DNA of 64,000 bases from Pseudoduganella lutea (GTDB lineage: Bacteria > Pseudomonadota > Gammaproteobacteria > Burkholderiales > Burkholderiaceae_D), in NCBI RefSeq assembly GCF_004209755.1, contig NZ_CP035913.1, positions 7,440,001 to 7,504,000 of the forward strand, read 5' to 3'. Shown here piece by piece: positions 1-64,000 of the stretch. The stretch's first letter is position 1, and every line of letters begins with the position of its first letter. Made by a program: the position numbers and the translations under genes. A model generated the notes under the pieces. It searched no databases, was not told where the DNA came from, and saw nothing but the letters and a program-made list of their open reading frames with translations.

Positions 1-1029
1 CCGATGCTGGGCGCCATCAGCGACAAGGTGGGCCGCCGGCCAGTGCTGCTGTATTCGATGGTGGGCATGTCGCTCAACTTCCTCGTCACCGCGCTGGCGC
101 CCACGCTGGGCTGGCTGCTGGCCGGGCGCGTCATCGGCGGGATGTCGGCGGCCAGCATGTCGGTGGCGTCGGCCTATGCGTCGGACGTGTCGACGCCGGA
201 CAACCGGGCAAAAAGCTTCGGCAAGATCGGCGCGGCGTTCGGCATGGGCTTCATCGCCGGTCCCATGCTGGGCGGCATCCTGGGCGGCATCGACCTGCAC
301 CTGCCGTTCTACGTGGCGGCCGGCATGGCGGCCGCCAATTTCATCTATGGCTGGTTCTTCCTGCCCGAATCGCTGCCGCCCGGCCGGCGCGGCGCATTCC
401 CCCTCCACAAGCTCAATCCACTGGGTGGCCTGATCAAGCTGTGGCGGCGCCACGAAACCCGCGGCCTGGTGGCCGTGTTCACGCTGGTGGCGCTGGCGCA
501 GACGATGCTGCACACCACGTGGGTGCTGTACACCACGTTCCGCTTCGGCTGGTCCACCACGCAGAACGGCATCGCCCTGTTCTGCGTGGGCGTGGCCAAC
601 GTGATCGTGCAGGCCGGCCTGCTCGGCATGCTGATGAAGCGCTTCGGCGAGGTACGGCTTTCACTGCTGGGACTAGGCTCCGGTGCCGTCACCTACTTGC
701 TGTACGGCCTGGCCACGCAGGGGTGGATGATGTATGTGCTCATCCTGTGCAACCTGCTGGCGTTCGCCGCCGGGCCAGCCCTGCAGGGCATCATCTCGAA
801 GGCCGCGCCCGCGACGGAACAGGGCGAGCTGATGGGTTCCCTGCAGGCGATCAACAGCGTGGGCGTGGTCCTCATGCCGCTGCTGGGCGGCTTCCTCCTG
901 GCGGAAGTGAGCCACCTGCCGCCCTCGGACTGGCGCATCGGCGTCACGTTCTTCGTCAGCGCCGTCATGCAGGTGGTGGCCATTCTCGTGGCACGGCGGT
1001 GGTTTCGGGATCATCATCGGGCGTTGTGA
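1..1029 (+). CDS. MFS transporter, drug-efflux type, 5' end missing
   Basis: Inner-membrane major facilitator superfamily transporter, resembling the TetA/Bcr drug:proton antiporter branch. The 342 visible residues open with [14 protein letters not shown], the motif A loop that normally joins transmembrane helices 2 and 3, so about the first 60 residues lie beyond the left edge. About ten further hydrophobic segments follow, with a charged cytoplasmic loop near residues 130-150 (PLHKLNP, RRHETRG). The substrate cannot be told from sequence. The next gene begins 123 bases downstream and has clearly different base composition, so the two are unlikely to be one unit. Confidence 0.88.
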
Positions 1030-1152
1030 CGTGATCCGGGCTTTATAGCCATCGTTATTCTGGTCTGGGCTTTCCCCAATGGTGGAATGGAGCGCGAATT
1101 TACCATCCAGCCCCGCCATGTCAATCTGGTTTTTGCTCCTGGGAGATTTTAC

Positions 1153-2652
1153 GTGAAATTTTCAGCACGTCTCTTGCGCTCCGTGCTTGTTGGGGCATGG
1201 GCGGTCGGAATGGCGTTCCAATGTGCCGCCGAGCAAGCGCCGTCTGATGTTGAGGCGCTAATGAGCAACAACAGATGGAAGGAGGCATCGCGGGCAATTT
1301 TTCTGGAAGCAAAGTCCGCGAACAAATTTGAGTGGTCTATTCCGGCCGGACAGGCAAACGCCGGTTTCCTTGATGATGCCTTGGATACGATCGCCGGAAT
1401 GCATCCAAACACGCAGTCGAGCGCACTTCTGGCTCTTGTTGCAGATGTTCCGTCAATTCCGCCGAAACGTTCGGTCGAGTTGGTTCAGCGAGCACTTGCG
1501 TTGGCCCGGACGATGTCTGGGAAATCAGCGAATTATATAAAGTCCGGGGAATTGGCCAAGGTTGCTTTATTCTATTCGAGGCAGAGAGCAGAGCCGGATG
1601 CAAAAACGATCTTTGAAGAAGCCCTGAAAGCAGCTGAAAAAGGAGCGGATGAAGATGATAGTGGCGGCTACAGGCAAATTTCAGAAGCGCTAGTGCGTGA
1701 TCCGAAGGGTAGCCGGGACTGGATGGTTGTGCTTGTGGCCAAGCACCTTCAGCGGCAAGGGAAAAACGCCAATTCCGCGTTCGCGTACAGGGATTTGGCC
1801 GAAGTCGCCATTCGCCATACCAACCGTCAAATGGCATCGGAACTGATTGAGTCAGGAATTTCTGCGGCGAAAAACATCAGCCGAGAATCTATGCGGAAAT
1901 CAGCTCTTGAAGGGTTGGCAAATGTTGCAGTCGAGGCGGGATACACAAAAGGGCTGCCCAAAACCTCTCCTTATACGCAGGCCATTCAAGAGGCGCGTGC
2001 AGGTAATCCACAAAGAGCCCTTGCTATTGCTTCTGCACTCTCTGAGAACTTGTACGTTGACCACGGGCAGGAGTTGCATAGGCGCGTTTTCGATGATGCC
2101 GTGAAAAGGGAGGACTTGAAAACGGCACTCTATCTTGGTGAGCATCCGATTCGGCCAGTTTCCTGGATACAGGCCAACGCGTGGAGACAGATTGCGGAAT
2201 TGCAGGTTAAGAAGGGGACAAAACAGGATGCTGCTGGCAGCTATCTTCGGGCGTCACAAACAATCTCCGGCAGCCCGGAAGCGGTTCGTTACCTCGAGGA
2301 AGTCGAGACCACGCTGATTCTTGGAGGGTCCATGCGTCAGAACGGGTTCGAGGCACAAGGCCGAAAGACGACTCTTGGTGCAATAGCCATGATCGACTTG
2401 ATTCCGGGGCGTCGAACCGATGACCGGGCAAGGGCCGCCACCTTACTTGCTGAAGCTCTTTGGCGCTATGGCATGTACTCCGAGGCGAAACAGCAAGCTC
2501 TTCGCGCCTACCGTGAAGCTAGCGGGTATAGCGACAAGAACGGGATGGAAAAAGCTCGCCTGCTTTCTGGACTAGGGCAAGCTGCTTCGACATTCATTAC
2601 CAAGGCCAGTGACCAAAGAGGCGAACGCAATAACTCGAAGGCAACCAAATAG
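1153..2652 (+). CDS. Exported helical-repeat protein, unknown function
   Basis: No family recognised. A GTG start at 1153 is preferred over the in-frame ATG at 1087: it follows GGGAG by a normal spacing and puts a signal peptide (VKFSARLLRSVLVGAWAVG, cleavage near CAAEQA) at the very N-terminus. The mature ~470 residues are almost all alpha-helical with Ala/Leu/Arg-rich segments reminiscent of TPR or Sel1-like repeats, suggesting a periplasmic scaffold (inference). The DNA is much richer in A+T and rare codons than the MFS gene before it. This gene opens a patch of three genes with that composition, which suggests horizontal acquisition. Confidence 0.7.
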   Translation: MKFSARLLRSVLVGAWAVGMAFQCAAEQAPSDVEALMSNNRWKEASRAIFLEAKSANKFEWSIPAGQANAGFLDDALDTIAGMHPNTQSSALLALVADVPSIPPKRSVELVQRALALARTMSGKSANYIKSGELAKVALFYSRQRAEPDAKTIFEEALKAAEKGADEDDSGGYRQISEALVRDPKGSRDWMVVLVAKHLQRQGKNANSAFAYRDLAEVAIRHTNRQMASELIESGISAAKNISRESMRKSALEGLANVAVEAGYTKGLPKTSPYTQAIQEARAGNPQRALAIASALSENLYVDHGQELHRRVFDDAVKREDLKTALYLGEHPIRPVSWIQANAWRQIAELQVKKGTKQDAAGSYLRASQTISGSPEAVRYLEEVETTLILGGSMRQNGFEAQGRKTTLGAIAMIDLIPGRRTDDRARAATLLAEALWRYGMYSEAKQQALRAYREASGYSDKNGMEKARLLSGLGQAASTFITKASDQRGERNNSKATK

Positions 2653-2793
2653 TGGTTGCGCGCCATTAGTCAGGAGCAATCGTTCGAAGATTGAGGGTAA
2701 CGGAGCCTAATGACAAATTTAATTCTTGAAAAGTCCCATCGAGTTCCTCGGCATAACTTGGTGAGTCGAATCGCTTGTCGGGAAGGAGTTTCG

Positions 2794-3090
2794 ATGGAAC
2801 CTGAAGTAAAACGTGACTTGAAAGAGTTGCTGGACGTTCCCGAATCGGCGCTCTGGTATGAGTATGCGGCCGGGGCGGCACGCGACATCATTGAAGAAGA
2901 GCCAGAAGAGATACTGCGGTGGCTTCTTGATGAGTGCGCCGACTTCAACGCAAACATGCAAGAACACTTGGCTTATATCCTTTGTGACGAGCCAGGCTCG
3001 TTTGAGCATGAAATTCTCGTTCGATTGTCCAAGTCCGGCAATGAAGGCGTGGCCTGGAGAGCCAACGAGGCACTTAACTATTACCGATAA
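2794..3090 (+). CDS. Small acidic helical protein, unknown
   Basis: A 98-residue cytoplasmic protein without a signal peptide. The start at 2794 is chosen because GGAAGGAG lies just upstream; the open frame extends to an ATG at 2710 that has no such site. The sequence is acidic and helical (KRDLKELLDVPE, DIIEEEPEEILRWLLDEC) and ends in a HEAT-like helix (GVAWRANEALNYY). Small acidic HEAT-like proteins of this kind are common among immunity proteins of polymorphic toxins, but no toxin gene is visible here, so that is only a guess. Confidence 0.6.
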   Translation: MEPEVKRDLKELLDVPESALWYEYAAGAARDIIEEEPEEILRWLLDECADFNANMQEHLAYILCDEPGSFEHEILVRLSKSGNEGVAWRANEALNYYR

Positions 3091-3210
3091 GCTTCAGGAA
3101 ATGGTCTCCGAACTCGGCATTTCTAGATGGCCGGTTTGGGGTGGGAGCTGCGCTATACCGGACGGCATCAATCGTCAAAAGCGGACCTATTTGGCGACAC
3201 AAGAGGGCTT

Positions 3211-3441
3211 ATGCAAGTTACCGAAGAAGAGTGCTTGAAGATTGCGGAAGACTATCTATCGTCGCTTGCCGTTGAGTATCTGCGCCCTGGCCATACCGGG
3301 TTCAGGGATAGCTGTCGATGGGAAGCCATTTTCCGTATTCCGGAAGTGATGGACCCTGCGGTTGCAGCGGTAGACCCGCCTGATGTTCGCGTATGGGTAA
3401 GCCTCGTGGACCGTAAAGTCCAATGGATTCATCAGATGTAA
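3211..3441 (+). CDS. Small hypothetical protein, immunity-like
   Basis: About 76 residues if started at the ATG at 3211, which has GAGG a few bases upstream; the same frame is open to 3127. It begins with a helix (TEEECLKIAEDYLSS) and ends in beta-like segments (DVRVWVSLVDRKVQWI). That alpha-then-beta layout with a Trp-rich end resembles small immunity or DUF-type proteins found beside toxin genes, but the family is not recognised. It sits 120 bases after the previous small gene, in the same lower-GC patch. Confidence 0.5.
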   Translation: MQVTEEECLKIAEDYLSSLAVEYLRPGHTGFRDSCRWEAIFRIPEVMDPAVAAVDPPDVRVWVSLVDRKVQWIHQM

Positions 3442-3774
3442 ACGTCTGGTATGGGGCAATGGCTCAATGACGAGTACTTCGAATTACTTTCAATCCCCGA
3501 CTTGCCTGACTGCTATGCAGTCGCTTGCCGCCCCGGATAGCTTGCCTGGGGCGGCGTTGCAGTCGCCTCAATCGTTGTTCTGTCGATTGCTGCCGTCAGG
3601 CTGCGTGAGCCTGGACGCGGATTGAACGGTTCAGATCGCGAAGCGCGCCAGGATACAAGACGGGCCCGATGGCGTGGACGATTGATCGATATACTGATTC
3701 GGTGCCCGCATTGGGCAATAGCAAAATGCAAGGAACGGCAGTCATCGGTCAAAAGCGTTCATGGCACATCGGGA
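3442..3774. other. Intergenic stretch with a stem-loop
   Basis: No gene is supported here. At 3527-3555 there is an inverted repeat with 8-base arms (GCCGCCCC and GGGGCGGC) around a 13-base loop. It could end transcription from the small genes upstream, although no T-run follows. The end of the stretch is an open frame (from 3622) that may or may not be the N-terminus of the next gene. Confidence 0.4.
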
Positions 3775-4131
3775 ATGCTGTTCAGCGACATGTTCAAGCT
3801 CCCGGCATTCGGGCAAAACGGTTTGGAAAACAAGGCGGCGTGGATGGGTGGATTTTCAAATGAATTGCGTACTGCCAAGAGAACAGTGCGCATCTGTATC
3901 CTGATGGCGATGGTGCTGGTCGGACTGGGGATCAATGCGCTGGTTTCTGAACACGCCAGCCCATTTGGCCGGGGACTAAGCGGCATGCTTCGCCAGGTCC
4001 TGTTCACCCACTTTGGTGCGGCTGGCCTTGCTGCCCTGTGGATCGCGCTGGCAATGGTCCCGCTCTTTTTTGCACGGTTGATATGGCGTCACACGGCTCG
4101 TGCTCCCCGCGATCGCTGGTGGCGGAACTGA
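3775..4131 (+). CDS. Small two-helix membrane protein, unknown
   Basis: About 118 residues from an ATG at 3775; the frame is open back to 3622 but the upstream part is Arg-rich and looks non-coding. Two strong hydrophobic segments are visible: one near residues 41-56 (ICILMAMVLVGLGINALV) and one near 83-103 (GAAGLAALWIALAMVPLFF). The tail is basic (RLIWRHTARAPRDRWWRN). It looks like an inner-membrane protein of unknown role. The start is uncertain because no clear ribosome binding site is present. Confidence 0.45.
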   Translation: MLFSDMFKLPAFGQNGLENKAAWMGGFSNELRTAKRTVRICILMAMVLVGLGINALVSEHASPFGRGLSGMLRQVLFTHFGAAGLAALWIALAMVPLFFARLIWRHTARAPRDRWWRN

Positions 4132-4213
4132 TAAAAACTGCTGGCGCCATGGATTCCGACGGACCGGCCGTCGGAATCCATGAAAGGCGCACGCAATGGG
4201 GCGCGCCTGCGCG

Positions 4214-5149
4214 TCACGCGCTGTTCGTAAGCCACGTAAGCAGCACGGTAATCGTGGCGATCGACAGCACCGTCGAGACGAGGACGCTGCCCGCCACACC
4301 GTCCGCCTTGCGCCCGTACAGATTGGCCAGCATGAATGGCCCGGTACCTGTCGGCAGCGCGGCCAGGATCACGGCGATCGCCGTCAGCGCCGGTGGCAAG
4401 CGGAAAACCCAATGGGCTAGCACCCACGTGAGAAGCGGCTGGCCGACAAGCTTCAGCACGACCTGGATACCCAGGCCGGTCATATCGGGCCGCGCTCTTG
4501 GTTCCGCCAGGAACAGGCCGAGCGACACCAGCGCGCACGGGCTGGCCGCGCTGGCAAGCAGTGTCACGAAGCGCTCCGCCCCGGCAGGCAGGGGCGGCCC
4601 GGCGTATGCATACAGAGCCCCCAGCGCCGGCGCGACGAGCATCGGGTTCCTGGCCAGCGACGCGCCTACCCGGGCAAGGATCGCGCGTGTGCCGCCGGTG
4701 CCAAGGCCGAACTCGAGAACCGCCAGGGCCATCGCGAACAGGGCGCAGACGGTCAGGATGGCGGCAATCGTCACTGGCGTCATGCTGTCCGCACCGAACG
4801 CTGCCATACAGAGCGGAAAGCCGATAAAGCCCACGTTGGCGTAGGCGGCGTTCAAGCCTTCCAGGCTCGCGTCGGCCAGCGCGCCGCCGCGCAGCCGCCG
4901 CCAGGCCACGGTGCTCGCGAAGATGGCCGCGCTGGCCAGTCCGAAGGCGGCGATGAAGCCCGGCATATCGAGCTGCCGCCAGGTGGCGCGGCTCATGATC
5001 TGGAACAGCAGCGCCGGCATGGCAAGATGGACGACGAAATGGTTCATCTCGATTGCGGCGCCCGCCCCCATCCAGCCGGCCCGGCGCGCCAGCCAGCCCG
5101 CGCCGACCAGGCCGAAAACGGGCAGCACGACCGCGAACAGTACGGCCAT
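4214..5149 (-). CDS. AEC-family permease (auxin efflux carrier type)
   Basis: Inner-membrane transporter of the AEC family, whose bacterial members move organic acids such as malonate or malate. The 311 residues form about ten transmembrane segments in two bundles, with the family's conserved Asn/Gly-rich turns (NAAYANVGFIGFP) and the C-terminal ALPTGTGPFMLA segment. The ATG at 5149 is used because it lies one base after the stop of the upstream hydrolase gene, so the two genes form a coupled operon; an open frame extends to 5191 inside that hydrolase gene. The substrate is not determinable. Confidence 0.85.
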   Translation of the reverse strand: MAVLFAVVLPVFGLVGAGWLARRAGWMGAGAAIEMNHFVVHLAMPALLFQIMSRATWRQLDMPGFIAAFGLASAAIFASTVAWRRLRGGALADASLEGLNAAYANVGFIGFPLCMAAFGADSMTPVTIAAILTVCALFAMALAVLEFGLGTGGTRAILARVGASLARNPMLVAPALGALYAYAGPPLPAGAERFVTLLASAASPCALVSLGLFLAEPRARPDMTGLGIQVVLKLVGQPLLTWVLAHWVFRLPPALTAIAVILAALPTGTGPFMLANLYGRKADGVAGSVLVSTVLSIATITVLLTWLTNSA

Positions 5150-5150
5150 G

Positions 5151-6041
5151 TCAGCCAGCCCAGCCGGCCAGGAACGACAGCAGTTCGGCATTCACGCGGC
5201 CCGGCTGCTCTTCCTGCGGCAGGTGGCCAGCCTGCGGAATCGAGACAGTGCGCAGGTCTTGCGCCATCTCCGCCCATACCGCTGCCATGTCGAACATCTT
5301 GCCGACGGCGTGGAAATCCTCGCCCCATAGCGCCAGCGTGGGACAGGCGATCTTCACGTGCGCATCCACCTTGTCCTGTGCCACGTCTTCGGCGATCGCG
5401 CGATAGTCCGACATCGCGCCGCGCAATGCGCCGGGGCGGCGGTACGCCGCCACGTAGTGCTCGAACGCAGCGCCCGAGATCGCCAGCGGGTCGTAGCACC
5501 AGTCGGAAAACAGGTGGCGCAGCCACAGGTCCTCGCGCCCGGCGATCAGCGCCTCCGGCAAGTCGGGCACCTGGTTGAAGATGAAGAACCAGTAGGCATT
5601 CGCCACCTCGGGGCTGAAGTCGCGGGCCACAATGCGGGTGGGCACGTTGTCCATTACCACGAGCCGGTCGAGCATGTCCGGATAGTCCTTGGCAAAGCGT
5701 GTCGCCACGCGCGCCCCGCGATCATGGCCGACCAGGGCGATCCTCGCGATGCGCAATTCGCGCAGCAACTCGCGCAGGTCGCGTGCCATGTTGCGCTTGT
5801 CGTACCCGCCGGCCGGCTTGTCCGTTTCGCCATAGCCGCGCAGGTCGGGGGCGATGACACGGAAGCGCTTGGCAAGCTCCGGCATCTGGAAGCGCCACGC
5901 AAAGCTGGTTTCCGGGAAGCCGTGCAGCAGCACCACCGGCGGCCCATCGCCGGCCTCGAGGTAGTGCTGGCGGATGCCGTTGGCCCGCAGGGTGTGATGC
6001 CTGACGTGGTGCGAAATGAAGTGATCCGGATCGATGCTCAT
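5151..6041 (-). CDS. Alpha/beta hydrolase, epoxide hydrolase/haloacetate dehalogenase-like
   Basis: Soluble 296-residue alpha/beta hydrolase. Visible motifs are the oxyanion segment HGFPET, DLRGYGETDKP, the nucleophile elbow GHDRGAR with catalytic Asp, a late Asp and the catalytic His in AGHLPQEE. An Asp nucleophile followed by RGAR is typical of epoxide hydrolases and fluoroacetate dehalogenases. In the dehalogenases a His-Trp pair in the cap binds halide; here the corresponding cap segment reads AYWFFIF, so dehalogenation is less likely (inference). The start at 6041 (MSIDPDHF) is preferred over 6095. It is transcribed ahead of the AEC permease gene, with one base between them. Confidence 0.8.
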   Translation of the reverse strand: MSIDPDHFISHHVRHHTLRANGIRQHYLEAGDGPPVVLLHGFPETSFAWRFQMPELAKRFRVIAPDLRGYGETDKPAGGYDKRNMARDLRELLRELRIARIALVGHDRGARVATRFAKDYPDMLDRLVVMDNVPTRIVARDFSPEVANAYWFFIFNQVPDLPEALIAGREDLWLRHLFSDWCYDPLAISGAAFEHYVAAYRRPGALRGAMSDYRAIAEDVAQDKVDAHVKIACPTLALWGEDFHAVGKMFDMAAVWAEMAQDLRTVSIPQAGHLPQEEQPGRVNAELLSFLAGWAG

Positions 6042-6236
6042 GATGGTTCCTGGAAGGGTCGGATGAACAGCGATTACAGCAGGCCACGCCAGCATGCGCG
6101 CATGCCATCGGGCCAGCTATGCGACTCCCTTATCCGACACCCCCGGGCCATCCCGTTCGGCGGACGAAACCGCGGCAGTGGATGCCTAGAATCCATCAGG
6201 TCATCGCATTCGCGTCCACTGCTACCTGGAATACCT

Positions 6237-7019
6237 ATGAGCGACCTTCACGATCCGCGGGCCGGGCATGCCGGCCCGCTCCCCGACGTCCAGCCCGGCG
6301 GACGCCGCGGCTTCCTGCGCGGCACGGCCACCGTGGCGCTGTCCTCCGTACTGCTGCCCTCGCAGGCTGCAGCATCCGGGCGGGAAACCCGGCAGGCACC
6401 CTTGCCAGCGGCAGCGTACCGCCCCGTGTATTTCACGCCGAACGAATGGGCCTTCATCCTGGCCGCGGTCGACCGCCTGATTCCGGACGACGGCAACGGC
6501 CCCGGTGGCGTGGCCGCCGGCGTGCCGGAATTTCTCGACAGGCAGATGGAGCTGCCCTACGGGCATGGCGCCTACTGGTACATGCAGGGGCCCTTCCACC
6601 CCGACAGCCCCGCAACGCTCGGCTACCAGTTGCGCCTGACCCCGCGCGAACTCTATCGTGCCGGCATCGCCGCCGCGGACCGGGCGAGCATGGCGCTGCA
6701 TGGCACCGCATTTGCAGGGCTGCGTGCCAACCAGCGCGACACGCTGCTGGCGGCCCTGGAACAGGGCAGCATCCCCCGCGACGGCAGCCTGGCCGCCGCG
6801 TTCTTCGCACTGCTGCTGAAGAATACCCGTGAAGGCTTCTTCGCCGATCCGATGTATGGCGGCAATCGCGGCATGGTGGCGTGGAAGATGATCGGCTTCC
6901 CCGGTGCGCGGGCCGATTTCACCGACTGGATCGACCAGCCGGGCAAGCCGTATCCCTACGGCCCGGTGGCCATCGATGGTTCGACGGGTTCGATAAGGTC
7001 GACGGGAGGGAAGTCATGA
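6237..7019 (+). CDS. Gluconate 2-dehydrogenase subunit 3 family protein (GMC dehydrogenase small subunit)
   Basis: A 260-residue exported small subunit of a membrane-bound GMC dehydrogenase. The N-terminus carries a twin-arginine signal (GGRRGFLRGTATVALSS) and is followed by the subunit 3 core starting at YFTPNEWAFILAAVDRLIP, with GGNRGMVAWKMIGFPG near the C-terminus. In this family the small subunit is folded with the catalytic subunit and carries it across the membrane through Tat. The ATG at 6237 is chosen; the much longer open frame upstream overlaps the divergent hydrolase gene. Its stop overlaps the start of the FAD subunit gene (ATGA). Confidence 0.88.
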   Translation: MSDLHDPRAGHAGPLPDVQPGGRRGFLRGTATVALSSVLLPSQAAASGRETRQAPLPAAAYRPVYFTPNEWAFILAAVDRLIPDDGNGPGGVAAGVPEFLDRQMELPYGHGAYWYMQGPFHPDSPATLGYQLRLTPRELYRAGIAAADRASMALHGTAFAGLRANQRDTLLAALEQGSIPRDGSLAAAFFALLLKNTREGFFADPMYGGNRGMVAWKMIGFPGARADFTDWIDQPGKPYPYGPVAIDGSTGSIRSTGGKS

Positions 7020-8800
7020 GCACGCCCGCCCGCCACAAGCCCGTCGATGCCGTGATCATCGGCTTTGGCTGGACCGGCTCGATCATGGCCAAGGAGCTGA
7101 CCGACGCCGGCCTCTCCGTCGTCGTGCTCGAACGGGGTCCGGCACGCGACACATCGCCCGATTTCGCCTACCCGCGCATTGCCGATGAGTTGAAGCACGC
7201 GATCCGTGGCGACCTGTGGCACCGCCTGTCCCGCGAAACCTTCACCGTGCGCCACAGGGTGGGCGACACCGCCGTGCCTTACCGGCAATATGGCTCGTTC
7301 GTGCTGGGCACGGGCACCGGCGGTGCCGGCGCGCACTGGAACGGCCAGCAATGGCGCGCCTCGCCGAACGACCTGCGCATCCGCAGCCTGTACGAGGAAC
7401 GCTACGGCAGGAAATTCATCCCGGCCGACATGACGATCCAGGACTATGGCATCGGTTTCGACGAGCTGGAACCGCATTTCGACCATTTCGAGAAGGTCGC
7501 CGGCGTGGCCGGCACCGCCGGCAACCTGCACGGCACGATCCAGCCGGGCGGCAATCCGTTCGAAGGCGCGCGCAGCAGCGATTATCCGAACCGCCCCTTG
7601 CCGCCCATCCTCAGCTCGCAGCTGTTTGCCAACGCGGCGCGCGAGCTGGGTTACCGGCCCTTCCCGGTGCCCGCGGCAAACAGTACGACCGCCTACACCA
7701 ACCCTTACGGCGTGCGCATGGGGCCGTGCAACCTGTGCGGTTTCTGCGAGGGGTTCGGCTGCTTCCTGTACTCGAAGGCGTCGCCGCAGACCACGATTCT
7801 GCCCGTGCTGAAAGGCCGCGCCAATCTGGAAGTGCGCCATGATGCCCACGTGACCCGCATCCTGCTCGACGCGGACCGCGAGCGGGCGACGGGCGTGCGC
7901 TACGTGGACGCCGCGGGTCGCGAAACGGACCAGCCCGCGTCGATGGTCGTCGTCGCGGCGTTCCAGTTGAACAGCGTGCGCCTGCTGCTGTTGTCCGGCA
8001 TCGGCACGCCCTACGATCCGCGCACCGGCAAGGGTACCGTGGGCAAGAACTTCGCCTACCAGATGGTGAGCACCACTTCGGCCTTCTTTGGCGAGGAGGT
8101 GGCGATGAACCCGTTCGTGGGCGCCGGCGCCGCCGGCCAGCAGGCCATCGACGAATTCAACGCGGACCATTTCGACCACGCGGGCAAGGGCTTCGTCGGC
8201 GGCGCCATGATCTTTGCCGGCGCGACGGGCGGCCGCCCGATCGCACAGATGCCGTTGCCGCCGGACGCGCCCAGGTGGGGCAGCGGATGGAAAAGCGCGG
8301 TGCGCCGGCATTACGCCCACTCGAGCAGCGTGGCCACGATGGGCTCGGTGATGGCCTACCGCGACCGCTACCTCGACCTCGATCCGACTTACCGCGATGC
8401 GTATGGCCAGCCGCTGCTGCGGATCACGTTCGACTGGCATCCGAATGAATACCGGATGACGGCCTTCACCTCGGCGCGCGCCGCCGCCATCGTCAGGGCG
8501 ATGCGGCCGCAGCGCATTGCCCAGCACGTGCTGCAGCCCGGCGATGCCTACGATGTACGCTATTACCAGTCGTCGCACACGACCGGCGGCGCGATCATCG
8601 GCACGCACCCCGCCAACAGTGTGCTGAACCGCTATTCGCAATGCTGGGACGTGCCGAACGTGTTTGTCCTGGGCGCTTCGTCGTTCCCGCAGAATATCGG
8701 CTACAACCCCACCGGCCTGGCGGTGGCCCTGGCGTACTTCGCCGCGGCGAAGATCCGCTCGGCATACCTGAAGGCTCCCGGCCCGCTGGTGTCCGCATGA
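7016..8800 (+). CDS. GMC family oxidoreductase, FAD subunit of periplasmic dehydrogenase
   Basis: A 594-residue flavoprotein catalytic subunit. It has an N-terminal dinucleotide-binding motif (GFGWTGSIMAKEL, with VVVLERG at the end of the second strand), the family segment GTGTGGAGAHWNGQQWR, and a C-terminal GMC domain with SSHTTGGAIIGTHP and NIGYNPTGLAVAL. Cysteines in GPCNLCGFCEGFGC match the conserved cluster of the gluconate/sorbitol dehydrogenase branch. It lacks its own signal peptide, consistent with export together with the Tat-bearing small subunit. It overlaps the small subunit gene by four bases and the cytochrome gene by four bases, so all three are translationally coupled. The sugar or alcohol substrate is not evident. 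Confidence 0.92.
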   Translation: MSTPARHKPVDAVIIGFGWTGSIMAKELTDAGLSVVVLERGPARDTSPDFAYPRIADELKHAIRGDLWHRLSRETFTVRHRVGDTAVPYRQYGSFVLGTGTGGAGAHWNGQQWRASPNDLRIRSLYEERYGRKFIPADMTIQDYGIGFDELEPHFDHFEKVAGVAGTAGNLHGTIQPGGNPFEGARSSDYPNRPLPPILSSQLFANAARELGYRPFPVPAANSTTAYTNPYGVRMGPCNLCGFCEGFGCFLYSKASPQTTILPVLKGRANLEVRHDAHVTRILLDADRERATGVRYVDAAGRETDQPASMVVVAAFQLNSVRLLLLSGIGTPYDPRTGKGTVGKNFAYQMVSTTSAFFGEEVAMNPFVGAGAAGQQAIDEFNADHFDHAGKGFVGGAMIFAGATGGRPIAQMPLPPDAPRWGSGWKSAVRRHYAHSSSVATMGSVMAYRDRYLDLDPTYRDAYGQPLLRITFDWHPNEYRMTAFTSARAAAIVRAMRPQRIAQHVLQPGDAYDVRYYQSSHTTGGAIIGTHPANSVLNRYSQCWDVPNVFVLGASSFPQNIGYNPTGLAVALAYFAAAKIRSAYLKAPGPLVSA

Positions 8801-10113
8801 GCCGGCGCGCCTTGTACCTGGCTTGCGCGGCAGGCATCGGGTTCGTGGCACTGTTCGCCGCCACCCGCTGGTCCGACACGCATACCGGCGCGGCACTGGC
8901 CGAGCCGGCGCTCACGGGGGAGCGCATCGCCCGCGGCGCCTACCTGGCTAAAATGGGCGACTGCGCCGCATGCCACAGCGTGCCGGGAAAGCCGCCCTTC
9001 TCCGGCGGCCTGCGCATGGAAACGCCGATCGGTGCCCTGTTCACCAGCAACATCACGCCGGACAGGCGGTACGGCATCGGCAACTACACGCTGGCCGATT
9101 TCGACCGCGCCCTGCGCTACGGCGTCGCCGCCGGGCACACGCTGTATCCGGCCATGCCCTACAGTGCCTACTCGATCACGCGGCCGGAAGACGTGGCCGC
9201 GCTGTATGCCTACTTCAAGCAGGGAGTGGCGGCGGCTGCAGTGCCGAACCGGGACAGCGAGATCATTTTCCCTCTGTCGATGCGCTGGCCGCTCACGGTA
9301 TGGCGCTGGCTGTACGCGCCGACGCCGCGGCCATTCGCGGCGCCGCCGGGCATGGACCGGCAACTGGCACGCGGCGCTTACCTGGTGCAAGGCCTGGGCC
9401 ATTGCGGCGACTGCCATACGGCGCGCGGCGTCAGCCTGCAGGTGCGCGCGCTGGGCCCGGCCGACGGGCCCGCCTACCTGGGCGGCGCCTCGGTCGACGG
9501 CTGGCATGCCCCCAGCCTGCGCAACGGCGGCGCCGCCACGATCGGCGCCTGGAGCGAAGCCGACATTGCGCAGTTCCTGACGGGCGGCGCCAATCGCCAC
9601 GGCAGCGCGTTCGGATCGATGAGCGATGTCATCGTCAACAGCACGGCGCACCTGACCGACGACGACGCGCGCGCAGCCGCCCGTTTCCTGAAATCCCTGC
9701 CCGATACCGGGGGCCGCGCCTACCGCTACGACCCCGCGGCCAGCCTGGCGTTGCGCCGTGGCGACGCGGACGCACGCGGGGCTCGCCTCTATCTCGATAA
9801 CTGCGCCGCGTGCCACCGGCCGGACGGCAAAGGTTACGAGCGCGTGTTCCCGCCACTGGCCGGAAACCCCGTCGTGGCCACCGCCACGGCCGAATCGCTG
9901 ATACGCATCGTGCTCGCAGGAGCGCAAACACCGCGCACCGCGGCCGCGCCCGCGCAGTTCGCGATGCCGGCTTTTGCCTGGCGCCTGTCCAACCAGGAGG
10001 TGGCCGACGTGGTCACGTTCATCCGCACCAGCTGGGGCAATGACGCATCGCCCGTGGAAGTGCGGGCGGTCGGCAGATTGCGGGAGACCGCCGGGCGGAA
10101 CACGCCCCCTTGA
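8797..10113 (+). CDS. Tri-heme cytochrome c subunit of GMC dehydrogenase
   Basis: A 438-residue periplasmic, membrane-anchored cytochrome c that passes electrons from the FAD subunit to the respiratory chain. Three heme-binding CXXCH motifs are visible: CAACH near residue 50, CGDCH near 200 and CAACH near 330, each in its own cytochrome c domain. A single N-terminal hydrophobic segment ([17 protein letters not shown]) acts as signal or anchor. The layout matches alcohol/gluconate dehydrogenase cytochrome subunits. The ATG at 8797 overlaps the preceding stop. A longer open frame from 8641 lies inside the FAD subunit gene and is not used. Confidence 0.92.
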
Positions 10114-10151
10114 AATCTTTTCTCAACCGCTGCACAACCAAAGGAAAAAGC

Positions 10152-11156
10152 ATGTCCCAGAACGCACCAACGAACTTGCCCCGTCGCTCCGCCCTGGTCG
10201 GAAGCGCCCTGACCGCAGCCGGCGCGGTGGCCGCGGCACTGCCGCTCGCCGCCGTCGGCAGCGACAGCATGGCCGGTACCGACGACAGATCCGGCGACAG
10301 CTCCGGGAACAAGGTACGCAAGAGCGGCGATACCATCACCACCCGCGATGGCGTGCGCATCTATTACAAGGACTGGGGGCCACGCGGTGGCCAGCCGGTG
10401 ATCCTCACCCATGGCTGGCCGCAGAACGCGGACAGCTGGGAATCGGCCGCGTTCCACCTCGCCAGCAACGGCTTTCGCGTCGTGACCCCGGACCGCCGTG
10501 GCCATGGCCGCTCCAGCCAGCCCTGGGAAGGCAACGACATGGACCACTACGCGGACGACCTGGCGCAGCTCATCGAAGCGCTCGGCCTGCAGAACATCAT
10601 CCTGGCGGGCTTTTCCACGGGGGGCGGCGAGGTCGCCCGCTACGTGGGCCGGCACGGTACCCGCCGCGTCGCGAAACTGGCCCTCGTGTCGGCCGTGACG
10701 CCCTACATGGTGCAGACCGACGACAATCCGGGCGGCCTGCCGATCTCCGTCTTCGACGGCATCCGCGCGGGTTCGCTCGCCAATCGCGGGCAACTGTACC
10801 TGGATTTCGCAGCCGGCCCGTTCTTCAACTTCAACCTGCCCGGCGCGGTGCCTTCGCAGGGCCTGATCGACGGCTTCTTCAACCAGGGCATGCAGGCCGG
10901 ACTCAAGAACACCTACGATTGCGTGGCCGCCTTCGCGCAGACCGACTTCCGGCCGGACCTGGCGAAATTCGACAAGCCCACGCTCATCGTGCACGGCGAA
11001 GGTGACCAGGTGGTGCCGATCGACGTTGGCGGGCGCGCGGCGGCGAGACACGTTCCGCATGCGAAGCTGATCACGTATCCGGGCGCACCGCATGCGCTCG
11101 TGGAAACCCACAAGGCACAGTTCAACGCCGACTTCCTCGCCTGGGCGAAGTCCTGA
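10152..11156 (+). CDS. Exported alpha/beta hydrolase, non-heme chloroperoxidase type
   Basis: A 334-residue alpha/beta hydrolase with an exported N-terminus: a double arginine followed by a long Ala-rich hydrophobic stretch ([20 protein letters not shown]), probably a Tat signal. Catalytic motifs are [10 protein letters not shown] (oxyanion region), [11 protein letters not shown], the nucleophile elbow GFSTGGGE, an acid in [10 protein letters not shown] and the His in [10 protein letters not shown]. These match cofactor-free haloperoxidases/perhydrolases such as Streptomyces chloroperoxidases. AAGGAAAA lies upstream of the ATG at 10152. It follows the dehydrogenase genes on the same strand with a 38-base gap and may be co-transcribed. 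Confidence 0.85.
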
Positions 11157-11239
11157 ACCGCATGTGACGGCCTCGCGCCCGCTGCATCATCGCGACGTCT
11201 CCGGAGTCGCTGACGGTCGTACCGGCCGTCAGCCGCCCT

Positions 11240-11791
11240 TCATGGAGCCGCCAGGTACTCGTCGGTACTGATCACGGCCGCATAGCCGAATGCGAGCGCC
11301 GACATGAGCGCGTTGTGCACCTGCGCGGCGGGTACGGTCACGCCCTTGAACTCGAGGTCGCGGGTGGCGCAGGCGTCGTGCACGACCTTTGTGCGATAGC
11401 CCAGATCCGAGGCGGCCCGCGTGGTGGCGTCGATGCACATATGGCTCATTGCGCCGACCACGGTGACTTCTTCGATCCCGTTCTTGTCCAGTATGTCTTT
11501 CAGGTCCGTCTTCAGGAACGAATTCGGGAAGTTCTTGACGATGACCGGCTCGCCCGCGGCTGGCGCGACGGCTGCATGAATCCGGACGCCGTCCGTACCC
11601 GGCTGGAAGAATGGCATGGCTGGGTCGCTGGATTCATGACGAACATTGACCACCAGGTCGCCTCTGGTTCTGGCATCGGCAATCACGCGGGCCGCATTGC
11701 CCAATGCTTCATCGATACCTTCCAGGGCCAGCTTGCCGGTTGGCAGGTACTCGTTCTGCAGGTCGACGACAACGACGGCTTTTTTGCTCAT
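11240..11791 (-). CDS. Isochorismatase-family cysteine hydrolase
   Basis: A 183-residue cytoplasmic hydrolase of the isochorismatase/nicotinamidase fold. The catalytic triad is visible: Asp10 in VVVVDLQNEY, Lys86 in VIVKNFPNSF and the nucleophile Cys119 in AMSHMCIDAT, with the cis-peptide region GAMSHMC. Family members hydrolyse isochorismate, nicotinamide, biuret or similar amides; the substrate is not deducible here. It is transcribed alone, convergent with the preceding hydrolase. An AAGGAAA ribosome site precedes the start. Confidence 0.88.
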   Translation of the reverse strand: MSKKAVVVVDLQNEYLPTGKLALEGIDEALGNAARVIADARTRGDLVVNVRHESSDPAMPFFQPGTDGVRIHAAVAPAAGEPVIVKNFPNSFLKTDLKDILDKNGIEEVTVVGAMSHMCIDATTRAASDLGYRTKVVHDACATRDLEFKGVTVPAAQVHNALMSALAFGYAAVISTDEYLAAP

Positions 11792-11930
11792 GAGGATTTC
11801 CTTTCAGGACAGGGGAACATGTTCCTCATTGTGAGCGCCGGGTGCGGAGGCTGACAGTGACCCGCGCGTCAATTACCGATCGTTTTGGGCCACAACCGAC
11901 TTACTGCCCGGGGCGGCAGCATACCGGCAC

Positions 11931-12563
11931 TCATGCGGGACAGGCGTCCAGCTCCTCCGCCCGCTCCACTGCCGCGCCGATCGCATCGGCCACGGCGCGT
12001 GCACCGCCGTCCAGGTCCGGTGCGACGAGAGACACGTGGATATCCCCTGCTTCCTGCCGCAATGCCTCCGAGATCGCCCGCAGCGCACCTGCCGTGGCGC
12101 CGGGCAGTGCCTGCGCCGGGCCCGTACCGGCGCTCGATGCCGGCGGGGCAAGGTTGACGACGTGGCCGCCGCCGGCACGCTGCATCAGCGGCAGCACGGC
12201 GGCGATCGCATACAGCGCGCCGCGCACGTTCACTTCGAGCATGCGGTCCCACTCCAGCAGCTTCAAGGCATCGAGCCGCGACGGCGCGTGGACGCCGGCG
12301 GCGTTTACCAGCACGTCGATGCGGCCATGCCGGTGGAAAGCGGCCAGCACGAAGGTTTGCGCGTCGTCGGCATCGGTCACGTCGACGATGTGGCACTCGG
12401 CGCTGCCACCGGCGGCGCGGATCCGGGCAGCCAGCAGCACCAGGCGATCGATGCGCCGCGCGCCCAGCACCACGTGGTGGCCCTGCCCGGCCAGCGTGCG
12501 CGCCGTGGCCGCGCCGATGCGGCCGGTGGCGCCCGTGATCAGTACGATTTTCTGTTCGGCCAT
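11931..12563 (-). CDS. SDR-family protein lacking the catalytic residues
   Basis: A 210-residue Rossmann protein. It has the NAD(P)-binding motif TGATGRIG (residues 10-17), DVTD at 61-64 and VNAAG at 86-90. The normal SDR catalytic Ser-Tyr-Lys set is missing: where YxxxK should stand before the conserved RAISEALRQE helix the sequence reads LPGATAGAL, with Pro at the Tyr position and Ala at the Lys position, and the Ser strand reads VVNLAPPAS. It is therefore probably not an active reductase, although cofactor binding may remain. AGGAGAG precedes the start. It is divergent from the AraC-type regulator gene, with about 170 bases between them. Confidence 0.82.
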   Translation of the reverse strand: MAEQKIVLITGATGRIGAATARTLAGQGHHVVLGARRIDRLVLLAARIRAAGGSAECHIVDVTDADDAQTFVLAAFHRHGRIDVLVNAAGVHAPSRLDALKLLEWDRMLEVNVRGALYAIAAVLPLMQRAGGGHVVNLAPPASSAGTGPAQALPGATAGALRAISEALRQEAGDIHVSLVAPDLDGGARAVADAIGAAVERAEELDACPA

Positions 12564-12734
12564 GTGAAGCTCTCCTGCGATGGTCTGTCGGGATGTCCTG
12601 CGATGTTGCCAGTGTAGGTGGGGTGGCCGGCCGGAGGTTGCGCGATGGTTTCAAAAGATTGCCTGATCCTCCACGGGCGGCCACGCCGCCGCGTCTCCGG
12701 CGCATAATCACTGCCTGAAACTGGGGAGAGGATC

Positions 12735-13679
12735 ATGAGCGCAGCTGAACGGCAGGCACGGATGGTGGAACTGATGGGCGTGCTGGCGCCGGACGAGGGC
12801 TACACGCTGTGCGGACTGCCCGGCGTGAAGTTCATGCGCGCGAACGCCGTGCGCCCGCGCGGGAAGGCCCTGTACGAGCCATGCATCGTCATCGTTTGCC
12901 AGGGCCACAAGCGGGGCTACCTGGGCGGCGAAGTATTCGATTACCACGCGCAGCAATTCCTCGTGCTGTCGGTGCCGCTGCCGTTCGAGGGCGAGACCGT
13001 GCGCGCCTCCGAGGCCGAGCCGATGCTGGCGATCTCGATTCCGATCGACCTGCAGCTGGCCGCCGAACTGGCCCTGGCAGTCGACGACGCGCAATCGGGC
13101 CTTGTCGCGCCAGCCGCCCCTCGGGGCATGATGGCATCGAAACTGGACGATGCCCTCGGCGACGCCGTGCTGCGCCTGCTGGGTGCACTCACCAGCCCCG
13201 TCGAGACGCGGCTGCTGGGCCCCGGCATCCTGCGCGAGATCCTGTTCCGCGTGCTGACCGGCGAACAGGGCGGCGCGCTGCGCGCCGGCCTGGCCCACCA
13301 GACACAGTTCGCCAAGGTCGGCAAGGCGCTGCGGCGCATCCATGCCGACTATCACCGGCCGATCGACGTGCCCACGCTGGCCCGCGAGGCGGGCATGAGC
13401 CAGGCCGCGTTCCACGCCAGCTTCAAGGCGGTCACGCAGACGTCGCCGATGCAGTACCTGAAGACGACGCGGCTGCACAAGGCCCGGCTGCTGATGGTGC
13501 AGGACGGCCTGACCGCGGCCACCGCGTGCGGGCGCGTCGGCTACGAAAGCAGCTCGCAGTTCTCGCGTGAGTTCAAGCGCTTCTTCGGCCGCACGCCCGT
13601 CGAGGAAGCGCGCGAAATGCGCAGCCTGCTGGCGCAGGCGCCCGGCGGGCGCGCGGCGCCCTGGGTCAGCGCCCCCTGA
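12735..13679 (+). CDS. AraC family transcriptional regulator
   Basis: A 314-residue cytoplasmic regulator. The N-terminal ~180 residues are an AraC_N-type cupin ligand domain (CIVIVCQGHKRGYLGGEVF), and the C-terminal ~100 residues hold two helix-turn-helix units (DVPTLAREAGMSQAAFHASF and TACGRVGYESSSQFSREFKR, the latter the conserved AraC signature). GGAGAGGATC precedes the start. It is divergently transcribed from the degenerate SDR gene. In related bacteria such regulators usually control the neighbouring oxidoreductase, so SDR control is a reasonable inference. The effector is unknown. Confidence 0.9.
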   Translation: MSAAERQARMVELMGVLAPDEGYTLCGLPGVKFMRANAVRPRGKALYEPCIVIVCQGHKRGYLGGEVFDYHAQQFLVLSVPLPFEGETVRASEAEPMLAISIPIDLQLAAELALAVDDAQSGLVAPAAPRGMMASKLDDALGDAVLRLLGALTSPVETRLLGPGILREILFRVLTGEQGGALRAGLAHQTQFAKVGKALRRIHADYHRPIDVPTLAREAGMSQAAFHASFKAVTQTSPMQYLKTTRLHKARLLMVQDGLTAATACGRVGYESSSQFSREFKRFFGRTPVEEAREMRSLLAQAPGGRAAPWVSAP

Positions 13680-13696
13680 CCAATCCGTCAACGCCG

Positions 13697-13803
13697 AGCC
13701 CGTGTCCACCTTGGGGTCAACCCCGTTTGTGGGCACGAGCTGGGCCGTACCAAAGCCGAGCTCGTGTCCGATTTTGGGGTTGACCCCAGGGTGGACACGG
13801 GCT
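13697..13803. repeat. Repeat family A: large imperfect inverted repeat
   Basis: Two 45-base arms (13697-13741 and 13759-13803) are near-perfect inverted copies of one unit that contains GTGTCCACC, TGGGGTCAACCCC and GGGCACGAGCT or its variant GGACACGAGCT. A 17-base spacer separates them. It fills the gap between the converging araC and hydrolase genes and would form a very stable stem-loop in RNA from either direction. A third, single copy lies at 55438-55481. Confidence 0.75.
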
Positions 13804-13820
13804 GGGCCGTGGTGGCGGAG

Positions 13821-15740
<1,920 letters not shown>

Positions 15741-15894
15741 CGGTTCCTCCAGGGCTGGGTAATCGCCGATGGTAACGCGCGGTTTCCTCAATGGCAACGA
15801 AACAATTGCTTACAGAGAAGTTGGGTGCCGGCACACTGCCGTAACAACTGCAAGCCAATAATGAAGCCATACCGTTCACCACAAGGAGTACATC

Positions 15895-16392
15895 ATGAAA
15901 AAACTGCTGATCGCCGCGATGTTCGCTGCTTCGCTGGGTGGCATTGCCGCACCGGCCCTGGCCGCCACGGAAATCATCGTCGTGCGCAAGGCGCCGCCGC
16001 CACCGCGCCATGAAGTGGCACCCGCGGCCCGTCACGGCTATGTGTGGACGCCCGGTTACTGGAACTGGACCGGCCATCGCCATGTGTGGGTGAAGGGCAA
16101 GTACGTGAAGGCGCGCGCCGGCTACCACTGGGCGGCGCCGAGCTGGCAGGAACGCGATGGCCGCTGGCAGTTCGCGCGCGGCTCGTGGCAGCGCGGCGAC
16201 CGGGACGGCGATGGCGTGCCGAACCGTTACGACCGGGACCGCGATAATGACGGGGTGCCGAACCGCCACGACCGCGATCGTGACAATGATGGCGTGCGCA
16301 ATGGCCATGACCGCGACCGGCGCATGGACAACGACCGTGATGGTGTGCCGAACCGCCATGACGACCGGCCCGACAACCCGCGCCGCCATTGA
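15895..16392 (+). CDS. YXWGXW-type exported protein with calcium-binding Asp repeats
   Basis: A 165-residue secreted protein with signal peptide MKKLLIAAMFAASLGGIAAP. Residues ~45-100 carry aromatic YVWTPGYWNW and YHWAAPSWQERDGRWQF segments of the YXWGXW repeat family. From about residue 104 there are tandem units of the form DRDGDGVPNRYDRD, four or five times, which match the DxDxDG calcium loops of thrombospondin type 3 repeats. AAGGAG precedes the start. The function is unknown; binding of Ca2+ in the envelope is an inference. It lies alone between a divergent hydrolase and the trpS leader. Confidence 0.8.
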   Translation: MKKLLIAAMFAASLGGIAAPALAATEIIVVRKAPPPPRHEVAPAARHGYVWTPGYWNWTGHRHVWVKGKYVKARAGYHWAAPSWQERDGRWQFARGSWQRGDRDGDGVPNRYDRDRDNDGVPNRHDRDRDNDGVRNGHDRDRRMDNDRDGVPNRHDDRPDNPRRH

Positions 16393-16399
16393 GGGTAGC

Positions 16400-16423
16400 G
16401 CCGGCCTGTCTTGACAGGCCGGC
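16400..16423. terminator. Perfect stem-loop after the YXWGXW gene
   Basis: The arms GCCGGCCTGTC and GACAGGCCGGC pair perfectly over 11 bases with a TT loop, starting 8 bases after the stop codon. No T-run follows, so it is either a weak or factor-assisted terminator or an mRNA 3'-end stabiliser. Confidence 0.55.
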
Positions 16424-16445
16424 ATGAACCTGCAACCATAGCGGG

Positions 16446-16523
16446 ATGACTTTTCATCCATCGCATCCGCTTTCGTTCTCCTGGTGGCGCCGCTCCATGC
16501 CGTGCGGCCCCAGTTTGAAGTGA
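16446..16523 (+). CDS. Candidate Trp leader peptide upstream of trpS
   Basis: A 25-codon open frame starting at ATG 16446 and ending at TGA 16521-16523. Codons 13 and 14 are tandem TGG (16482-16487), giving SFSWWRRS in the middle of the peptide. It ends 15 bases before a Rho-independent terminator, and trpS starts 84 bases after it. Tandem Trp codons in a short frame followed by a terminator ahead of a tryptophan gene is the classical form of a ribosome-mediated attenuator. Its ribosome binding site is weak (only GCGGG directly before the ATG), and its promoter was not identified. Confidence 0.6.
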   Translation: MTFHPSHPLSFSWWRRSMPCGPSLK

Positions 16524-16538
16524 TGTGATTTCAATATG

Positions 16539-16566
16539 ACGCCGCCTCTGCCAAGGTGGCGTTTTT
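16539..16566 (+). terminator. Attenuator terminator of trpS
   Basis: The stem pairs ACGCC...CCT with AGG...GGCGT (16539-16562) and runs into five Ts, a typical intrinsic terminator, yet it lies before trpS. Alternative pairings exist: GCCGC at 16489-16493 (just after the tandem Trp codons) can pair with GCGGC at 16504-16508. That same GCGGC can instead pair with GCCGC at 16541-16545 inside the terminator's 5' arm. This gives the 1:2, 2:3 and 3:4 structures expected of attenuation. Confidence 0.65.
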
Positions 16567-16606
16567 CATGGCGCATCCGGGCAGGGGCCAACCCCGAAGG
16601 AATGCA

Positions 16607-17680
16607 ATGAGCCAGCCTGACAATTCCACCGACGTATCCAGCACCGTCTCCAGCACGGTTTCCGCCGTCCCGGCATCCGGCAAGCCTGCCGTCATCCTGA
16701 CGGGCGACCGCCCGACCGGCCCGCTGCACCTGGGCCACTATGTGGGCAGCCTGCGCAGCCGCGTGGGCTACCAGCACGACTACAAACAGTTCATCATGCT
16801 GGCCGACTCGCAGGCGCTGACGGACAATATGGACGACATCGACAAGGTGCGCCGTAACGTCGTGGAAGTGGCGCTCGATTACCTGGCAGTGGGCATCGAT
16901 CCGGCCAAGTCGACGATCCTGATCCAGTCGCAGATCCCGGAGCTGGCCGAGCTGACGTTCTATTACCTGAACATGGTCACCGTGGCCCGCCTGGAGCGCA
17001 ACCCGACCGTCAAGGCCGAAATCGTGCTGCGCGGCTTCGAGCGCGACATCCCGGCCGGCTTCCTCACCTACCCCGCCTCGCAGGCAGCCGATATCTCGGC
17101 ATTCAAGGCTTCGATCGTGCCGGTGGGCGACGACCAGATCCCGATGATCGAGCAGACCAACGAGATCGTGCGCCGCTTCAACCGGATCGCCAACCGCGAC
17201 ATCCTCGTCGAGTGCAAGGCGCTGGTGCCGGAAATCGGCCGCCTGCCGGGCATCGACGGCAAGGCCAAGATGAGCAAGTCGCTGGGCAACACGATCAACC
17301 TGGGCGCCTCGGCCGACGAGATCACGGCTGCCGTGAAGAAGGTGTACACCGATCCGCTGCACCTGCGCGTGCAGGACCCCGGCCACCTGGAAGGCAACGT
17401 GGCCTTCATCTACCTCGATGCGTTCGATCCGGACAAGGCCGCGCTGGAAGAAATGAAGGCGCACTATGTGCGCGGCGGGCTGGGCGATTCGATCGTCAAG
17501 AAGCGCCTGGAAGCCGTGCTGCAGGAGCTGCTGGGCCCGATCCGTGCACGCCGCGAGGAATTCGCCAAGGACAAAGGCCAGGTCATGCAGATGCTGAAGG
17601 AAGGCACCGCCCGCGCCCGTGAAGTGGCGGCGAAGACGGCCGACGAAGTGAAGGCCGCGCTGGGCCTGAATTACTTCTGA
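16607..17680 (+). CDS. trpS: Tryptophan--tRNA ligase
   Basis: A 357-residue class I aminoacyl-tRNA synthetase that charges tRNA(Trp). It has the HIGH-type motif HLGHYVG at residues 41-47, the tryptophan-pocket segment [14 protein letters not shown], and KMSKS at 221-225. Residues 1-25 form a Ser/Thr-rich extension before the catalytic core ([11 protein letters not shown]). The ATG at 16607 follows GAAGG; the open frame back to 16556 overlaps the terminator and is not used. Expression is probably controlled by the leader peptide and terminator directly upstream. Confidence 0.95.
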
Positions 17681-17691
17681 GTTTCGCTTTC

Positions 17692-17981
17692 TTCATTGCG
17701 CTGGCTGGCTGGTACCTGTGTGCCAGCCTTGCCACCTTTCTTGCCTACTTCCTCGACAAGCGCGCCGCCCGCGCCGGCCGGCGCCGCACGCCAGAACGCA
17801 CCTTGCTGCTGTTCGGGCTGGCCGGCGGCTGGCCGGGGGCTTTCTCGCGCAGCGGCTCGTGCGGCACAAGTCCTCGAAAGCTTCGTTCCAGCGGAAGTTC
17901 CAGATCACCGTAGCGCTGAATACCACGGCGCTCGCCCTCCTGTTGCTGCTCGCACAAACTGGGGACGTACCCCTGTTTTAG
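17692..17981 (+). pseudogene. DUF1294 membrane protein gene, frameshifted
   Basis: Two frames together encode a DUF1294-type small membrane protein. The first gives FIALAGWYLCASLATFLAYF, DKRAARAG and PERTLLLFGLAGGWPGA; the second continues GGFLAQRLVRHKSSKASFQ and a final transmembrane segment. The break is at a run of five Gs (17835-17839), where one more G would restore the frame. No clear ATG starts the first frame, which begins right at the trpS stop. The last residues QTGDVPLF and the TAG stop come from a family B repeat. It is either a decayed gene or a one-base sequence error. Confidence 0.7.
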
Positions 17982-18085
17982 GGAAATTATTGCTTCCAAA
18001 CAGGGCGGTTCGTCGATGCGGTACGTCGCCGCTTTGTTTGACGAATGATTGCCTTGAAACAGGGGTACGTCCCCTGTTTTTCCAG
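17955..18085. repeat. Repeat family B: paired GGGGACGTACCC elements
   Basis: Two inverted copies of a unit with core CAGGGGTACGTCCCCTG or ACTGGGGACGTACCCC flanked by A and T tracts lie at 17955-17982 and 18055-18085. Between them is a partly related segment (AAACAGGGCGGTTCGTCG). The whole looks like a REP/BIME-style unit between the converging DUF1294 and erythromycin-esterase genes. It could act as a bidirectional terminator: each copy is a stem with a T-run on either side. Confidence 0.7.
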
Positions 18086-18086
18086 A

Positions 18087-19439
18087 CTACAAGCCGCTTG
18101 GGTAGGTTTCCGGCACCTCGTCCTGCTTCCATAGCGCCGACCGTTCCAGCGGCCGCAGCGCGGTGCTGCGGTCGACGTGCACCAGCGCGTCGAACTGCTT
18201 CGCCGCGTCGGCATGGAAGTAGTGGCTGTAGCGTTCCGAATCGGGGCGGTAGATGACGCCGATGGCGCGCTCCAGGTAGCGCGACGGCAGCCGCGCCAGC
18301 ATGCTGTCATGTCCGCGGATCGGCAGCAGGAACTGCGCCATGCCGGTGGCGATCGATGTTTCGTGCATCAGCCGCTCCACGCTGTCCGGCCGCGACGGCA
18401 CCACGTGTTTCAGTTCTGCCGGTCCGTCCCATTCGGTGGCCGCGGTCACCGTGCCGGTATGGGTGGTGAAGCCGAGCAGGAAAACGTCATCCGGCCGGTA
18501 GCGCTCGCGCACCAGCTGGCCCAGATTCAGCTGGCCGCCCTCGCCCATTTCGGTGGCGCGGGCATCGCCCAGGTGCGAATTGTGGGCCCACACGACGATC
18601 TTGCCCGGCCGGCCCGTGCGCTGGCTCAGGTGCTCGCGCAGCGCTTCCAGCGTTTCCGCCATGTGCGAGTCACGCACGTTCCAGGATTCGTCGCGGCTCT
18701 GGAACATCGAGCGGTAATAGGTTTCGGCGTTGCGGGCCACGCGCGCGTTCTGCTGCGCATAGAACAGTTCATCGGGCACCTGCCCGCCCGGCTGCTTCAC
18801 GTACAGGTTGGCCTGGCGCGTCAGCTCCATCAATTGGCGCACCACCTCCTGCTCGCAGTGCGGCTTCATGCCGAACGAGGTGGCGTAGCCGTAGCGCTGC
18901 GGGTCCTCCGCCATGTGGTCGATGCAGCCATAGCGCTGGCGGGCCCGTTCGGCCGCTTCCGGATCTTCCCGGTCCAGGTACTCGATCACGGCATGCATCG
19001 ATTGCTGCAGGCTGTACAGGTCGAGCCCGTAGAAGCCCACGCGCCGCGGGCTGCTGGCCACGTGCGCATTGTGCAGGCGCAGCCAGTTCACCAGGTCGAC
19101 GATTTCGTGGTTCCGCCACATCCATTGCGGGAAGCGCTTGTAGCCGCACAGCGCGCCTTCGGCCGTCATGTCGTCGCCGCCATGCTGCACGTAGCGCGAC
19201 ACGCGCAGCGCATCCGGCCAGTCCGCCTCGACGGCGATCGCGTCGAAGCCCTTTTCCACGATCAGCCGCTTGCTGATCTCGGCGCGCAGGCGGTAGAACT
19301 CGCGCGTGCCGTGCGTGGCCTCGCCGAGCAGCACGATCGATGCATCGCCGATCGATTCAAGGAGGTAGTCGAAATCCTCGGGGGCGGCGAACGGCCGCGC
19401 CTCGCCCTTCAGCGCATTGATGATGTCTTTATCGGTCAT
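18087..19439 (-). CDS. Erythromycin esterase family protein
   Basis: A 450-residue cytoplasmic protein of the erythromycin esterase/succinoglycan-biosynthesis-associated family. Signature segments are LLGEATHGTREFYRLRAEI (residues ~35-55, with the Glu and His of the active site), AVEADWPDA, FYGLDLYSL and VVWAHNSHLGDARATEMG. Most members of this long-form group are not proven macrolide esterases, so resistance should not be assumed. The start at 19439 follows CAGGAG with proper spacing; upstream in-frame ATGs at 19469 and 19502 lack this. It stands alone, convergent with the DUF1294 remnant. Confidence 0.85.
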   Translation of the reverse strand: MTDKDIINALKGEARPFAAPEDFDYLLESIGDASIVLLGEATHGTREFYRLRAEISKRLIVEKGFDAIAVEADWPDALRVSRYVQHGGDDMTAEGALCGYKRFPQWMWRNHEIVDLVNWLRLHNAHVASSPRRVGFYGLDLYSLQQSMHAVIEYLDREDPEAAERARQRYGCIDHMAEDPQRYGYATSFGMKPHCEQEVVRQLMELTRQANLYVKQPGGQVPDELFYAQQNARVARNAETYYRSMFQSRDESWNVRDSHMAETLEALREHLSQRTGRPGKIVVWAHNSHLGDARATEMGEGGQLNLGQLVRERYRPDDVFLLGFTTHTGTVTAATEWDGPAELKHVVPSRPDSVERLMHETSIATGMAQFLLPIRGHDSMLARLPSRYLERAIGVIYRPDSERYSHYFHADAAKQFDALVHVDRSTALRPLERSALWKQDEVPETYPSGL

Positions 19440-19542
19440 GGTGGTCTCCTGCTGATTCTGACTGGTCATGTTCAGGGCACCATAGCGCACTCTGTGCGAC
19501 ACTGGCGCCCCTTAATTACGAGAAATTTCGGGGAACGACGGG

Positions 19543-20496
19543 ATGTGGACTGGTGTACTGTGCGCCCTGCTCGCGGGCGCGATGTGGGGCATGGTGTTCA
19601 TCGTTCCCGCGCTGCTGGCTGCCTTCTCGCCGCTGGAACTGGCACTCGGCCGCTACACGGCCTATGGCGCGATGGCGTTCGTGCTGCTGTTGCCCAAGCT
19701 GTCGCGCCTTGCGCACCGGCTCGACCGCGCCGACTGCGCGGCCCTGCTGCGGCACGCGCTGGCCGGGAACATCGTGTACTACATGCTGCTGGCGGCGGGT
19801 GTGAAGCTGGCCGGCGTGGCGCCCACGTCGCTGATCATCGGCGTGCTGCCGATCACGGTCACGCTGATGGGGCGGCACGACCACGGCGCCGTGCCGCTGG
19901 CGCGCCTGGCGCTGCCCCTGCTCGTGGTTGCCGCCGGCATCGCCTGTATCAATGTCGACGTGTTCACCCATGCGCATGCCTCGGGGCAGCCGGCGTGGCG
20001 GACGGCAGCGGGCCTCGCGTGCGCGGCCGGCGCCCTGCTCTGCTGGACCTGGTATGCCGTCGACAACGCGCGCTACCTGAAGGCCAATGCGCATTTCAGC
20101 AGCGCCGAATGGTCGGCGCTGTATGGCCTGGCGACCGGCATCATCGCGCTCCTTATCGCCTTGATTGCGTTCGTGCCGCGGTTCGGGGACGTGACAGGCG
20201 TGACCGGCGCCGTCGATGCCCGCGACTGGGGATTGTTCTGGACGTGTAACGCGCTGCTTGCCCTGGGCGCTTCGGTGATCGGCAATCAGTTATGGAACGT
20301 GGCCAGCCGACGGGTGCCGGTCACGCTGTCGGGCCAGCTGATCCTGTTTGAAACGCTGTTCGCGCTGCTGTACGGCTTCGTCTACCGGCACGCCTGGCCA
20401 CGGCCGCTGGAGGCGGCGGCGATCGCGTTGCTGGTGGCAGGCGTGATGTGGTCGGTGCGGGTGCACGCGGCAGAGGAACGGATCACGCCAGCGTAG
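19543..20496 (+). CDS. EamA/DMT-family transporter
   Basis: A 317-residue inner-membrane protein with about ten transmembrane helices in two EamA halves: the first begins VLCALLAGAMWGMVFIVPAL, the second around GLACAAGALLCWTWYAVDNA. Such proteins usually export or import small metabolites; the substrate is unknown. GGGG lies a few bases before the ATG. It is divergent from the erythromycin-esterase gene, with about 100 bases between them, and converges on the LON-domain gene. Confidence 0.85.
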   Translation: MWTGVLCALLAGAMWGMVFIVPALLAAFSPLELALGRYTAYGAMAFVLLLPKLSRLAHRLDRADCAALLRHALAGNIVYYMLLAAGVKLAGVAPTSLIIGVLPITVTLMGRHDHGAVPLARLALPLLVVAAGIACINVDVFTHAHASGQPAWRTAAGLACAAGALLCWTWYAVDNARYLKANAHFSSAEWSALYGLATGIIALLIALIAFVPRFGDVTGVTGAVDARDWGLFWTCNALLALGASVIGNQLWNVASRRVPVTLSGQLILFETLFALLYGFVYRHAWPRPLEAAAIALLVAGVMWSVRVHAAEERITPA

Positions 20497-20583
20497 GCAG
20501 CGTTGCATGCGACGAGACCACGGGAGCAAACTGGGAGCAAACTCTGGGAGGAAACGCCGGCGGGAAACTGCTGGAAGAGACGT

Positions 20584-21192
20584 TCAGGTCAGGTAGCCGC
20601 TGTCGGCCAGCGCATCCTGCACCAGTTCGAGCCGCAGCAGCGGATTGTCTTGCGCAAGCAACAGCTGCTTTTGCGCCAGGTCGAGGTCGAGCAGTTCGCA
20701 CCAGCGGTTCGCGACCCAGCCACTTTCGTCGAGCCGGTACGGTGAGCCCATCGGCATCTGCGCGGCCGTCACCCCGCGCTGCTGCAGCGAGCGGATCAGT
20801 GAACCGAGCGCATCGGCCACTTCCTGCTGCTCCGCGGGCACCGGCACCGTCATATCATCCGGCAAGTGCTCGATATTTCCCACCCACAGCCCATGCTTCA
20901 ACTGATCGGCCGCCGTTACGCGGAAGCGCTGCGTACCAAGGCAGGTAATGTGCATCAGCCCGGGCAATGGCGCCGTCCAGTCGACGATGCGGGCCAGCGT
21001 GCCGATCGGGGCGATCGCCTCCGGTTGCCCGGGCTTGCGCACTTCCTCGCCCTGGGCCAAAGCCACCACGCCGAATTCCTCCGACTCGGCGATGCACCGC
21101 TTGATCATGTCGAGGTAACGCACCTCGAACACTTGCAAGGAGAGCCGGCCATCGGGAAACAGGACCGTATTGAGCGGGAACAATGGAATCAT
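20584..21192 (-). CDS. LON peptidase substrate-binding domain protein
   Basis: A 202-residue protein consisting of the Lon N-terminal (LAN/PUA-like) domain only, without the AAA+ or protease parts. The family start is clear: MIPLFPLNTVLFPDGRLSLQVFEVRYLDM, here split over two hydrophobic strands, followed by FGVVALAQGEEV and a C-terminal helical region (LLDLDLAQKQLLLAQDNPL). Stand-alone versions are widespread in Proteobacteria with no fixed role. The ATG at 21192 is chosen because it begins exactly with the conserved IPLFPLN strand. Confidence 0.85.
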   Translation of the reverse strand: MIPLFPLNTVLFPDGRLSLQVFEVRYLDMIKRCIAESEEFGVVALAQGEEVRKPGQPEAIAPIGTLARIVDWTAPLPGLMHITCLGTQRFRVTAADQLKHGLWVGNIEHLPDDMTVPVPAEQQEVADALGSLIRSLQQRGVTAAQMPMGSPYRLDESGWVANRWCELLDLDLAQKQLLLAQDNPLLRLELVQDALADSGYLT

Positions 21193-21328
21193 GCGGCATC
21201 TTGGCACACATCGGGCCGGCACGGCGCCCACCTGGCATCCACCCGTCAACGGAATATTATGGAAGTCAACAGCGCGCTATCTGGCACGAAAGCGCGCTAC
21301 GCTGCCCGGGTCAACCAAGGAGGGCATC

Positions 21329-21709
21329 ATGCTGGCCAATACCGAAGTGATGGCAACGATCGCCGTGCGCGATATCGCAGCGGCACGCGAGTTTTACGGC
21401 AATGTGCTGGGGCTACAGGAAAACCCAGGCGGCGGCGAAGAGGAAGTCGTGTCTTATCTGAGCGGCAGCGCCTTACTGATGGTCTACCGGTCGGAATTTG
21501 CCGGTACCAATCAGGCGACTTCTGCGACCTGGACAGTAGGTGACGAAGTCGAGGAGATCGTCAAGGCACTGAAAACAAAAGGCGTGGCATTCGAACATTA
21601 CGAGATGCCGGGGTTGCAACTGGTGGGAGACATCCATGTGGGCGACCAGATGAAGGTGGCCTGGTTCAAAGACCCGGATGGGAATGTCCTGAGTATCGCT
21701 GGAAATTGA
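21329..21709 (+). CDS. VOC-family (glyoxalase/bleomycin-resistance fold) protein
   Basis: A 126-residue single-domain vicinal oxygen chelate protein. It has the paired beta-alpha-beta halves starting with ATIAVRDIAAAREFYGNVLG and ending FKDPDGNVLSIAG. Metal or substrate residues cannot be assigned with confidence, so dioxygenase, lyase or binding roles stay open. The ATG at 21329 has AAGGAGGG upstream; the frame is open to 21170 but that part overlaps the LON gene's promoter side. It is divergent from the LON-domain gene. Confidence 0.85.
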   Translation: MLANTEVMATIAVRDIAAAREFYGNVLGLQENPGGGEEEVVSYLSGSALLMVYRSEFAGTNQATSATWTVGDEVEEIVKALKTKGVAFEHYEMPGLQLVGDIHVGDQMKVAWFKDPDGNVLSIAGN

Positions 21710-22206
21710 ACCAGCCTGGAAACGTGGTCCCGGCAAGCATTGACGCAAATCCGACACAGTTCGCCCGCAAACCCTACGCAAACCTGGGCTGATTCCAGGC
21801 TAAGCGGAGTACAAGCCCGGCGTGAAAACAACACCAGGCCAGCGGAAGAGTTCGTCACTTGCAATGCCGCGCATGCCTTAATGGAACGCACTGCCACGGA
21901 GCGATGTCGACAAACGATGTCGCCTTATTGCACTGTCATTGCTCTGTCATTGCACTTGCCTGCACACCGGCATTGACAGGAAACCATCCGATTTGCCTGC
22001 CTGATTCGCCCCGCGACTGCGCTGACTATTATCGCTGTCACTGGAACGAACAAGCGCTTCACCACGCTCCAACAGCGGCGCAGGGTTGCAACAATAGTCC
22101 AGCCAGCTTGTGCTTTTAAAGCGCCGAAGCAGCCACGGCCATATGTATCGCCGGGACTGCTTTAATACGTGAACCGCCCCGGGGTGCCGGAGCGGTATCA
22201 GCGCTA
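21710..22206. other. Intergenic stretch, no gene supported; stem-loop at the hns end
   Basis: Only short, unconvincing open frames are present. A doubled CTGTCATTGC occurs near 21935-21960. At 22173-22196, ten bases past the hns stop, ACCGC and GCGGT flank a further CCGG/CCGG pair, forming a hairpin that may end hns transcription, although no T-run follows it. Confidence 0.4.
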
Positions 22207-22503
22207 TTATTGCTTGATCAGGAAATCTTCCTTCTTGCGGCCATCCAGCCATTTCGGAGCACGGCCACGGCCGGTCCACGTCTGGCCGGTTGCTTCGTCA
22301 CGATATTTCATCGGGACCGGTGCGCGCGCCTTCACCGGCTTGGCCGATTTCACGGCCGGGCCCAGGTCGGCCAGCGTCAGGTTGTGTTCACGCATGATCG
22401 TAGCGATGCGTTCCTTGGCTTCCGTGATCTCGTTGCGACGGGCCAATTCAGCCTGCTTCTGCAATTCAGCGATTTTCGCCTGGTATTCCTGGTAAGTCGT
22501 CAT
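22207..22503 (-). CDS. H-NS family nucleoid-associated protein
   Basis: A 98-residue DNA-binding protein. The N-terminal ~50 residues are a coiled-coil oligomerisation helix (YQAKIAELQKQAELARRNEI), then a basic linker, then the C-terminal H-NS domain YRDEATGQTWTGRGRAPKWL with the GRGR-type loop that enters the minor groove. H-NS relatives silence AT-rich and acquired DNA. Lys-rich KSAKPVKARAPVP forms the linker. AAGGATTAG precedes the start. It is divergent from the cupin gene, and a perfect inverted repeat lies between them. Confidence 0.92.
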   Translation of the reverse strand: MTTYQEYQAKIAELQKQAELARRNEITEAKERIATIMREHNLTLADLGPAVKSAKPVKARAPVPMKYRDEATGQTWTGRGRAPKWLDGRKKEDFLIKQ

Positions 22504-22593
22504 CTCTAATCCTTTGTAGGTGAAAAAGTACGCGTGACAATCTGTGAGAATTCAATGTCCCGCCAATTTACCATAAGACGCCGGACACGTTCC

Positions 22594-22614
22594 ACATTTA
22601 TTCACAATAAATGT
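22594..22614. promoter_or_regulatory. Inverted repeat between hns and cupin genes
   Basis: The arms ACATTTATT and AATAAATGT pair perfectly around CAC. It is AT-rich and sits in the divergent promoter region 91 bases before hns and 48 bases before the cupin gene, so an operator for a dimeric regulator is plausible. Confidence 0.45.
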
Positions 22615-22661
22615 CGTGTAAGCTTACGGGAGAATAAATTTGCTCACTTAAACTCGTCATC

Positions 22662-23132
22662 ATGAATACCATCCCTCTCGCGATCAATGCGCCGGATGCC
22701 GCACCGCGCACGAAGCCATCACTGCTGCCCGCGCCGTTCTCGGAAATGATGGCGGGCCGCGTCAAGCAGCCACTCGGCGATATATTCGGACTCGGGAATT
22801 TCGGTATCAATCGCTGCACGCTGGCACCGGGCAGTATCTCCGGCCTGCTGCACCAGCACGGCAGGCAGGACGAATTTGTTTATCTTCTGGCAGGCGTCGC
22901 GGTACTCGTTACCGATGAAGGGGAAATGGTGCTGACACCCGGCATGTGCGCCGGGTTCAAGGCGGGCGGTCGCGCGCACCGGCTGGAAAACCGCTCGGCG
23001 GAACCGGTGGTATTCCTGGAGATCGGCGACCGCGCCGCGGGCGATACCGTTGCCTATCCGCGCGACGACCTCGCCGCCGTATTTGAAAACGGCGCCTGGC
23101 GATTCACCCGCAAGGATGGCTCGCCGTATTGA
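22662..23132 (+). CDS. Cupin-domain protein
   Basis: A 156-residue protein with one cupin beta-barrel. Motif 1 is seen as LLHQHGRQDEFVYLLAGVAV and motif 2 as PGMCAGFKAGGRAHRLENRS, which provide His/Glu metal ligands. The sequence resembles cupins of the mannose-6-phosphate isomerase-like/transcript-associated group, but the reaction is unknown. The end (ENGAWRFTRKDGSPY) is typical of a conserved uncharacterised subgroup. It is divergent from hns and converges on the TonB receptor gene. Confidence 0.8.
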   Translation: MNTIPLAINAPDAAPRTKPSLLPAPFSEMMAGRVKQPLGDIFGLGNFGINRCTLAPGSISGLLHQHGRQDEFVYLLAGVAVLVTDEGEMVLTPGMCAGFKAGGRAHRLENRSAEPVVFLEIGDRAAGDTVAYPRDDLAAVFENGAWRFTRKDGSPY

Positions 23133-23163
23133 AGCGACGCCGGTTCAAAAAGCCGGCGCCGGA

Positions 23164-25383
23164 TCAAAAGCGCATTTCCAGTGTCGCCCGCCCCTGCGCA
23201 TAGCCCGGATAGATGCTGGTGCGGCGCAGCGTGCCATTGCCGTCGAGATAGGCGGCGTCGCCCACCGAGTCCTGGCCGAGCACATTCGAGACCGCCACGC
23301 GCAGCTGGTATTGCGGATTGAACTTCCATAAGGCATAGACGTCGAGGTCGCGCCGCACGCTCTGGTAGCCGGTCTGGTTGACGTCGATGCGCACCGGGCC
23401 GCCATCGCGGAAGGCAAAGCTGGCGCCCGTGGTCAGCTTGCCGTCGGGCGAGCGGTAATCGGCGCCGAAGGTGGCCGACAAGGGGGTCTGCTGATCCAGG
23501 CGGTTGTCCGGCCCCGGCACCACGTCCACCCGCGACCAGTTGCGCGCCACGCTGGCACGCAGGTCGACGCCAGGCGCGTCGTCGATCACGGCCGCCAGCG
23601 GAAACTTCGCTTCCAGCTCGATGCTGCGGGTGACGGCATTGCCGTCGTTGACGGGCGTGGCGACCCAGCGGCCATCCTCGAGGAACAGGCCCTGGCGCGT
23701 ATAGCCGCTGATGCGCCGCATCGACGCCGCCGCCGACAGCAGCGCGTTCTCGCCCCAGTAGTGCTCGTACGACGCGTCGATGCCGGACGCCAGCTCCGGC
23801 TGCAATGCCGGGTTGCCGCGGCGATCCGGTTCCGTCTGGCTGTTATTGGTCGAGGTGAAGCGGCGCGGCACCAGGTTGTTCGGGCTCGGCGCCTTGTAGG
23901 TGCGGGTCAGCGCCAGGCGCACCTGGTCGCGGCTGTCCGGCAGCTTGTACAGCGTTTGCGCCAGCGGGCTCCACACGCTGTTGGTCTGGCTGACCGGGTC
24001 GAAGCTGTCGCCCTCGCTGGTGGTCTCGATGCCTTCCCAGCGCAGGCCGGCATAGACGGACCAGCGCGGGGTGAGGTTCCACTCATCCTGCGCGTACAGC
24101 GCCAGTCGCGTGACTTTCGCTTCATAGCCTTCGTCCGAATCGACGGCGACAAACCCCGGCAGGTCGGCCTCGTCCTCGAGGCGGGAATCGTCGCGCAGTG
24201 TCACACCGGCATCCCAGCCCATCGACAGCGCATGATCTTCCAGCCAGGGCACCGAATACTTGCCCTGCGTGGACAAGCCCTTTTCCGTCGTTTCGCTGAG
24301 CACGGTCGCATCGCGCCCCAGCACGGCAGCGCGGTAGTCGAATTCGTGCCATGTGCCTTCCGAGCGCATGCCGCTGATGCCCGCCTTGGCATCGAGCTTG
24401 CCGCCCTCGCCCAGCCGCTTCACCCAGTTCACGTCGGTGCGGGCGAACAGGCTGCGATTCGTGTTGAACATGTCGCGCACGTCGAAGCGCGGGCGGGCAC
24501 CCAGTTCGGTATCGACTTCCTGGTAGCCGTGGTAGCGGTTGCGGTTGAAGTTGACGAACGTCTGCGATGTCAGCGTATCGCCGCCACCCAGGTTCCAGTT
24601 GATGCGCGGGGCCAGATTCATGCCTTCCCAGCGGCCGCCGTCCTGCTGGCGCGTATGGCGCACCATCCGCAGTTCCCCTGCTGGATCGACGAGCGTTTCC
24701 TCCACCGGCGACACGCGGTCATAGGTACCGCGCCAGAAATTGCCGCTGAGCGAGTAGGACAGTGCGCCAGCCTTGTCGGAGATCTGCAGGCTGCCGCTCG
24801 GGCTGTTCTGGTCCGCGCTTTTCGCCGCGCTCAGCTTGAATTCGCGCTGCGCCGTCTTGACGGCCCGTTTCAGCACGATGTTGATCGTGCCGGCAATCGA
24901 CTGGGTCGAGAACTCGGCACTGGCGGCGCGCACGATCTCGATGCGCTCGATGACGTCCGGCGACAACGTGTCGATCGAAAACCCGGCCGGCGCCCGCTCG
25001 CCATTGAGCAGGATCTGCGTGTACCCGCTGCCCAGGCCGCGCATGCGGATATCGTTGCCGCCCCGGCCGGTACCACCGACTGTCACGCCGGGAATGCGCT
25101 TGAAGACGTCGGTGATCGCCGTGTCGCCATAGCGCTTGATCTCCTCGTCGGACACCACGACCTTGCTGGCGGTATCGTCGCGACGCGGATCGTAGGCTGC
25201 CGCCGATCCCTTGATTTCCACGGTCTGCATGGATTCGACGGGCTTTGCCGTTTCGCCCTGCGCGCGCTGTTCCGTAGGGTCGGGCATGGTCTGGACGGTG
25301 TCGGCGAATGCAGGTAACGCGGCGAGAATGGCCGCTGCCAATGCGGCAAGCTTGAAGGGGCAGGAGAAATCGGATGCAGGCAT
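23164..25383 (-). CDS. TonB-dependent outer-membrane receptor
   Basis: A 739-residue outer-membrane active transporter. The signal peptide MPASDFSCPFKLAALAAAIL ends near LPAFA. The plug domain shows VVVSDEEIKRYGDTAITDVF, RIPGVTVGG and IRMRGLGSGYTQILLNGERA, followed by VIERIEIVRAASAEFSTQSI and a 22-strand barrel ending in ...LEMRF with the terminal Phe expected for barrel assembly. The start at 25383 (not 25461) places the signal peptide at the N-terminus. The ligand is unknown (siderophore, vitamin B12 or saccharide). No TonB/ExbBD, permease or regulator adjoins it. Confidence 0.9.
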   Translation of the reverse strand: MPASDFSCPFKLAALAAAILAALPAFADTVQTMPDPTEQRAQGETAKPVESMQTVEIKGSAAAYDPRRDDTASKVVVSDEEIKRYGDTAITDVFKRIPGVTVGGTGRGGNDIRMRGLGSGYTQILLNGERAPAGFSIDTLSPDVIERIEIVRAASAEFSTQSIAGTINIVLKRAVKTAQREFKLSAAKSADQNSPSGSLQISDKAGALSYSLSGNFWRGTYDRVSPVEETLVDPAGELRMVRHTRQQDGGRWEGMNLAPRINWNLGGGDTLTSQTFVNFNRNRYHGYQEVDTELGARPRFDVRDMFNTNRSLFARTDVNWVKRLGEGGKLDAKAGISGMRSEGTWHEFDYRAAVLGRDATVLSETTEKGLSTQGKYSVPWLEDHALSMGWDAGVTLRDDSRLEDEADLPGFVAVDSDEGYEAKVTRLALYAQDEWNLTPRWSVYAGLRWEGIETTSEGDSFDPVSQTNSVWSPLAQTLYKLPDSRDQVRLALTRTYKAPSPNNLVPRRFTSTNNSQTEPDRRGNPALQPELASGIDASYEHYWGENALLSAAASMRRISGYTRQGLFLEDGRWVATPVNDGNAVTRSIELEAKFPLAAVIDDAPGVDLRASVARNWSRVDVVPGPDNRLDQQTPLSATFGADYRSPDGKLTTGASFAFRDGGPVRIDVNQTGYQSVRRDLDVYALWKFNPQYQLRVAVSNVLGQDSVGDAAYLDGNGTLRRTSIYPGYAQGRATLEMRF

Positions 25384-25521
25384 GGGAAAACGTTTTATAA
25401 AGAGATCGAAAGTGGCGATAAATGGATTGGTAGCGCTATTTTGCCCAAGATTCCACGCCATGGCTTACCTGGGAAGAAATATTTCCATTCGTTCCCGCGC
25501 CATGCGCCTTACATGCGCGGC

Positions 25522-25527
25522 TATAAT
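25522..25527 (+). promoter_or_regulatory. -10 element of the psd promoter
   Basis: A perfect TATAAT lies 31 bases before the psd start, preceded by GGC. No good -35 match is visible at 16-18 bases upstream. Confidence 0.5.
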
Positions 25528-25558
25528 GCGCCCTTGAACTTTTGGGGAATTCCATACC

Positions 25559-26407
25559 GTGTCCGACCGCCTCGCCGTCCTGCCGCAATACCTGCTCCCG
25601 AAGGGGGCATTGACCAATTTCGCCGGCCGGGTGGCGGGTGCGAAAGGCGGTGCGATGACGACGCGCCTGATCCGGTGGTTCGTCGGCAAATACGACGTCA
25701 ATATGGACGAGGCGGAAAATTCCGATATCGCCAGCTACCACAGTTTCAATGAATTCTTTACCCGCGCCTTGAAAGCCGGTGTACGCCCGATTGCCGACGC
25801 GCCGTTCGTCTGCCCCGTCGATGGCCGCATCAGCCAGTTCGGTGCGATCGAGGACGACCAGATCTTCCAGGCCAAGGGCCACAGCTTCACGACGACGGCC
25901 CTGGTGGGCGGCGACCGCGCGCTGGCGGACCTGTTCCAGCATGGCAGTTTCGCCAACCTGTACTTGTCGCCGCGCGACTACCACCGCATCCACATGCCCT
26001 GCGACGGCAAGCTGACGCGGATGATCTATGTGCCCGGCAGCCTGTTCTCCGTGAACCCCACGACCGCGCGCGGCATTCCCGGCCTGTTTGCCCGCAATGA
26101 ACGCGTGGTGTGCGTGTTCGACACGGCGCACGGCCCGTTCGTGATGACGCTGGTGGGGGCGACGATCGTCGGCAGCATGGCCACCGTGTGGCACGGTGTC
26201 GTCAACCCGCCGCGGCAGGCCGAGATCCGTGAATGGTCCTACCTGGACCAGGACATCACGCTGAAGAAAGGCGAGGAGCTGGGCCGCTTCCTGCTGGGCT
26301 CCACTGTCGTCATGCTGTTCCCGAAAGACACGCTCGCGTTCAACCCTGGCTGGCAGCCCGCCGGCGCCGTGCGGCTCGGCGAGCCGATGGCCACGCTCCC
26401 CCGCTGA
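25559..26407 (+). CDS. psd: Phosphatidylserine decarboxylase
   Basis: A 282-residue membrane-associated proenzyme that makes phosphatidylethanolamine from phosphatidylserine. The self-cleavage site that generates the pyruvoyl group is LGST at residues 246-249 (Ser248). Other family marks are YHSFNEFFTRALK, CPVDGRISQFG, YLSPRDYHRIHMP and FNERVV-like ARNERVVCVFDT. The length and N-terminus match the gamma/betaproteobacterial type. The start is a GTG at 25559, just after a stretch containing GGGGAATT. It is divergent from the TonB receptor gene and converges on the LysR gene. Confidence 0.95.
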   Translation: MSDRLAVLPQYLLPKGALTNFAGRVAGAKGGAMTTRLIRWFVGKYDVNMDEAENSDIASYHSFNEFFTRALKAGVRPIADAPFVCPVDGRISQFGAIEDDQIFQAKGHSFTTTALVGGDRALADLFQHGSFANLYLSPRDYHRIHMPCDGKLTRMIYVPGSLFSVNPTTARGIPGLFARNERVVCVFDTAHGPFVMTLVGATIVGSMATVWHGVVNPPRQAEIREWSYLDQDITLKKGEELGRFLLGSTVVMLFPKDTLAFNPGWQPAGAVRLGEPMATLPR

Positions 26408-26419
26408 CGAAACGTTGCT

Positions 26420-26517
26420 CCAAAAATGGGGACGTACCCTGGTTTTGAGGAAATTTCCTTAAAACCAGGGTCCGTCCCTGGTTTTGCCTTAAAACCAGGG
26501 TCTGTCCCTATTTTTGG
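26420..26517. repeat. Repeat family B: three tandem units
   Basis: Three copies of a 25-30 base unit follow one another: AAAATGGGGACGTACCCTGG, AAAACCAGGGTCCGTCCCTGG and AAAACCAGGGTCTGTCCC, alternating in orientation and joined by TTTT/AAAA tracts. The array fills the gap between converging psd and lysR genes, and its last unit contributes the TAG stop and final codons of lysR. Confidence 0.75.
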
Positions 26518-27401
26518 TAGTGCGCTTCAAGCATGTCGAGGAAGGCGCGTGTCTTGGCTGGCATCAACCGGCGGCCGGGGAAGACGGCGTAGCCGGTAAC
26601 GGCCGGGAAAGCCCATTCGGGCAGCACCTTCACGAGCGCGCCGGCAGCCACCAACGGTGCGGCGTACCGGTCCGTGCAGCTGGCGATGCCGGCGCCCGCG
26701 GCCGCGAGCCGCGCCAGCAGTTCGGGCGAATTCCCCGTCATCCGCACCGGCACCTCGCGCTCCCACCTGGTTTTACCGCGCAACAGCGTCCATTGCGCCA
26801 GGCCCGAGGCTGCGCGCGACAATCCGAGCAGGTCGTGCCGGAACAGTTCGTCGGGGTGGGAAGGCAGGCCGCGCAGTACCGTGTACGACGGCGACGCATA
26901 CAGCGACCACGTGCTGAGCACCACGGGCCGGGCGGCCAGCGTGGCGTCGTCCGGCAGCGTGCCCATCCGCACGGCCAGGTCGAAGCCTTCGGCCACCAGG
27001 TCGACGCGCCGCGGCGACAGGTCGAACTGCAGCGAAATGCCCGGATACCGCGCCATGAATGCCGGTAGCAAGGTGCCCATCACCTCGTTGGCGAAATCGG
27101 CCGGCATCGATACCTTCAGCAAGCCATTCGGCGCGCCCTGCCGGTGCTGCGCGAGTGCGCCGGCCGCTTCCGTTTCCTCGGCCACCTTGCGCGCGTGATC
27201 GAGCAGGCTGGTGCCGAATTCCGTCAGCACGAGGCGGCGTGTCGTTCGCTGCAACAGCCGCTCGCCCAGCCGGGCTTCGAGCAGCGACAGCCGACGTGAC
27301 ACGGTGGATTTCGGCAACCCCGTGCGCAGGGCCGCCTGGCTGAAGCTGCCCGTTTCCACGATGCGCGCAAACAGCAGCAGATCACCTGGATCAAGTTCCA
27401 T
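26508..27401 (-). CDS. LysR family transcriptional regulator
   Basis: A 297-residue LTTR. Residues 1-60 hold the winged helix-turn-helix (ETGSFSQAALRTGLPKSTVS, RRLSLLEARLGERLLQRTTR), and residues ~90-290 the two-lobed effector domain (GLLKVSMPADFANEVMG, FDLAVRMGTLPDDATL). This matches the CrgA/AaeR-like group. It is divergent from azoR with a LysR-type palindrome between them, so it probably controls azoR and perhaps the pirin gene. The final residues YQK and the stop come from a family B repeat, so the original C-terminus may have been altered. Confidence 0.92.
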   Translation of the reverse strand: MELDPGDLLLFARIVETGSFSQAALRTGLPKSTVSRRLSLLEARLGERLLQRTTRRLVLTEFGTSLLDHARKVAEETEAAGALAQHRQGAPNGLLKVSMPADFANEVMGTLLPAFMARYPGISLQFDLSPRRVDLVAEGFDLAVRMGTLPDDATLAARPVVLSTWSLYASPSYTVLRGLPSHPDELFRHDLLGLSRAASGLAQWTLLRGKTRWEREVPVRMTGNSPELLARLAAAGAGIASCTDRYAAPLVAAGALVKVLPEWAFPAVTGYAVFPGRRLMPAKTRAFLDMLEAHYQK

Positions 27402-27428
27402 GACGCCTCTTTGTTATTGTTCCACTGG

Positions 27429-27445
27429 TGGATTAATGTAATCCA
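27429..27445. promoter_or_regulatory. Palindromic LysR-type operator between lysR and azoR
   Basis: TGGATTA and TAATCCA form a perfect inverted repeat with ATG in the centre. It lies in the divergent lysR-azoR promoter region, 28 bases before lysR and 92 before azoR, and fits the T-N11-A form bound by LysR-type regulators. Confidence 0.6.
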
Positions 27446-27537
27446 TTTTACCGGCTTTATCGATGCGAATGGAACGGGTAAAGTGCACTCACTGACTGAC
27501 GAAACCTCGCTAATCAACCAATTCAAGGGAGCACACC

Positions 27538-28134
27538 ATGAACATCCTGCAAATCAATTCCAGCGCCCGCAGCAACGGCTCCGAATCGACCCGCCTGGCC
27601 GACACCATCGTCGCGAAACTGAACGCGGACGGCAATGCCACCGTGGTGCGCCGCGACCTGGCGGCCCAGCCACACCCGGTGCTCGACGAAGCCGCCCTGC
27701 AGGCCCTGTTCACCCCAGCTGACCAGCGCACCCCCGAGCAGGCTGCCCGCGTGGCGCTCGACGATGCGCTGATCGCCCAGGCGCAAGCGGCGGACGTCAT
27801 CGTGATCGGTGCGCCCATGTACAACTTCGGCATCACCGTGCAACTGAAAAGCTGGTTCGACGCGATCGCCCGGGCCGGCGTGACCTTCAAGTACGGCCCA
27901 ACCGGTCCGGTGGGTCTGCTGACCGGCAAGAAAGTCTATGTGGCGCTGACCCGCGGCGGCATGCACAGGGATGCGCCGTCCGACGTCCAGCTGCCGCACC
28001 TGCGGATGTTCCTGGGCTTCGTTGGCCTGACCGACGTGCAGTTCGTGTACTCGGAAGGCCATGGCATGGGTGCGGACGCGGTGGCCCGCGCCCGCGCCGA
28101 AGCCGATGAACAGATCAACGCCGTCCTCGTATAA
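27538..28134 (+). CDS. azoR: FMN-dependent NADH-azoreductase
   Basis: A 198-residue flavodoxin-fold enzyme that reduces quinones and azo compounds with NADH. Family motifs are the N-terminal phosphate loop INSSARSNGSES, the segment VIGAPMYNFGITVQLKSWFD, and ALTRGGMH lining FMN. It matches AzoR in length. AAGGGAG precedes the start. It is divergent from the LysR gene and is followed after 27 bases by the pirin gene, probably as one electrophile/quinone-responsive unit (inference). Confidence 0.93.
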   Translation: MNILQINSSARSNGSESTRLADTIVAKLNADGNATVVRRDLAAQPHPVLDEAALQALFTPADQRTPEQAARVALDDALIAQAQAADVIVIGAPMYNFGITVQLKSWFDAIARAGVTFKYGPTGPVGLLTGKKVYVALTRGGMHRDAPSDVQLPHLRMFLGFVGLTDVQFVYSEGHGMGADAVARARAEADEQINAVLV

Positions 28135-28161
28135 ACCAGCAACCGGCACAGGAGAACCGCC

Positions 28162-29058
28162 ATGAACAGCACCGCAGACAACGTCACCCGCCCGCGCAGC
28201 GTGGAGCGTGTGATCCAGGGACAGGCCGTGATGGATGGCGCCGGCGTGAAGATCAACCGCGTGCTGACCCAGCCGCTGCAGCGCCGCCTCGACCCGTTCC
28301 TGATGCTGGACAATTTCGGCTCGGAAGAAGCCAGCGACTACCTGGCCGGCTTCCCCGACCACCCGCACCGCGGCTTCGAAACGGTAACCTACATGCTCGA
28401 AGGCCGCATGCGGCACCGCGACAGCGCGGGCAACGAGGGCTTGCTGGAAAATGGCGGCGTGCAATGGATGACGGCTGGCCGCGGCGTGATCCACTCCGAG
28501 ATGCCGGAGCAGGAAGCCGGCCTGATGGAAGGGTTCCAGCTATGGTTGAATCTTCCCGCGAAGGACAAGCTGATGAAGCCCTGGTACAAGGACTTCAAGG
28601 CGGCCGAGATTCCCGCGTTCACGACGCCCGAAGGTGCGTTGGTGCGCGTGATCGCCGGCACCAGCCATGGCGTGGCCGGCGCGGTGCAGCGCGACGTGAC
28701 GGAACCGCTGTACCTGGACATCGAACTGCCCGCCGGTGCCATGTTCAGCCAGGCGCTGCCGGCTGGCCATAACGCCTTCCTGTATCCGTATCGGGGCAGC
28801 GTGGCGGTGGCGGGCAAGACGGTGGCCGAACGCAGCATGGCGATCCTCGCCAACGACGTGCAGGCCGATGGCGTTGTGGTGGCCGCGCACGAAGAAGGGC
28901 ATGAGGCGGCGCGCTTCATCCTGGTCGCCGGCCGGCCGCTGAACGAGCCGATCGCCCAGTACGGCCCGTTCGTGATGAACACGCAGCAGGAGATTCACCA
29001 GGCGGTGCAGGACTTTCGCGCAGGGCTGCTCGGCGAGGAAGCCCAAGGCGCCGACTGA
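28162..29058 (+). CDS. Pirin family protein
   Basis: A 298-residue bicupin. The N-terminal cupin holds the metal ligands and typical sequence RRLDPFLMLDNFGSEEA, FPDHPHRGFETVTYMLEG and GRGVIHSEMPEQ. The C-terminal pirin domain contains LPAGHNAFLYPYRGSV. Bacterial pirins such as YhhW show quercetinase activity; others act as protein regulators. AGGAGAA precedes the start. It is probably transcribed with azoR. Confidence 0.92.
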   Translation: MNSTADNVTRPRSVERVIQGQAVMDGAGVKINRVLTQPLQRRLDPFLMLDNFGSEEASDYLAGFPDHPHRGFETVTYMLEGRMRHRDSAGNEGLLENGGVQWMTAGRGVIHSEMPEQEAGLMEGFQLWLNLPAKDKLMKPWYKDFKAAEIPAFTTPEGALVRVIAGTSHGVAGAVQRDVTEPLYLDIELPAGAMFSQALPAGHNAFLYPYRGSVAVAGKTVAERSMAILANDVQADGVVVAAHEEGHEAARFILVAGRPLNEPIAQYGPFVMNTQQEIHQAVQDFRAGLLGEEAQGAD

Positions 29059-29090
29059 CCGCAATGGCGCGGTCGCGCTAGAATGCGCGC

Positions 29091-29555
29091 ATGACCACGC
29101 TGATCGACCTGTTCAAACGGCTGAGCCGGGCCCTGGGGCTCGACACGGCCGACTCTTTCCCTCCCGGCCACGTTCACGCGCGCACGCGCTGGAACGCGGC
29201 CTATTTCGACATCGCCTCCGATGTGAAGCCCGACGACATGGAGCGGCGCATCTGCGATGCGATCGCGAATACGCCGCTCGTGTTCGCCCACATCACCAAT
29301 CCCACCCCGCGCATGCAGCGTGCCCTGTTCAGCGTGCTGGAGCAGCGGCTGCGCCTGAACCACCAGCGCGAAGCGGCGCAGCTGGCAGCCCTGCTGATCG
29401 GCGCCTACCGCAGCCCGCACATCGTGGAAGCCATGCCGGGACTGAAAGCGGCGATTGCGGCCACCGCACATGATGAAGCGCCGGCGCGGATCCGCGCCGT
29501 GCTGGAATTCATGGCGCAGCGCGACGCGCCGTTCGATGTGATCGACATGAAGTGA
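29091..29555 (+). CDS. Hypothetical cytoplasmic protein
   Basis: A 154-residue soluble protein without signal or membrane segments; family not recognised. It is mainly helical with a C-terminal half rich in Ala and Arg (LEQRLRLNHQREAAQLAALL, APARIRAVLEFMAQRDAPFD). It begins 32 bases after the pirin gene on the same strand but has no obvious ribosome binding site, so membership of that operon is uncertain. Confidence 0.65.
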   Translation: MTTLIDLFKRLSRALGLDTADSFPPGHVHARTRWNAAYFDIASDVKPDDMERRICDAIANTPLVFAHITNPTPRMQRALFSVLEQRLRLNHQREAAQLAALLIGAYRSPHIVEAMPGLKAAIAATAHDEAPARIRAVLEFMAQRDAPFDVIDMK

Positions 29556-29971
29556 TCGGCACGAAGTGCGTGGCATGAAGTGAGTGAGGCGTGATCACGG
29601 CCAGCGAGCCGCTGCCGCGTGTGCAGCGCATTGCAAGCTGCCAGGCATGTGACCGCGCCTTTCATCGCGCATGCCCTTGCCCCGTGGCCTTGGCCCAGCC
29701 CCCTCGGCTACTGGTCATTGGCCCTTACCCATCCGCAACGCCCGTGCCCCCTCCCCTTACCCTGGGCGGTTGCCGTCACCGGCACGTCAGGTGAAAACGC
29801 TCGATCGCATATCCTAATTCACCTCGTCCGTCGACACGATTGAAAAAAGATAATTAATTTATTTTTAATTTTTCGTTGCTAATGGATCTCGACAGTATTA
29901 AATTTGAGGTTAGTCCTAGCCGAACCACATACAAAGAAGTCTTCCTTAACCACTGTTTTTGGAGCTATATC
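29556..29971. other. Intergenic region with AT-rich promoter of the PEP-CTERM gene
   Basis: No gene is supported. From 29838 the sequence turns very AT-rich. TTGAAA (29840-29845) and TTTAAT (29864-29869), 18 bases apart, form a plausible sigma-70 promoter, leaving about a 95-base untranslated leader before the PEP-CTERM gene. Confidence 0.45.
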
Positions 29972-30622
29972 GTGCGTATGTCCCTCACCGTCAAAACCGC
30001 TGTCGCTTCCGCCGTCCTGCTGCTCGCCGCTGGTGCCGCCCAAGCGGATATCACCGCCTACACCTCCCAGTCCTCGTACCTGTCCGCCGCCGGCACCACG
30101 GGTGTCGACTCGTTCGACGACCTGGACATCGAGCCGTACGATGGACCTCTGGTCCGCAGCGCCGGCGATTACTCCTATGAGCTCAGCGCCGGTCCGGAAA
30201 GCATCGAAGTGTGGGGAGCCAGCGACGATGGCAGCGACTTCTGGGCCACGCCCGGCTGGAGCGGCGACGGCCTGACCTTCACGCTGAGCGGCCCGGTCAA
30301 CGGTGCGGGCGGCTTCTTCTTCGGTTCGGATCTCTTCGGCTTCTCGACGCCGCTGGAAGCCATCACGATCACGGCCACCGACATCAACGGTGGCACGCTG
30401 TCGTACACGATCGAAGCACCGGAAGTGAATTCCTTCGTTGGTTTCGTGTCGGACGTGCAACTGGCATCGCTGTTCGTGAAAGGCAGCGAACCGGGCGTGT
30501 TCACCACGGCGAATGACCTGCACCTGTCGGTATCCGCCGTGCCGGAACCGTCGACCTACGCGATGATGCTGGCCGGTCTCGGCCTGGCAGGCTTCGCAGC
30601 CCGCCGCCAGCGCAAGTCGTAA
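29972..30622 (+). CDS. PEP-CTERM sorting domain protein
   Basis: A 216-residue exported protein. The N-terminal signal peptide reads SLTVKTAVASAVLLLAAGAA, and the mature part is acidic and beta-rich with many Ser/Gly/Asp. The C-terminal sorting tag is complete: VPEPSTYAMMLAGLGLAGFA followed by ARRQRKS, which is recognised by exosortase and linked to exopolysaccharide export. A GTG start at 29972 is preferred because GGAG stands seven bases upstream; the ATG at 29978 would give the same protein minus two residues. No exosortase gene is in the window. A strong terminator follows. Confidence 0.88.
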   Translation: MRMSLTVKTAVASAVLLLAAGAAQADITAYTSQSSYLSAAGTTGVDSFDDLDIEPYDGPLVRSAGDYSYELSAGPESIEVWGASDDGSDFWATPGWSGDGLTFTLSGPVNGAGGFFFGSDLFGFSTPLEAITITATDINGGTLSYTIEAPEVNSFVGFVSDVQLASLFVKGSEPGVFTTANDLHLSVSAVPEPSTYAMMLAGLGLAGFAARRQRKS

Positions 30623-30644
30623 GACGCGCCACGATGGCGTGAAG

Positions 30645-30669
30645 CGGCGGCCGCAAGGCCGCCGTTTTT
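30645..30669 (+). terminator. Rho-independent terminator of the PEP-CTERM gene
   Basis: CGGCGGCC and GGCCGCCG pair perfectly around a GCAA tetraloop and are followed by TTTTT. Confidence 0.9.
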
Positions 30670-30699
30670 GTTCAAGGACACGTCACGCGGTCACCAGCG

Positions 30700-31827
30700 T
30701 CACGCCGAGACGGCTGCCGGCAACGCCGGCTTCGCGGATGCCGGAACGAATTTTTCACGCAGCATCATGAATGGCGTCTCGACGATCCGGTAGAGCGCCC
30801 AGCCGGCCGCGAGGCTGGCCAGCACGAGGATCGCAATGCCGGTGGCGCCGCCCGGGTCGATGCCCATTGGCCGCAATGCCTTGGCAAGCACCACGCACAG
30901 CTGCTTGTGCGTGAGGTAGACCGCATACGACCACACGGCCAGGCTGCCCGCGCCCGGCACCCGCACCCGGGCCAGCAGTGAGGCGGGACTCAGCGCCGCC
31001 AGCACCAGCAAGGCAAAGCCCAAGGCCAGCAGCGGGTAGCCGAACACCGTGATCGCATGGCCAAAGTGGTCATCGAGGAACAGCTTCCACGCCAGCGCGG
31101 TCATGGCGACACCGGCCGCCAGCGTCCAGTTGCCGAACGAGGTGATCCGTGCCCACAGCGGCGCATGGCATTGCCGGATCATCGCCAGCGCCACGCCAGC
31201 GAGCAATTCATCGAAGCGGCACAGCGTGGCATAGTAGACCTCGGTATAGAACGCCCCGTTGCCCCAGTGCGGCGGCCGCGCTTCCTGCCAGCCCAGCTCG
31301 CGGAACAGCATGCCGGCCGCGACACCGCAGGCCAGCGCGAACCAGCCCAGCGCCACGGCGCCACGGCAGCGCGCGATCAACAGCGCCACCACCGGCAGCA
31401 CGAAATAAAACTGTTCTTCCACGCACAGCGACCATGAATGGGAAAAGCGGGTGCCCGGTACCAGCCCGAAGTTCAGCGTGAACGTGAGGTACTGCCACCA
31501 CGGAGCATGGCGCGTGCCGTCGATGAAAGGCGGCCAGAAAGCATACAGCGCCAGCACCACGTAGTAATTGGGCAGCGTGCGCAACAGACGCCGCGCGGCA
31601 AAACGCCCCATCGAGAACGTGCCGGCCCGCAGGCCCGCCAGGATCTGGTTGCCGATCAGGTAGCCGGACAGGGCAAAGAACAGGTCCACGCCCGTCCAGC
31701 CGATCCGGCTGACGAAGCCGAACGTGGCCTCGTCGGTGACAAAGCTCATGTAGTGGTTGGCGAAGACAAGCACGATCGCGCAGGCGCGCAGCGTGTCCAG
31801 GCCGGGCTGGCGGGCGGAAATCGACAT
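30700..31827 (-). CDS. Acyltransferase 3 family (OafA/YrhL-like) membrane protein
   Basis: A 375-residue inner-membrane acyltransferase with about ten transmembrane helices. Signature segments are GLDTLRACAIVLVFANHYM (with the catalytic His), WTGVDLFFALSGYLIGNQI, RRLLRTLPNYY and the active region HSWSLCVEEQFYFVLPV. Such enzymes O-acetylate or succinylate surface sugars. The start at 31827 (MSISARQPG) is preferred; ATGs at 31836 and 31908 are alternatives. It is divergent from the zinc deacylase gene, with 68 bases between them. Confidence 0.87.
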   Translation of the reverse strand: MSISARQPGLDTLRACAIVLVFANHYMSFVTDEATFGFVSRIGWTGVDLFFALSGYLIGNQILAGLRAGTFSMGRFAARRLLRTLPNYYVVLALYAFWPPFIDGTRHAPWWQYLTFTLNFGLVPGTRFSHSWSLCVEEQFYFVLPVVALLIARCRGAVALGWFALACGVAAGMLFRELGWQEARPPHWGNGAFYTEVYYATLCRFDELLAGVALAMIRQCHAPLWARITSFGNWTLAAGVAMTALAWKLFLDDHFGHAITVFGYPLLALGFALLVLAALSPASLLARVRVPGAGSLAVWSYAVYLTHKQLCVVLAKALRPMGIDPGGATGIAILVLASLAAGWALYRIVETPFMMLREKFVPASAKPALPAAVSA

Positions 31828-31895
31828 GGCCGGCATTGTACCGCCGGCGCCAGTCCGGGCGCTAAAATGGCGGCCACCACATTCCGAGGACCAGC

Positions 31896-32849
31896 ATGAG
31901 CCACACACTGCACTTCCGATCCCTCCACTACGCGGGCCAGGGCGCCGGCCCCCGGCTGATCGTCACGGGTGCCGTGCATGGCAATGAAACGGCCGGCACA
32001 CGCGGTATCGAACGGGTCATGGCCCAGCTGGACAGCGGCGAGCTCGCGATCGTCAATGGCAGCGTGACCTTCGTGCCTGTCGTCAATCCGCTGGCTTACC
32101 TGAAGGGCGAGCGGGCCGGGGAACGCAACCTGAACCGCAACCTGTTCCCCAAGGCCGACCCGAAGGATTTCGAAGACCGCGTCGCCAACTGGCTGTGCCC
32201 GCTGCTGGCCGCCCATGACGTGCTGCTGGACCTCCATTCCTTCCTGTCACCGGGCGAGCCGTTCGTCATGGTGGGCCCGCGCGACAACGATGGCCCGCTG
32301 GAACCTTTCCGGCATGAACGAGAGGAACGGGCGCTCGCGCGGGTGCTGGGCGTGCGCCGCTTCGTCGATGGCTGGCTGCGCACCTATGGCGCCGGCGTGC
32401 AGCGGCGCCTGCGGGACGATCGCCAGCTGGAAACCGTGCTGCGCTATGGCGTGGGTACCACCGAGTTCATGCGCAGCACGGGTGGCTATGCGCTGACGCT
32501 GGAATGTGGCCAGCACGACGATCCCCATGCACCGGACGTGGCATACCGCGCCATCCTGAACACGCTGGCGCACCTGGGCCTGGTCGACGCACCGCGCCCC
32601 GAACCACTCCCCCGCGACCGCATGGAAGTGCTGTCGATGAGCGAAGTGCACGACAAGGACCATGACGCGGACACGTTCAGCCGGCCATGGACCAGCTTCG
32701 ACCGCGTGCGGCAAGGCGAAGAGATTGGCCGCCGGGCGGACGGCACGCCGGTGCTGGCCGCTGCCGATGCGGTGATGCTGTTCCCCGACAGCGCGGCCAC
32801 GGCTGGCAACGAGTGGTATTACCTCGCACGCAGCAATCCTGACTTTTGA
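31896..32849 (+). CDS. Succinylglutamate desuccinylase/aspartoacylase family zinc hydrolase
   Basis: A 317-residue M14-fold deacylase. The zinc ligands are visible in GAVHGNETAG (His, Glu) and DLHSFLSPGE (His), together with ERNLNRNLFP and the catalytic Glu in LTLECGQHDD. A C-terminal barrel-sandwich region (FDRVRQGEEIGRRADGTPVL) is typical of the family. The substrate is not clear; the group acts on N-acyl amino acids or other amides. GAGGACC precedes the start. Confidence 0.87.
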   Translation: MSHTLHFRSLHYAGQGAGPRLIVTGAVHGNETAGTRGIERVMAQLDSGELAIVNGSVTFVPVVNPLAYLKGERAGERNLNRNLFPKADPKDFEDRVANWLCPLLAAHDVLLDLHSFLSPGEPFVMVGPRDNDGPLEPFRHEREERALARVLGVRRFVDGWLRTYGAGVQRRLRDDRQLETVLRYGVGTTEFMRSTGGYALTLECGQHDDPHAPDVAYRAILNTLAHLGLVDAPRPEPLPRDRMEVLSMSEVHDKDHDADTFSRPWTSFDRVRQGEEIGRRADGTPVLAAADAVMLFPDSAATAGNEWYYLARSNPDF

Positions 32850-32876
32850 ATCCCGTGTCTTGAGGGGCCTGGCCGG

Positions 32877-33197
32877 TTACTGCGGCGACAGGATTTTCAG
32901 GCCGAGGATGCCCGCCACGATCAGCGCAATGCAGACGAGGCGTGCCGCTTCGGACGGTTCGCCCAGCACGACGATGCCATAGATGGCGGTGCCGACCGTA
33001 CCGATGCCGGTCCACACGGCGTAGGCGGTGCCGAGCGGCAGGTCGCGCAGCGCGAGGCCCAGCAGGCCCACGCTGCCGGCCATCGCCGTCAAGGTGAGCA
33101 CGCTGGGGACGAGGCGGGTAAAACCGGCGGTGTACTTGAGGCCGACGGCCCAGCCGACTTCGAGCAGGCCAGCCACGAGCAGGATGATCCAGGACAT
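32877..33197 (-). CDS. gdx: Guanidinium exporter, SMR family
   Basis: A 106-residue small multidrug resistance-type protein with four transmembrane helices and the essential membrane Glu ([18 protein letters not shown]), plus [19 protein letters not shown] and [10 protein letters not shown]. These match the Gdx (formerly SugE) subgroup, which exports guanidinium in exchange for protons as an antiparallel dimer. The identity is strongly supported by a guanidine-II riboswitch just upstream. The ATG at 33197 has GGAG before it; the ATG at 33209 is less likely. Confidence 0.92.
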
Positions 33198-33215
33198 GCA
33201 TATCTCCACAGCTTG

Positions 33216-33283
33216 GCAAGGTCGTCCCCGCCGACAATGACGCCTGCCGCCCCGGCAAACCGGCGGAAAGGGGTCGTCCCCTC
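33216..33283 (-). promoter_or_regulatory. Guanidine-II (mini-ykkC) riboswitch
   Basis: Read on the minus strand, two stem-loops with ACGA tetraloops are present: AGGGGACGACCCCT (33269-33282) and GCGGGGACGACCTTGC (33216-33231), 36-37 bases apart. The second lies just before the gdx ribosome binding site. Twin hairpins with ACGR loops are the defining form of this riboswitch, which opens the ribosome site when guanidinium binds. TATACT at 33297-33302 is a possible -10 for the transcript. Confidence 0.93.
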
Positions 33284-33374
33284 AGGCAGCGGCCGGAGTA
33301 TATCATTGCAATATTTCATCCGCAGAACACCCCTTTTGAAGCGTCTCCTGCAAGGATTGCGGTTGTATCGTATT

Positions 33375-33396
33375 ATTCCGATATACGTATCGGAAT
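33375..33396. promoter_or_regulatory. Palindromic operator before the ArsR-type regulator
   Basis: The arms ATTCCGATA and TATCGGAAT are perfect inverted copies with TACG between them, 55 bases before the ArsR gene start. It is likely the binding site through which the regulator controls itself and the Old Yellow Enzyme gene. Confidence 0.6.
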
Positions 33397-33450
33397 CAAT
33401 CGATATGGTCACCGTATGACACCTTCGAAGAAAGCCGATTTGACCACATC

Positions 33451-33762
33451 ATGACCGAACCCGACATCGACATCGACGCCATCCACAAGGCCCTGGCCAA
33501 CCCGGTCCGCCGCGACATCCTCGCATGGCTGAAGGCGCCGGAAACGCATTTCGCCGATCAGCTCCATCCGCTCAGCCTGGGCGTGTGCGCCGGCAAGATC
33601 GACGAACGTTGCGGCCTGTCGCAATCGACCGTGTCGGGCCACCTGGCCATCCTGCAAAAGGCGGGCCTCGTGACGGTGACGCGCTTTGGACAGTGGAATA
33701 TGTTCAAGCGCAATGAAGCGGTCATCTCGGCATTCCTCGATCACATCCACGCCGGCCTGTAG
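33451..33762 (+). CDS. ArsR-family winged-helix regulator
   Basis: A 103-residue repressor-type protein with one winged helix-turn-helix (HKALANPVRRDILAWLK, GLSQSTVSGHLAILQKAGLV, VTRFGQWNMFKRNEAV). It lacks the CVC metal motif of classical ArsR but has two cysteines (46 and 54) near the recognition helix, which would suit redox or electrophile sensing (inference). It is 30 bases ahead of the Old Yellow Enzyme gene in the same direction. A perfect palindrome lies in its promoter region. Confidence 0.88.
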   Translation: MTEPDIDIDAIHKALANPVRRDILAWLKAPETHFADQLHPLSLGVCAGKIDERCGLSQSTVSGHLAILQKAGLVTVTRFGQWNMFKRNEAVISAFLDHIHAGL

Positions 33763-33792
33763 TACGGGCGGCACTCTTTACAGGAAAACGAT

Positions 33793-34848
33793 ATGACGAC
33801 TCTCTTCGACCCCATCACCATTGGCGACCTGACGCTGAAAAACCGCGTCGTGATGGCCCCCCTCACCCGCGCCCGCGCCGTTGGACCGGGCCGCGTGCCG
33901 AACGCGCTGATGGCCGAATACTACGCGCAGCGCGCCGGCGCCGGGCTGATCCTGTCGGAAGCCACGTCGGTCACGCCCCAGGGTGTCGGCTATGAGAATA
34001 CGCCGGGCATCTGGTCGGACGAGCAGGTGGCCGGCTGGAAGCTGGTGACCGAGGCCGTGCACGCACAAGGCGGTACGATCTTCCTGCAACTGTGGCACGT
34101 GGGCCGCATCTCCGACCCGAGCCTGCTGGATGGCACGTTGCCGGTGGCGCCGAGCCCGATCGCACCGAAGGGCAATGTCAGCCTGCTGCGCCCGGTCCGC
34201 CCGTTCGCGGTGCCGCGCGCACTGGAAACGGATGAGCTTCCGGACGTGGTTGCCGCCTTCCGCAAGGGTGCGGAAAACGCCCGGCTCGCCGGCTTCGATG
34301 GCGTGGAAATCCACGGCGCCAACGGCTACCTGCTCGATCAGTTCCTGCAGGACAGCACGAACCAGCGCACGGACGCGTACGGCGGCTCCATCGAGAACCG
34401 CGCCCGCCTGCTGCTCGAAGTGACCGATGCCGCCATCGACGTGTGGGGCGCCGACCGCGTGGGCATGCACCTCGCGCCGCGCCGCGACAACCACGACATG
34501 GGCGATTCCGACCCGGCCGGCACGTTCGGCTACGTGGCACGCGAGCTGGGCAAGCGCAAGATCGCCTTCATCTGCTCGCGCGAAGCCGTGGGCGAAGACA
34601 GCCTGGGCCCGCTGCTGAAGCGGGAGTTCGGCGGCGTCTACATCGCAAATGAAAAATTCAGTCTCGAAGCGGCACAGGCTGCGCTGGACAATGGCACCGC
34701 GGACGCGATTGCCTGGGGCAAGGATTTCATCGCCAATCCGGATCTGCCGGAACGCCTGCGCAGCGGCGCCCCGCTGAACGCGCAGCGCCCCGAGCTGTTC
34801 TATGCCCCGGGCGCCGAAGGGTATATCGACTATCCGGCGCTGGCCTGA
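33793..34848 (+). CDS. Alkene reductase, Old Yellow Enzyme family
   Basis: A 351-residue FMN-dependent ene-reductase acting on activated C=C bonds and nitro compounds. Motifs are RVVMAPLTRARA, LQLWHVGRISDPS, the substrate-binding HGANGYLLDQFLQDSTNQR (His and Asn contact the carbonyl), TDAYGGSIENRARL and the FMN phosphate region ADAIAWGKDFIANPDLPERL. It closely resembles NemA. AGGAAAA precedes the start. It forms an operon with the ArsR regulator, as many electrophile-responsive OYE genes do. Confidence 0.92.
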   Translation: MTTLFDPITIGDLTLKNRVVMAPLTRARAVGPGRVPNALMAEYYAQRAGAGLILSEATSVTPQGVGYENTPGIWSDEQVAGWKLVTEAVHAQGGTIFLQLWHVGRISDPSLLDGTLPVAPSPIAPKGNVSLLRPVRPFAVPRALETDELPDVVAAFRKGAENARLAGFDGVEIHGANGYLLDQFLQDSTNQRTDAYGGSIENRARLLLEVTDAAIDVWGADRVGMHLAPRRDNHDMGDSDPAGTFGYVARELGKRKIAFICSREAVGEDSLGPLLKREFGGVYIANEKFSLEAAQAALDNGTADAIAWGKDFIANPDLPERLRSGAPLNAQRPELFYAPGAEGYIDYPALA

Positions 34849-35022
34849 GGCTTCGCGGGTGCCCGCTCCCTTGCCGCATGAGCCGGCGATCGGCACCTGA
34901 ATCCGGCCTGGCCGGACACCGTGTTCCGCGTGAATGGATTCCATGAAACGGTGGCTTGATACGGCTGGCAGACGCTGGCCGCTTGGCTTGCCTGACGGTG
35001 TCCCGCACCGCCAGGCAAGCGC

Positions 35023-35970
35023 TTAGCGCGGCACGGTGTAATTCACCGGCACGAACTGGTAACCCTTGCCGCTGCTGCGCAAATGGCCCACGCCGGGGAA
35101 CGGCAAGTGGGCGGCACCGATCAGGTAGCCGCCTTTCGCCGCATCGGCAAAGCCAGCCTTGCGCGAAGCCAGCGCGGCCTTGGCGTCGCTGTCGAACTCG
35201 ATCGTCACCGACGGGTCGTCGAACTGGATGAATTGCGCATGAATCAGGTCGCCGATCAGCACCAGCTTTTCGCCCCGGCTTTCCACGACATAGCTCGTGT
35301 GCCCCGGCGTGTGGCCATAACTCGCCGTGGCGCGGATACCCGGCACCAGTTCCGTATTGCCTTCGAACGGCTTGAAGCGGTTCGCGCCGGCATACGCGGC
35401 CAGCGATGACTGTGCCCCCTGGAAGAAACCCTTTGCCTGTTCGGGGGCAGCATCCTGTTTCGCCTTGCTCAGCCAGAAGTCCGCGTCATGCTTGTCCGCG
35501 CGCACCACCGCGTTCGGGAACGCCGGCTTGTCGGCGCTGACCAGGCCGCCCACGTGGTCGGGGTGCAGGTGGGTGATGTAGATCTCGTCGACCTGCTCCG
35601 GCTGGTAGCCGGCCGCTTTCAGGCTTGCCAGCAGCTTGCCCAGCGTGGGGCCGAACAGGCCGCCGGCACCGGTATCGACCAGCACCAGCTTGCTGCCCGT
35701 GTTGATCAGGAATGTGTTGACCGACGTTTCGACCGGCGCCTTCAGGAAGTGCTTCGACAACGCTCCCTGCAACCTGGCGGGCTTTTCATGCAGCAGCTTG
35801 TCCATCGGCAGGTCGACGGTACCGTCGGACAGCACGGTGACCTCGAAGTCGCCAACCATCGTGCGGTAATAGCCGGGTGCCTGGCTCTTGACCATCGGCG
35901 CGGCGGCAAAGGCGGCGGCGGTACTGGCGAGCAGCGCGGCGGCCACCAGGGAACGAGTGAAATGGGTCAT
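35023..35970 (-). CDS. Exported MBL-fold metallo-hydrolase
   Basis: A 315-residue periplasmic metallo-beta-lactamase-fold enzyme. The signal peptide is MTHFTRSLVAAALLASTAAA. The zinc motif is THLHPDHVGG near residue 130, with a later His in GHTPGHTSYV and the Asp of LIGDLIHAQ. The sequence resembles quorum-quenching lactonases and related hydrolases, but the reaction is unassigned. The ATG at 35970 is used; the frame extends to 36024 without a signal at its end. It is the first gene after the OYE operon, converging with it. Confidence 0.87.
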   Translation of the reverse strand: MTHFTRSLVAAALLASTAAAFAAAPMVKSQAPGYYRTMVGDFEVTVLSDGTVDLPMDKLLHEKPARLQGALSKHFLKAPVETSVNTFLINTGSKLVLVDTGAGGLFGPTLGKLLASLKAAGYQPEQVDEIYITHLHPDHVGGLVSADKPAFPNAVVRADKHDADFWLSKAKQDAAPEQAKGFFQGAQSSLAAYAGANRFKPFEGNTELVPGIRATASYGHTPGHTSYVVESRGEKLVLIGDLIHAQFIQFDDPSVTIEFDSDAKAALASRKAGFADAAKGGYLIGAAHLPFPGVGHLRSSGKGYQFVPVNYTVPR

Positions 35971-36063
35971 GGCGTAACGTTCTGATATGTTGCGGGAACG
36001 CCAGATTACCCGAAACGCCGCCATCCTGCCGGCGCCCCTGCCTTCCGGCCTGGCCGGAGGGCA

Positions 36064-37494
36064 TCAAAAAGCCAGAGGGAGGCGCACCGACAGCGAAACG
36101 TCCGGCGTGTCACGTGTCAGCCCGGCACCCACGGTCACGTTGACGGTGCGCTTGTCGGTCAGGCGGTAGGAAAAGCCCATCAGCAAAGTGCCCAGTTGCG
36201 TGCGCACCGAACCCGGCACGTTGACACCGTTCTGCCTGGTCCGCCCCATGGCGCTGTGGTCGTAGCCCAGGCTGAGCGAAGCCTTTTCGTTCAGTGCCAG
36301 CCCGATGCCGAAATTGAAGCCGACCACGGCCCCCGGCGCCACTTCGCCCAGCGGCTCCGTTGCGCCATCGAGCACGCGGCGCGACACATTGCTGCGCTTG
36401 ACATTGTGCAGGTAGCTGACGCTGCCGAAGAAAATGGCCGGATCGCTGGGGAACAGCCACGTAAGGCTCGGCTGCACGCCGTAGAACCCGGAACCGGTCG
36501 GCAACGCCAGCGGCAGGCCCGTGCCGGTGGCGTTTTCACCCACGCAGCGCCGGGTGCAATCGGTGACGACTTCGAACGGGTCGCGGCCCGTGCGCGTCTT
36601 GATCCGCAAGCCGGCCACGTAATAAGGCTTATCGATGCCGCCGTCGTTCAACTGGTGGCGCAGCGACAGTTCCACATCGCCGATGGCCCGCCCGCTCGTC
36701 TCGAACACACGTTCGACAGCCGTGCCGGTAAACAGCTCGCGGCTCACGGTCGAATCGGCGCGGTAAACGTAAGGCACGCGCACCTCGACCTCGGTGCGGT
36801 TGGTCAGGCCGCGCCGCGCCGCCAGCGCCGCCGTGAACGTGTTGCGCTTGACCTCGCGCACGTCGATCAGGCCGATCAGCAGCGCGGGAATGATCGTGTA
36901 GCCCACCAGGGCCACGCGGTTGCTGGAGGAATAGCCGAACCCGAACGATGGTTCGAGCACCGTGCCGCCGCGCGCCGTCAACACACCAGGCGCCTCGAAC
37001 AGCGGCGCCACCTCGGGCGGGCGCGCGTCGCGCGCGGGTGCCTGGCCCACGGCGGCAGCCTTTGCCGCCGGAGCCGCCGGCACCACGGCCGCCGCGCCCT
37101 GCTGCGCGCCGGGCTGGGGCAATGTCGGCTGTGGCTGCGATGGCGCGGCAGGCCCGCCACCCCGCATCGTGGCCAGCAGTGCCGGATGCAGCGGGCGCCG
37201 AAGCGGGCTTGAAACCGGCGGCCCGGCGCCGTCGGTCGATGCCGTTTCCCATCCCTCCACGTGCGGTGCCGCTGCCGGCGGTGCGCCGCGCGACGCCACC
37301 AGCGCCTCGCGCAGTTGCCGCAGCAGCGCACGCTGCTCGGCCAGCTCTTGTCGCAGTTGGTGCAGCTCGGCGGTCGTGGGCCCCTCGGCCGCTGGCGCCG
37401 CGCTCGCAACTCCCGGTGCATCCTGCGCCAGCGCGCTCAACATGATCAGTGACAGGCCGGCTGAACCGGCACGCAGGGTCTGGTCGAACCGCAT
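36064..37494 (-). CDS. FapF-like outer-membrane barrel with N-terminal coiled coil
   Basis: A 476-residue outer-membrane protein. After a signal peptide (AGSAGLSLIMLSALA) come a coiled coil (TAELHQLRQELAEQRALLRQ), a long Ala/Pro-rich linker (residues ~65-170) and a C-terminal beta barrel (FGFGYSSSNRVALVGYTI to VSLSVRLPLAF, ending in Phe). This order of coiled coil, disordered linker and 12-strand-type barrel is that of FapF, the channel that exports Fap amyloid subunits, and of Phenol_MetA_deg-type transporters. GAGGAG precedes the start. It is the last gene of the operon. Assignment rests on architecture and gene order, not on a search. Confidence 0.7.
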   Translation of the reverse strand: MRFDQTLRAGSAGLSLIMLSALAQDAPGVASAAPAAEGPTTAELHQLRQELAEQRALLRQLREALVASRGAPPAAAPHVEGWETASTDGAGPPVSSPLRRPLHPALLATMRGGGPAAPSQPQPTLPQPGAQQGAAAVVPAAPAAKAAAVGQAPARDARPPEVAPLFEAPGVLTARGGTVLEPSFGFGYSSSNRVALVGYTIIPALLIGLIDVREVKRNTFTAALAARRGLTNRTEVEVRVPYVYRADSTVSRELFTGTAVERVFETSGRAIGDVELSLRHQLNDGGIDKPYYVAGLRIKTRTGRDPFEVVTDCTRRCVGENATGTGLPLALPTGSGFYGVQPSLTWLFPSDPAIFFGSVSYLHNVKRSNVSRRVLDGATEPLGEVAPGAVVGFNFGIGLALNEKASLSLGYDHSAMGRTRQNGVNVPGSVRTQLGTLLMGFSYRLTDKRTVNVTVGAGLTRDTPDVSLSVRLPLAF

Positions 37495-37526
37495 GCGAAC
37501 TCCTCGGACTTGGTGGACGAAGCCGC

Positions 37527-37988
37527 TCAGCGCGGCAGGATGGCGGTGGACAGCGACTGGCGCAGGCTGTCGCCGAAATGCATATCCTTCAGGATCGACA
37601 GGCTGTTGACGGTGGCATCGATCCTGGTCTGGCTGCGGATCAACTGGTCATTGGCACTGTTCTGCAGCAGCAGGCCGGCCAGCGGTTGCGCGGCCCCTGC
37701 CAGCGCGCTGCCCTCACCCACGCGCGCCACCTGGAAGGCCGACGGGGCGGCATCCGCCGTCGACAGCTGGCCGCTGGCGACGACGTTGCCATTCAGGCTG
37801 AGCACCCGGTCGATGGACAGCGAGACCAGCAGGCCATTGCCCGTATCGAAGCCGCCCCGGGCCTCGCCCAGCACGTGCTCGCCGACGGCCACCCAGCCCG
37901 CAGGTGCCGCCGCGGCGAACGCCGGCGCCACGAGGCACGCGGCCGCCAGCATGCAGGCGCGGGGCCATGGCAAACAGCGGATCTTCAT
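37527..37988 (-). CDS. Secreted protein in FapE position, QNS-motif
   Basis: A 153-residue exported protein with signal peptide ending near VAPAFAAAAP. It contains a beta-rich core (LLVSLSIDRVLSLNGNVVAS) and near its end LLLQNSANDQLIRSQTRID, which matches a motif also found in two other secreted proteins of this locus (IQNSGANVLIQ, SQNSGISSLVQ). It starts 11 bases after the peptidase gene with GAAGGAG in front, and is followed after 32 bases by the barrel gene. Position is that of fapE. The function is unknown; interaction with the fibre subunits is an inference. Confidence 0.65.
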   Translation of the reverse strand: MKIRCLPWPRACMLAAACLVAPAFAAAAPAGWVAVGEHVLGEARGGFDTGNGLLVSLSIDRVLSLNGNVVASGQLSTADAAPSAFQVARVGEGSALAGAAQPLAGLLLQNSANDQLIRSQTRIDATVNSLSILKDMHFGDSLRQSLSTAILPR

Positions 37989-37999
37989 GGGTCTCTCCT

Positions 38000-38944
38000 T
38001 CAAAAATCGCCGGCGTCGAACTTTGGCAGCGTTACGCGCTGCAGGCTGTCGCGCTGGAGCGCATCGCCGGGCGGCAGACGCGGCGCGGCCGCCCAGTCGG
38101 ATCGTTCATTGAAGCGCGCTTTGCCCGGGCGGTCATGGATCACGAACAAGAGTTGGTTCAGCCAGATCGCCTCGAACGCCGCACGCGACAATGCGCGCGT
38201 GCCACCGGACGGATCGCCGAACAGCACCCGCCCATCCCGCATGCCCTTGACCACGACGAAGTGCCGGTAGCCATGTTCGGCCACCAGCACGATCGCGGGC
38301 AGCCCCGCCTTCGCCAGGTTGTCGAGGGGTTGCTGGAATCCATCGGCCGTGAAGCCATGCGCGGCCAGGAAGCGCTTCATGTCGAGCAGCGAAAAACCTT
38401 CCTGGCGAATGCGCCGCTGGTCGCCGCCGGCAAACATCTGGGCAAAGGCCTGCTGTTCGCCGACGGGGTAGCCGTAGTGATGCGTCAGCAGCGTGGCCAG
38501 TGCCGCCGAACCGCAACTGAAGTCATATTGCTGGCGCACGGTGGACAGGTAACGGGCCTCTTTCAGGCTGGTGACCCGCATCGATACGGGACCGCCGCCG
38601 GCGATCGGCAGGTCGGCGGCGGGCACGAGCACGGGCAAGCTCAACAGAGAGCCCAGCCACAGTGATCGCAGCATCGACGACAGCATGCGAAGCCGTGGCG
38701 CAAGCGTCCAAAGCCGTGGCGCAATGGCGCGCAATGCCGTCAATCGAAACGGGTTCGATACCGGCGAAGCGATCCCCCAGCGGTAAGGCATCTCCCTGGA
38801 GAGCGGGATCACCTGGGAGAGCGGGATCGCCCGGGAAAACGACATCGCCATGGGCGGATTCGCCATCGATAGCGGGCTCCCCCTTGCGGTGCCCGTCCAC
38901 CCGGCCAGCCGGCGCCGGGCTGGCATTCCCGCCGGCGCCTTCAT
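38000..38944 (-). CDS. C39 family cysteine peptidase (FapD-like)
   Basis: Up to 314 residues. The C-terminal ~200 form a C39 (papain-like, bacteriocin-processing type) peptidase: catalytic Cys in VRQQYDFSCGSAALATLL, His in YRHFVVVKGMRDG and Asp in FGDPSGGT. Same-type peptidases are FapD in Pseudomonas. The ATG at 38944 overlaps the upstream stop (ATGA). This start gives an 86-residue N-terminal extension with in-frame repeats (SRAIPL, SQVIPL; LAPRLWT, LAPRLRM). A shorter start at 38686 (MLSSMLRSLWLGSLLSLPVL) would give a signal peptide directly and a more usual length. The true start is open. Confidence 0.75.
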   Translation of the reverse strand: MKAPAGMPARRRLAGWTGTARGSPLSMANPPMAMSFSRAIPLSQVIPLSREMPYRWGIASPVSNPFRLTALRAIAPRLWTLAPRLRMLSSMLRSLWLGSLLSLPVLVPAADLPIAGGGPVSMRVTSLKEARYLSTVRQQYDFSCGSAALATLLTHHYGYPVGEQQAFAQMFAGGDQRRIRQEGFSLLDMKRFLAAHGFTADGFQQPLDNLAKAGLPAIVLVAEHGYRHFVVVKGMRDGRVLFGDPSGGTRALSRAAFEAIWLNQLLFVIHDRPGKARFNERSDWAAAPRLPPGDALQRDSLQRVTLPKFDAGDF

Positions 38945-39435
38945 CGGATCTGCACGTTGACGATGGTGGCGTTCTGGATCAGCACATTGGCGCCCGAATT
39001 CTGGATCACCATCGGCAATCCCGACGCGTTGCTGAACGCCCCATCGGTAATCGTGTTCGTTCCCGTGGCAACATTGATCGCGGTATTGCCACCGACCGTG
39101 CCGCTCAACGCCATTTCGCTCCATGGTGTTCCGGTGCCGCCGCGCAGTGTGTCCAGGCTGGCGTTGCCCAGTGCACCGTGCGCACCAGGTGTTTCCGGCG
39201 CTGCTTGCGCAACGGGGGGCAGGTCCCGCACCGCCCCGGGCAGGGGCAGCGGCCCCGCTTCCACGAGGAATGTTCGCGGCACGTCCTCCTCCGCAGCGGA
39301 CACGCATGCCACCGCAAGGCTCGCCCACAGCAATACCGCGCCAAGCCTGCGCACGCCGCGCCACACCAGTGCCATTCCCGCCCCTCCGGCCGGGCGCGCC
39401 AGCCTCCTGCCTGTTCCGGTCATTCGATCGTGCAT
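38941..39435 (-). CDS. Small secreted protein with IQNSG motif (minor-subunit candidate)
   Basis: A 164-residue exported protein. The signal sequence lies near residues 18-46 (GMALVWRGVRRLGAVLLWAS). The C-terminal third is beta/Asn-rich: GNTAINVATGTNTITDGAFS, then VIQNSGANVLIQNATIVNV. This end resembles that of the large Gly-rich protein encoded just upstream, so both may be subunits of one fibre, with this one as the minor partner (inference). GGAGGAACC precedes the ATG at 39435. The stop overlaps the possible start of the peptidase gene. Confidence 0.7.
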   Translation of the reverse strand: MHDRMTGTGRRLARPAGGAGMALVWRGVRRLGAVLLWASLAVACVSAAEEDVPRTFLVEAGPLPLPGAVRDLPPVAQAAPETPGAHGALGNASLDTLRGGTGTPWSEMALSGTVGGNTAINVATGTNTITDGAFSNASGLPMVIQNSGANVLIQNATIVNVQIR

Positions 39436-39481
39436 GGTTCCTCCATCGGTCTCGCGCAATGTCGGGCCTCGTTCCGGCCAT

Positions 39482-39516
39482 GTGCGGAAGGCCACCGTTT
39501 CGGTGGCCTTCCGCAC
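39482..39516 (-). terminator. Perfect 16-bp intercistronic hairpin after the Gly-rich gene
   Basis: GTGCGGAAGGCCACCG and CGGTGGCCTTCCGCAC pair completely over 16 bases with a three-base loop, 13 bases after the stop of the large gene. No T-run follows. It probably lowers read-through and stabilises the upstream mRNA, making the major protein more abundant than the rest. Confidence 0.75.
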
Positions 39517-39528
39517 GCAGTTACCGCC

Positions 39529-41484
39529 TTAGCGGCCGACCGCCAGGTTGGCCTGCACGTTGACGCTCTGCTGCACGAGCGAACTGATGCCGCTGTTCTG
39601 GCTGATGACGGAAATGCCCGCGGCCGACTGCGCCACGCCACTCATCGCGTTGGACATGTTGAAGGTGCCGGCATTGACCGTGTTGCTGCCGCCAGCGCCA
39701 CCCGTGCCACCTTCGCCGGTGCCACCCGTGGCGGCACCGGCAGTCGTGGCACCCGTGGCGCCGCCCGCCCCGCCCGTGCCCGCGCCACCGGCACCGCCCG
39801 CGCCGCCGTCACCGGCCATGGCACTGCCGTTGGTGGCGCTGCCGCCAGTCCCTGCACCACCGGTGCCGGCACCGGCCGTGGACGTGCCACCCGTTCCCGC
39901 GCCACCAGAAGCACCGGCACCCGCCGTGTTCGATGCGGCGCCACTTGCCGCGCCGGACCCGCCGGCCGCGCCGGCAGCCCCGTTACCTGCGGTGCTGCTG
40001 CCGCTGCCACCGGCCGCGCCGCTGCCGCCCATGCCGCCGGTGCCGGCCGCCCCGGCACCACCCGCCGTGCTGGCCGTGGCTCCCGCGCCGCCGCCGCCGG
40101 ACGTGTTCGTGCCGCCGGCCGCGCCTGCGCCCGCCGTGTTGGTGGCGGCAGCACCGGCACCGCCGGCACCGCCCGCACCGCCACTGGCGCCCGCGCCAAC
40201 GGCCGCGCCGGCACCGCCAGCCCCGGCCGTCTGCGTACCGCCGCGCGCCGTCACGGCGCCGGTCGTGCCGGCGCCACCCGCAGCGGTACCGCCGCTACCG
40301 GCGCCACCCGTGCCGCCGGCCCCGCCGCCAGCGCCGCCGGTGGCCGCCCCGGAGGTGGTACTGGCCGTCTGGTCACCCGTGCTTGGCGGCGGTTCGCCGG
40401 ATGGCGTGCCGCTCGCGGTGCTGGCGGTCCCCGCCCCGCTCGTTCCCGCGCCGCCATAGCCGGCCGTGCCGGCGCCCGCGCCGCCCGGCCCGTTGCCACC
40501 GGTCGCATTGCCGGCCGTTGCCGTGCTGCCCGCATCCGCACCGCCCGATGACGCCGCGCCGCCCGCCGCGCCAGCACCACCGGCGCCGCCTGCGCCACCC
40601 AAGCCGCCCAGCCCGCCAGTGCCACCCGCACCGCCCGCCGCCGCGCCGGTGGCGCCGCCGTTACCGCCCGCGGCACCCGTCGAACTGCCGCTGGCGCCAC
40701 CCGCGCCGCCGGTGGCCATGCCGGCCAGGCCGCCGGCACCGCCGGTTCCCGCGCCGCCCGCCGCACCGCTGCCGCCCGCACCGCCATAGCCGTCGGAGCT
40801 GGTGCCCCCCGCACCGCCAAGGCCACCGACGCCGCCTGCGCCGCCGGCACCCGACGTGGCACCCGTTGCCAGGCCGCCAGCGCCACCAGCGCCGCCAGTT
40901 GTTGCCCCATTGGTGGCATTGCCGCCGGTCGCCATGCCGCCCGCGCCGGCGCCACCGGTCGCATTGCCATTGGTGGCCACACCACCGATGCCGCCGGCCG
41001 CGCCCGTTGCACCGGCGCCGTTGCCGCCCGCGCCGGCCGTGGCGGCCGCATTGCCGCCCGTGGCCGCGCCGCCGGTACCGCCGGCGGCGGTACCGCCGCT
41101 GGCCGCGCCATTATTGGTGGCCACGTTGCCGATGTGGTTCACCGTATTGCCGCTGACGGTACCGGTCAGCGTGCTGACCGCGGTGGCGGTCGAAGTATTG
41201 AATGCATTGTCGAGGTTCGAGGTCGCCGTGGCGCCGTTGTTGGCCGAGGCGGCGCCGGCAGCCAGTGCGGTCGCATAGCCGGTACTGTTGTTATTGTTGT
41301 TGGCCTGGGTGTTGTCACGGTTGGAGCTGGAATCGCTGGTGCTGTTGTCGATCGTCGCCGTCGATGCATCGTTGGCATGGGCTCCCGCGCCGCTTTGCGT
41401 CACTGCCGACGTGGGGTCGGTGGTCTGGGCATAGGCGCCGCTGCAGGCTAACGCGATTGCCGTGGCAAACATGGTTTTCTTCAT
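39529..41484 (-). CDS. Large Gly-Gly-X-rich secreted protein (fibre-subunit candidate)
   Basis: A 651-residue exported protein. Signal peptide MKKTMFATAIALACSGAYA; residues ~20-125 are Asn/Ser/Thr-rich (STSDSSSNRDNTQANNNNNS, TVSGNTVNHIGNVATNN); ~125-595 are made of Gly-Gly-X triplets (GGAGGAGGVGGLGGAGG) with almost no charge, no Cys and few bulky residues. The last ~50 residues return to an Asn/Ser/Gln-rich segment (FNMSNAMSGV, SQNSGISSLVQQSVNVQANL). It resembles amyloid or polyglycine-II structural proteins rather than an enzyme. GAGGAAAG precedes the ATG at 41484. It is the first gene of the operon, behind a sigma-54 promoter. Confidence 0.8.
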   Translation of the reverse strand: MKKTMFATAIALACSGAYAQTTDPTSAVTQSGAGAHANDASTATIDNSTSDSSSNRDNTQANNNNNSTGYATALAAGAASANNGATATSNLDNAFNTSTATAVSTLTGTVSGNTVNHIGNVATNNGAASGGTAAGGTGGAATGGNAAATAGAGGNGAGATGAAGGIGGVATNGNATGGAGAGGMATGGNATNGATTGGAGGAGGLATGATSGAGGAGGVGGLGGAGGTSSDGYGGAGGSGAAGGAGTGGAGGLAGMATGGAGGASGSSTGAAGGNGGATGAAAGGAGGTGGLGGLGGAGGAGGAGAAGGAASSGGADAGSTATAGNATGGNGPGGAGAGTAGYGGAGTSGAGTASTASGTPSGEPPPSTGDQTASTTSGAATGGAGGGAGGTGGAGSGGTAAGGAGTTGAVTARGGTQTAGAGGAGAAVGAGASGGAGGAGGAGAAATNTAGAGAAGGTNTSGGGGAGATASTAGGAGAAGTGGMGGSGAAGGSGSSTAGNGAAGAAGGSGAASGAASNTAGAGASGGAGTGGTSTAGAGTGGAGTGGSATNGSAMAGDGGAGGAGGAGTGGAGGATGATTAGAATGGTGEGGTGGAGGSNTVNAGTFNMSNAMSGVAQSAAGISVISQNSGISSLVQQSVNVQANLAVGR

Positions 41485-41641
41485 TCTTTCCTCGCTGAAG
41501 TAGTGGGCCGATCCGATCGATTTGCCGGTTGTCGAGCGATCCAGCCATGGCGCTGTCGCGCTATGAGCTATCAAGCTGTCGGTGGCGGGTGACCGGAATT
41601 GCGCGGGATCGCATGTGCGACGCTCGCGTCCTCGACTTATC

Positions 41642-41656
41642 GCAAGCTTGGTGCCA
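41642..41656 (-). promoter_or_regulatory. Sigma-54 promoter of the Fap-like operon
   Basis: Read on the minus strand, TGGCACCAAGCTTGC contains the -24 GG and -12 GC with exactly ten bases between, and both full blocks TGGCAC and TTGC. The transcript would start near 41630, giving a leader of about 145 bases before the Gly-rich gene. Confidence 0.85.
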
Positions 41657-41729
41657 TGCGCCTGTGGATGCGCTAAGCGATTGAAATCGCTGGCATTTCA
41701 TCGGGCCGCTGCGGGCCCGCGACGGGCGC

Positions 41730-41833
41730 GGTGTCACTCGGGTGTGCCAAGCGGACGGTGCGCTGCGCCGCCGTTACCGCTGGGCTCCCCCTGCAGTGGG
41801 CAGGCGATGGGCTGTCACACCCGTGTGACAGCC
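41730..41833. promoter_or_regulatory. Palindromic enhancer-like sites upstream of the sigma-54 promoter
   Basis: Site 1 (41810-41833) is a perfect 24-base palindrome with arms GGCTGTCACAC and GTGTGACAGCC around CC. Site 2 (41730-41750) is a degenerate copy (TGTCAC, GTGTGCCA). Their centres lie roughly 190 and 110 bases before the predicted start, the usual range for activator binding at sigma-54 promoters. The adjacent activator gene is the obvious candidate. Confidence 0.7.
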
Positions 41834-41908
41834 ACCTGTGCAGCGAACACGACCGCACTGACCAGCAAGACCACCTGGCCGCGTCAAGTGACTGGCCGTT
41901 GACGCGTA

Positions 41909-43305
41909 TCACGGCTCGCGCTTGCGGGCTGGTGGGGCAATGCTGTGCTTGGCCATCAGGCGGTAAACCGTCATGCGCGATACGCCCAGTTCGCGTGCCA
42001 CGTGCGTGATGCTCTTGCCGGCGCGCAGGCCGGCTTCGACGGCGCGATGTTCGGCCTGCATGCGCGCGCCGTGCAGGGCCAGCGCCGGCGCCGTGGCGGC
42101 ATCCAGGCCGAGATCGTGCGGCATGATCAGCCGGCCTTCCGCCATCACGGCCGCGCGGCGCACGCGGTTGTGCAGTTCGCGCACATTGCCGGGCCAGTGA
42201 TGCGCGCCCAGCGCCTCCAGCGCGCCACGGGAAAACCCCCGCAAATACGCGGGGCGTTCGCGGGCATGGTCGTGGAAGAACGTTTCGGCAAGCACCGTCA
42301 CATCTTCGCGGCGTTCGCGCAGCGGCGGCATTTCCAGCGTCAGCACATTGAGGCGATAGAACAGGTCTTCGCGAAACGTGCCCCGGGCAACGGCGGCGTC
42401 GAGCCGCACATGGGATGCCGCGATCACGCGCACGTCCACCGGCAGCGGGCGCGTGCCCCCAGGCGATAGATCGTTTTCTCTTGCAGGAAACGCAGCAGGT
42501 TGGCCTGCATGTCCAGGGGCAGGTCGCCGATATCATCCAGGAAGACCGCGCCGCCCGCGGCTGATTCGATCAGGCCGGCACGCGCCTTGCCAGCGCCCGT
42601 AAACGCGCCCCGCTCATGGCCGAACAGCTCCGACTGCACCAGGCTGGCGGGAATCGCGCCGCAATTGATCGGCACGAACGGCCCGTGCGCACGCGCGGAG
42701 CCTTCATGCACCGCGCGCGCGGCCAGTTCCTTGCCGGTGCCGCTTTCGCCCCAGATCAGCACCGGTGCATCGGCCGCCGCCACCTTGCGCAATTGCCGGC
42801 GCAGGCGGGCGATCGCCTCGCTGTTGCCGGTAAGGCGCGACGCGTGCGGTTCGGCGGCATGATGGCAGGCCTCGCCAGCCGTCGGTATGAGGCTCGCAAG
42901 CCCGTATGCATGGCCCAGCGTCTGCCTCAGCCGCGCCGTGTCGACGGGCATTGTGTGAAAATCGAGACAGTGGTCGGCAACGAGCTTGCGGCAGACGGCG
43001 TCGCCCAGCGTCGCGGTGCTGCAGACCGCGACCCAGCGCGTGCGGAAGTGTTCGCGCAGCAGGAGGTCGAGCGAATCGACGGTCCATGGATTGCCGGGCG
43101 CCACGGCGTGTGCCTGGGTGTGCGCCTGAGCGGGCAGCCGGTCGAGCACCAACAGGCCGACCGGCACCGGGTGCGCGCTCAGCAGGGCATGTGCTTCCGC
43201 CAGGTCGCGGGCAACACGGATCGTGAAACCGGTGGCCGCAGCCTCCAGCACGGCCGAGACGGCGGCATCCGGCGCGGGGATGCAAAGCAGTTGTCGTTGT
43301 AGCAT
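41909..43305 (-). pseudogene. Sigma-54-dependent activator gene, frameshifted
   Basis: Two overlapping frames encode one activator of ~465 residues. The 5' frame (42424-43305) has an N-terminal atypical receiver-like region (residues ~1-120), then the AAA+ domain with Walker A GESGTGKE, the sigma-54 loop GAFTGA and Walker B VFLDDIGD. It breaks after TIYRLGARA. The 3' frame (from 42439 to 41909) resumes [20 protein letters not shown], then LRERREDV, HHWPGNVRELHNRVR and a Fis-type HTH (KSITHVARELGVSRMTVYRL). One more G in the run of five (C-run at 42456-42460 on the plus strand) restores the frame. It is adjacent to a sigma-54 promoter it probably serves. Confidence 0.82.
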
Positions 43306-43521
43306 TTTGATACCATCTTTTTCTCATGGGTAAATCCAGCCCGGCCGTGGACACGGCACGAATCGCAGGCTCCAGGCAACGTCGAACCACCCGGCGGCGC
43401 CTTGCCGCGCCGGATTGGCGCAGATAGAATGCCGTCCGCGGTTTCACAAAGTGAAAATCGACACATGTCCCCGGTGTTGCCGGGTCAGCGCAGGATCGGC
43501 AATGCAAGGTCAGGAAACGTC

Positions 43522-44171
43522 ATGAACCACCAGGGAACCAGCCAGGGAAACAGCAACGAACATCGGCTGGAGCCTGCGCATCTGCCAACATTCAGACAAC
43601 GCCTGGCCTTGCGAGTTCTGCATTTGTTCGGCTGGCGGATGAAGTTCCGCCCGCTGCCTGGCCGCGCGGCATCGCGGTGGTCTACCCGCACACGTCCAAT
43701 TGGGACTTCGTGATCGGACTGGTCAGCAAATGGGCCATGGGGTTGCCGTTCCGGTGGCTGGCGAAGGATTCCATGTTCCGCATCCCGGTGCTGGGCAACT
43801 GGTTCCAATGGCTGGGTGGGCAGCCTGTCGACCGCAGCGCGCCGCAGGGCATGATCCGGGCGCAGGCGGAGCGCATGCATGCCGAAAGCTGGTACTGGCT
43901 CGTGATCACGCCGGAAGGGACGCGTGGCTACCGGCCGAACTGGAAGAGCGGCTTCTACCACCTGGCGCTGGAGGCGAAGGTACCTCTCGTGCTGGTGAGC
44001 CTCGATTACTCGCGCAAGACGCTGGATTTCACGCAGCACCTCTGGCTGACTGGCGACCCAGAGCAGGACCTGGCCGCCATCCGGGCCGCCTATGACGGCC
44101 GCCACGGCAAGCATCCCGAAGACGCCGCCCCCATCGTGCTGGGCGAACGGCGCAAGGAACCTCGCGAATAA
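43522..44171 (+). pseudogene. PlsC-type acyltransferase gene, frameshifted
   Basis: Together two frames encode a ~216-residue 1-acylglycerol-3-phosphate acyltransferase-like protein. The first frame starts at ATG 43522 (AGGAAAC upstream) and reads to FGWRMKFRPLPG. The second continues PRGIAVVYPHTSNWDFVIGL with the HxxxxD catalytic motif, then ITPEGTRGY and VPLVLVSLDYSRKT. The break is at 43661-43664, where one more C would join them (GGCCGC for GGCCCGC). The body is intact otherwise, so a recent mutation or sequence error is likely. It converges on hupE with a family B repeat between. Confidence 0.75.
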
Positions 44172-44194
44172 TCACTTGAAAAAAATTGCCCGAA

Positions 44195-44373
44195 AAATGG
44201 GGGCGTAGCCGGGGTTTCAAGAAGCTTGGCTTCTTGCCGGCGCAGCGATGCTGGCTTGCCAGCCAGCATTCCTTACGTCCCCATTTTTCAGGCAATGTTT
44301 CCTGAATCGCAAACCGGGACAGCCGCTGGTCCGGGAAAATTTCCCGGGAACGAGGGACTGTCCAGGTTTTTTG
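44195..44373. repeat. Repeat family B: extended copy
   Basis: It starts with AAAAATGGGGGCGTAGCC and ends in a T-run. It contains the internal palindrome AAGAAGCTTGGCTTCTT, a second face ACGTCCCCATTTTTC, and a further inverted pair around GGGAAAATTTCCC. It fills the gap between the converging acyltransferase and hupE genes. Confidence 0.65.
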
Positions 44374-44392
44374 CGGGTTACCGGTTGTCGGC

Positions 44393-44959
44393 TCAGCCGA
44401 GGGCGAGCATGCCCAGGCCGGCGGCGGCGATGGCGCCGCCGGCGAGGCGGGCCAGCGGCAGCTTGCCGAGGAAGCGGCCGGCACCCAGCAGCAGCGCGCT
44501 CATGCCGAGGTAGCCGGCGGCGCTGGTCGCGTGCGGCAACTCCAGGCCGTGGGCATTGCCGTGCAGGATGGCAAAGGTGCCCAGCAGCGCGGCGCCGGCC
44601 CACGTCGGCAGCCGCACGGCGGCGGCGACCAGCGCGCCGGTCAGCATCACCGTCAGTGCGATGCCGCTTTCCAGCCCCGGGATGTGCAGCCCGGCCATGC
44701 CAACGCCGGCACCGGCGCCCATCATCGCCACGAACACGGCCGGCAGCACGAGCGGGTGCGTTGCCGGTGCATCGCCGAAGGTGGACGGACGCCCCTGCCG
44801 GGCGCTCCAGATGCCGGCCGCAACGAGCGCGAGCAGGTGGTCGATGCCCGTGAGTGGGTGCAGCAGGCCGTCGACGAATCCCATCTCGGCATGGCCCGGG
44901 TGGGCAAGCGCCGGCAGGCTGGCAGCGAGCAGGATGGCGGTGGCGAACATTTTTTTCAT
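44393..44959 (-). CDS. HupE/UreJ family nickel-transport protein
   Basis: A 188-residue inner-membrane protein of the HupE/UreJ family, which takes up nickel for urease or hydrogenase. After a signal-like N-terminus (MKKMFATAILLAASLPALA) come the family signature HPGHAEMGFVDGLLHPLTG and GIDHLLALVAAGIWS with the conserved His/Asp metal set, then four to five transmembrane helices. GAGGAG precedes the start. It is the last gene of the urease operon, 14 bases after ureG. Confidence 0.9.
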   Translation of the reverse strand: MKKMFATAILLAASLPALAHPGHAEMGFVDGLLHPLTGIDHLLALVAAGIWSARQGRPSTFGDAPATHPLVLPAVFVAMMGAGAGVGMAGLHIPGLESGIALTVMLTGALVAAAVRLPTWAGAALLGTFAILHGNAHGLELPHATSAAGYLGMSALLLGAGRFLGKLPLARLAGGAIAAAGLGMLALG

Positions 44960-44973
44960 TGAATCTCCTCGGA

Positions 44974-45609
44974 TTATTTGGCGAGCGCCGGCGCCTGCCC
45001 CAGCAGGCCCTGCTCGCGGATGAATGCGATCACGGTTTCCACCCCGTCGCCGCTGCGCAGGTTGGTGAACACGAAGGGACGGTTGCCGCGCATGCGTTTC
45101 GCGTCCGCCGCCATCACGTCCAGGTTGGCGCCCACGTGCGGTGCCAGGTCGGTCTTGTTGATGATCAGCAGGTCCGATCGCGTGATGCCCGGGCCGCCCT
45201 TGCGCGGGATCTTCTCGCCGCCGGCCACGTCGATCACGTAGATCGTCAGGTCGGACAGTTCCGGGCTGAACGTGGCCGCCAGGTTGTCGCCGCCCGACTC
45301 GACGAGGATCAGTTCCAGGTCGGGGAAATCGGCCTGCATCCGCGCGATCGCTTCCAGGTTGATCGACGCATCCTCGCGGATCGCCGTGTGCGGGCAGCCG
45401 CCCGTTTCCACGCCCATCAGCCGCTCGGCCGGCAGCGCCTCCGCGCGCAGCAGGATCTCCATGTCTTCCCGCGTATAGATGTCGTTCGTGATGACGGCCA
45501 TGTCGACCGAGTCGCGCATGCCCTTGCACAGCATTTCGCACAGCGCGGTCTTGCCCGAGCCGACCGGCCCGCCGATGCCCACGCGCAGCGGGTTGGATTG
45601 CACCACCAT
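44974..45609 (-). CDS. ureG: Urease accessory GTPase UreG
   Basis: A 211-residue SIMIBI-class GTPase that powers nickel delivery to apo-urease. It has the P-loop [10 protein letters not shown] at residues 14-23, the metal-binding CPH motif in [20 protein letters not shown], a switch-like [19 protein letters not shown] and the guanine-specifying NKTDL. Its length is standard. It is 17 bases after ureF and lies before hupE. Confidence 0.97.
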
Positions 45610-45626
45610 TTTTCTCTCCTAACTAT

Positions 45627-46310
45627 TCAAGACCGGTAGACCCGGCTGTACTGCACCTCGTGCCGCATCGACAGCAGCGACAGGCCCGGTGTCCAGTTCG
45701 ACAATTCATGTTCGGCCAGCGACCGGGCGCACAGCGCCGCCGCCTCGATTTCCGGCCGCAGCGCCAGCAGCAGCCGTTGCCCGGCCACCTGCCCCAGCGG
45801 CACCGACTTCACGCACACGAGCACCTGGTTCTCCACCCACGAGAACAGCAGGGCCAGCAGCGCTTCCTCGTGGGGGATGCCCAGGGCCGATACGGCGCAC
45901 GCATAGGCGGCCACCAGCGGCACCTCGCCGCCCTCCTTCAGCATGGCCAGCGCGCCTTCGTCGGCGATGCCCAGTTCCTCGATCAGCCGGGCCAGCGAAT
46001 ACCCCATCTGCACCGTCTCGGCCCGGAACTCCGCCGTGTCGCGCGACGCGATTGCGCGCTCGGACAGTTCCGCCACGCGCAGGGCATCGCGCGCCGTGAA
46101 CGCTTCCATCAGGCGCCAGCACAGCGGTGCTTCCCACAAGGCCACCACTTCGTGCAACTGCCGCGCGATCCACGCATGCGCGCTGGCGGCGTCCTTGACG
46201 ATGCCCTGCTCCAGCGCCGCTTCCAGCCCTTGCGAATAGCTGTAGGCGCCGATCGGCAATTGCGGGCTGGCGAACTGCAGCAGGTGCAGCAGCTGGGCGG
46301 CGGCGATCAT
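45627..46310 (-). CDS. ureF: Urease accessory protein UreF
   Basis: A 227-residue all-helical protein that joins UreD and UreG in the urease activation complex. Recognised by LLHLLQFASPQLPIGAYSYS, the SQGLEAALEQGIV segment and LARLIEELGI. The ATG at 46310 overlaps the ureE stop (ATGA), which indicates coupling. A longer frame to 46745 lies inside ureE and is not used. Confidence 0.95.
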   Translation of the reverse strand: MIAAAQLLHLLQFASPQLPIGAYSYSQGLEAALEQGIVKDAASAHAWIARQLHEVVALWEAPLCWRLMEAFTARDALRVAELSERAIASRDTAEFRAETVQMGYSLARLIEELGIADEGALAMLKEGGEVPLVAAYACAVSALGIPHEEALLALLFSWVENQVLVCVKSVPLGQVAGQRLLLALRPEIEAAALCARSLAEHELSNWTPGLSLLSMRHEVQYSRVYRS

Positions 46311-46825
46311 GACGCAGCCTCCTTCGGGTCGCCCGGCCGGTGGATCTTCTGGCGCAGCGGTATCGGCGCCAGCGGGCCCTGGCCATGGTCGTGGTGGTGA
46401 TGGCCGCCGCCGTAGGCGCCGGACTCGGGCTCGAACGGCGCCTGCTCCTCGATGACGGTGGCGCCCAGCCCGCGCAGCATGTCCTTCAGCACCGCATCGG
46501 CGCGTATCCGCAGGAAGCCGTCGGCCACCTGCGCCTGCGTGTGCCGGTTCCCCAGGTGGAATGCGCAGCGCAGCAGGGCCAGCGCATCGGGCGCGGTCAC
46601 GCGGTAGGTCGCCTCGGGCGCCGCCACCACGCGTACCACGCGGCCATCCTCGCCGGTCAGCAGGTCGCCATCGCGCAGCACGGTACCGCGCACGGTGAAG
46701 ATGGCGACTTCCTCGCCGCTGTCGAGCGCGGCGCGCAGCCGGCATTTCTCACGCAGTTCGTAAGGCAGCACGAGCGACGCGTCGACGCGCTCGGCATGGT
46801 TCAGTTTCGTGTGCAGGGTCAGCAT
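46307..46825 (-). CDS. ureE: Urease accessory metallochaperone UreE
   Basis: A 172-residue nickel chaperone. The N-terminal part is the peptide-binding domain (EEVAIFTVRGTVLRDGDLL), the middle has the metal-binding domain with CAFHLGNRHTQAQV, and the C-terminal tail is His-rich (GGGHHHHDHGQG), typical for nickel storage. It starts 15 bases after ureC and overlaps ureF by four bases. Confidence 0.95.
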   Translation of the reverse strand: MLTLHTKLNHAERVDASLVLPYELREKCRLRAALDSGEEVAIFTVRGTVLRDGDLLTGEDGRVVRVVAAPEATYRVTAPDALALLRCAFHLGNRHTQAQVADGFLRIRADAVLKDMLRGLGATVIEEQAPFEPESGAYGGGHHHHDHGQGPLAPIPLRQKIHRPGDPKEAAS

Positions 46826-46840
46826 GGGATCGGCGATACA

Positions 46841-48553
<1,713 letters not shown>

Positions 48554-48570
48554 CTGATCTCCTTTTTTAG

Positions 48571-48909
48571 TTATGTTGGGTCCGGCTCGCCGTCCGGCTT
48601 GTCCTTCAGCTTGCCCATGACCTGGCCGGCAAAGCCGTAGACTTCGCGGTCGCCGGAAACCGCCACCAGTTCCACGGTGCGCTGCTGGCCCGGCTCGAAG
48701 CGCACCGCGGTGCCGGCGGCGATATTGAGCCGCTTGCCGTAAGCCTTCCAGCGCTCGAACGACAGCGCGTTGTTCGCCTCGAAGAAATGGAAATGGGAGC
48801 CGACCTGGATTGGCCGGTCGCCCACGTTGGACACGACGATCGTCACCGTTTCACGGCCATCGTTGATCGGCAGTTCGCCGTCCTCTAATCGGTATTCGCC
48901 CGGGATCAT
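48571..48909 (-). CDS. ureB: Urease subunit beta
   Basis: A 112-residue structural subunit of urease. It begins [20 protein letters not shown] and carries the family core [20 protein letters not shown] and [16 protein letters not shown]. It is slightly longer than the usual 100-105 residues because of a charged tail ([13 protein letters not shown]). AGGTGAAAC precedes the start, eight bases after ureA. Confidence 0.97.
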
Positions 48910-48917
48910 GTTTCACC

Positions 48918-49220
48918 TCACGGTATCGGGTTGTGGACGGTCACCAGCTTGCTGCCGTCCGGGAAAGTCGCTTCGACCTGGATGTCGGGGATCATCTCGG
49001 GGATGCCTTCCATTACCTGGTCGCGGGTCAGTATCTGTGTGCCCTCGGACATGAGCTGCGCGACGGTTTTGCCATCGCGCGCGCCTTCCATGATGGCTGC
49101 CGTGATCAGCGCCACCGCTTCGGGATAATTGAGTTTCAGGCCGCGTGCCAGGCGGCGTTCAGCCAGCAGGCCGGCGGTAAAAATAAGCAGCTTGTCTTTT
49201 TCGCGGGGGGTCAGGTCCAT
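48918..49220 (-). CDS. ureA: Urease subunit gamma
   Basis: A 100-residue subunit that forms the (alpha-beta-gamma)3 urease core. Characteristic segments are [39 protein letters not shown] and [20 protein letters not shown]. The separate A, B and C genes are the common bacterial arrangement. It follows ureD after 24 bases and has an AAAGAGAT ribosome site. Confidence 0.98.
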
Positions 49221-49244
49221 GGATCTCTTTCTTGGAATGCGGCG

Positions 49245-50108
49245 TCAGGTGCGCCAGCTGCGCAGGTCGGTGGCGGCGCGGCCCAGCATCGCCGGGCGAA
49301 CGATGCGCCAGGCGGCCAGCATCAGCTCGCGCGCGGCTTCGCTGTCCTGCCCGAGCCAGCGCACGCACAGCACGTTCTTCATGTGGGTGACGCCGTAGCA
49401 CGGGCCGTCGGCCAGCGCGCGCAGCGCGGCCACCGTGTCGGCGCCAATGGGCTTGCCGGCGGCCAGCAACATCGCCGACACCGTGTGCCCACCCAAGCCC
49501 AGCGGGCTGGCCAGTGAGGCCGGTGTCAGCGCCCCCTGCTCCCACCATAGCAGCCGGCCGCCACGGCGCACCGACGTGCGCTGGCCGACCCGGCCCTTGG
49601 TAAACGTTTCTCCGGACGCGCGGCGCCCGAGGCACAGGATTTCACAACCGAGATAGCTCGCGTCCGCCGCCAGCGTCACGTGGTGGTCGAGTTCGACGTG
49701 GGCGTCGTTGAAGAAGATGGTTTCCTGCGGCAGCCATTCCAGCGCGCCGCCCGCATCGACCGACAGGTGGATGCGCTGGCGCGACACGCGCCCGTTGGCG
49801 CGGTACCACTTGGCCGCGCCGGGCGACGTCAGAAGTGCATAGGTGTCGGCGTTCAGGCGGACGTCGACCGCCAGTTCGTCGCCCCCCACCACGCCGCCGG
49901 GCGGATGGACGATGATGGCGTGGCAGATGGACGGGTCTTCGGGATACAGCGGTTTTTGCACGCGCAGCGGGCCGCTGTGCTCGCGCCGCGTCAAGCGTGT
50001 GGTATCGCTATCGCGGGTAAACGCCAGCGTGAGCTGCGCCCGCCACGCGGCATGGTACGGCGGCGGGGCCAGGTCTTGCGCAAGCGGGCGTTCCGGACAA
50101 TCGGGCAT
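49245..50108 (-). CDS. ureD: Urease accessory protein UreD
   Basis: A 287-residue activation protein that binds apo-urease and channels nickel. Recognised by LALTFTRDSD-like AQLTLAFTRDSDTTRL, VHPPGGVVGGDELAVDV, LTSPGAAKWYRANG and LEWLPQETIFF. It is the first gene of the operon. The leader between the sigma-54 promoter and its ATG is only about 20 bases and shows no clear ribosome site. Gene order is ureDABCEFG followed by hupE. Confidence 0.95.
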   Translation of the reverse strand: MPDCPERPLAQDLAPPPYHAAWRAQLTLAFTRDSDTTRLTRREHSGPLRVQKPLYPEDPSICHAIIVHPPGGVVGGDELAVDVRLNADTYALLTSPGAAKWYRANGRVSRQRIHLSVDAGGALEWLPQETIFFNDAHVELDHHVTLAADASYLGCEILCLGRRASGETFTKGRVGQRTSVRRGGRLLWWEQGALTPASLASPLGLGGHTVSAMLLAAGKPIGADTVAALRALADGPCYGVTHMKNVLCVRWLGQDSEAARELMLAAWRIVRPAMLGRAATDLRSWRT

Positions 50109-50141
50109 GGGCGTTCAATTAACGATAACCCTGTGCTAACA

Positions 50142-50156
50142 GCAAGTTGCGTGCCA
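50142..50156 (-). promoter_or_regulatory. Sigma-54 promoter of the urease operon
   Basis: Read on the minus strand, TGGCACGCAACTTGC matches the full consensus TGGCACG-N4-TTGC, with GG and GC ten bases apart. The start of transcription would be near 50130, about 20 bases before ureD. This points to nitrogen control of urease. Confidence 0.92.
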
Positions 50157-50184
50157 GCATTTAGACGGCATTGCGCCGTGTCGA

Positions 50185-50220
50185 TGCACCATGTCGGGGC
50201 GAGTGCACCGCCATGGTGCA
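50185..50220. promoter_or_regulatory. NtrC binding sites upstream of the urease promoter
   Basis: TGCACCGCCATGGTGCA at 50204-50220 matches the NtrC consensus TGCAC-N6/7-GGTGCA at all but one position. Next to it, TGCACCATG at 50185-50193 is the left half of a weaker second site. The strong site is centred about 80 bases before the predicted start. Confidence 0.85.
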
Positions 50221-50244
50221 ATCTATCCGCGAATTCTCACATCG

Positions 50245-50475
50245 CTACCGCAAATCGACGGGTTCGCTCTCGTCCAGCGTGTAGCGCACGTTGCGCAAAC
50301 CGTTCACGCGCAGCAGTTCGCGCACCGTCAGGCCGGCAGGATCGGCGCTCTGGCGATTCTGGCGGTGCTCGTTGCGGATGATTTCGCCGGCGATTTCAAT
50401 ATCGCGCAGGCGATAGGGCGTGTTGACGACCAGCGGTTGGTCGGCGTCGTTGTACCAGATCTGGTAAAGCGGCAT
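50245..50475 (-). CDS. Small conserved hypothetical protein
   Basis: A 76-residue cytoplasmic protein starting MPLYQIWYNDADQPLVV at 50475. It is compact and charged (ADPAGLTVRELLRVNGLRNV, LDESEPVDLR) and free of signal or membrane segments; family not recognised. A longer frame to 50634 has no support. It is transcribed in the same direction as urease and lies 25 bases upstream of the NtrC site. Confidence 0.55.
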   Translation of the reverse strand: MPLYQIWYNDADQPLVVNTPYRLRDIEIAGEIIRNEHRQNRQSADPAGLTVRELLRVNGLRNVRYTLDESEPVDLR

Positions 50476-50724
50476 GGCGGTAGTCCAGTAAGGTTGAGAA
50501 AGCAATGCTGTTGAGAACGTTTGCACCATTATGACGACAAATCGGCAATATTGCGCATAAAGATTCATTAACGAAGCAATGTTGCAACATGATGGTGCAG
50601 ACCTTACTGTGGCGGCCACCAGACCGCATGGCAAGGCATCCCAGGTATGTGCAGACGATATGGCTGACCGTGCCCTCGGCCACGTGCACGGATCCCTGCC
50701 TGGCCGATGCGATATGGCTGCGGG

Positions 50725-51834
50725 TTAATCGAGCCGTGGTGCGGCCGAACAACCCGGCTGCTCCATCAGTTTCCCGGGCATGGTATGGTCATGCGGAAGC
50801 TTGAGCTGCAACTCCGCGCTCATGCCACTTTCGTCGATTCCTGCAATGGGCCGCGTGGGCGTGGCAGAAAAGCGCGTAACGTAAGCGTTGCCATATTGTG
50901 CGCGCGCGGTTGCCTCGAACCGTTCGCGCGCGGATTTGCTCAAATCGGTCGGCAAGCGACGGGCGATCTGCACGAGGACCAGGACGCTGCGACCATTTCT
51001 GATCGTGGGACTGAAGAGCAAACGGATGGGCTGGCCGTCGCTGGCCTTGAGCTGCGCGCTTGCAGAGCTCATCGCACAAATCGTCTTGACGGTTCCTGCA
51101 AATTCGCTCAACAACTTGCTGTCCATATCCCCCATGTCCGAGAACCTGATGCGCGCGCCCTTGGCATCCAGTCCGTATGCATGGCTGAGCCGTGGGTTGT
51201 AGTGAAACCTCATGTTGCCGGTCGGTTGCAGGTTTAACGCTGACGCCTGTGCAGCCGTCATGCCAAGGCAGGCGCCCGCAAGACACAATTTCCCGTCCAC
51301 GTCGCTCGCGTCGGCCGATGCGGCGCGACCGCCGGCCGGCGTCGGCCCCAATGGCGGCGCGCCCGCTGCGGCCGGCGGCGCAACCGTTGACGCGGTTGCC
51401 GCCGCCGCCGCAGCGATGTCGCCGGCGATTTTGCAGAAATGTTCGCGGACCGCGGATGCCGGAGATTCGACACCAGGCGGATTGTTGTAGACCAGTGCCA
51501 AGGAAACACCGCCCGGCACATTGGCAAACGACAAACCCAGCGATCCAGTCCGTCCACTGGCAGTACGCTGGCTATTTTGCGCCACCACGGCAAGACTGGC
51601 GGCATCCTTTGCCGTTACGGACCAGCCATTCCTCTCCAATACCGCTTGCACGGCAGCATACGCGGCCGGCGCACTGCCGGTAGTCGTGGCGAAGCCGGTA
51701 AACGCGATGCCTTTGTCAGGGCCGGTACCGACGCTGAAATTCGACAGGCAATCAGCTGCAAATACAAGGCTTGCGTGACCGGAAAGGACAAGAGGCAGGG
51801 CGAGCCTGGTGACTCGGGCAAGAATAGGCGACAT
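50725..51834 (-). CDS. Exported hypothetical protein
   Basis: A 369-residue protein with a clear signal peptide (ARVTRLALPLVLSGHASLVF, cleavage at AADC). Mature part: an N-terminal half rich in Ala/Ser/Gly, a Pro/Ala-rich linker near residues 155-175 (PPAAAGAPPLGPTPAGGR), then a C-terminal half with paired cysteines (KLCLAGACLGMT, ICAMSSA). No family was recognised. Envelope location is inferred from the signal. It is transcribed alone, and the flanking non-coding gaps (50476-50724 and 51835-51988) show nothing notable. Confidence 0.7.
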   Translation of the reverse strand: MSPILARVTRLALPLVLSGHASLVFAADCLSNFSVGTGPDKGIAFTGFATTTGSAPAAYAAVQAVLERNGWSVTAKDAASLAVVAQNSQRTASGRTGSLGLSFANVPGGVSLALVYNNPPGVESPASAVREHFCKIAGDIAAAAAATASTVAPPAAAGAPPLGPTPAGGRAASADASDVDGKLCLAGACLGMTAAQASALNLQPTGNMRFHYNPRLSHAYGLDAKGARIRFSDMGDMDSKLLSEFAGTVKTICAMSSASAQLKASDGQPIRLLFSPTIRNGRSVLVLVQIARRLPTDLSKSARERFEATARAQYGNAYVTRFSATPTRPIAGIDESGMSAELQLKLPHDHTMPGKLMEQPGCSAAPRLD

Positions 51835-51988
51835 GGACCGGACCGATTATTAAATGGCAACTTTACCATGCGGTCGGCCATGCAAAATACACGCAATGTC
51901 ACAACGCGGAGCATTCGATTGCAAATCAAAAGTCGGGCAAGGCGATACCAGGGGTTCCAGGTCGTCATTCCGGGAGCCGGCGCAACAA

Positions 51989-53737
51989 TCAATACGGCCC
52001 CTTCCCGCCTTCGTCGATGAACCGGTCGATCCTGGCCTTCAGCACGGGCAGCGGCACCGAGCCCAGTTCCAGCACCGTGTCGTGGAACGCGCGGATGTCG
52101 AATTTCGCGCCCAGCGCAGCTTCGGCTTTTTTCCTTGCGTCGACGATCGCCATCTGCCCCAGGTAATACGACAGCGCCTGCCCCGGCCATGAGATATAGC
52201 GGTCCACTTCCGTTTCCACCTCGTGGCGCGACAGGGCCGTGTTGTCCATCAGGTAGCGCTGCGCCTGTTCGCGCGTCCACCCTTTAGAGTGGATGCCCGT
52301 GTCGACGACGAGCCGGGATGCCCGCCAGGCCTGATAGCTGAGCATGCCGAACACCTCGTACGGCGTTTCATAGATGCCCATTTCCGTGCCGAGCCGCTCG
52401 GAGTACAGTGCCCAGCCCTCGCCATAGGCGGAGATGTAGGCATTGCGGAACGCGGGCCGGCCACGCTGCTCCATTGCCACCGGCATCTGGAAGGCATGGC
52501 CGGGCGCCGATTCGTGCAGCGTCAGCGCGGGCAGGCTGTACAGCGCGCGCGACGGCAGGTCGTAGGTGTTGACGAGGTAGACGCCCGGGCCGCCGCGGCC
52601 CGACGTGTAGTACGGCGCCTGGTCCGGCGGCACCGGAATGATGGCGAAGCGGCTACGCGGCAAGCGGCCGAAATACTGCCCGGCCTTGCCGTCGAATTTC
52701 TTCGCGACCCAGGCGGCGCGCATCAGCAGTTCTTCCGGCGTCTTCGCATAGAAGCGCGGATCGGTGCGCAGGAAGCGCAGGAAGGCCGGCAGGTCGCCGT
52801 CGAACTTCACCTGTTGCATCACGGCCGCCATCTCCGCGCGGATCTTCGCCATTTCCGCCAGGCCGATGCGGTGAATCTCGTCGGCGTTCAGCCCCGTGGT
52901 CGTGTATTCGACGATCTTCGACTGGTAGTACGCCTTGCCGTCCGGCAAGCGCTCCGCGGCCAGGTCTTGCGTAGCGCGCGGCACATACTCGCCGCGCATG
53001 AAGCGCAGCAGTTCGGCGTGCGCCGGGATCACGTGCTCGCCGATCGCTTTTACCGCCGCGGCGCGCAGGCGGGCCTGCTCGGCGGCCGGGATCGTGGCCG
53101 GCATGTCCTTGAACGGCGCATAGAACGGCGTGGCCTCGGGCTTCGCTTCTGCCACGACGGCGATCGTCGCGTCGCGGCCGGCCAGCGTTACCTTCGGCGG
53201 CGTGAAGCCGCGCGCCAGGCCCGCGCGCATATTGGCGACCTGCTCGCGGAAATAACGCGGCACGTCATTGAGCTGGGCCACGTAGCCGGCGTAGTCGTCC
53301 TGCGTGCGGAACGGCTTGCGCGCCTCGTACGTCATGTTGAACCAGAACGAGGAATCGGCGTTCAGCGGCTTTTCGTATTCCCGGAAGCGCACGTTCGTGG
53401 CCAGCGCCGCCACCTGCGCGCGGTACACGGCAAGGTTGATGCGCTCGGCCGGCGACAGGTCCGCTTCCGGCACGCCGTCGAGCTGCCGGAGCACGTCTTC
53501 CCAGCGTTCGCGGCGCGCCGCCTGGCTGGCGGCGTCGACCTGCGGCAAGGCCGCCGCGATGCCGTCCGTTTCATCTTCCTCGTTCTCCAGCCGCTGCTGC
53601 TGGCGCCACTGCCATTCACTTTCGTAGATGGCCCGCAGGCGGGCATCGCCATCGCCGGGCGCCGCGGCGGCGAACGGCGTGGCGGCAAATGGGAGCACAA
53701 ACAGGCAGGCGGCAAGCGCCGCGCCGATCTTTGTCAT
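51989..53737 (-). CDS. Exported DUF885-family putative zinc peptidase
   Basis: A 582-residue exported protein of the DUF885 family. A signal peptide (ALAACLFVLPFAATPFAAAA) precedes a mostly helical body. The metal motif HESAPGH near residue 410 and the Glu of AYGEGWALYSERLGTEMGIY match the gluzincin-type HExxxH arrangement of this family. Activity is not experimentally fixed for most members; carboxypeptidase-like action is assumed. Its ATG overlaps the stop of the SulP gene (ATGA), so it is translated after it in one operon. Confidence 0.85.
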   Translation of the reverse strand: MTKIGAALAACLFVLPFAATPFAAAAPGDGDARLRAIYESEWQWRQQQRLENEEDETDGIAAALPQVDAASQAARRERWEDVLRQLDGVPEADLSPAERINLAVYRAQVAALATNVRFREYEKPLNADSSFWFNMTYEARKPFRTQDDYAGYVAQLNDVPRYFREQVANMRAGLARGFTPPKVTLAGRDATIAVVAEAKPEATPFYAPFKDMPATIPAAEQARLRAAAVKAIGEHVIPAHAELLRFMRGEYVPRATQDLAAERLPDGKAYYQSKIVEYTTTGLNADEIHRIGLAEMAKIRAEMAAVMQQVKFDGDLPAFLRFLRTDPRFYAKTPEELLMRAAWVAKKFDGKAGQYFGRLPRSRFAIIPVPPDQAPYYTSGRGGPGVYLVNTYDLPSRALYSLPALTLHESAPGHAFQMPVAMEQRGRPAFRNAYISAYGEGWALYSERLGTEMGIYETPYEVFGMLSYQAWRASRLVVDTGIHSKGWTREQAQRYLMDNTALSRHEVETEVDRYISWPGQALSYYLGQMAIVDARKKAEAALGAKFDIRAFHDTVLELGSVPLPVLKARIDRFIDEGGKGPY

Positions 53738-55386
53738 GGATGGTCCTTGTTATCTGTGTTCAGGTAGTCGCTGGCCATCGCCGTGCTGAGGAACAGCTTG
53801 CCGTTCAGCTGGTCCAGCAGCGTGCTGTCGCGCAGCCGGTCCATCACGGGGCCCTTCACTTCGGCCAGGTGCAGGCCGATGCCGCGTGCCCGCAGGCTGG
53901 CATTGAGTTCGGACAGCGCGAACAGGGCCGTGGTATCGATCGAGCTGACGGCCAGCATCGTCAGCACGAGGTCGCGCGTGGCGGGATGGTCGCGCAGTTC
54001 GTCCTCGATGCGTTCGTTGACGGCTTCCACGTTCCCAAAGAACAGGTTCGCGTCGATGCGCAGGATCAGCACCGCCTCGGAACGCGTGGCCGCATAGCGC
54101 TCGACGTTGCGGAAATGCTCGGTGCCGGGAATCCTTCCAAGCACGGCGATGTGCGGCCGGCTGGCGCGCCAGATCAGCGTGCCCATCGACAGCACCACCC
54201 CGACGATCACGCCCGCCTCCACGCCCAGCGCCAGCACGCCGATGCACGTGACGAGCCAGGCCAGCGCATCGCCACGGTCGTAGCGCCACGCCGTTTTCAG
54301 CGTGTCCAGTTCCAGCATGCCGAGCACGGCGACGATGATCGTTGCCGCCAGCGTCGGCAGCGGCAAGAGCGCCAGCCAGCCGGTGGGCAGTACCAGCGCC
54401 ATGGCCAGCAGCACGGCGGAGATGACGCTGGCCAGCGGCGTGTTGGCGCCGGCGGCGAAATTGACGGCCGAGCGCGACAGGCTGCCCGTGACGGGGAACG
54501 CGCCGGACACCATGCTGGCCACGTTGGCCGCGCCCAGGCCGACCAGCTCGCGGTTCGACACGAGCTTCTCACCGCGCTTTTGCGCCAGCGTCTGCGCCGC
54601 GCTCATGCTCATCAGGAAGACGACGAAGCCGATCAGCAGCCCCGGCTGCAGCAGCTCGCGCCAGTGCGATGGCGACGTGGCCAGGTTCAGTTGCGGCAGC
54701 CCCGTGGGCACGGGTCCGGTCAGCCGGATACCGTGGCCGCTGCCGGCAACGCCAGCCGCGACCGCGGCCGTGGCGGCCAGCACGACGACCATCGGCGCCA
54801 GCTTCGACAGCACGTCCGCCGCCGTGGCTGGCATGCCGGTGCGTTTCAGCAGCCTTGCCAGATGGCTTCTCGCCAGCAGCAACAGCGCCAGCGATACACA
54901 GCCAAGCACCGCGCTCGGCAGGTGCGGGTGCTGCAGCGGCCCGCCCAGCAGCGGCTTGACCTGGCCCCAGGCGATGACGAGCGACGAGCCGACCGTGAAC
55001 CCGCTCATCACGGGCCGCGAAAAGAAATTGGCGAGAAAGCCCAGCCGCAGCAGGCCGCACAGCAGCAGCACCGCTCCCGCCACGAGCGCCAACTGAGCCG
55101 CGAGCACGCTGTGCAGGCCGGGCGCGCCGGCGGCCAGTGGCCCGATCACCGCGCCCGTCATCAGCGACACGATGGCCATCGGCCCCACCGACTGCGTCAT
55201 GCTGCTGCCGAACAGCGCATACACGAGCGGCGGCAGGATGCTGGCATACAACCCCGCCACCGGCGGCAAGCCGGCCACCAGCGCATAGGCCATCCCCTGC
55301 GGCACCAGCATCATGGCCACGACGATCCCCGCACCAATATCCCCGGGCAGCGCCGCGCGGCGGTAATGTCTGAGCCAGTCGAGCAT
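53734..55386 (-). CDS. SulP-family anion transporter with STAS domain
   Basis: A 550-residue inner-membrane SLC26/SulP transporter. Family signature: MMLVPQGMAYALVAGLPPVA and the following LYASILPPLVYALFGSS, with about 12-14 transmembrane helices. The cytoplasmic C-terminal STAS domain covers roughly the last 120 residues (LVLTMLAVSSIDTTALFALS). Substrate may be sulfate, bicarbonate or dicarboxylate; none is indicated by context. It is the first gene of a two-gene unit with the DUF885 gene. Confidence 0.9.
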   Translation of the reverse strand: MLDWLRHYRRAALPGDIGAGIVVAMMLVPQGMAYALVAGLPPVAGLYASILPPLVYALFGSSMTQSVGPMAIVSLMTGAVIGPLAAGAPGLHSVLAAQLALVAGAVLLLCGLLRLGFLANFFSRPVMSGFTVGSSLVIAWGQVKPLLGGPLQHPHLPSAVLGCVSLALLLLARSHLARLLKRTGMPATAADVLSKLAPMVVVLAATAAVAAGVAGSGHGIRLTGPVPTGLPQLNLATSPSHWRELLQPGLLIGFVVFLMSMSAAQTLAQKRGEKLVSNRELVGLGAANVASMVSGAFPVTGSLSRSAVNFAAGANTPLASVISAVLLAMALVLPTGWLALLPLPTLAATIIVAVLGMLELDTLKTAWRYDRGDALAWLVTCIGVLALGVEAGVIVGVVLSMGTLIWRASRPHIAVLGRIPGTEHFRNVERYAATRSEAVLILRIDANLFFGNVEAVNERIEDELRDHPATRDLVLTMLAVSSIDTTALFALSELNASLRARGIGLHLAEVKGPVMDRLRDSTLLDQLNGKLFLSTAMASDYLNTDNKDHP

Positions 55387-55437
55387 GCTGATGAAACCTG
55401 TTATGACCTGTAAAGGCGCAAGCCTATCACGGCAGAG

Positions 55438-55481
55438 TTCGTGTCCACCATGGGGCCAGGCTTGAAATCGGACACGAGCCC
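55438..55481. repeat. Repeat family A: single copy
   Basis: CGTGTCCACCATGGGG at the left and AAATCGGACACGAGCC at the right match the two ends of the family A unit at 13697-13803; the centre is shorter and diverged. It stands just after the tetR stop codon. Confidence 0.6.
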
Positions 55482-55486
55482 GGCTG

Positions 55487-56062
55487 TCACGCCGGCGGCG
55501 CCACCAGCGTGGCGGTCACCGCTGCCAGGATTTCCTGCGACAGGGCTTCATCCGACACGGCCCGCGCCAGCACCATGGCGCCGACCATTGCGGCATAGGT
55601 GGCGATCGCATGGCGGCGGCGCTCGTCGTCGCTGCTGCCCGGCGATGCCGCCGCCAGCAGCGCGAACTGGGCCTGCGCGCGTGCGGTCACCGCATCGCGC
55701 ACGGCTGGCCCGGCGCGTGAAATGTCGGCACCGAGCGCGGAGATCGCGCAGCCCTGCCCCGGATTGTCTCGATGCGCGGGCGACAAGTAGGAGCGCACTA
55801 CTGCACCCAGCGCGTCGCCGGGTTGCTGCGCCATCATTGCCTGCCAGTGGTCGCCAGCTCCGTCGAGCGCACGGCTCGCCGCTTCGCCCAGCAGCGCTTC
55901 CTTCGAATCGAAATGGCCGTAGAAACCGCCATGCGTGAGGCCCGCCGCCTTCATCAGGTCCGCCACGCCGATGCCGTCGGCGCCTTTTTCGCGGAACAGC
56001 CTTGCTGCCGTGTCCACGATACGTTCCCGGTTCTGCGCCGCCTGTTCGCGCGAAACTCTCAT
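55487..56062 (-). CDS. TetR/AcrR family transcriptional regulator
   Basis: A 191-residue repressor. The N-terminal HTH is clear: RERIVDTAARLFREKGADGI and VADLMKAAGLTHGGFYGHF, followed by the KEALL boundary. The C-terminal half is a helical ligand pocket resembling the TetR_C group linked to aldo-keto reductases. AGGAGG precedes the ATG at 56062. It is divergent from the aldo-keto reductase gene and the region between holds two operator-like sites, so it likely represses both. Confidence 0.92.
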   Translation of the reverse strand: MRVSREQAAQNRERIVDTAARLFREKGADGIGVADLMKAAGLTHGGFYGHFDSKEALLGEAASRALDGAGDHWQAMMAQQPGDALGAVVRSYLSPAHRDNPGQGCAISALGADISRAGPAVRDAVTARAQAQFALLAAASPGSSDDERRRHAIATYAAMVGAMVLARAVSDEALSQEILAAVTATLVAPPA

Positions 56063-56082
56063 GCTGCCTCCTGAAAAGATGC

Positions 56083-56135
56083 TTGACATTATACATGATG
56101 GTCGTAATATAAGCTTCTTAAATGACGAACGTCAT
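56083..56135. promoter_or_regulatory. Divergent tetR/aldo-keto reductase promoter with twin operators
   Basis: TTGACA (56083-56088) with TAATAT 16 bases later suits the reductase. ATGACG and CGTCAT around AA (56122-56135) form a palindrome followed by GTAA. A second copy in the opposite orientation (ACGACCATCATGTA on the minus strand) lies at about 56091-56104, matching the ACGAACGTCATGTA of the first at 12 of 14 positions. Confidence 0.6.
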
Positions 56136-56167
56136 GTAACCAGATGAACCACCGTGAAGGAATCACC

Positions 56168-57220
56168 ATGCTTTACAAAAGCTTTGGCCGCCGCAGCGGC
56201 TTGCGCGTCTCCGAACTGGCACTGGGCACCGGCAATTTCGGCACCGGCTGGGGCTATGGCAGCGAGCGCGACGAGGCAAAGGCCGTGTTCGACCGCTACG
56301 CGGCCGCCGGCGGCAACTTCATCGACACGGCCGATGGCTACCAGGGCGGCCAGTCCGAAGCGCTGGTGGGGGACTTCATCGCCGCCGACCGCGACCATTT
56401 CGTGCTGGCCACCAAGTTCACGCTGGCCGGCCCAGGCGGCGTCGGCGGCACCGGCAACAGCCGCAAGGCGATGGTGCAATCCGTCGAGGCCAGCCTGCGG
56501 CGGCTGAAGACGGACCGCATCGACCTCTACTGGGCCCACTTCGCGGATGCCCACACGCCGGTCGAGGAAATCCTGCGCGCATTCGATGACCTGGTCAGCG
56601 CCGGCAAGATCCTGTACGCCGGGCTGTCCAACTTCCCCGCCTGGCGCATCGCCCGCGCCGACGCCATCGCCGAACTGCGCGGCTGGGCACCGCTGGCCGG
56701 CGTGCAGATGGAATACAGCCTCGCCGAACGGGGCGCGGACCGCGAACTGCTGCCGATGATCGAAGGCCTCGGCCTGGGCGGCGCACTGTGGTCGCCGCTC
56801 GGCGGCGGGCTGTTGACGGGCAAATACCGCAACAATGAACAGGGCCGGCTGCAGGGCTTCGGCGGGCGGCTCGTGCACCTGGAGGATTCCACGCGCGCCA
56901 CCGCCACGCTGGACGCCGTGCTGGCCGTCGCCGCCGAGGTCGACGCGCCGCCGGCCCAGGTGGCGATCGCGTGGCTGCTGCACCGCGATGCCGCCTCGGC
57001 CACCGCGCTGGTCCCGATCCTCGGCCCGCGTACGCTGGCCCAGCTCGACGGCACCCTTGGTGCGCTGGACGTGCGGCTGTCGCCCGAACAGTTCGACCGC
57101 CTCGATCGCGCCAGCGCCATCGCCCAGGGCGCTCCGTACGACACTATCGCCCAGACCGCCGACGCCATTGCCGGCGGCAACGCGGCACTGCTGCTGCCAC
57201 GCAAGGTGCCGGTCGCTTGA
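56168..57220 (+). CDS. Aldo/keto reductase
   Basis: A 350-residue (alpha/beta)8 NADPH-dependent reductase. Family residues are visible: the Asp/Tyr set in GGNFIDTADGYQGGQSEALV, Lys in LATKFTLAGPG, His in YWAHFADAH-like DLYWAHFADAHTP, and the cofactor segment ALVPILGPRTLAQLD. The sequence is close to the AKR11/AKR14-like YajO group. The ATG at 56168 follows GAAGGAA; the ATG at 56144 is less likely. It is under the divergent TetR regulator. Confidence 0.9.
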   Translation: MLYKSFGRRSGLRVSELALGTGNFGTGWGYGSERDEAKAVFDRYAAAGGNFIDTADGYQGGQSEALVGDFIAADRDHFVLATKFTLAGPGGVGGTGNSRKAMVQSVEASLRRLKTDRIDLYWAHFADAHTPVEEILRAFDDLVSAGKILYAGLSNFPAWRIARADAIAELRGWAPLAGVQMEYSLAERGADRELLPMIEGLGLGGALWSPLGGGLLTGKYRNNEQGRLQGFGGRLVHLEDSTRATATLDAVLAVAAEVDAPPAQVAIAWLLHRDAASATALVPILGPRTLAQLDGTLGALDVRLSPEQFDRLDRASAIAQGAPYDTIAQTADAIAGGNAALLLPRKVPVA

Positions 57221-57228
57221 CAAGAGCG

Positions 57229-57400
57229 GGGACGGACCGGATCGCCGGACCGTCCTGCTTGGAGAAACATCTGCGAAGTCGGTCCTGCGCCGCTGCTTCG
57301 CACGGGCTGGCATTGCCTCAAAACAGGGGTACGTCCCCAGTTTTTCCTGCATACAAGGCAGTCGGCAATCCGGGACGTTCCGGGTCTTGCCATTTGTGCG
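57229..57400. repeat. Repeat family B: copy after the aldo-keto reductase gene
   Basis: The core copy AAACAGGGGTACGTCCCC with a following TTTTT lies at 57319-57345. Related diverged pieces (GGGGACGGACC near 57229, GGACGTTCCGGG near 57371) suggest a mixed element as at 44.2 kb. Confidence 0.55.
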
Positions 57401-57466
57401 GAAGCGCACTGTAAGGAATGGCATGGGCGCCAATACTGTTCCCTCGATCATTGGGAGAACCGTGAA

Positions 57467-58459
57467 ATGTCCAACTCCGAAAACAAGGCACAGAACGTAG
57501 GCAACCTGCAGCGCGAGATCCAGCAGCAGCAGGACAGCAAGGATGCCGCCAAGACGCAGGGCGGCAGCGAACAGAAGGAAGAGCAGGCCGTGCAGGCTGG
57601 CACCCATGCGTTCCCGGAAACGCCGCTGCCCGACCAGCACCTGGACAAGCCCGGCATCGAAGCAGAGATGGAACTGAAGCCGCAATTCCTGGCCCCCGGC
57701 TACAAGGGCAGCGGCAAGCTCGAAGGCATGAGCGCGATCGTCACGGGCGGCGACTCCGGCATCGGCCGGGCGGTGGCCGTGCTGTATGCGCGCGAAGGCG
57801 CCGACGTGGCGCTGGTCTACCTGCCCGACGAGCAGCAGGATGCCGAAGAAACGCGGCGCCACATCGAGGCCGAGGGCCGCCGCGCCCTGCTGATTCCCGG
57901 CGACGTGCGCGAGATGGCCTTCTGCAGCCGCGCCGTCGAGGAGACCGTGAAGGCGTTCGGCAAGCTCGATATCCTCGTCAACAACGCCGCCTTCCAGGAG
58001 CATGCCGATTCGCTCGAGGACATCACCGAAGAGCGCTTCGACCTGACGATGAAGACCAATATCTACGGCTACTTCCACATGGCGAAGGCCGCCCTGCCGC
58101 ACCTGAAGAAAGGCGCGTCGATCATCAACACGGGCTCCGTCGTGGGCCTGCGCGGCTCATCCAAGCTGCTGGATTACTCGTCCACGAAAGGCGCGATCCA
58201 CGCGTTCACGATGTCGCTGGCGTCGAACCTGATCGAGAAAGGCATCCGCGTCAACGCGGTGGCGCCCGGCCCCGTGTGGACGCCGCTGAACCCGGCCGAC
58301 CAGACGCCCGACAAGATCAAGGAATTCGGCGCCAGCACCGACATGAAGCGCCCCGCCCAGCCGGAAGAACTGTCGCCCGCCTATGTGTTCCTGGCGTCGC
58401 CGGCCACGGCCAGCTACATCAGCGGCATCGTGCTGCCGGTCACCGGCAGCATCGGCTAG
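57467..58459 (+). CDS. SDR family oxidoreductase (YghA-like)
   Basis: A 330-residue NAD(P)-dependent reductase. The first ~85 residues are a polar extension (QREIQQQQDSKDAAKTQGGS); the SDR core has TGGDSGIGRAVA, VNNAAFQEHADSL, the catalytic Ser in IINTGSVVGLRGS and YSSTKGAIHAF with Tyr and Lys. Closest known relatives are YghA/YhdF-type general-stress dehydrogenases. GGGAGAA precedes the start. It is followed after eight bases by ku in one operon. Confidence 0.92.
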   Translation: MSNSENKAQNVGNLQREIQQQQDSKDAAKTQGGSEQKEEQAVQAGTHAFPETPLPDQHLDKPGIEAEMELKPQFLAPGYKGSGKLEGMSAIVTGGDSGIGRAVAVLYAREGADVALVYLPDEQQDAEETRRHIEAEGRRALLIPGDVREMAFCSRAVEETVKAFGKLDILVNNAAFQEHADSLEDITEERFDLTMKTNIYGYFHMAKAALPHLKKGASIINTGSVVGLRGSSKLLDYSSTKGAIHAFTMSLASNLIEKGIRVNAVAPGPVWTPLNPADQTPDKIKEFGASTDMKRPAQPEELSPAYVFLASPATASYISGIVLPVTGSIG

Positions 58460-58467
58460 GAGGCGCC

Positions 58468-59496
58468 ATGGCCCGCTCGCTCTGGAAAGGCGCCATCAGT
58501 TTCGGCCTGGTCCACATCCCGGTCGACTTGTACTCGGCCGTGAAGCAGAACGAGCTGGACCTGACCATGCTCGACAAGCGCGACTTCTCGCCCATCGGCT
58601 TCAAGCGCTACAACAAGGGCAACGGCAAGGAAGTCGCGTGGGACAACATCATCAAGGGCTATGAGTACACGTCCGGCGAATACGTGGTGTTGTCCGATGA
58701 AGACCTGAAGCGGGCCAACGTGAAGGCCACGCAGACGATCGATATCATCTCCTTCGTCAACGCCGAGGACGTGCCGCTGACCTACTACGAAACGCCGTAC
58801 TATCTCGCGCCGGGCCGCGGCGGCGCCAAGGTGTATGCGCTGCTGCGCGAAACGCTGCGCCGCGCCGGCCGCATCGGCATCGCCACGGTGGTGATCCGCA
58901 CGAAGCAGCACCTGTGCGCGCTAGTGGCCAGCGAAGACGGCATCATCATGAACACGTTGCGCTACGCGGACGAGATCCGCGATACCGAAGGCCTGGACCT
59001 GCCCGCCAAGGGTCTGAAGGGGGCCGGCATCTCGGACAAGGAACTCAAGATGGCGTTGTCGCTCGTGGAGGGCATGGCCGAAGACTGGGACCCGAGCCTG
59101 TACCACGACACGTACAAGGAAGACGTGCTGGCGCTGGTCGAGAAGAAAGTGAAGGCCGGGCAGACGAAATCGATCACGATGCCCTCGAAGGAAACCGAGG
59201 CGAAGCCGGCGTCCAATGTCATCGACCTGGTGGCGCTGCTCCAGCAATCGCTGGGCAACCGGCCGGGCAAAGGCAAGAAGGCGGCGGCGGACGAGGACGA
59301 CGACACGGTCGACGATGCCGGCGACGAGGAGGATGCACCGGCGCCGAAGAAGAAGGCGGCACCGCGCTCCGGTGCCCGCGGCTCGGCACGCGCGGCACCG
59401 GAGACGGGGGCGGCCAAGGCTGCCGCGTCGAAGCCGGCGGCAGCGAAGAAGACCGCGGCGAAACCCGCAACCGCCACGCGCAAGAAGGCGGCCTGA
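58468..59496 (+). CDS. ku: NHEJ protein Ku
   Basis: A 342-residue protein that binds DNA double-strand ends and recruits ligase D. It begins ARSLWKGAISFGLVHIPVDL, followed by the Ku core (YEYTSGEYVVLSDEDLKRAN and TYYETPYYLAPGRGG), and has a C-terminal tail of ~90 residues that is first acidic (DEDDDTVDDAGDEEDA) and then Lys/Ala-rich (AAAKKTAAKPATATRKKAA), like histone H1 tails. AGGAGGC overlaps the stop of the SDR gene. A ligD end is present at the right edge of the window. Confidence 0.95.
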   Translation: MARSLWKGAISFGLVHIPVDLYSAVKQNELDLTMLDKRDFSPIGFKRYNKGNGKEVAWDNIIKGYEYTSGEYVVLSDEDLKRANVKATQTIDIISFVNAEDVPLTYYETPYYLAPGRGGAKVYALLRETLRRAGRIGIATVVIRTKQHLCALVASEDGIIMNTLRYADEIRDTEGLDLPAKGLKGAGISDKELKMALSLVEGMAEDWDPSLYHDTYKEDVLALVEKKVKAGQTKSITMPSKETEAKPASNVIDLVALLQQSLGNRPGKGKKAAADEDDDTVDDAGDEEDAPAPKKKAAPRSGARGSARAAPETGAAKAAASKPAAAKKTAAKPATATRKKAA

Positions 59497-59535
59497 CGGC
59501 GCAGGCCAGGAAGCGGCTGAAAGCGGGCCCGCCCT

Positions 59536-60222
59536 TCAGCGCTGGAACACGTAGGTGAGGCCGACCGTCGCGAACCGGCGGCGGCCATCGCAATCGTGCA
59601 GTTCGCCATAGCCGGCGTCGAGATCCAGCACGTCCTGCACCACCGTCCAGCGTGCGCCCGCCTGCCAGCCGCGGCTCGCGCCCCGCTCGCCGAATACTTC
59701 GAACGTAAGACCCCCGCGCCCGCGCGTGGTTTCCAGGGCCGCGGCCCAGATGCCTGCACGCTGGTGCGACATACCGTGGCGGATCGCGCCGGCATTCACG
59801 TGCGCGGTCGCCCAAGACGCTAGCGGCACGCTGGCGATCAGGTTCACGGTCTGGTCGCGCGATGTGTCCGGGCCGGCGATGCGCTGTTCCGAGACCGCGG
59901 CGCCCACGCCGAAGCCGTCTTCCGACAGGGGGCGCAATACCGTCTTTGCACCGATCACGATGGCGCGGTGGAATTCCCCACCGCTGCGGACATTGCCCGC
60001 GCCGATCCCGACCTCCCAGTGCTGCGCCACGTTGCACGCGGGCGCCAGCCAGCGCTGGCCCGGGCCCCGGCTGGCCGATGCCTCGACCTGGCAATCGCCG
60101 GGCGCGAGTACCGAAGCATCGTCGGTGACGAGCGGCCGGCCCGCCTGGGCGGCTATCGGCAGCAAGAGGAGGGACATGGCAGCGCACAGCCGCGCGAATC
60201 GCATACGGGTCGGTTCAGGCAT
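59536..60222 (-). CDS. Exported hypothetical protein, probable small beta barrel
   Basis: A 228-residue protein with a signal peptide (RLCAAMSLLLLPIAAQA). The mature part begins RPLVTDDASVLAPGDCQVEA and is composed of alternating beta strands (IVIGAKTVLRP, TVNLIASVPLASW, FATVGLTYVFQR), ending in a strand with a terminal aromatic-plus-Arg, so a small outer-membrane barrel is likely. Two cysteines are present (GDCQVE, ACNVAQ). Function unknown. It converges on ku. Confidence 0.65.
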   Translation of the reverse strand: MPEPTRMRFARLCAAMSLLLLPIAAQAGRPLVTDDASVLAPGDCQVEASASRGPGQRWLAPACNVAQHWEVGIGAGNVRSGGEFHRAIVIGAKTVLRPLSEDGFGVGAAVSEQRIAGPDTSRDQTVNLIASVPLASWATAHVNAGAIRHGMSHQRAGIWAAALETTRGRGGLTFEVFGERGASRGWQAGARWTVVQDVLDLDAGYGELHDCDGRRRFATVGLTYVFQR

Positions 60223-60623
60223 CGGATCAACAATGGTAGTCGGGACAGCGACCGGGCGGTCGCGCGATTCGGGCGGGGGTCGGGGCCGAAGGATTGCACG
60301 GTAATAGTGCTATGCGGCAATATTAACACCGGCATCCCGCTCGTGCACCTCTTGAAGATTTCTCTGTAGCAATCACGCTACATGCCATTTCCTGCCTGAA
60401 ATCCAGGCGTGCAAAGATAATTCCGTAAAATCAAATACTTAATGAACGGACATGGCGCCGATGCACAAGCTTATCCACAGTTTTTGTTAACAACTCCTTG
60501 CCTGGGTCAGTGCGCTGCAAAAGCAGCCACGGCTGTCACAACCGTGGGCGCCCCGCCGTCTAAGGCTGGAAGGCTGCGCACGGTGCGCCGCCCGCCATCG
60601 ATTCCATTGATAAGGAAACCACC
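60223..60623. other. Intergenic region with a single DnaA-box sequence
   Basis: No gene is supported. TTATCCACA (60471-60479) is a perfect DnaA-box consensus, followed closely by the palindrome TTGTTAACAA (60484-60493). Only one clear box was seen, so this is not an origin. The region also holds the upstream sides of two divergent genes. Confidence 0.4.
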
Positions 60624-61085
60624 ATGTCCCAGGCACGCATTCCCCTGTTCTCCCTCGCGCCGAAAAGCCTGCAGGCGATGATCGCGCTGTCGCAGGCCGC
60701 CAAGGCCAGTTCGCTGGGCGAGCGCATCGTCGAACTCGTCAATTTACGTGTCTCGCAGGTCAACGGCTGCGGCCTTTGCGTGGACATGCACTGGCGCGAC
60801 CTGGTCCGCCAGGGCGCCGATCCGCGCCACCTGAACACGGTGGCCGCATGGCGCGAATCGCCTTTCTTCGATGCGCGCGAGCGGGCCGCGCTGCGCTGGG
60901 CCGACGCGCTCAATGCCCTGCCGCAGCGCGACGACACCGATGCCGCCTACGGCGAGTTGCGCGAGCATTTCAATGAAACGCAGATTGCCGAACTGGGTTA
61001 TGCGATCGCCGTGATCCGCGGTTGGAACGTGATCAACCTGTCGCTTCGCAACCCGATCCCGGTCAACCCGCCGCCGGGCATGTAA
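60624..61085 (+). CDS. Carboxymuconolactone decarboxylase/AhpD-like protein
   Basis: A 153-residue protein of the AhpD/CMD fold. It carries the reductase-type motif CGLCVDMH at residues ~49-56 (CxxCxxxH), found in peroxidase members, preceded by LVNLRVSQVNG. It likely takes part in hydroperoxide reduction, though decarboxylase relatives cannot be excluded. AAGGAAA precedes the start. It is 53 bases ahead of the HD/LuxR gene on the same strand. Confidence 0.88.
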   Translation: MSQARIPLFSLAPKSLQAMIALSQAAKASSLGERIVELVNLRVSQVNGCGLCVDMHWRDLVRQGADPRHLNTVAAWRESPFFDARERAALRWADALNALPQRDDTDAAYGELREHFNETQIAELGYAIAVIRGWNVINLSLRNPIPVNPPPGM

Positions 61086-61138
61086 GGCTGCCGCTGCCGC
61101 CCTTGCCGGCGGCGCCCCGCGCCGCTACAGTACCGGCC

Positions 61139-62548
61139 ATGATGCAATCCGACACCGCAGCCCTGGACGATGCCGTGAGCGCGCTGGCGATGACCGGCGA
61201 CCTCGCGATGGGCCAGCCGGCCGGCCATTCGGCACGCGTGGCGGTGCTGGCGGCACGTGTGGCCGCCGCCGATGACGCCGGCCCCGATGGCGTGGCGGCG
61301 GCGCGGCTGGTCGCGCGGTTGCGCTGGTGCGGCGCCACGGCCAGTGCGGGTGGGTTCGCCCGGCTGCTGGGCGACGACGTGGCGGGACGCGCCGCGATGC
61401 TGGCGCGCACCCTGCCGCGCCCTCACCCGCTGACGTTCGCAAGTGTCGCACCGTTGGCACGGGCGCAATGCGAGGTGGCCACCTGCATTGCACGGATGCT
61501 CGGTCTTTCCTCCACCGTCGAGGAAGGCTTGCGGCACGCCTTCGAGCATGCCGATGGCGGCGGCCTGCCGGCGCAACTGGCCGGCGATAGCGTTCCGCCC
61601 GTCGTTTTCCATGTGGCGCTGGCCGGCGACCTGGAAGTGCTGTCGCGCGCCCATGGCCTCGACGAGGCGGTGCGGCGCATCGGCCGCCTCGCCGGCCGCA
61701 AGTACCCGGCCGACCTCGCGCGGCGCATGCTGCCACAGGCGCGCGAGTGGCTTGATGCGCCGCACGATGCCGCACCGCTTCTTGCCGGAAAGGCGAGCCT
61801 GGCACTGGTGGCCGACGTGCTGGAACTGAAGCTGCCCTGGCTGGCCGGTCATGCGCGCCGCGTGGCCGCCCTGGCGCGCGACGCGGCAACGCTGGCCGGC
61901 CTGCCACTGGAGCAGGCGCGGTTGCTGGAACGTGCCGCCCTGGTCCACGGCCTGGGCCGCGCAGCCATTCCGAATCCCGTCTGGGAGCGCAATGGCCGCC
62001 TCCAGGCGCCTGACTGGCACGCCGTGCGCCGCGCGCCGTATTGGACGTCGCAACTGACAAGCCACGCGCCGGCACTTGCCGATGCGGCGCACCTTGCCGC
62101 GCATGCGTATGAACGCCTCGACGGCAGCGGCTATTTCCGCCGCCTGCCCGCCGAAGCGCTGGACCCGGCACACCGCCTGCTCGCCGCCGCCACGGCCTGG
62201 GCGGCCTTGCGTGCGCCGCGGCCGTGGCGCGCCCCCTATGACCCGGCCGCCGCCACCGCCCTGCTGGCAGCACAGGCGGGCCGCTTCGACCGGCGTGCCG
62301 TGGAAGCCGTGACCGCGGCCGCGCGGGCCAGCCGCCCTGCCGCGCCACGCGACGGCGGACCGCTGACGGACCGCGAGCTCGAGGTGCTGCGTCAGGTCGG
62401 GCGTGGTGCCCACCCATGGGAAGCGGCGCGCGCCTTGCGCATCAGCACCGGTGCCGTGCGCACGCACGTCGACAGCATTCTCGGCAAGCTGGAATGCGCT
62501 ACGCGACCGGCGGCCATGCTGAAAGCGCTGGCGCTGGGCCTCATCTGA
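61139..62548 (+). CDS. Degenerate tandem HD-GYP protein with LuxR-type HTH
   Basis: A 469-residue cytoplasmic regulator. Two HD-GYP-like halves are visible: the first with GQPAGHSARVAVLA and EHADGGGLP; the second with GHARRVAALARDAATLAGL, AALVHGLGRAAIP and ERLDGSGYF. In both, key residues are changed (HG where HD is expected, GLP or GYF for GYP), so phosphodiesterase activity is doubtful. The last ~65 residues are a LuxR HTH (LTDRELEVLRQVGRGAHPWE, ALRISTGAVRTHVDSILGKL). A signal-binding transcription factor is inferred. No good ribosome site is seen. Confidence 0.82.
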   Translation: MMQSDTAALDDAVSALAMTGDLAMGQPAGHSARVAVLAARVAAADDAGPDGVAAARLVARLRWCGATASAGGFARLLGDDVAGRAAMLARTLPRPHPLTFASVAPLARAQCEVATCIARMLGLSSTVEEGLRHAFEHADGGGLPAQLAGDSVPPVVFHVALAGDLEVLSRAHGLDEAVRRIGRLAGRKYPADLARRMLPQAREWLDAPHDAAPLLAGKASLALVADVLELKLPWLAGHARRVAALARDAATLAGLPLEQARLLERAALVHGLGRAAIPNPVWERNGRLQAPDWHAVRRAPYWTSQLTSHAPALADAAHLAAHAYERLDGSGYFRRLPAEALDPAHRLLAAATAWAALRAPRPWRAPYDPAAATALLAAQAGRFDRRAVEAVTAAARASRPAAPRDGGPLTDRELEVLRQVGRGAHPWEAARALRISTGAVRTHVDSILGKLECATRPAAMLKALALGLI

Positions 62549-62671
62549 GGCTGCCCCTGGGCCGCGGCGGTATCACGCGGCCCCGTACGGCGTTTTTATT
62601 GGATGCGCCTCTGGAATTTCACCGACACCGTGGCTGAGTCCTTAAAATAGTGTTTTTGACAAGGAGACCCG

Positions 62672-63484
62672 ATGGATACCGTATTCCAGGCGCTGCATCG
62701 CCAGCCGCAACCGCTGATCCTGACGAACGCCTGGGACGCCGGCAGCGCGCGGCTCATCGCCAGCCTGGGCGCACAGGCGATCGCCACCACCAGCGCCGGC
62801 GTGGCCTGGTCGCTGGGTTACCGCGATGGCGACCAGTTGCCGCTGGACGAACACGTGGCCTGCGCGCGGCGCATCCGCCGCGTGATCGACGTGCCGCTCA
62901 GCGTGGACATCGAGAGCGGCTATTCGGACGATCCCGCCGCGGTGGGCACGGCGGTGGCGCGCTTCATCGATGCGGGCGCGGTCGGCATCAATCTGCAGGA
63001 CGGCTCGGCGCCGCCGGAATTGCTGTGCCGGAAAGTGGAGGCGGCGCGCGCCGCGGCGGCGCGGGCCGGCGTGAACCTGTACATCAATATCCGCTGCGAC
63101 GTGTTCGCGCGCCAGCTCGTGCCGGCCGATGCGCTTGTCGAGGAAACGCTGCGGCGCGCCCGCTGGTACCGGGAGGCCGGGGCGGACGGGCTGTTCCCGC
63201 TGGCCGTAACCGACATGACGCAGATCGCGGCACTGGCCGCCGGCACCGACCTGTTGCTGAACGTGATTGCCTGGCCCGGGCTGGCGCCGGTCGCCGAACT
63301 GGCCGCGCTGGGCGTGCGGCGCGTGAGCACCGGCTCCTGGCTGCCGCAAACGCTGTGGGCGCACGCCTCCCGCGTGGCGGGAGATTTCCTGGCGCATGGC
63401 CGGTCAGGCGCGATGGTCGATGAAGCGCAGCCCTACGGCGACATCAACGGCCTGCTGCCGGCACCCGATCACGCGGGCTTGTAA
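62672..63484 (+). CDS. Isocitrate lyase/PEP mutase family protein
   Basis: A 270-residue (alpha/beta)8-barrel enzyme of the ICL/PEPM superfamily. The start matches short members (PLILTNAWDAGSARLIASLG). Mg2+ and catalytic region: VPLSVDIESGYSDDPAAVG, with NLQDGS and the loop NIRCDVF. The Cys loop of true isocitrate lyase (KKCGH) is absent, so it is one of the oxaloacetate or phosphonopyruvate hydrolase-like forms; the substrate is unassigned. AAGGAGAC precedes the ATG. Its end overlaps the ligD end on the other strand by 16 bases. Confidence 0.88.
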   Translation: MDTVFQALHRQPQPLILTNAWDAGSARLIASLGAQAIATTSAGVAWSLGYRDGDQLPLDEHVACARRIRRVIDVPLSVDIESGYSDDPAAVGTAVARFIDAGAVGINLQDGSAPPELLCRKVEAARAAAARAGVNLYINIRCDVFARQLVPADALVEETLRRARWYREAGADGLFPLAVTDMTQIAALAAGTDLLLNVIAWPGLAPVAELAALGVRRVSTGSWLPQTLWAHASRVAGDFLAHGRSGAMVDEAQPYGDINGLLPAPDHAGL

Positions 63485-64000
63485 CCCATCTGCTTCATCG
63501 CCTTCGTGATGCTGGCGGCGCTCTTCGCATAATCGGCCCACGGCGTGTTGCCGTGGTCTAGCCGGGTATGCGCGGTGGCCACGGTCCAATGGTCGCCGCC
63601 TTTCAGGTGTTCCAGCTCGCTCCAGGCCACGGGTACCGAAATGCCCATGCCGGGCCGTGCGCGCGCCGACCAGGCGGCCGCCGTGGTGGCGCCGCGGCCA
63701 TTGCGCAGGTAATCGATGAAGATCTTGCCGACACGGTTCTTCGGGCCGCTCTTGAAGGCAAAGCGGTCCGGCAGCGTGCGCGCCATGTGCTCGACGATGA
63801 AGCTGGAAAATCCTTTCACGACGTCCCAGCCGTGCTGCGGCTTCAGGGGCACCACCACGTGCAGGCCCTTGCCGCCGCTCGTCTTCAGGAATGCCGGCAA
63901 GCCCAGTTGCTCGAGGAAGGCGCGCATCAGCTGCGCCGCTTCCTGGATCTGTTGCCATGACACGCCCTGCCCCGGGTCGAGGTCGAACACCATGCGGTTC
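63469..64000 (-). CDS. ligD: ATP-dependent DNA ligase D, polymerase domain, 5' end missing
   Basis: The C-terminal 176 residues of ligase D, the NHEJ enzyme that works with Ku; the rest lies beyond the right edge. The polymerase (primase-like) domain is visible: VFDLDPG with the catalytic Asp pair, LKTSGGKGLHVVVPL, FIDYLRNGRGATTAAAWSAR and the terminal TWADYAKSAAS-like helix. Since POL stands last, domain order is probably PE-LIG-POL or LIG-PE-POL as in related bacteria. The last 16 bases overlap the opposite gene. Confidence 0.92.
   Translation of the reverse strand, partial: NRMVFDLDPGQGVSWQQIQEAAQLMRAFLEQLGLPAFLKTSGGKGLHVVVPLKPQHGWDVVKGFSSFIVEHMARTLPDRFAFKSGPKNRVGKIFIDYLRNGRGATTAAAWSARARPGMGISVPVAWSELEHLKGGDHWTVATAHTRLDHGNTPWADYAKSAASITKAMKQMGYKPA

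Follow-up and report, generated by a model that had tools for sequence, protein, structure and literature searches.

The closest described counterpart of the locus presented here is the Fap system of Pseudomonas (fapABCDEF). FapD and FapF belong to larger families (Dueholm 2013, PMC3792158), and a 2018 review places fapD-fapF pairs in five further phyla (PMC6173800). According to a 2025 review, FapB and FapC almost invariably carry three repeats, and FapD is thought to process the N-terminus of FapE and the periplasmic part of FapF (PMC12822426). Secretion of FapC is abolished by the C38A substitution in FapD (PMC5557850). FapE is N-terminally processed, its N-terminal peptides being missing, and a cut in the linker of FapF is considered possible (Rouse 2017, PMC5557850). 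The same paper describes the Fap proteins as being without canonical C39 sequences, and both it and the 2018 review call the target of FapD unclear (PMC5557850, PMC6173800). In P. fluorescens PF07, the fap operon has a -24/-12 promoter and is RpoN- and BrfA-dependent (PMC9207406).

The window considered here is a 64,000-nucleotide stretch of DNA (bases 7440001-7504000) from the 7.50-Mb, single-contig genome of Pseudoduganella lutea. The original prediction, made from the letters of this DNA, placed in it five minus-strand genes for, in order, a large secreted protein, a small secreted protein, a C39 peptidase, a second small secreted protein and a barrel channel. All five, designated G1 to G5, are present in that order (Table 1). 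They probably make up a Fap-like outer-membrane secretion operon, of a subfamily standing beside Pseudomonas Fap, for whose products a pathway of cutting, export and fibre formation is proposed below.

Table 1. Features of the locus, with positions in the window
Feature	Position	Strand	Remarks
Sigma-54 activator with VpsR domain	41909..43305	-	Upstream of the operon; PF20161, E 3.3e-14
Sigma-54-type -24/-12 promoter, TGGCACCAAGCTTGC	41642..41656	-	172 bases upstream of the G1 start
G1, secreted Gly/Ala/Thr-rich protein	39529..41484	-	651 aa; position of FapC; start 41484
G2, small secreted protein	38941..39435	-	164 aa; FapB-like by position, weakly by profile
C39-leader-like motif in G2, LGNASLDTLRGG	39136..39171	-	Residues 89-100; predicted cut site
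G3, C39 cysteine peptidase	38000..38944	-	FapD/FilB-like; predicted periplasmic; PF03412 4.2e-19
G4, small secreted FapE-like protein	37527..37988	-	153 aa; leader-like RGGF motif
C39-leader-like motif in G4, VGEHVLGEARGG	37851..37886	-	Residues 35-46; predicted cut site
G5, FapF-like outer-membrane channel	36064..37494	-	476 aa; from fold and sequence
Leader-like motif in G5 linker, LHPALLATMRGG	37156..37191	-	Residues 102-113; predicted cut site

Gene set, promoter and conservation

The operon shares with Pseudomonas Fap the B/C-D-E-F gene order. The stop codon of G2 overlaps the first ATG of the peptidase gene, and 11 bases separate the latter from the start of G4. The true start of G3 may lie downstream of this ATG, at the signal-peptide-like MLSSMLRSLWLG. 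The N-terminal extension of the C39 frame (38700-38944, minus strand) contains near-repeats AIPLSQVIPLSREM ahead of the likely signal peptide, and is missing in some relatives, e.g. locus L040. Visual inspection revealed no FapA between the regulator and G1, a possible difference from Pseudomonas Fap; fapA is frequently deleted in Fap operons too (PMC3792158). On the other side of the operon, after the barrel gene, the minus-strand frame at 35023-36024 appears by eye to encode a metallo-beta-lactamase-fold hydrolase, a homologue of which also follows the barrel in L033, L035, L036 and L040.

The five-gene set is kept together in relatives. A G2 match was obtained at 27 loci, the window counted and L117 not. 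At 17 of them, the genes for G2, peptidase, G4 and barrel share one direction and a G1 lies upstream; at nine, the set is complete but the barrel gene is on the opposite strand. One, L043, is degraded, with a peptidase remnant and G4 absent. The G1 genes of L034, L045, L048, L049, L098 and L101 were read individually where the search pattern missed them; in L044 the contig end cuts G1. Outside the 27 stand L036 and L050-L052, which are short or cut and have no G2 match, and L097, whose G2 is below threshold and entered the motif counts manually. L117 lies on the contig of L049 and was excluded from the peptidase alignment, the motif counts, both trees and the motif controls. Two more co-directional sets occur on the megaplasmid of Cupriavidus metallidurans CH34 (L124) and on a Polymorphobacter plasmid. 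A barrel match was obtained in 56 of the 195 family genomes searched (E 1e-3), and in 39 at E 1e-50. Among the database homologues listed, the closest barrel bearing an organism name is that of Pseudoduganella umbonata (80%). In L116, a barrel copy stands without partner matches in its 15 kb.

Like the fap operon of Pseudomonas, this one is accompanied by a sigma-54 activator and a -24/-12 promoter. Base 41656, where the original prediction ended the operon, is the first base of the promoter site. The window contains three matches to the strict pattern TGGCACN5TTGC, where 0.30 would be expected; the other perfect matches lie at 6701-6715 (plus strand) and 50142-50156 (minus strand). A similar site, its spacer 5 bases long, lies less than 200 bases upstream of G1 in 14 of 27 group I loci, a count that includes the window, leaves out L117 and takes in several loci that end at contig ends. 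The -24/-12-like site of L120 has a spacer of 4 bases. The activator is here divided between two overlapping frames (43305-42424 and 42439-41909), while in those relatives that reach it the gene is a single, unsplit frame. The split may be an assembly error or a real inactivation.

The channel, the peptidase and their place beside Fap and Fil

G5 comprises a coiled-coil helix (residues 39-69), then a linker and a beta-barrel (about 163-476), and thus has the combination of barrel and N-terminal coiled coil that characterizes the FapF fold. Its best solved relative is FapF both by sequence and by fold, as had been supposed from its layout. The match to the FapF model NF058560 (145 bits, E 2.7e-42) indicates homology at a score below the cut-off of 700, which is exceeded in 17/79 genomes of the G356 family. 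In public databases this family of barrels goes by the name 'acetate kinase', evidently a misannotation; the name was rejected since fold and sequence are those of FapF.

The comparison of the peptidase with FapD also proved apt, with FilB as a second relative. G3 scores 131 bits (E 6.4e-38) against the FilB model NF050078 and 124 bits (E 5.1e-36) against the FapD model NF058616, missing the respective cut-offs of 475 and 330. Its best solved relative by sequence is the C39 domain of a bacteriocin transporter (E 2.7e-5). The catalytic Cys, His and Asp are invariant in 29/29 group I peptidases and in 73/73 of all those aligned, matches shorter than 110 residues, including the L043 remnant, having been left out of both the alignment and the C39 tree.

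G4 sits at the position of FapE, between peptidase and barrel. No NCBIfam match was obtained for it. Its profile matches that of FapE with a score of 37.8 against a maximum of 14.4 in 40 column shuffles (21.2 when G4 was shuffled instead, 30 times), over 34 columns around the leader-like motif, so that this match is not independent of the motif. Besides its leader-like RGG motif, G2 has a single repeat-like motif at the C-terminus, where Fap proteins would have three. It matches the FapB profile over 22 columns (29.4, maximum 17.0 in 40 shuffles) and the Fap-repeat profile at 17.3 (shuffle maximum 13.1). The profiles of G2 and G4 also match each other (66.8, maximum 23.8 in 40 column shuffles).

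In the tree of C39 domains (73 rows), the window's group, termed group I, forms one clade with a support of 100/90, recovered in 100% of the bootstrap trees. Of the 12 FilBC-like rows in this unrooted tree, ten lie on the side of the window, on a long branch, and two within the Fap side. The barrel tree (62 rows) was drawn midpoint-rooted, ten near-copy or fragment rows and cut rows of at most 200 residues being omitted. It has group I as one clade (99/99), Fap proper as another (89/89) and five FilBC-like rows apart on a long branch. Which group is nearest, Fap or the FilBC-like proteins, differs between the two trees; the term sister of Fap is used because of the barrel tree and the gene content. 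Since it forms a separate clade in both trees, the operon is, as judged from sequence, a Fap-like subfamily of its own, which agrees with the earlier view of it as a divergent relative of Fap. The missed NCBIfam cut-offs and the absence of the three FapC repeats (see below) are further reasons to set it apart from Fap proper. That its secretion machinery is Fap-like we hold with high confidence.

The position of group I outside Fap in both trees, and FapF and FapD scores so far under the cut-offs, also weigh against reading the locus as a plain Fap system, in which G1 would be a FapC with expanded linkers and the fibre a standard cross-beta Fap amyloid. Despite the shared gene order and the similarities to FapF, FapD and FapE, which speak for it, this reading seems quite improbable to us; the evidence from G1 itself is given below.

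A second comparison is with Fil, a putative pilus system. Like it, the window has a C39 peptidase, for which FilB is the best match, and a FapF-like barrel nearby. Unlike in Fil proper, the cut-offs are missed, with 131 of 475 bits for FilB and 49 of 630 bits for FilC (NF050079). Genomes of the same family contain a second FapD/FapF-like pair, which is FilBC-like (L104-L115) and has no G2 or G4 match. In L106 and L109 this pair is followed by a large gene for an outer-membrane-protein-like product, and in L105 the small protein before the peptidase carries a leader-like MTDAQLDLVVAG.

Leader-like motifs and predicted cut sites

The leaders of C39 peptidase substrates follow the consensus L(-12)XXXE(-8)L(-7)XXXXG(-2)G(-1), in which residues -12 and -7 make a hydrophobic knot, as described in the PCAT1 structure paper (PMC6959990). 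In the window's system, G4 and G2 carry the form [V/L](-12)....L(-7)...R-G-G, and the channel linker a related R-G-x-G. The likeness to PCAT1, ComA and LahT comprises the C39 fold and a leader with hydrophobic residues at -12 and -7 and GG at -2/-1. Unlike in these peptidase-containing ABC transporters, the peptidase of the window is standalone and predicted to be periplasmic; none of the five genes encodes an ABC transporter, and export in this system would cross the outer membrane.

The motif patterns fix a hydrophobic residue at -7 and the choices at -3 to -1 and leave -12 and -8 free; the counts at the former positions, here and below, are therefore conditioned. R(-3)G(-2)G(-1) is present in 29/29 G4 proteins (L043 is without G4), and position -12 is L, I, V, M or F in 28/29. 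Elsewhere, hydrophobic residues number 0 to 1 at -13, -11, -10 and -9, 6/29 at -14 and 7/29 at -8. G2 has the motif in 29/30 cases, the exception being L097, with a hydrophobic -12 in 20 and G at -1 in 23/29. The string L...RGG occurs in 27/27 G4 proteins as against a maximum of 5 in 200 shuffles, and in 21/28 G2 proteins as against a maximum of 3, again in 200 shuffles.

In the N-terminal part of the barrel protein, L...RG is found in 115 of 116 sequences (shuffled mean 20.6, maximum 31; 200 shuffles), these being the proteins of at least 410 aa among the best 120 of 4147 matches, all close relatives. L, R, G and the next G occupy the same columns in 20/20 cases, counted over the top 20 rows of alignment A3, all of them group I; five further group I rows lie outside this column count. 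Counted by locus, the barrel motif is present in 23/35 group I loci, several of which are cut short and one of which, L125, has its match at the start of the barrel. In Fap-proper loci the figure is 3/34, and by eye only L086 resembles the linker site. L...RG is at chance in G1 (1/11) and in the peptidase (11/29; 200 shuffles). In the peptidase domain, which served as a negative control, the stricter -12/-7 form is somewhat over-represented, at 10/29 sequences as against a mean of 3.1 and a maximum of 9 after shuffling.

FapE has a leader-like motif in the same register. Outside the Pseudomonadaceae, 14/14 FapE loci have a hydrophobic -12, G(-2) and R/K(-1), the rows having been chosen by a pattern that contains the motif, or by eye for the Aeromonas row. 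In Pseudomonadaceae, FapE reads hydrophobic(-12), E(-8), L/M(-7), L(-4), R(-3), G(-2), R/K(-1) at 19/19 loci, which include near-copies and were found with a profile from 12 of the former rows. They come from genomes of the family of G356, chosen by an OprF search, and the family label itself derives from an OprF match of 261 bits and from the above-cut-off FapF scores mentioned earlier. FapE searches of the protein databases gave no match named Pseudomonas. Thus Fap has RG[R/K] where the window's system has RGG, and a linker motif is a feature of the window's channel. Because FapE has R or K instead of G at -1, the exact bond that would be cut is unsure. In the Pseudomonadaceae loci L136-L154, a small protein named FapA from its position carries, at 12/19 loci by pattern, the motif ELSDxDF/Y with S-G or T-G at its end. 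This motif resembles a C39 leader, and FapA may be a substrate or a decoy of FapD.

The R/K at -1 in every FapE row might also mean that the motifs are left uncut, being conserved for the sake of the fold or as docking sites of a peptidase with a chaperone function; non-cleaving C39-like domains are known (PMC6173800). We regard this as unlikely, given the invariant catalytic residues of the aligned peptidases, the GG in all G4 proteins, and the dependence of Fap secretion on the catalytic Cys together with the absence of FapE N-terminal peptides (PMC5557850). The preferred reading of the RGG and RGxG motifs, strongly inferred from sequence conservation, is that they are cut sites of the FapD-type peptidase. 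What is gained here is the exact position of candidate sites in the FapE-like and FapB-like proteins and in the channel linker. No published title or abstract on the motif in FapE was found in searches that covered few subscription journals. Since the motif is kept in the window's system and aligned in Pseudomonadaceae FapE, the question of the FapD target becomes approachable by point mutants.

The glycine-rich protein and the proposed pathway

G1 differs from the P. umbonata homologue by 65, 59 and 266 nucleotides at codon positions 1, 2 and 3, respectively (651 codons), and because of this sign of selection at the protein level it is, to judge by that comparison, a genuine coding gene. Long open reading frames on the opposite strand over G1 are probably a by-product of G+C-rich repeats. 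The N-terminus is by eye signal-peptide-like, the N-terminal part is rich in N, S, T and D, and the C-terminus bears a conserved motif, AAGISVISQNSGISSLVQQSVNVQANL. Residues 126-600 are 43% Gly, 27% Ala and 13% Thr, and Gly-to-Gly spacings of three number 115 in this segment, as against a mean of 88.4 and a maximum of 104 in 500 shuffles. The original description of a tract of GGX triplets thus holds for the glycine richness and for the excess of spacing three; the tract is no strict triplet array, with 70 GG[non-G] triplets in the whole of G1. The 631 residues of the mature protein include 15 charged and 5 aromatic ones. Searches with G1 gave no family in Pfam (E 1) and nothing meaningful in NCBIfam. 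An AlphaFold (AF2) prediction with 11 aligned relatives gave a disordered chain devoid of structure, with a mean pLDDT of 33, so that no fold can be claimed.

Both ends of G1 are conserved in the 11 aligned sequences; the middle is the most variable part among relatives, while the C-terminal motif is retained. The glycine fraction ranges from 0.36 to 0.17 over L034-L049. Glycine-rich G1 proteins occur beyond the order too, in L100 and L102; of the other loci from outside it, L099, L101 and L125 have repeats of the Asn/Ser/Asp type, and those of L096 are short and Asn/Asp/Ser-rich.

The C-terminus of G1 matches the G2 profile with 39.1, the maximum in 40 column shuffles being 25.6. Against 64 Fap repeats it scores 10.6 (shuffle maximum 17.4), and against the FapB profile its motif reaches 14.8 (shuffle maximum 14.2). 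When G1, G2 and L098 are pooled, the resulting profile scores 26.4 against FapB and 19.0 against the Fap repeats (shuffle maxima 16.7 and 15.0). G1 was therefore rejected as a plain FapC, the repeat profile being matched only in the pool and not by its C-terminus alone. Indeed, the three imperfect repeats of FapC are absent from G1, in which one C-terminal motif was found, and three repeats are almost invariable in FapB and FapC (PMC12822426). A point in favour of a plain Fap system is L098, of the same clade, in which the motif is present in three to four copies, as FapC has repeats.

In the pathway that we propose, the VpsR-type activator and sigma-54 would turn on G1-G5 from the -24/-12 site. 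The five products would enter the periplasm via Sec, because all have signal-peptide-like N-termini. There, the C39 peptidase would recognise and cut the leader-like segments of G4, G2 and the channel linker, and cutting would permit export of G1, G2 and G4 through the FapF-like channel, a step modelled on the work on FapF and FapD. Outside the cell, G2 and the C-terminal motif of G1 may assemble or anchor, and the Gly/Ala/Thr-rich tract of G1 (about 475 residues) may form or coat a surface fibre. The last step is the weakest. Export of G1 and its formation of a fibre are both inferred, the fibre being a plausible guess.

The glycine content and three-residue periodicity of residues 126-600, the scarcity of charged and aromatic residues, the disorder predicted by AF2 and the variability of the middle, which in Polymorphobacter consists of ASGYN-type repeats instead, beside a persistent C-terminal motif would all be consistent with another role for G1. 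It could be a secreted glycine-rich coat or adhesin, exported via the Fap-like channel and forming no fibre, its tract being disordered or perhaps arranged in polyglycine-II-like bundles. The latter arrangement is suggested by the composition. This explanation is possible, if somewhat unlikely; the C-terminal motif common to G1 and G2 suggests co-assembly instead, and the low AF2 confidence is neutral on the fold.

More tentatively still than the pathway above, we suggest that the locus may represent a separate system, of Burkholderiales and beyond, in which one periplasmic C39 peptidase cuts at a leader of the double-glycine type in two exported subunits and in the linker of its own outer-membrane channel. 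Leader removal would mature the cargo and also open or reset the gate, the main cargo being a glycine-rich non-amyloid polymer. If so, canonical Fap would be a branch that exchanged the second glycine for Arg or Lys and largely lost the site in the channel. Returning to the operon as a Fap-like subfamily, its pairing of a Fap-like channel with a glycine-rich cargo would probably be missed by surveys based on FapB/C repeats. The literature searches, again with few subscription journals covered, brought up no title or abstract dealing with a Fap-like operon for a glycine-rich product. P. umbonata has the whole operon twice, on different contigs (L033 and L034), with a glycine-rich G1 in both.
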